Assembly (NCBI GenBank): GCA_947307505.1
Contig: CAMZJG010000007.1
Span: 1-15,637, forward strand
Origin: an uncultured Clostridia bacterium
Lineage (GTDB): Bacteria > Bacillota_A > Clostridia > Oscillospirales > Oscillospiraceae
DNA: 15,637 nt
Reading direction: 5' to 3'
Positions within the stretch are counted from its first letter, which is position 1. The number at the start of each line of letters is the position of its first letter. The position numbers and the translations under genes are program-made. Below are positions 1 to 15,637 of the stretch, in pieces. The notes beneath the pieces were generated by a model that was not told the origin of the DNA, searched no databases, and worked only from the letters and a program-made list of their open reading frames with translations.

Positions 1-611
1 CAGATGGGGATGAGCACCTTCCACAGGTATTTGAAATCCGAGGTCCCGTCCACCTTGGCGGCGTAATACAGCTCATCCGGCACCTGGGCGAAATTCTCCC
101 GCAGCAGATAGATGTAAAACACGGAGGTGACACTGGGGAGGATCAGACCGGCAAAGGTATTCCGAAGGCCCCAATCCGTGATGGTGACAAAGTTCGTGAT
201 GATCACCAGCTCATTGGGGATCATCATCAGGGCCAGGAAAAGGGAGAACACCAGGTCCCGCCCCCGGAAGGAGAGCCGGGCAAAGGCAAAGGCAGCCAGG
301 GTGATGACGATCAGCATCAGAGCAGTGGTGACCACCGTGAAGATCAGGGTGTTCAGGAAATACCGCCCCAGGGAGACCGTGGTAAAGGCGTCCGCGTAGT
401 TCTGCAGAGTGGGGGACAGGGTGAAGAACTTCGGCACGTATTCCGCGTTGTAAGCGCTGTAGCTCTTCAGGGAGCTGAGGACCATCCAATAGAATGGAAA
501 CAGCACCAGCGCCGCCCAGAGGGTGAGCATCAGGTAGGTAAAGCTCTTTTTCAGGATCCGCCGGTTCCGCGCGGCGCGCTCGATGGACTGGAGTTCCGTT
601 TGATGGGACAT
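1..611 (-). CDS. Carbohydrate ABC transporter permease, MalG/UgpE-like (3' end outside window)
   Basis: Inner-membrane permease subunit of a binding-protein-dependent sugar-type importer (CUT1 family by resemblance); it would pair with the permease encoded just upstream. The 203 residues visible read in frame from ATG at 611-609 to the window edge; family members are usually about 275-285 residues, so roughly the last quarter is missing. Hydrophobic segments lie near residues 25-46, 86-110, 120-142 and 152-170. The cytoplasmic EAA loop that docks on the ATPase begins at about residue 179 (DELYYAAKVDGTS, then the IP end at 202-203). The start is set by AGGAGG placed 8 bases before ATG, and the gene follows the previous stop by 13 bases, so it is cotranscribed. 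The substrate cannot be read from sequence; sugar, oligosaccharide or glycerol-3-phosphate types are all possible. No substrate-binding protein is visible; it may lie beyond the edge. Confidence 0.9.
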   Translation of the reverse strand, partial: MSHQTELQSIERAARNRRILKKSFTYLMLTLWAALVLFPFYWMVLSSLKSYSAYNAEYVPKFFTLSPTLQNYADAFTTVSLGRYFLNTLIFTVVTTALMLIVITLAAFAFARLSFRGRDLVFSLFLALMMIPNELVIITNFVTITDWGLRNTFAGLILPSVTSVFYIYLLRENFAQVPDELYYAAKVDGTSDFKYLWKVLIPI

Positions 612-624
612 CTGCTCCGCCTCC

Positions 625-1515
625 TCAGTAATACACGTGCTTCTTGCTCACCAGGAGGTTCACACAGGTGATGGTGAGCACGATGGCAAAGAGGATGACT
701 GCCGCTGCCGAGGCGTAGGAGGGCCAGCCGCCGCTGTTGCCGTAGAGCATGTCGTAAACATAGCCCACAATGGTGTTCATCTCCGCCGCGTTCAGGTCTG
801 TACCGAAGAGGGCGACGGCATCGCTGTAGGCCTTGAATGCGCCGATGAAACCCGTGATGATCAGGTAGGAGATCATGGGGGAGATCATGGGCAGGGTGAT
901 GCGGGTGAAGGTGCGCAGGGAGGAGGTGCCGTCGACCCGGGCGGCATTGTAGTAATCCTGCTTGACGGAGGCCAGGGCGCTGGTGAGGATGAGGATCTTA
1001 AAGGGCAGCACTACCCACACGGTGTAAAAGCAGAGGACGAACATTTTGGCCCAGTGGGGACCGTCAATGAAGTCCACGGTGTTCCCCCCGAACCAGTGCA
1101 GGATCAGATTCACCAGGCCGTCCGTATAGGCGGTCTTCTTGAACAGGATCATGAACACCAGGCCTACCGCCAGAGTATTGGTCACATAGGGGAGAAAGTA
1201 GATGGTCTGGTAGAGGTTCCGCAGGGGTTTGATAGAGCTGAGTCCCAGGGAGATCAGCAGAGCCAGGACGGTGGACACCGGAACGGTGATGATCACCAGG
1301 ATGAAGGTGTTCTTCACCGCCTGGAGGAAATAGGCGTCATGCAGGATATAGGAAAAGTTGTACAGGCCTACCCCGAAATAGGTCTGGGAGGCGGAGTTGT
1401 ATCCCTCCTCCGCGGAGTATACGAACACGTCGATCAGAGGATAGACCATGAAAAGCCCCAGAAACAGGATGGCAGGCAGGAGATAGAGCCAGGCTTTTCC
1501 GTTTCGCTGCTCCAT
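625..1515 (-). CDS. Carbohydrate ABC transporter permease, MalF/UgpA-like
   Basis: Second permease half of the importer, 296 residues, a normal length for the short UgpA/MsmF type that lacks the large MalF periplasmic loop. It has about six hydrophobic segments (near residues 8-30, 70-92, 105-125, 157-180, 215-232 and 270-290). The EAA loop, residues 187-211, reads DYYNAARVDGTS and ends in ITLP, the expected ATPase-docking helix. The start codon shares one base with the stop of the ATPase gene upstream (TAATG at 1517-1513), so translation is probably coupled. The AAxVDGTS core is almost the same in both permeases, as expected for a heterodimer on one ATPase pair. It is an integral membrane protein; the substrate is unknown. 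Confidence 0.92.
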   Translation of the reverse strand: MEQRNGKAWLYLLPAILFLGLFMVYPLIDVFVYSAEEGYNSASQTYFGVGLYNFSYILHDAYFLQAVKNTFILVIITVPVSTVLALLISLGLSSIKPLRNLYQTIYFLPYVTNTLAVGLVFMILFKKTAYTDGLVNLILHWFGGNTVDFIDGPHWAKMFVLCFYTVWVVLPFKILILTSALASVKQDYYNAARVDGTSSLRTFTRITLPMISPMISYLIITGFIGAFKAYSDAVALFGTDLNAAEMNTIVGYVYDMLYGNSGGWPSYASAAAVILFAIVLTITCVNLLVSKKHVYY

Positions 1516-2633
1516 TACCGGCCCTCCTCTCCCCGGAGGACCGCGGGAATGCGCTCCTCCGTCTCCTTGCTGAACAGGAGGACCTTGCCCGGCCGCAGGG
1601 AGAAGCGGATCTCCCGGCTTTTCCGGTCCACCCGGCTGTCCGAGTCGATGATGGCCCGGAACGTGGGGGTATCGCAGGCGGGGTGGGCTGCAAGAACGCT
1701 CATGTCCCGGCCCATCAACTCCACCGCCTGCAGGGCGCAGCCCATGGGGCCGTCCTCCCGGAGACGGAAGCCCTCAGGCCGGATGCCGACCCAGACTTCG
1801 CCCTCCGGAGCGCCGGAGACCTCCAGCACCGGATCTTCTCCCAGGTACAGGCGGCTGCCCGCAACCCGGCCGGTGAATACGTTGATGGGGGGATTGCCCA
1901 GGAATTTTGCCACGAAGAGGTTCACCGGATCGTCGTAAACCTGCTGAGGCGCGCCGATCTGGTGGACGATGCCCTCTTTCATGACGATGATCCGGTCGGT
2001 GATGCTCATGGCCTCTTCCTGATCATGGGTCACGAAGATCGTGGTGACTCCGGTCTCCCGCTGGATACGCCGGATCTCCTCCCGGGTCTGGAGGCGCAGC
2101 CGGGCGTCCAGGTTGGAAAGAGGCTCGTCCAGAAGGAGGATCCGGGGCGTTTTCACCAGAGCCCGGGCGATGGCGACGCGCTGCTGCTGTCCGCCTGAGA
2201 GCTGACTGGGCTTCCGGTCCATGTACTTCTCGATCTGGACCAGCCGGGCAGCTTCTTCCGCCTTCCGGAGCATTTCCTCCTTGGAAGGGCGTTCCTCTCC
2301 TTTCAGGTTCTGCAGGGGGAAGAGGATGTTCTGCCGGACGGTAAGGTGAGGGTACAGAGCATAGTTCTGGAAGACCAGGCCTACGCCCCGGTTTTCCGGG
2401 GGAAGGTCCGTTACGTCGTCCTCGCCGAAGTAGATCCTGCCCGAGGTGGGCTTTTCCAGCCCGCAGATCAGATACAGGGCGGTGCTTTTGCCGCAGCCGG
2501 AGGGGCCCAGCAGGCCTACCAGTTCCCCATCCGGGATCTCAAAGGTGAAGTCGTTCACCGCGATGGTTCCCTGTTTGACCTTCCGATCCTGGGATGGGAA
2601 AATCTTGGTGAGGTGTTCAAGGGTAACGTTCAT
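1515..2633 (-). CDS. ABC transporter ATP-binding protein, MalK/UgpC/MsmX-like
   Basis: Cytoplasmic ATPase that drives the importer. It has 372 residues, typical of the MalK/UgpC family. The nucleotide-binding domain covers residues 1 to about 235: Walker A GPSGCGKST at 43-51, Q-loop Gln89, signature LSGGQQQ at 145-151, Walker B RILLLDEP at 164-171, D-loop SNLD at 173-176 and switch His203. The remaining 135 residues form the C-terminal OB/TOBE-type regulatory part (start GRV, then VWVGIRPEGF), which marks the MalK/UgpC type rather than a generic ABC ATPase. It is the first gene of its operon, behind the promoter at 2679-2707. The ribosome site is weaker than for other genes here (GGAAGAAG about 10 bases from ATG). 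Some MsmX-like ATPases serve several importers; here it is next to a permease pair, so a dedicated role is likely. Confidence 0.93.
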   Translation of the reverse strand: MNVTLEHLTKIFPSQDRKVKQGTIAVNDFTFEIPDGELVGLLGPSGCGKSTALYLICGLEKPTSGRIYFGEDDVTDLPPENRGVGLVFQNYALYPHLTVRQNILFPLQNLKGEERPSKEEMLRKAEEAARLVQIEKYMDRKPSQLSGGQQQRVAIARALVKTPRILLLDEPLSNLDARLRLQTREEIRRIQRETGVTTIFVTHDQEEAMSITDRIIVMKEGIVHQIGAPQQVYDDPVNLFVAKFLGNPPINVFTGRVAGSRLYLGEDPVLEVSGAPEGEVWVGIRPEGFRLREDGPMGCALQAVELMGRDMSVLAAHPACDTPTFRAIIDSDSRVDRKSREIRFSLRPGKVLLFSKETEERIPAVLRGEEGR

Positions 2634-2678
2634 ATCATCGCTTCTTCCGCTTAAATAATAATGTAAACAGATAGTAGA

Positions 2679-2707
2679 ATCATAGCATAATCCGGTCGGC
2701 GGGACAA
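2679..2707 (-). promoter_or_regulatory. Sigma-A-type promoter of the ABC transporter operon
   Basis: Read on the minus strand, the -35 element is TTGTCC (2707-2702, 4 of 6 consensus bases) and the -10 is TATGAT (2684-2679, 5 of 6), separated by 17 bases. A TG one base before the -10 (TGCTATGAT) gives an extended -10. Transcription would start near 2672, leaving a 5' untranslated region of about 40 bases before the ATG at 2633. A sigma70/sigma-A promoter is inferred from sequence only. An A/T-rich TGTTTACA stretch lies downstream of the -10 and could be part of an operator, but only one half-site is visible. Confidence 0.6.
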
Positions 2708-2742
2708 GACCGTGCCCCGTCGGAAAAAACCAGAAATCGGGA

Positions 2743-2771
2743 TTGACATTTGCGATTTAAAACGCTATAAT
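2743..2771 (+). promoter_or_regulatory. Perfect consensus sigma-A promoter of the aromatic amino acid operon
   Basis: The -35 box TTGACA (2743-2748) and -10 box TATAAT (2766-2771) match the vegetative consensus at all 12 positions and are 17 bases apart, the optimal spacing. The expected start is A2778. Such a strong promoter fits an operon whose output is set after initiation, by attenuation in the leader, rather than by a weak regulated promoter. It diverges from the transporter promoter; the two -35 boxes are 35 bases apart (2708-2742). Confidence 0.88.
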
Positions 2772-2801
2772 CTACCCAACCTGTTTTTGGAGGACGGCTT
2801 G

Positions 2802-2888
2802 ATGCGTTTCATCAGCGGCAGCAGCTTTTATTTTGGGTACTATTCCTTTACAGAAAAAAGGAATAGCGCTTTGTGCTGCCGTTTCTGA
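2802..2888 (+). CDS. Phe/Tyr-rich leader peptide of the aro operon
   Basis: A 28-codon ORF inside the transcribed leader, with GGAGG at 2789-2793 placed 8 bases before ATG and TGA at 2886-2888. Eight of 28 residues are aromatic: F3, F9, Y10, F11, Y13, Y14, F16 and F28. Residues 9-16 read FYFGYYSF, and there is no Trp. The last residues are ALCCRF. This is the composition expected of an attenuation leader that senses charged tRNA-Phe and tRNA-Tyr, like the pheA leader of enteric bacteria, but with both amino acids mixed. The peptide is probably not functional as a product; what matters is where the ribosome sits. The RNA strands that decide attenuation are encoded in its codons (CGGCAGCA at 2816-2823 and TGCTGCCG at 2874-2881). 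Its function is inferred from composition, the ribosome site and the downstream terminator. Confidence 0.87.
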   Translation: MRFISGSSFYFGYYSFTEKRNSALCCRF

Positions 2889-2923
2889 ACCGCTCTTTCC
2901 CCGTTCGGCCGACTGCACAGCGC
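2814..2923 (+). promoter_or_regulatory. Attenuator RNA: protector and antiterminator pairings
   Basis: Mutually exclusive pairings are visible. Protector 1:2 is CGGCAGCA (2816-2823) with TGCTGCCG (2874-2881), 8 perfect pairs, extended by a G-U and an A-U to 2814/2883. A nested hairpin inside it pairs CTATTCCTTT (2840-2849) with AAAGGAATAG (2857-2866), 10 perfect pairs over a 7-base loop. Antiterminator 2:3 is GCGCT (2866-2870) with AGCGC (2919-2923), GTGC (2873-2876) with GCAC (2915-2918) and GCCG (2878-2881) with CGGC (2906-2909): 13 pairs with small bulges. Strand 3 is also the 5' arm of the terminator. A ribosome stalled on Phe/Tyr codons would mask strand 1, free strand 2 to capture strand 3, and let transcription continue. 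A ribosome that reaches the TGA covers strand 2, so the terminator forms. Pairings were read by eye, without folding energies. Confidence 0.8.
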
Positions 2924-2943
2924 ATATGCTGGGCAGTCTTTTT
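2911..2943 (+). terminator. Intrinsic terminator of the leader (attenuator)
   Basis: The stem pairs GACTGC (2911-2916) with GCAGTC (2933-2938) and CAGC (2918-2921) with GCTG (2928-2931), with one A/G mismatch, a 6-base loop and a run of five T followed by CTTT. It sits between the leader peptide stop (2888) and the DAHP synthase ribosome site (2962-2967), the right place for premature termination. Its 5' arm is shared with the antiterminator. Confidence 0.85.
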
Positions 2944-2975
2944 CTTTATCCAAATCGAAGTAAGGAGAATGCGTT

Positions 2976-3977
2976 ATGATCGCCGTATTGAAACCCAATA
3001 CCTCCCCGGAACAGAGGGAACATTTGATCAAGTGGCTGAAAACCATGGTCGCGGATGTGCATATTTCCGAGGGAAAAGCCTATACGGTCCTGGGCCTGGT
3101 GGGCGATACCAGCCGCATCGATCCGGAACTGCTGGAAAGTCTGGATATCGTGGAATCCGTGCAGCGGGTCAGCGAAGCCTATAAAAAATGCAGCCGCCAG
3201 TTCCATCCGGAGGATACGGTGGTAGAAGTGGGGAAGGCGCGGATCGGCGCAGAATTCTGCATCATCGCCGGTCCCTGCTCCGTGGAGAACGAGGCGCAGA
3301 TCATCGACGTGGCGAAGCGGGTGAAGGCCGCCGGAGCCGACGTCCTCCGGGGCGGCGCCTTTAAGCCCCGCACCTCTCCTTATGATTTCCAGGGCCTGAA
3401 GGGGGAGGGCCTCCGGCTTCTGAGCGAGGCCAAGAAAGCCACCGGACTGCCCCTGGTAAGCGAGATCATGAGCATCGATACCCTGGACCTTTTTGAGGAT
3501 GTGGACATCATCCAGGTCGGCGCACGGAATATGCAGAACTTCGATCTGCTGAAGGAGCTGGGGCATCTGGACCGGCCCATCCTGCTGAAGCGGGGGCTGG
3601 CCAGCACCCTGAAGGAGCTCCTGATGAGCGCGGAGTACATCATGGCTGGGGGCAATGAGAAGATCATCCTCTGCGAGCGGGGCATCCGTACCTATGAGAC
3701 CATGACCCGGAATACGCTGGATCTTTCCGCGGTGCCCGTGCTGCAGGAGCGGACCCATCTGCCGGTGATCGTGGATCCCAGCCATGCCACAGGCCTCAGC
3801 CGTCTGGTGCCCCCCATGGCCCTGGCTGCTGCGGCGGCGGGAGCGGACGGGATCATGGTGGAGGTGCATAATGATCCGGCCCACGCGCTGTGCGACGGAG
3901 CCCAGTCCCTGACGCCGGAGCAGTTTGCGAACCTGAGCGGACGGGTCAGAAAGCTTCTGGAGGCGATGAGCGCATGA
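2976..3977 (+). CDS. aroF: 3-deoxy-7-phosphoheptulonate (DAHP) synthase, class I-beta with N-terminal regulatory domain
   Basis: First committed step of the shikimate pathway: condenses phosphoenolpyruvate with erythrose-4-phosphate in the cytoplasm. It has 333 residues. Residues 1 to about 70 look like the ferredoxin-like domain of the Thermotoga maritima enzyme, which in that family mediates Phe/Tyr feedback inhibition; residues 85-330 are the TIM barrel. Metal ligands appear as Cys101 (GPCSVE 99-104), His270 (DPSHA 267-271), Glu296 (EVH) and Asp307 (CDG). Substrate motifs are KPRTS at 130-134, GARNMQN at 182-188 and KRG at 205-207. No chorismate mutase domain is fused. AAGGAG lies 8 bases before ATG. 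It is the first structural gene after the attenuator, so supply of the pathway's entry enzyme follows Phe/Tyr-tRNA charging. Its TGA overlaps the next ATG. Confidence 0.96.
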   Translation: MIAVLKPNTSPEQREHLIKWLKTMVADVHISEGKAYTVLGLVGDTSRIDPELLESLDIVESVQRVSEAYKKCSRQFHPEDTVVEVGKARIGAEFCIIAGPCSVENEAQIIDVAKRVKAAGADVLRGGAFKPRTSPYDFQGLKGEGLRLLSEAKKATGLPLVSEIMSIDTLDLFEDVDIIQVGARNMQNFDLLKELGHLDRPILLKRGLASTLKELLMSAEYIMAGGNEKIILCERGIRTYETMTRNTLDLSAVPVLQERTHLPVIVDPSHATGLSRLVPPMALAAAAAGADGIMVEVHNDPAHALCDGAQSLTPEQFANLSGRVRKLLEAMSA

Positions 3978-4810
3978 CGGTAGGCATCGTTGGACTCGGG
4001 CTCATCGGGGGTTCCATGGCGAAGGCCTTTTCCCGGGCGGAGGGAGTCCGGGTCCTGGGGCTGGATACGGATAAAAGCATCCTGGGGTTTGCCATTCTGT
4101 CGGGGGCTGTGTCTGAGGAACTCACCCGGGAAAACCAGGGGGACTGCGATTTGCTGCTCCTGGCGACGTACCCGAAGGCTGCGGAGGATTACATCCGGAA
4201 GGAGGCCCCCTACCTCCCGAAGGATATGGTGGTGATGGACTGTCTGGGGACCAAGCGCCCGATCTGCGCCGCAGCGTTTCCCCTGGCGGAAGAATACGGG
4301 TTTACTTTCGTGGGCGGACATCCCATGGCGGGTACCCATCATTCCGGTTTCAAGTATGCCCGGGAAAACCTGTTTCACGGGGCGCCCATGGTCCTGGTCC
4401 CCCCTGCGCATTTCGATATGGAGCTGCTGGAGCGGGTGAAAACGCTCCTGGCCCCTCTGGGCTTCGGCTCTTTCGCCGTCACTACGGCAGAGCAGCATGA
4501 CGAGATGATCGCCTTTACCTCCCAGATGCCCCATCTGGTCTCCAATGCCTATATCAAGAGTCCCATGGCTGTGGGGCACAGGGGGTTCTCCGCGGGGAGC
4601 TACAAGGATATGACCCGGGTAGCCTGGCTGAAGCCGGAGATGTGGACGGAATTGTTCCTGGAGAATCGGGACAATCTCCTCCGGGAACTGGACTCCTTTA
4701 TCGGGGATCTGGAGAAGTACAGGAAGGCGTTGGAATCGCAGGATGGCGAGACCCTGCAGCATCTCCTGGAGGAAGGCTGCAGACGGAAAATGGAGATCGA
4801 CGGAAGATGA
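3974..4810 (+). CDS. tyrA: Prephenate dehydrogenase (no ACT domain)
   Basis: NAD(P)-dependent oxidative decarboxylation of prephenate to 4-hydroxyphenylpyruvate, the Tyr branch. It has 278 residues: an N-terminal Rossmann fold with GLGLIGGS at 7-14, the active-site GGHPMAG at 114-120, SQMPHL at 183-188 and GFSAGSYKDMTR at 204-215, then a helical dimerisation part. The chosen start is the ATG in the ATGA overlap with the DAHP synthase stop; the frame is open further upstream inside that gene, but the Rossmann beta strand begins right after this ATG. Unlike Bacillus subtilis TyrA, there is no C-terminal ACT domain, so direct Tyr feedback through ACT is not expected. An arogenate dehydrogenase specificity cannot be ruled out from sequence alone. 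Confidence 0.93.
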   Translation: MTVGIVGLGLIGGSMAKAFSRAEGVRVLGLDTDKSILGFAILSGAVSEELTRENQGDCDLLLLATYPKAAEDYIRKEAPYLPKDMVVMDCLGTKRPICAAAFPLAEEYGFTFVGGHPMAGTHHSGFKYARENLFHGAPMVLVPPAHFDMELLERVKTLLAPLGFGSFAVTTAEQHDEMIAFTSQMPHLVSNAYIKSPMAVGHRGFSAGSYKDMTRVAWLKPEMWTELFLENRDNLLRELDSFIGDLEKYRKALESQDGETLQHLLEEGCRRKMEIDGR

Positions 4811-5868
4811 GCACAGTCGTCATCCCCGCTTCCCGCACCTATGAGGTGCAGATCGAGGACCGGCTTCCCGCGGACACGGGGGAGCGGGTCCGGGCAGCCG
4901 TGCCCGGCGCCGCCCGGGCGGCGATCCTGGCGGATGATACGGTTTGGGGCCTGTATGGACAGGAGTTAAAGGACCTTCTCGCCGGAGCGGGTCTGACGGT
5001 GTTCCATCATGTTTTCCCCCACGGGGAAGCCTCCAAAAACGCCTCCGTCTATATCGGGATCCTGGAATGGCTCAGCCGATGCCGAATGGACCGGCAGGAT
5101 GTGCTGCTGGCCCTGGGAGGCGGGGTCACGGGAGACCTGGGGGGCTTTGCCGCCGCCACCTATCTCCGGGGCATCGCCTATATCCAGGTCCCCACCACGC
5201 TGCTGGCCATGGTGGATTCCTCCGTGGGCGGAAAGACCGCGATCGACTTAAGCGCAGGAAAGAACCTGGCAGGGGCTTTCTGGCAGCCCAGTCTGGTCCT
5301 GTGCGGCTGCTCGGCGCTGGATACGCTGCCCCGGGAGACCCTGGCGGACGGCTGTGCAGAGGTGGTGAAATACGGCGTCCTCTGCGACCCGGAGCTGTTC
5401 CTCCATCTGGAGGAACGGGGACTGGATTTTGACCGCGCCTGGGCCGTGGAGCACAGTGTGCGGGATAAACAGGGTTTCGTCAGTCGGGATGAATTTGACC
5501 GGGGGGCAAGAAAACTCCTGAACCTGGGCCATACTCTGGGTCATGCCCTGGAACAGCACAGCGGCTTCACCCTCAGCCACGGTCGGGGCGTAAGCATCGG
5601 CATGGCGGCGGTGACCAGAGCAGCCGCCGCCCGGGGCTGGTGTCCGGCGGAGCTGCCCGGAAGGCTGGAGCGCCTGCTGGAGAAGCTGGAGCTGCCTGTC
5701 CGTTCCCCCTGGCCGGCGGAAGAACTGGAGGAATTCATGCTGGCGGATAAGAAATGGAGCGGGTCCCGGGTGGACGTGATCGTGCCCGAGGAGCTGGGAC
5801 GCTGCGGGATCCGTCCCATGGACCGGCAGGAACTCATGGATTTCATGGAAGCGGGGTGCCGGGAATGA
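4807..5868 (+). CDS. aroB: 3-dehydroquinate synthase
   Basis: Second step of the shikimate pathway: converts DAHP to 3-dehydroquinate with bound NAD+ and a divalent metal. It has 353 residues, the family length. The NAD-binding glycine loop GGGVTGDLGGF is at 104-114, followed by the diagnostic PTTLLAMVDSSVGGKTAI at 129-146. Likely metal ligands are Glu185 (AEVVKYG), His242 (LGHTLGHALE) and His258 (SHGRG). The start is ATG at 4807 in an ATGA overlap with tyrA; the frame is open upstream to 4642, but that extension lies inside tyrA and has no family counterpart. It is in the cytoplasm and presumably translationally coupled to tyrA. Confidence 0.96.
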   Translation: MSTVVIPASRTYEVQIEDRLPADTGERVRAAVPGAARAAILADDTVWGLYGQELKDLLAGAGLTVFHHVFPHGEASKNASVYIGILEWLSRCRMDRQDVLLALGGGVTGDLGGFAAATYLRGIAYIQVPTTLLAMVDSSVGGKTAIDLSAGKNLAGAFWQPSLVLCGCSALDTLPRETLADGCAEVVKYGVLCDPELFLHLEERGLDFDRAWAVEHSVRDKQGFVSRDEFDRGARKLLNLGHTLGHALEQHSGFTLSHGRGVSIGMAAVTRAAAARGWCPAELPGRLERLLEKLELPVRSPWPAEELEEFMLADKKWSGSRVDVIVPEELGRCGIRPMDRQELMDFMEAGCRE

Positions 5869-7091
5869 GAGTGACAATACAGCCCGGGCCTCTGGAGGGA
5901 GAATTGCGGGCTGTCCCTTCCAAGTCGCAGGCTCACCGGCTCCTGATCTGCGCCGCCCTGGCGGACAGGCCCACGGTGCTGGAGTGCGGCATGCTGAACA
6001 AAGATATCGAGGCCACCGCCTCCTGCCTTCAGGCTATGGGGGCAGAGGTACAGTATCGCTGCGGAGCATTCCGGATCGTCCCTATCCGGACGATTTCCCG
6101 CGGTGTGGTGCTGGACTGCGGGGAAAGCGGCAGTACCCTGCGTTTTCTCCTGCCCGTGGTCTGCGCCTTGGGCGGGGAGGGGCGCTTCCTCCTGCGGGGC
6201 AGACTGCCGGAACGGCCCCTCTCCCCCCTGTGGGAGGAGCTGGGACGGCACGGAGCGGTGCTGAGCAGGCCCATCCGGGACGCCGTTGCCTTTTCCGGCA
6301 GACTGGAACCAGGCGTTTATTCCATTCCCGGGGATATCTCATCCCAGTATATCAGCGGCTTGCTCTTTGCCCTGCCCCTGCTGGAAGGGGAGAGCGTACT
6401 GATTCCCACCGGCAGGCTGGAATCCGCGGGATATCTGAGAATGACGAAACAGGCACAGGCTATGTTTGGCCTGGAGTGGTCCGGGGAACAGGCGGGGGAG
6501 GGCTGGCGGCTCGTCTCCGGCCGTTGTTACCGTTCCCCCGACCGGGCGGAGGTGGAAGGAGACTGGTCCAGCGCGTCCTTCTGGCTGGCAGCGGATGCGC
6601 TGAGCAGCGGGAAGATCCGGATCTCAGGCCTGGATCCGGATTCCGCCCAGGGGGACAGGATAGCTGCGGAGCTGATCCCCCGTATCCGATCGGGCGGCGC
6701 GGTGATCGACGCGGGGAATATTCCGGATCTGGTGCCTCCGCTGGCGGCGGTGGCTGCCGCCAGTCCGGGGGAAACACGGTTCATCAACGCCGGGAGGCTC
6801 CGGCTGAAGGAAAGCGACCGGCTGCAGAGCGTCTGCGCCATGCTGAATGCCCTGGGGGCGGAGGCTGAGGAAAAGCCGGAGGAACTGATCGTCAGGGGAA
6901 AAGAGACCCTGCGGGGCGGCGTGGTGGACAGCTGCCGGGATCATCGGATCGCCATGAGCGCCGCCGTTGCTGCGCTGGTCTGCCGGGAACCGGTGACCAT
7001 CCTGGGGGCGGAGTCGGTGGAGAAATCCTATCCCGCCTTCTGGCAGGATTACCGCCGTCTGGGCGGCAGCATCCGGGAGGAGGAAACATGA
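5865..7091 (+). CDS. aroA: 5-enolpyruvylshikimate-3-phosphate (EPSP) synthase
   Basis: Transfers enolpyruvyl from phosphoenolpyruvate to shikimate-3-phosphate. It has 408 residues, slightly short of the usual 425-440. Motifs in order: PSKSQAHR at 18-25 (Lys20, Ser21, Arg25), CGESGSTLRF at 85-94, GDISSQYISG at 156-165, EGDWSSASF at 231-239, NIPDLVPPLAA (Asp288, the likely proton shuttle), LRLKESDRL at 312-320 (Glu316, Arg319), DHRIAM at 359-364 and VEKSYPAFW at 385-393. Compared with the Escherichia coli PEP/glyphosate loop GNAGTAMRP, Gly89 is kept while the Thr and Pro positions are Ser90 and Phe94. The start is ATG at 5865 in an ATGA overlap with aroB; upstream in-frame codons lie inside aroB. 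Confidence 0.95.
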   Translation: MRVTIQPGPLEGELRAVPSKSQAHRLLICAALADRPTVLECGMLNKDIEATASCLQAMGAEVQYRCGAFRIVPIRTISRGVVLDCGESGSTLRFLLPVVCALGGEGRFLLRGRLPERPLSPLWEELGRHGAVLSRPIRDAVAFSGRLEPGVYSIPGDISSQYISGLLFALPLLEGESVLIPTGRLESAGYLRMTKQAQAMFGLEWSGEQAGEGWRLVSGRCYRSPDRAEVEGDWSSASFWLAADALSSGKIRISGLDPDSAQGDRIAAELIPRIRSGGAVIDAGNIPDLVPPLAAVAAASPGETRFINAGRLRLKESDRLQSVCAMLNALGAEAEEKPEELIVRGKETLRGGVVDSCRDHRIAMSAAVAALVCREPVTILGAESVEKSYPAFWQDYRRLGGSIREEET

Positions 7092-8113
7092 GCAACAGCT
7101 TCGGTAATTTGTTTCGTTTTACGATCTTCGGCCAGTCCCACGCCCCGGCCATCGGGGTGACCATCGAGGGATTGCCCGCGGGGAGCCCTGTGGATCTGGC
7201 GACCCTGCAGAAATTTCTGGATCGGCGGGCGCCGGGGAAGAGCCCCCTGTCCACCGCCCGGAAAGAGGCGGATATCCCGGAGCTTCTCTCCGGCCTGGGG
7301 CCGGAAGGAAAGACCTGCGGCGCGCCGCTGACCTTCCTCATCCGCAATAGGGATACCCGATCCGGAGACTATGAGCAGCTCCGGTTTGTCCCTCGGCCGG
7401 GACATGCGGATCTCCCCGCCATGCTCCGTTTCGGAGAAAGCCGGGATTATCCGGGCGGCGGGCAGTTTTCCGGCCGCCTTACCGCGCCCCTGTGCATCGC
7501 CGGCGGGATCGCCCTCCAGCAGCTGGAAACCATGGGGATCCGGGCGGAGGCGAAGATCCTCTGCATCGGCGGGGAGAAGGATCCGGAGCGATTCGAGGAG
7601 ACCATCCTCGCCGCCGCCGGAGAGGGAGACAGCGTAGGCGGCGTGATCGAATGCACGATCCATGGCTGCCCCCCGGGGATCGGAGAGCCCATGTTCGGCG
7701 GTTTGGAAAACCGCATCGCCCAGGCGGTGTTCGGGATCCCCGCAGTAAAGGGGATCGAGTTCGGCGCGGGTTTCCGGGCGGCGGAGATGACCGGAAGCGT
7801 CTGCAACGACCCCTTTGTTCCCGGGCCGGAGGGAAGCATCCGGACGGAGGGCAACAACCACGGCGGCATCCTGGGAGGAATGAGCACAGGGATGCCCATC
7901 GTCTTCCGGGCGGCGGTGAAACCCACGCCTTCCATCGCCCTGGAGCAGCGCAGCGTGGATATCCGCACCGGGGAACCGGTGCCCCTGCGGATCAGCGGAA
8001 GACACGACCCCTGCATCGTGCCCAGAGCCGTACCTTGTATGGAGGCGGCTGCCGCGGCAGCCCTGTATGACGCCATATTGGAGAGGAGATGTTCACAGAA
8101 TGGATCTTTCTGA
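7088..8113 (+). CDS. aroC: Chorismate synthase
   Basis: FMNH2-dependent anti-elimination of phosphate from EPSP to give chorismate, the branch point. It has 341 residues, at the short end for the family. FGQSHAPAIG at 14-23 and PGHAD at 104-108 hold the likely catalytic pair His18 and His106. DYPGGGQFSGRLTA at 120-133 replaces the common GGGRSSARETA. GNNHGGILGGMSTG at 255-268 and GRHDPCIVPRAVP at 304-316 build the FMN and substrate site. The ATG overlaps the aroA stop by ATGA. Its last 14 bases overlap the next gene, whose ribosome site lies inside this gene. No flavin reductase domain is fused, so it depends on external reduced flavin unless the protein itself reduces it. Confidence 0.95.
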   Translation: MSNSFGNLFRFTIFGQSHAPAIGVTIEGLPAGSPVDLATLQKFLDRRAPGKSPLSTARKEADIPELLSGLGPEGKTCGAPLTFLIRNRDTRSGDYEQLRFVPRPGHADLPAMLRFGESRDYPGGGQFSGRLTAPLCIAGGIALQQLETMGIRAEAKILCIGGEKDPERFEETILAAAGEGDSVGGVIECTIHGCPPGIGEPMFGGLENRIAQAVFGIPAVKGIEFGAGFRAAEMTGSVCNDPFVPGPEGSIRTEGNNHGGILGGMSTGMPIVFRAAVKPTPSIALEQRSVDIRTGEPVPLRISGRHDPCIVPRAVPCMEAAAAAALYDAILERRCSQNGSF

Positions 8114-9242
8114 AGCCAGAGTGAAGATCGACGAGATCGATAAGCAGTTGGTGGACCTGTTCTGCCAGAGGATGACGGTGAGCAGGGATGTGGCGGCCCG
8201 GAAAAAGGAAAAGGGCCTGCCCCTGACGGACCCGGAGCGGGAACGGAAAAAACTGGTGGAAGTCACGCAGCAGGCGGGAGAGGAATTTCAGGGTTATACT
8301 GCCGCCCTGTATTCCCAGCTCTTTGACCTGAGCAAGGCCTACCAGTCCCAACTGAACCGGGGCAAAGCCCCTCTGTGCACCATGATCGAAGAGGCGATCG
8401 CCAAAACGCCGGAGGTTTTCCCGGAATTTGCCCCCGTTGCCTGCCAGGGCGTGGAGGGGGCCTATTCCCAGGAGGCCTGCGAGCGGCTTTTCTCCGTACC
8501 CAATATTCTGTTTTTCAAGAATTTTGAGGGTGTTTTTACCGCCATAGAACAGGGCATGTGCCGGTATGGCGTCCTGCCCATCGAAAACAGCACCGCGGGC
8601 AGCGTGAACGCGGTGTACGACCTGATGATGCGCCACCGCTTTTACATCGTGCGGAGTGTACGCCTGAAGGTGGAACACTGTCTCCTGGCTCCCGCCGGCA
8701 CGGAACTGAAGGATCTCCGGGAGGTCGTATCCCATGAGCAGGCGCTGAATCAGTGCGCATCTTTCCTCAAAAGTCTCGGAGACGTGAAGCTCACGACGTT
8801 CGAAAACACCGCCGCGGCGGCCAAATATGTTGCCCAGAGCGGCAGAAAGGACGTGGCGGCCCTGTCCTCCCGGCACTGCGCAGCCCTGTACGGCCTCAAC
8901 TGCCTGCGGGAATCCGTGCAGGATCAGGGCGGCAACTTTACCCGTTTCATCTGTATCGCCCGGGAGCCGGAGATCTATCCCGGGGCGGATAAAACCAGCA
9001 TCATGGCGGTCACGCCCCATAAGCCCGGTTCCCTGTATAAGCTTCTGGCCCGCTTTTTCAGTCTGGGGATCAATCTGACCAAGCTGGAAAGCCGGCCGCT
9101 GCCGGAGCGGGAATTCGAGTTCATGTTCTACTTCGATCTGGTGAAGCCCATCCGGGCTCCTCAGATGATCAGTCTCCTGGGCGATCTGGAAGGGCTCTGC
9201 GAGCGCTTCGAGTACCTGGGCAGCTATTCTGAGATCGTATGA
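8100..9242 (+). CDS. pheA: Bifunctional chorismate mutase / prephenate dehydratase (P-protein)
   Basis: Converts chorismate to prephenate and then to phenylpyruvate, the Phe branch. It has 380 residues in three parts: an AroQ-type chorismate mutase helix bundle at about 1-87 (DLSEARVKIDEIDKQLVDLF at 2-21), the prephenate dehydratase at about 110-288 with PIENSTAGSV at 160-169 and the catalytic NFTRF at 279-283, and a C-terminal ACT domain at about 300-375 with GSLYKLLARF and LESRP (329-333), which in the family binds Phe for feedback inhibition. The start is ATG at 8100 with AGGAG at 8084-8088; another in-frame ATG at 8067 would add 11 residues but lacks a good ribosome site and lies deeper in aroC. 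The mutase also supplies prephenate to TyrA, which has no mutase domain. Confidence 0.95.
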   Translation: MDLSEARVKIDEIDKQLVDLFCQRMTVSRDVAARKKEKGLPLTDPERERKKLVEVTQQAGEEFQGYTAALYSQLFDLSKAYQSQLNRGKAPLCTMIEEAIAKTPEVFPEFAPVACQGVEGAYSQEACERLFSVPNILFFKNFEGVFTAIEQGMCRYGVLPIENSTAGSVNAVYDLMMRHRFYIVRSVRLKVEHCLLAPAGTELKDLREVVSHEQALNQCASFLKSLGDVKLTTFENTAAAAKYVAQSGRKDVAALSSRHCAALYGLNCLRESVQDQGGNFTRFICIAREPEIYPGADKTSIMAVTPHKPGSLYKLLARFFSLGINLTKLESRPLPEREFEFMFYFDLVKPIRAPQMISLLGDLEGLCERFEYLGSYSEIV

Positions 9243-10471
9243 CGAACCGTTTTGGCCTGCTGGGGGAGCATCTGAGCCACAGCTTTTCCCCCCAGATCCA
9301 TGCCGTCCTGGGCTGCCCGGATTACGGCCTGTATGAGGTCGAGCCGGATAAGCTGGCAGAGTTTCTGGAGACCACCCCTCTGCTGGGGATGAACGTCACC
9401 ATTCCTTACAAGAAGGCGGTTGTTCCCCTGTGCGCTGCTCTGTCCCCGGCGGCAGAACGCATCGGCAGTGTGAATACCCTTCGCCGCACTTCGGAGGGAT
9501 GGTACGGGGACAACACGGATTACGCGGGATTCCGGTATATGCTCTCTTCCCTCGGCTTCGATCCGGCCGGGGAGAAAGCGGTGGTCTTCGGCACCGGCGG
9601 AGCCAGCGTCACGGCATGCACCGTGCTCCGGGACCTGGGGGCGGCGGAGGTGACGGCGATCTCCCGCACCGGTCCGGATCATTACGGGAATCTGGATCGC
9701 CATCGGGATGCCCGGCTTGTGGTGAACGCCACCCCCGTGGGCATGTATCCGGAAAACGGGAAAGCGGCGGCGAGTCTCCGAAGCTTTCCGGAATGCCGGG
9801 CTGTACTGGATCTGATCTACAACCCCGCCCGCACCGCCCTTCTGCTGGAGGCGGAGACGTTGGGCATCCCCTGCCGGAACGGACTGGGGATGCTGGCGGC
9901 ACAGGCTCATGGCAGCGAGGAGGTTTTTCAGGGCCATTTCCTGCCGGAGGACCTGATCGAGAAGGCTTCCGGGAGCGTGCGGAAGTTAACGGAGAACCTG
10001 ATCCTCATCGGCATGCCGGGCTGCGGGAAGACCCGGCTGGGGAAGCTGCTGGCCAAGGAGCTGGATCGTCCCTTCCTGGATGCGGACGAGGTGCTGACCC
10101 GGGAAGCCGGGCAAAGTCCTGCTGAGATCATCCGGCAAGAGGGGGAGGCGGCCTTCCGAGACCTGGAAACCCGGGTGCTGGCGGAGCTGGGAAAGGGTTC
10201 CGGTGCGGTCATCGCCACGGGAGGGGGCTGCGTGATGCGGCCGGAGAACCGGAACCTTCTGCGGCAGAACGGCAGGATCTTCTGGCTCCGGAGGGATCTG
10301 AGCAAACTCCCGGTTTCCAACCGCCCCCTGAGTCAGAGCGTCGGTCCGGGGGAGCTGTACCGGCGGAGGAAGGATCTGTACGCCGCGTTCGCAGATCATC
10401 GGGTGGAGAATAACGGCAGCCCGAAGGCTGCCGCCAAGGAGATACTGGAGCTATGGGAAAAAAGCTGCTGA
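9239..10471 (+). CDS. Fused shikimate dehydrogenase - shikimate kinase
   Basis: A single 410-residue ORF carrying two pathway enzymes (aroE and aroK functions). Residues 1 to about 245 are shikimate dehydrogenase: SHSFSP at 13-18 binds shikimate, MNVTIPYK ends in the catalytic Lys58, NTDYAGF contains Asp94, GTGGAS at 118-123 is the nucleotide loop, and NATPVGMYP (163-171) and NGLGMLAAQA (214-223) follow. Residues from about 250 to 410 are shikimate kinase: Walker A GMPGCGKT at 258-265, FLDADE (Asp281, Asp283), GEAAFRDLE at 302-310, ATGGGCV at 326-332 and the lid NRPL with Arg362. The linker is only about 10-15 residues. No internal stop or frameshift is seen, so this is a real fusion. It starts in an ATGA overlap with pheA. 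It joins the NADPH-dependent reduction of 3-dehydroshikimate to phosphorylation of the product shikimate. Confidence 0.94.
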   Translation: MTNRFGLLGEHLSHSFSPQIHAVLGCPDYGLYEVEPDKLAEFLETTPLLGMNVTIPYKKAVVPLCAALSPAAERIGSVNTLRRTSEGWYGDNTDYAGFRYMLSSLGFDPAGEKAVVFGTGGASVTACTVLRDLGAAEVTAISRTGPDHYGNLDRHRDARLVVNATPVGMYPENGKAAASLRSFPECRAVLDLIYNPARTALLLEAETLGIPCRNGLGMLAAQAHGSEEVFQGHFLPEDLIEKASGSVRKLTENLILIGMPGCGKTRLGKLLAKELDRPFLDADEVLTREAGQSPAEIIRQEGEAAFRDLETRVLAELGKGSGAVIATGGGCVMRPENRNLLRQNGRIFWLRRDLSKLPVSNRPLSQSVGPGELYRRRKDLYAAFADHRVENNGSPKAAAKEILELWEKSC

Positions 10472-10920
10472 TCATCAACGGACCCAATCTGAACATGCTG
10501 GGCATCCGGGAGCCGGAACTTTACGGAAAACAGGATTTTGCCGCCCTTTGTGCCTGCATCCGGGAGGCCTGCGATCAGGCCGGAGCAGAGGCGACCCTCT
10601 TTCAGTCCAACCATGAAGGGGACCTGGTAGAGGTCATTCAGAAGGCCTACGGCGTCTATGACGGCATAGTCATCAATCCCGCGGCGTACACCCACACCAG
10701 CGTGGCCATTCTGGATGCGCTGAAGGCCGTGGCCATCCCCGCGGTGGAGGTGCATCTGACGGACGTGCAGTCCCGGGAGGAGTTCCGGCGCATCTCCTAT
10801 CCCGGCATGGCCTGTCTGAAAACCTTCGCGGGCTTCGGTTTTGACGGATACAGGCTTGCAGTTGACTATCTGATGAGTTATCTTAAAGAAGAGGAAAAGA
10901 AAAAGGAGGAATTCGCGTGA
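10453..10920 (+). CDS. aroQ: Type II 3-dehydroquinate dehydratase
   Basis: Dehydrates 3-dehydroquinate to 3-dehydroshikimate, completing the chorismate route. It has 155 residues, close to the usual 145-150. NGPNLNMLG at 10-18 is the family signature, Tyr24 in ELYG is the catalytic tyrosine, QSNHEG is at 51-56, NPAAYTHTSVAI at 75-86 contains Asn75 and His81, and EVHLTD at 99-104 holds His101. The type II enzyme forms dodecamers in known members. It overlaps the fusion gene by 19 bases; AAGGAG at 10436-10441 is 11 bases from ATG. The C terminus, from residue 145 on, is highly charged (KEEEKKKEEFA) and is encoded by a purine-rich stretch that also contains the ribosome site of the next gene. 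Confidence 0.95.
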   Translation: MGKKLLIINGPNLNMLGIREPELYGKQDFAALCACIREACDQAGAEATLFQSNHEGDLVEVIQKAYGVYDGIVINPAAYTHTSVAILDALKAVAIPAVEVHLTDVQSREEFRRISYPGMACLKTFAGFGFDGYRLAVDYLMSYLKEEEKKKEEFA

Positions 10921-12098
10921 TCCCATCTGATACCCTGGGCTGGGGCATTGCCCGAAACTGCATCCGCGAGGTTTACGAATACGGCCTTCGTCTGAAGGCG
11001 GAGATCGGGGAGGACAAGGTCTTTGATTTCAGCCTGGGCAATCCCAGCGTTCCGGCTCCGCCTCAGGTGAAAGAGGCGATCCTCAAGGCGCTGGAGGATC
11101 CCACCCTCCATGATTATACCGTCGCTCCCGGCCGTCCCAGTCTGCGGAAGGCCATTTCCGATCAACTGAACGCCCGCTGCGGGGTGAATACGGAATATAC
11201 GGATATCTACGTTACCTGCGGCGCTTCCGCCGCCGTCACCTCCTCCATCCGGGCCCTGACCCGCATCGGGGAAGAGGTGGTGGCTCTGGCCCCCCATTAC
11301 CCGGAATATCCGGTGTTCACCCGTACGGCGGGGGGAAAGTTCGTGGTCTGTTCCCTGCGGAGGGAGGATCTGCAGCTGGATGAGGCCGCTTTGGAGGCGG
11401 TGCTGACGGAGAAGACCTCCGTGGTGCTGGTGAACTCCCCCAATAACCCCGCCGGCAGCGTGCTGACGGAGGACAGCCTGAAGCGGCTGGCGAACGTTCT
11501 GCACAAGGCACAGGAGAAATTCGGCCATCCGATTTATATCGTCAGCGACGAGCCCTATCGGGAACTGGAGTACGACGGAAAGCAGGTGCCCAGTCCCATC
11601 AGCTTCTATGAAAACACCGTGGTCTGCTACTCCTACAGCAAGTCCCTTTCTCTCCCCGGAGAGCGGATCGGTTACTGCGCCGTGAGCGACCGGGCGGCGG
11701 ATCGGGAGAAGGTCTTTGCCTCTGTGGCCGGCGCAGCACGATCCTATGGGTATGTGAATCCCCCCAGCCTGATGCAGCGGGTCATCGAAGCCTGCGTGGA
11801 TCTGAAACCGGATATCAGCACCTATAAGGAGAACCGGGATATCCTCTGCGGCATCCTGGACGAAGTGAAGATGCCATATATCCATCCGGACGGAGCATTC
11901 TATCTCTTTATCCGGTGCCCGATCCCGGACGCCAAAGAATTCTGCGAACATGCCCGGAAATACGGTCTGCTTCTGGTGCCCTCCAATGATTTCGGCATCA
12001 CCGGCTACGCCCGGGCGGCTTACTGCGTGAAGGGAGAAATGATCCGCAGGTCTCTTCCCGCTTTCCGGTCTCTGGCACAGGAATACGGCCTCTGCTGA
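10917..12098 (+). CDS. Class I/II PLP aminotransferase, probable aromatic amino acid transaminase
   Basis: Fold-type I PLP enzyme of 393 residues. It contains NSPNNPAG at 173-180 (Asn177), DEPYRE with Asp211 and Tyr214, and SYSKSLSLPGERIGY with the Schiff-base Lys242 and Arg250; the substrate-carboxylate arginine is probably in GYARAAYC near the C terminus. As the last gene of an operon that ends in phenylpyruvate and 4-hydroxyphenylpyruvate, it most likely makes Phe and Tyr from these with glutamate or aspartate as donor. This is inferred from context; the sequence alone also fits aspartate, alanine or other class I transaminases. It starts with GTG: AAGGAGG at 10903-10909 lies 7 bases before GTG at 10917, and GTGA overlaps the aroQ stop. 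Confidence 0.9.
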   Translation: MIPSDTLGWGIARNCIREVYEYGLRLKAEIGEDKVFDFSLGNPSVPAPPQVKEAILKALEDPTLHDYTVAPGRPSLRKAISDQLNARCGVNTEYTDIYVTCGASAAVTSSIRALTRIGEEVVALAPHYPEYPVFTRTAGGKFVVCSLRREDLQLDEAALEAVLTEKTSVVLVNSPNNPAGSVLTEDSLKRLANVLHKAQEKFGHPIYIVSDEPYRELEYDGKQVPSPISFYENTVVCYSYSKSLSLPGERIGYCAVSDRAADREKVFASVAGAARSYGYVNPPSLMQRVIEACVDLKPDISTYKENRDILCGILDEVKMPYIHPDGAFYLFIRCPIPDAKEFCEHARKYGLLLVPSNDFGITGYARAAYCVKGEMIRRSLPAFRSLAQEYGLC

Positions 12099-12109
12099 AA
12101 ACAAATGAA

Positions 12110-12152
12110 CAGCCCCCGCATCGCCCTGATTCCGATGCGGGGGCTGCTTTTT
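12110..12152 (+). terminator. Strong intrinsic terminator between convergent genes
   Basis: A perfect 14-pair stem, CAGCCCCCGCATCG (12110-12123) with CGATGCGGGGGCTG (12133-12146), has a 9-base loop and is followed by CTTTTT on the plus strand. It lies 11 bases after the aminotransferase stop and ends the aro operon. On the minus strand the 3' side reads TGTTCATTTGTTTTC, a weaker T-rich tract, so it may also stop transcription of the convergent exoribonuclease gene. An outer repeat, GAACAGC (12107-12113) and GCTGTTC (12153-12159), could extend or compete with the stem. Confidence 0.9.
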
Positions 12153-12159
12153 GCTGTTC

Positions 12160-13107
12160 TCAGTCAATGCGGTATACCCTTTTTTCCAGAGCCGGGACCC
12201 GAAGGGTGAACCGGCCGGGCTGGGCCTGGGGCAGGGATTCGGCGTAAATCTCCATCCGGCTGTCGATCCGGTCGATGGCGGAGAGAAGCTCCGCCTCCGC
12301 GCATTTGGGGGGGACTGCCGCGCCGAATTCCGGGTCGCCGTGGTGGGAGAGGATCATGTGGGCCAGGAGGGTCAGCTTTTCCTCCGGCAGACCCAGTTCC
12401 TTCCCCGCGGCCTCCACCTCCCGGGCGCCCATATAGATATGTCCCAGCAGGTCCCCGGGCACGCTGTATTCCGTCACCAGTCCCAGGGGAGAGAGGCGGA
12501 ATTCCCAGAGCTTGCCCAGGTCGTGGAGAAGGGTGCCCGCCAGCAGCAGGTCCCGGTGGACCACTTCGGCGTACAGTCCCGCCATGAAGTCCGCCAGGCG
12601 AAGCATGTTCAGGGTATGCATCAGCAGACCGTACAGGAAAGCATGATGCATGCTCTTGGCGGCAGGCAGCCGGGTGAGGGCCGCCTCGTACCGATCCGTG
12701 AGGGCGAGGCACAGCCGGCGGTAATCCTCATCCTCCAGGGAGCGGATCAGCTGCCGGACCTCATCCATGGCCGCTGTCGGGTCGATCGGCGCAGCGGGGA
12801 CCAGAGCCGCAGGATCGTAGTCGTCCTGGTCTCCGGCAAAGCGCATGCGCTGGATGATGAACTGCAGATTGCCGTTGTATTCCGTTACTTCCCCCCGGAT
12901 GAGGGCGGCCTTGCCGCTGTCCTCCGCACTGGCCTGGCCGGTGAAATTCCAGAGCTTCGCGTCCACGGAGCCGGTGGCGTCGGAGACGGTGCAGCTGAGG
13001 TAGGGTTTTCCGGCGGCGCTCTTTTTAAGCTGGATGTTCCCCAGGGCGTAGTAGCCTTCCACCTGATCCCCAATATGCAGGTCCGAAACCGCTTTGTTGT
13101 ATTCCAT
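12160..13107 (-). CDS. YhaM-like 3'-5' exoribonuclease (OB-fold plus HD domain)
   Basis: Metal-dependent 3'-5' exoribonuclease of the Firmicutes YhaM family, thought to trim RNA ends. It has 315 residues, matching the family. Residues 10-95 resemble an OB-fold nucleic-acid-binding domain (CTVSDATGSVDAKLWN at 39-54, GEVTEYNGNLQF at 72-83). The HD-type metal domain follows: HHAFLYGLLMHTLNM with His164, the HD pair His195-Asp196 in LLHDLGK, SHHG at 254-257 and AIDRIDS with Asp279. AGGAGG is placed 7 bases before ATG and overlaps the stop of the upstream gene (TAGGAGG), a 10-base gap, so the two are one transcription unit. The stop lies beside the shared terminator. Confidence is high for the domain architecture and moderate for the exact activity. 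Confidence 0.88.
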   Translation of the reverse strand: MEYNKAVSDLHIGDQVEGYYALGNIQLKKSAAGKPYLSCTVSDATGSVDAKLWNFTGQASAEDSGKAALIRGEVTEYNGNLQFIIQRMRFAGDQDDYDPAALVPAAPIDPTAAMDEVRQLIRSLEDEDYRRLCLALTDRYEAALTRLPAAKSMHHAFLYGLLMHTLNMLRLADFMAGLYAEVVHRDLLLAGTLLHDLGKLWEFRLSPLGLVTEYSVPGDLLGHIYMGAREVEAAGKELGLPEEKLTLLAHMILSHHGDPEFGAAVPPKCAEAELLSAIDRIDSRMEIYAESLPQAQPGRFTLRVPALEKRVYRID

Positions 13108-13117
13108 GTTCCGCCTC

Positions 13118-13834
13118 CTATTTCATCAGTCGACGCAGGGCCTTTTCCCCAGCCTCGGGGAGACAGCTCCGCAGGTGCAGGATGATGGCCTCCCGGGAGT
13201 CCGCCGGTTCCTCGGAATAAGCGGAGGTGACGGCGTCGTAGCCCCACCGGGCTTCCGGGGTGCAGAGTACTGCGATGTGCCAGCCGTAGGGTTGCCCGGC
13301 TTTATTCAGGCGGGAACGGAAATCCCGTATCACCAGATAGGTCATCATCTGCAGAGCGGTGACCGTTCCCTCGAAGCCGTGTTCCCCCTCGCTGCCGAAG
13401 CCGGCCAGACGGCGGACTTCGTTGGAGAACAGCTCCTCCCGGTCCGGGAACAGGTCCATGATCCGCTTCATCTTGGCCTTGGCCTTGCCCTCCTCCCAGA
13501 GGGCGTCGAAGTCGTACCCGTCCCGCCGGGCGTTGGCGAAGCGGGGGAACCAGTCCAGGGAGATGAAACCCGCCCGTCCGCCGAAGAATTTGCCGTAAGC
13601 GACCCTGCCTCGTCGGGCCAGCTGCTCCCGCCAGCTCCAGGGGTCCCTTGCTTCATTATCGGTCCACCAATCCGCCGGATCCGTATGCTCCTCCACGGAG
13701 AAGCCCTTGACTTCGTTTTCGAACAGGGGGAGGAAACCCAGCTCCTCCACCCGTGCCTCCAGTTCCTCCGGGGTCCGGAGCTGACCCGGACCTGTGCGGC
13801 CATGGAGGATCCATTCGCCCTTCTTCTTGCCCAT
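13118..13834 (-). CDS. Unrecognised 238-residue protein (AlkZ-related-like)
   Basis: I do not recognise this protein with certainty. It is soluble, with no signal peptide or membrane segment, and rich in charged and aromatic residues. Conspicuous stretches are WWTDNEARDPWSWREQL at about 56-72, GRVAYGKFFGGRAGFISLDWFP at about 76-97, and YDFDALWEEGKAKAKMKRIMDLF after it. This pattern resembles proteins annotated as AlkZ-related in Clostridia, which share distant likeness with winged-helix DNA glycosylases; this is from memory and uncertain. The start ATG at 13834 is 3 bases after the upstream stop (TGAGTCATG) and has no clear ribosome site, so it probably depends on reinitiation after the larger gene. 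The exoribonuclease gene follows after 10 bases. Confidence 0.75.
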   Translation of the reverse strand: MGKKKGEWILHGRTGPGQLRTPEELEARVEELGFLPLFENEVKGFSVEEHTDPADWWTDNEARDPWSWREQLARRGRVAYGKFFGGRAGFISLDWFPRFANARRDGYDFDALWEEGKAKAKMKRIMDLFPDREELFSNEVRRLAGFGSEGEHGFEGTVTALQMMTYLVIRDFRSRLNKAGQPYGWHIAVLCTPEARWGYDAVTSAYSEEPADSREAIILHLRSCLPEAGEKALRRLMK

Positions 13835-13837
13835 GAC

Positions 13838-15637
13838 TCAGCCTACGGGAACGAGGGGCGTCGCGCCCATGTATCGGCGGAAATAGAAGGCGGTGTCCTC
13901 CTCTGTGCAGCCGGGAAGCAGCAGCCCCAGACTGCCGGAGTCGCCGATCTGGTACAGGGACAAAATCTGTTCTCCGGGCAGCTGGATCAGGGAAAGGGCA
14001 TAATCGCCGATTCGGTCGGAATCCCGTTCGCCGGAGCCGCCGATCCAGCTGCTCCAGCTTTCGGATCCGGCGGTGAAGCGGACCGCGTCGGGCGCCTGAT
14101 CCTCCCGGGCGTTCAACCGGAAGAACTCGCCCTGCAGACTGTACCAGGTTTCCGTGAGAACGATATCCGCCTTTCCGTCTGCATAGATCTGCAGGCAGGC
14201 CAGAATATCCCGGCCGGTGTCATCCACCAGGAGCCAGGGCTGGCCGGAGAGAACGTTCATCAGCTCCGTTTCGTTCAGGGGGGTGCAGCCTCGGCCTTCG
14301 CCGTCCAGGTCATGTCCCGTGACATATCGCGGCGTGTCCGACTCCATGGCAGAGTTCCAGTTATCCTGCCCGAACCAGTATTCTCCCCAGGAATAGTCCT
14401 TGGTAAGCTCCAGCCGCAGCCGGGGATACCAGGCCAGATTGACCTCCAGAGCGACCGATTCATTCGTATTCATCGTGCCGGTGAACAGAACCTGGTCCGG
14501 GATTTTCGCTCCGATGAGGGCTTCCATGGCTTCCGCGTTCGCCCCGGATAGGGAAGCCCGCTGAAAACTGTACTGCAATCCGTCCTGCAGAGAGGTGACC
14601 ACCGCCCAGACCCAGTTGGGCTCGTCAGAATCCAGATGCTCTGTGGAGATACAGGCGGTGACGCCGGGGACGGCCTCCGCCTCCTCCCGGGTCTCGCAGA
14701 ACCGAATCATGGCCAGCTTCACCGGGGCGATCCCGTCGGCCTTGGAAACGGAGTAAAACAGAAAACCGCCGTCCACCGGGTACAACCGTGCCCGGAAGAC
14801 CTGGTCCTCGTTTTCCGGCAGAGTATAGTATACGGTCAGCCGTCCGCCGTGGAGGTACATGCTCCGGAATCGAACAGGCTCCGCGGCAGCTGGGTCCCGG
14901 TATCCCATGAAATGCTCTTCATCCGGCTCGAACCACCAGAGAAGGGGGTTCTGGGCCTCCCGATAGTCCGTATACGTCTTCTTGTCCGCCAGCTCCGGCA
15001 GATCGGCCTTCCGGATGACCATGAGCTCGCCCTCCGGCTCCTCCCGGTACTGCTTCCGCCAGGCCGCCAATTCCTCCTCCGTGGGTTTCCGGGAGATGCC
15101 TGCACCGCCGGCGCAGACAGCTGCCCAGTCGATCTCCTGGGGATAAGCGTAGCAGGTGCGGAAGAAGCCCCAGTCTGTGGGACCGAAGCTTGCGGCGATC
15201 CGTGCCGTCTCCTCCTCGTCCAGGGGACGGCCGTCCTCCTGAGGGGAGACATGGCTGAACCACATGGTGGTGCCGCCGGCGGTGCCGTCCGGGTTCTCCC
15301 AACTGCAGCTTACTTCCATATCCCATTCGTTCATGGCGGTGATGGTGAAGCGCCGGGACCTGTCTTCGCTTTCTGACCGGAAAAAAAGGGCGCCGCTCTC
15401 GTCCTGCATCAATTGCAGTTGCGGGCAGACTGTCCAGGCGCCGCCGCCGGTCCGTTCATAGAGCCATAAAGCCGGAGTGTCCTCAGAAGTTGCGAGCCAA
15501 ACTTCCACGCCGTTCTCCCAGGCCTCCTCGTAGCTGCCCTCCGCCTCATAAGCGTACAGACACCACAGGTAGGCCAGCTCATCAGGCAGATGGTCGATGA
15601 AAACGGGCTCCGGCGTGGGGTCGGGGGTCGGTTCCGG
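13838..15637 (-). CDS. Large unrecognised, probably exported protein (N terminus outside window)
   Basis: The reading frame is open from the window edge to TGA at 13840-13838, giving 599 residues of a longer protein; a GTG at 15508 is only an internal in-frame codon, not a supported start. The first 11 visible residues are a linker PEPTPDPTPEP, typical of the spacer after a lipoprotein signal or membrane anchor in Gram-positive surface proteins; the anchor itself would lie outside. The rest is acidic and Trp/Tyr-rich with many beta-strand-like segments and no membrane helix. C-terminal segments such as QPWLLVDDTG, LQIYADGKADIVL and SLYQIGDSGSLGLLLPG suggest beta-barrel or lipocalin-like repeats, without a family I can name. 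No catalytic motif was recognised. It is upstream of, and probably cotranscribed with, the 238-residue gene. Confidence 0.85.
   Translation of the reverse strand, partial: PEPTPDPTPEPVFIDHLPDELAYLWCLYAYEAEGSYEEAWENGVEVWLATSEDTPALWLYERTGGGAWTVCPQLQLMQDESGALFFRSESEDRSRRFTITAMNEWDMEVSCSWENPDGTAGGTTMWFSHVSPQEDGRPLDEEETARIAASFGPTDWGFFRTCYAYPQEIDWAAVCAGGAGISRKPTEEELAAWRKQYREEPEGELMVIRKADLPELADKKTYTDYREAQNPLLWWFEPDEEHFMGYRDPAAAEPVRFRSMYLHGGRLTVYYTLPENEDQVFRARLYPVDGGFLFYSVSKADGIAPVKLAMIRFCETREEAEAVPGVTACISTEHLDSDEPNWVWAVVTSLQDGLQYSFQRASLSGANAEAMEALIGAKIPDQVLFTGTMNTNESVALEVNLAWYPRLRLELTKDYSWGEYWFGQDNWNSAMESDTPRYVTGHDLDGEGRGCTPLNETELMNVLSGQPWLLVDDTGRDILACLQIYADGKADIVLTETWYSLQGEFFRLNAREDQAPDAVRFTAGSESWSSWIGGSGERDSDRIGDYALSLIQLPGEQILSLYQIGDSGSLGLLLPGCTEEDTAFYFRRYMGATPLVPVG

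Follow-up and report, generated by a model that had tools for sequence, protein, structure and literature searches.

We describe a Phe/Tyr-rich leader in front of the aromatic amino acid operon of an uncultured Clostridia bacterium, which very probably acts as a ribosome-mediated transcription attenuator before the aroF operon. The stretch of DNA analysed, referred to here as the window, is 15,637 nucleotides long, and the presence in it of a Phe/Tyr leader with a switchable terminator is confirmed. A first-pass annotation, made from the letters alone, had proposed ribosome-mediated attenuation at this site, and that reading is supported by the leader peptide, the alternative pairings, their covariation and the content of the operon. 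The mechanism would be classical ribosome-mediated attenuation, and the arrangement is repeated in many Clostridia. The elements of the leader are as follows.

2743..2771, + strand: sigma-70 promoter TTGACA-17-TATAAT (-35 at 2743-2748, -10 at 2766-2771), 12/12 match to the consensus
2789..2793, + strand: Shine-Dalgarno GGAGG, from the sequence, 8 nt 5' of the ATG at 2802
2802..2888, + strand: leader ORF of 28 codons, MRFISGSSFYFGYYSFTEKRNSALCCRF, stop TGA, from translation
2814..2823, + strand: region 1, the 5' arm of the protector 1:2 (minimum free energy (MFE) fold; matching test)
2826..2849, + strand: control codons FYFGYYSF, from the sequence
2840..2866, + strand: control-codon hairpin, arms 2840-2849 and 2857-2866 (MFE fold; alignment of 28 leaders)
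2866..2883, + strand: region 2, with region 1 (via 2874-2883) or region 3 (via 2866-2881) as alternative partners (folds; covariation)
2906..2923, + strand: region 3, which pairs with region 2 as the antiterminator and overlaps the 5' arm of the terminator (fold to 2923; covariation)
2911..2943, + strand: intrinsic terminator 3:4, stem 2911-2938 (-15.4 kcal/mol) and T tract TTTTT 2939-2943 (fold; covariation)

The promoter annotated as perfect matches the consensus at every position with a spacing of 17, and the transcript would start near 2778. The ribosome site called well placed is the GGAGG listed above, and the 28-codon peptide with FYFGYYSF is encoded by the ORF at 2802-2888, which holds five Phe and three Tyr codons; its stop codon (2886-2888) lies at region 2, 87 nt from the start of aroF. 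The MFE fold of 2778-2975 (-71.6 kcal/mol, z -4.07, with 0 of 200 shuffles as stable) contains the protector, the control-codon hairpin and the terminator together. The protector appears in it exactly as annotated (2814-2823 with 2874-2883), and so does the T-tailed terminator proposed at 2911-2943. The annotated antiterminator (2866-2881 with 2906-2923) is present in the sequence and forms when the fold is ended at 2923, where, with the ribosome A site at 2832-2847, the region 2:region 3 pairing reaches -18.8 kcal/mol. One element was absent from the first-pass annotation, namely the hairpin into which the control codons themselves fold (2840-2849 with 2857-2866), and it is kept in relatives.

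When region 4 is included, the terminator is found in the MFE fold of 6/6 stalled states of the window and 5/5 of relatives, and since it is present in all 11 stalled folds the switch has to be kinetic, with the order of synthesis deciding. Known attenuators likewise depend on the order of RNA synthesis. Against shuffled spacers the window taken alone gives p 0.005 for 1:2 and p 0.06 for 2:3, so that the 2:3 pairing would be weak from this single sequence. The fold also shows a possible 10-base pairing between the T tract (2940-2949) and the Shine-Dalgarno region of aroF (2960-2969); this predicted pairing may reflect trivial purine-pyrimidine complementarity or a second, translational layer.

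Relatives were collected by an AroF search of GTDB representative contigs, taking the best 80 of 591 encoding stretches. Two of these loci (L061 and L075) were left out on account of their short upstream sequence, giving 79 aroF loci, that is, the window and 78 relatives. A leader was scored wherever the 400 nt upstream of aroF contained an ORF in which Phe/Tyr fill at least 6 of 10 residues. Such an ORF was found at 64 of the 79 loci from the best 80 of 591 stretches, whereas the reverse strand gave 3/79, shuffled sequence 22/1580 and other genes 14/564, and the Phe/Tyr peptide is accordingly conserved at a level far above that of the controls. A looser cut-off of 5 Phe/Tyr gave 67 leaders among 81 sources, with a terminator of dG -8 kcal/mol or stronger in 66 of the 67, the exception being L004. 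Over 66 leaders the residues comprise 19.1% F, 17.8% Y and 0.3% W; at least two F and at least two Y occur in 62 of the 66, and a promoter matching at least 11/12 positions was found in the 102 nt before the upstream ORF (uORF) in 34 of the 66, compared with about 0.2% of base-shuffled controls. In one relative (L001), whose operon DNA is ~93.5% identical to that of the window, the leader peptide is the same and the sole nucleotide change in the ORF is synonymous; between the promoter and the T tract, changes fall in the 5' UTR, the hairpin loop, the spacer of regions 2 and 3 and the terminator loop. Between species the Phe/Tyr run varies in order, length and flanks, so that amino-acid content is kept and not sequence. 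Gut and rumen assemblies contributed many of the loci, and a cultured species, Aminicella lysinilytica (L029), is among the carriers of the leader. Two contigs titled Treponema (L041) and Thermoguttaceae (L047) carry an aroF of the same kind with a leader, and are probably misbinned clostridial contigs.

The alternative pairings were examined across these leaders in several ways. In the matching test, 65 leaders were compared with 5000 GC-stratified mismatched sets, the window being omitted as a near-duplicate of L001. The mean of own 1:2 pairings was -14.65 against a mismatched mean of -12.70, and that of own 2:3 pairings -13.97 against -12.41, each being stronger than all 5000 sets, as it was also against 5000 random matchings without strata, whereas in the negative control 1:3 the own pairing was no better than mismatched (p 0.63). 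A leader's own partner ranked in the best five of 65 for 21 leaders in 1:2, 15 in 2:3, 54 in 3:4 and 4 in the 1:3 control; the species-matching signal lies in the average, not leader by leader. A wider test with shuffled spacers placed 2:3 below the shuffle mean in 61/66 leaders and 1:2 in 54/66, with p<=0.05 reached individually in 17/66 and 23/66, respectively. A test restricted to the terminator arm was set aside (p<=0.05 in 13/66 leaders, mean z -0.92), its weakness being due to the narrowness of the bare arm, since the antiterminator extends on both sides of it.

For covariation, 28 leaders of similar architecture were chosen from the 67 and aligned without fitting to a structure. Control-codon hairpin and antiterminator together were paired in 91.5% of cells, and in 25 cells both sides had changed, both values being reached by 0/500 shuffles, and slid versions had 37-53% paired, although the structure counted was taken from row L017, which favours it over the slid ones. 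The counts of pairs and of pair types were reached by 1/500 and 5/500 shuffles. Taken alone, the antiterminator helix had 89.0% of cells paired, with 4 of its 11 pairs changed on both sides, and the two halves of the control-codon hairpin had 95.7% and 92.8%, with 3 pairs changed on both sides. Hairpin and terminator together had 92.9% of cells paired and 64 cells changed on both sides (0/500 shuffles; pair types 8/500). The alternative pairings are thus conserved in relatives with compensatory changes and, on average, with species-specific matching. As the alignment was selected for likeness and the structure came from one of its rows, the covariation counts support the helices without proving them alone.

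The geometry of the 28 leaders was considered with an assumed ribosome footprint of 12-15 nt. Region 2 starts 37-56 nt after the start of the first Phe/Tyr codon and 10-27 nt after the end of the last one, and the end of the stop codon falls anywhere from 13 nt upstream to 20 nt downstream of the point where region 2 begins. A ribosome at the first Phe/Tyr codon leaves region 2 free in 28/28 leaders and one at the last leaves it wholly free in 27/28, while a ribosome at the stop codon touches region 2 in 27/28. This regular codon spacing is what an attenuator requires, and it is left unexplained by any of the rival readings weighed below.

The genes that follow the leader were identified by NCBIfam and TIGR profiles, which recovered the full gene set of the shikimate-to-Phe/Tyr operon proposed in the first-pass annotation. 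They are listed with their divergent neighbour.

gene start 2633, - strand: ATP-binding gene of a divergent ABC-transporter-like cluster, named from translation only
2976..3977, + strand: aroF, DAHP synthase (B. subtilis type), TIGR01361, 4.2e-115
3974..4810, + strand: tyrA, prephenate dehydrogenase, NCBIfam best E 7e-49, below curated cut-offs (scan from 3968), start checked
4807..5868, + strand: aroB, 3-dehydroquinate synthase, TIGR01357, above cut-off
5865..7091, + strand: aroA, 3-phosphoshikimate 1-carboxyvinyltransferase, TIGR01356, 277.6 bits against a cut-off of 287.25
7088..8113, + strand: aroC, chorismate synthase, TIGR00033, above cut-off
8100..9242, + strand: pheA, chorismate mutase-prephenate dehydratase, NCBIfam best E 4.3e-61, just below cut-off (scan from 8067), start checked
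9239..10471, + strand: aroE-aroK fusion, shikimate dehydrogenase and shikimate kinase, each half matched in NCBIfam, under the cut-offs for single domains
10453..10920, + strand: aroQ, type II 3-dehydroquinate dehydratase, TIGR01088, above cut-off
10917..12098, + strand: PLP-dependent aminotransferase, the ninth gene, NF005305, above cut-off

With these starts, adjacent aromatic genes overlap by 4 to 19 bases at 8/8 junctions, which leaves little room for internal promoters, and this packing suggests that the one leader gates all nine genes. The operon makes the very amino acids, Phe and Tyr, whose codons fill the leader ORF. The gene order recurs in relatives. Where more than 8.5 kb of downstream sequence exists, as at 49 leader loci from the best 80 of 591, the leader is followed by tyrA in 45, aroB in 44, aroA in 44, aroC in 46, pheA in 41, aroEK in 41, aroQ in 34 and the aminotransferase in 4, and the exact order aroF-tyrA-aroB-aroA-aroC-pheA-aroEK-aroQ is found in 25.

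From these parts, with their conservation, covariation and spacing, we infer the timing, the termination and the response to Phe and Tyr as follows. Transcription would begin at about 2778, and a ribosome would translate the leader peptide behind the RNA polymerase. With charged tRNA-Phe and tRNA-Tyr plentiful, the ribosome would reach the stop codon at 2886-2888 and cover region 2; region 3 would then be available for the 3:4 terminator, ending transcription near 2943. When either charged tRNA is scarce, the ribosome would wait on the FYFGYYSF codons, where it would cover region 1 and/or melt the control-codon hairpin, freeing region 2; this would then pair with region 3 ahead of the synthesis of region 4, which would preclude the terminator and let the nine genes be transcribed. 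If the leader is not translated, the 1:2 protector and the hairpin would form, and termination would be expected.

The distribution of such leaders in Clostridia was surveyed in two ways. A covariance model built from the 28 leaders gave 44 matches in 41 of 391 Clostridia-class genomes (E<=0.001, strict filters), a tally that overcounts at its weak end due to spurious matches, while the strict filters miss divergent leaders. The 26 matches below E 1e-6 lie before aroF (23), pheA (1), tyrA (1) and a PaaK-like gene (1). The 18 weaker ones include 6 before aroF and 1 before a PaaK-like gene; 11 (L113, L117, L120, L122, L124, L125, L127 and L129-L132) were rejected, since they resemble plain sequence or ordinary terminators and no aromatic leader ORF accompanies them. 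The same kind of leader was observed directly before a pheA-like gene (L102:1501-1691) and directly before a tyrA-like gene (L106:1501-1653), with an aroB-like gene next in both. The second survey, intended to give an estimate with less bias, covered 60 AroF-type genes, hand-picked at about every second row of a ranked search of 148 genomes down to ~50% identity; some genomes are represented by two genes, and L185 and L207 show a single intergenic region from its two sides. A Phe/Tyr leader precedes 29 of the 60 and 31 have none by the criterion, the counts by falling identity bin being 8/11, 8/18, 11/16 and 2/15; at the control rate of 14/564, chance may account for one or two of the 29. One further gene (L172) has an upstream ORF that resembles the leader and scores 5, and is therefore uncounted. 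Four distant aroF genes (L194, L195, L201 and L206) have a variant leader with two aromatic clusters, and a single Trp codon occurs in 3 of these 4, for example FYFSWGYFYFSTGYFFCKK in L201.

T-boxes were sought in the same material. A scan of the window with 4227 Rfam models gave no match at gathering score, the T-box (RF00230) included, and the regions ahead of the 20 sampled aroF genes closest to that of the window gave none either. Within the sample of 60, a T-box lies upstream of 4 aroF genes, all of which are without the leader. A T-box before aroF was also considered for 15 leaderless or odd loci; scanning them whole gave two T-boxes (L005 at 10375, + strand; L030 at 2966, - strand), neither before aroF. 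At three loci (L005, L034 and L068) aroF lies 22-42 nt behind another gene, and is probably within another operon. In the genome of L001 (G001), seven matches to the T-box model have E<=0.001. The two before an alanine-aminotransferase-like gene and valS exceed the cut-off, and those below it include matches before pheS and a TrpB-like gene. It seems from these matches that one and the same cell uses a T-box to monitor its Phe-tRNA synthetase and a leader peptide to monitor Phe synthesis.

These results bear on explanations other than ribosome-mediated attenuation. That a T-box or an RNA-binding protein, and not a translating ribosome, picks the structure is highly unlikely: T-boxes do occur in G001, including the match below cut-off before pheS, and upstream of the 4 sampled aroF genes, but those four have no leader, no Rfam model matches at gathering score in the window or upstream of the nearest 20 sampled aroF genes, and a switch operated by a protein could do without a Phe/Tyr-rich ORF set in register with the helices. 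The absence of a fixed peptide sequence weighs on another reading, in which the leader works as a nascent-chain arrest peptide that detects, within the ribosome, a free small molecule instead of charged tRNA. Such leader peptides exist, TnaC being one, but arrest peptides need specific residues and the Phe/Tyr run changes in order, length and flanks among species, which makes this reading very improbable.

It is very unlikely that the uORF merely boosts or couples translation while the terminator is constitutive. The capacity of the T tract at 2940-2949 to pair with the aroF Shine-Dalgarno region at 2960-2969 would suit such coupling, yet the species-matched, covarying 2:3 pairing would then have no role, and the uORF stops at region 2, at a distance of 87 nt from the aroF start. 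As Phe and Tyr codons are T-rich, a T-rich stretch might be read as a Phe/Tyr peptide by chance, and 22/1580 shuffles do reach 6 in 10; against the 64/79 loci, their controls and the covarying helices, the probability of this is negligible. A ribosome-mediated attenuator accordingly stays by far the most probable reading of the leader.

The enteric pheA, trp and his attenuators have a short ORF rich in the relevant amino acid, overlapping 1:2, 2:3 and 3:4 pairings and a T-tailed terminator before a biosynthetic operon, and the window leader likewise has a short ORF, three overlapping helices, a terminator and a biosynthetic operon. It differs in occurring in another phylum and in failing to reach the gathering score of any Rfam model; the enteric pheA leader has Phe codons only, whereas here Phe and Tyr codons are mixed, and the control codons form a hairpin of their own, unlike in the enteric leaders. 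While an enteric leader serves one branch gene, the window leader heads the whole common pathway together with both branches. T-boxes relieve a terminator before a biosynthetic or synthetase gene on starvation, reading uncharged tRNA directly with no leader ORF; the task is the same as that of the window leader, although RF00230 was not detected in the window. In general accounts, Firmicutes rely on T-boxes or proteins for control that in Proteobacteria falls to leader peptides. Attenuation by an amino-acid leader peptide is reportedly the subject of a Listeria study also; as far as the accounts go, this and the S. aureus leader are Gram-positive attenuation too, but for branched-chain amino acids and in Bacilli.

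The S. aureus case is a leucine-rich attenuator of the branched-chain genes (PMC5794164). A 2005 comparison placed none of the tRNA-synthetase genes of Firmicutes under classical attenuation (PMC1262725). A classical histidine leader peptide, replacing a T-box, has been predicted before hisZ/hisS* in bacilli, and its authors, writing in 2010, knew of no earlier ordinary leader peptide outside Proteobacteria and Actinobacteria (PMC2965389); it is likewise a Firmicutes leader peptide, differing, as described there, in the amino acid, in its hisS-family genes and in belonging to bacilli (PMC2965389). The closest published item found is the uORFC-13-1 motif, in which a predicted uORF carrying one or more Phe codons, together with a terminator, precedes Acholeplasma aroF, described from 24 sequences of Acholeplasma and environmental sequences of unknown organism only (PMC8632094). 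A uORF with Phe codon(s) and a terminator before aroF are common to both, and the description of the motif, on which the comparison is based, mentions neither Clostridia nor any Tyr codon in the uORF (PMC8632094). No description of a clostridial Phe/Tyr aroF leader family was found in the open-licence literature to the extent that its text was available, an absence that does not amount to proof.

The codon content of the leaders gives some hints about the operons that they head, which are post hoc and come from few cases. Three operons in which tyrA was not found (L033, L035 and L074) have Phe-skewed leaders (0.75, 0.69 and 0.67, against a median of 0.5), but two operons with tyrA (L067 and L069) are equally Phe-skewed (0.73). 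Where aroF stands alone (L042 and L070), Phe nearly disappears from the leader (0 or 1 F, 5 or 4 Y), and region 2 is strong and differs from the usual one. Trp codons were observed in the leader ORFs of L004, L020 and L003 (NWRWRKF, CWRWRKF and IWYWYYF). A TrpB-like gene follows aroQ in L004 and L020, the L003 contig being too short to tell, and no T-box at gathering score was found in L004 or L020; no good terminator was found in L004, and L020 scored below the leader cut-off.

Phe-rich leaders were also observed at L118:1798-1970 (genome G109; MFLSVLFVFICLYFYFFAFLFCKSKSVLCCG) and L119:3830-3998 (genome G054; MLLKSFAFNSFFKLFVFRFTKGLLLCRE). They are followed by a terminator-like hairpin, recognised by eye, a phenylacetate-CoA-ligase-like (PaaK-like) gene (TIGR02155, 557 bits, below the cut-off of 646) and an ACT-domain gene. 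As a general feature of PaaK-like genes the leader was rejected, only 2 of 30 such loci having it and L139, with an 84% identical protein, lacking it. In two other genomes, T-boxes were seen upstream of the PaaK-ACT pair instead, at L148:711-947 and L149:3-238 (2 of 20 scanned). A Phe-rich leader before the pair suggests a possible Phe-making use of phenylacetate.

Whether, more broadly, a large undescribed family of aromatic attenuators has replaced T-boxes in Clostridia, with its codon mix retuned to the product of the operon, is in our estimate evenly balanced. Under this one joint proposal the leaders would carry Phe and Tyr before the whole pathway, be Phe-skewed where tyrA is lacking and nearly Tyr-only before a stand-alone DAHP synthase; Trp would be added with a TrpB-like gene, and the leader before the PaaK-ACT pair would be Phe-rich. 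The occurrence of a Phe/Tyr leader at 29 of 60 sampled clostridial aroF genes changes the general picture of Firmicutes for a central pathway. If the proposal is true, the Phe-rich leader would mark the PaaK-ACT pair as part of a route to Phe from phenylacetate, and if codon content tracks operon content, leaders of this kind could help to reveal the amino acid served by an uncharacterised operon.
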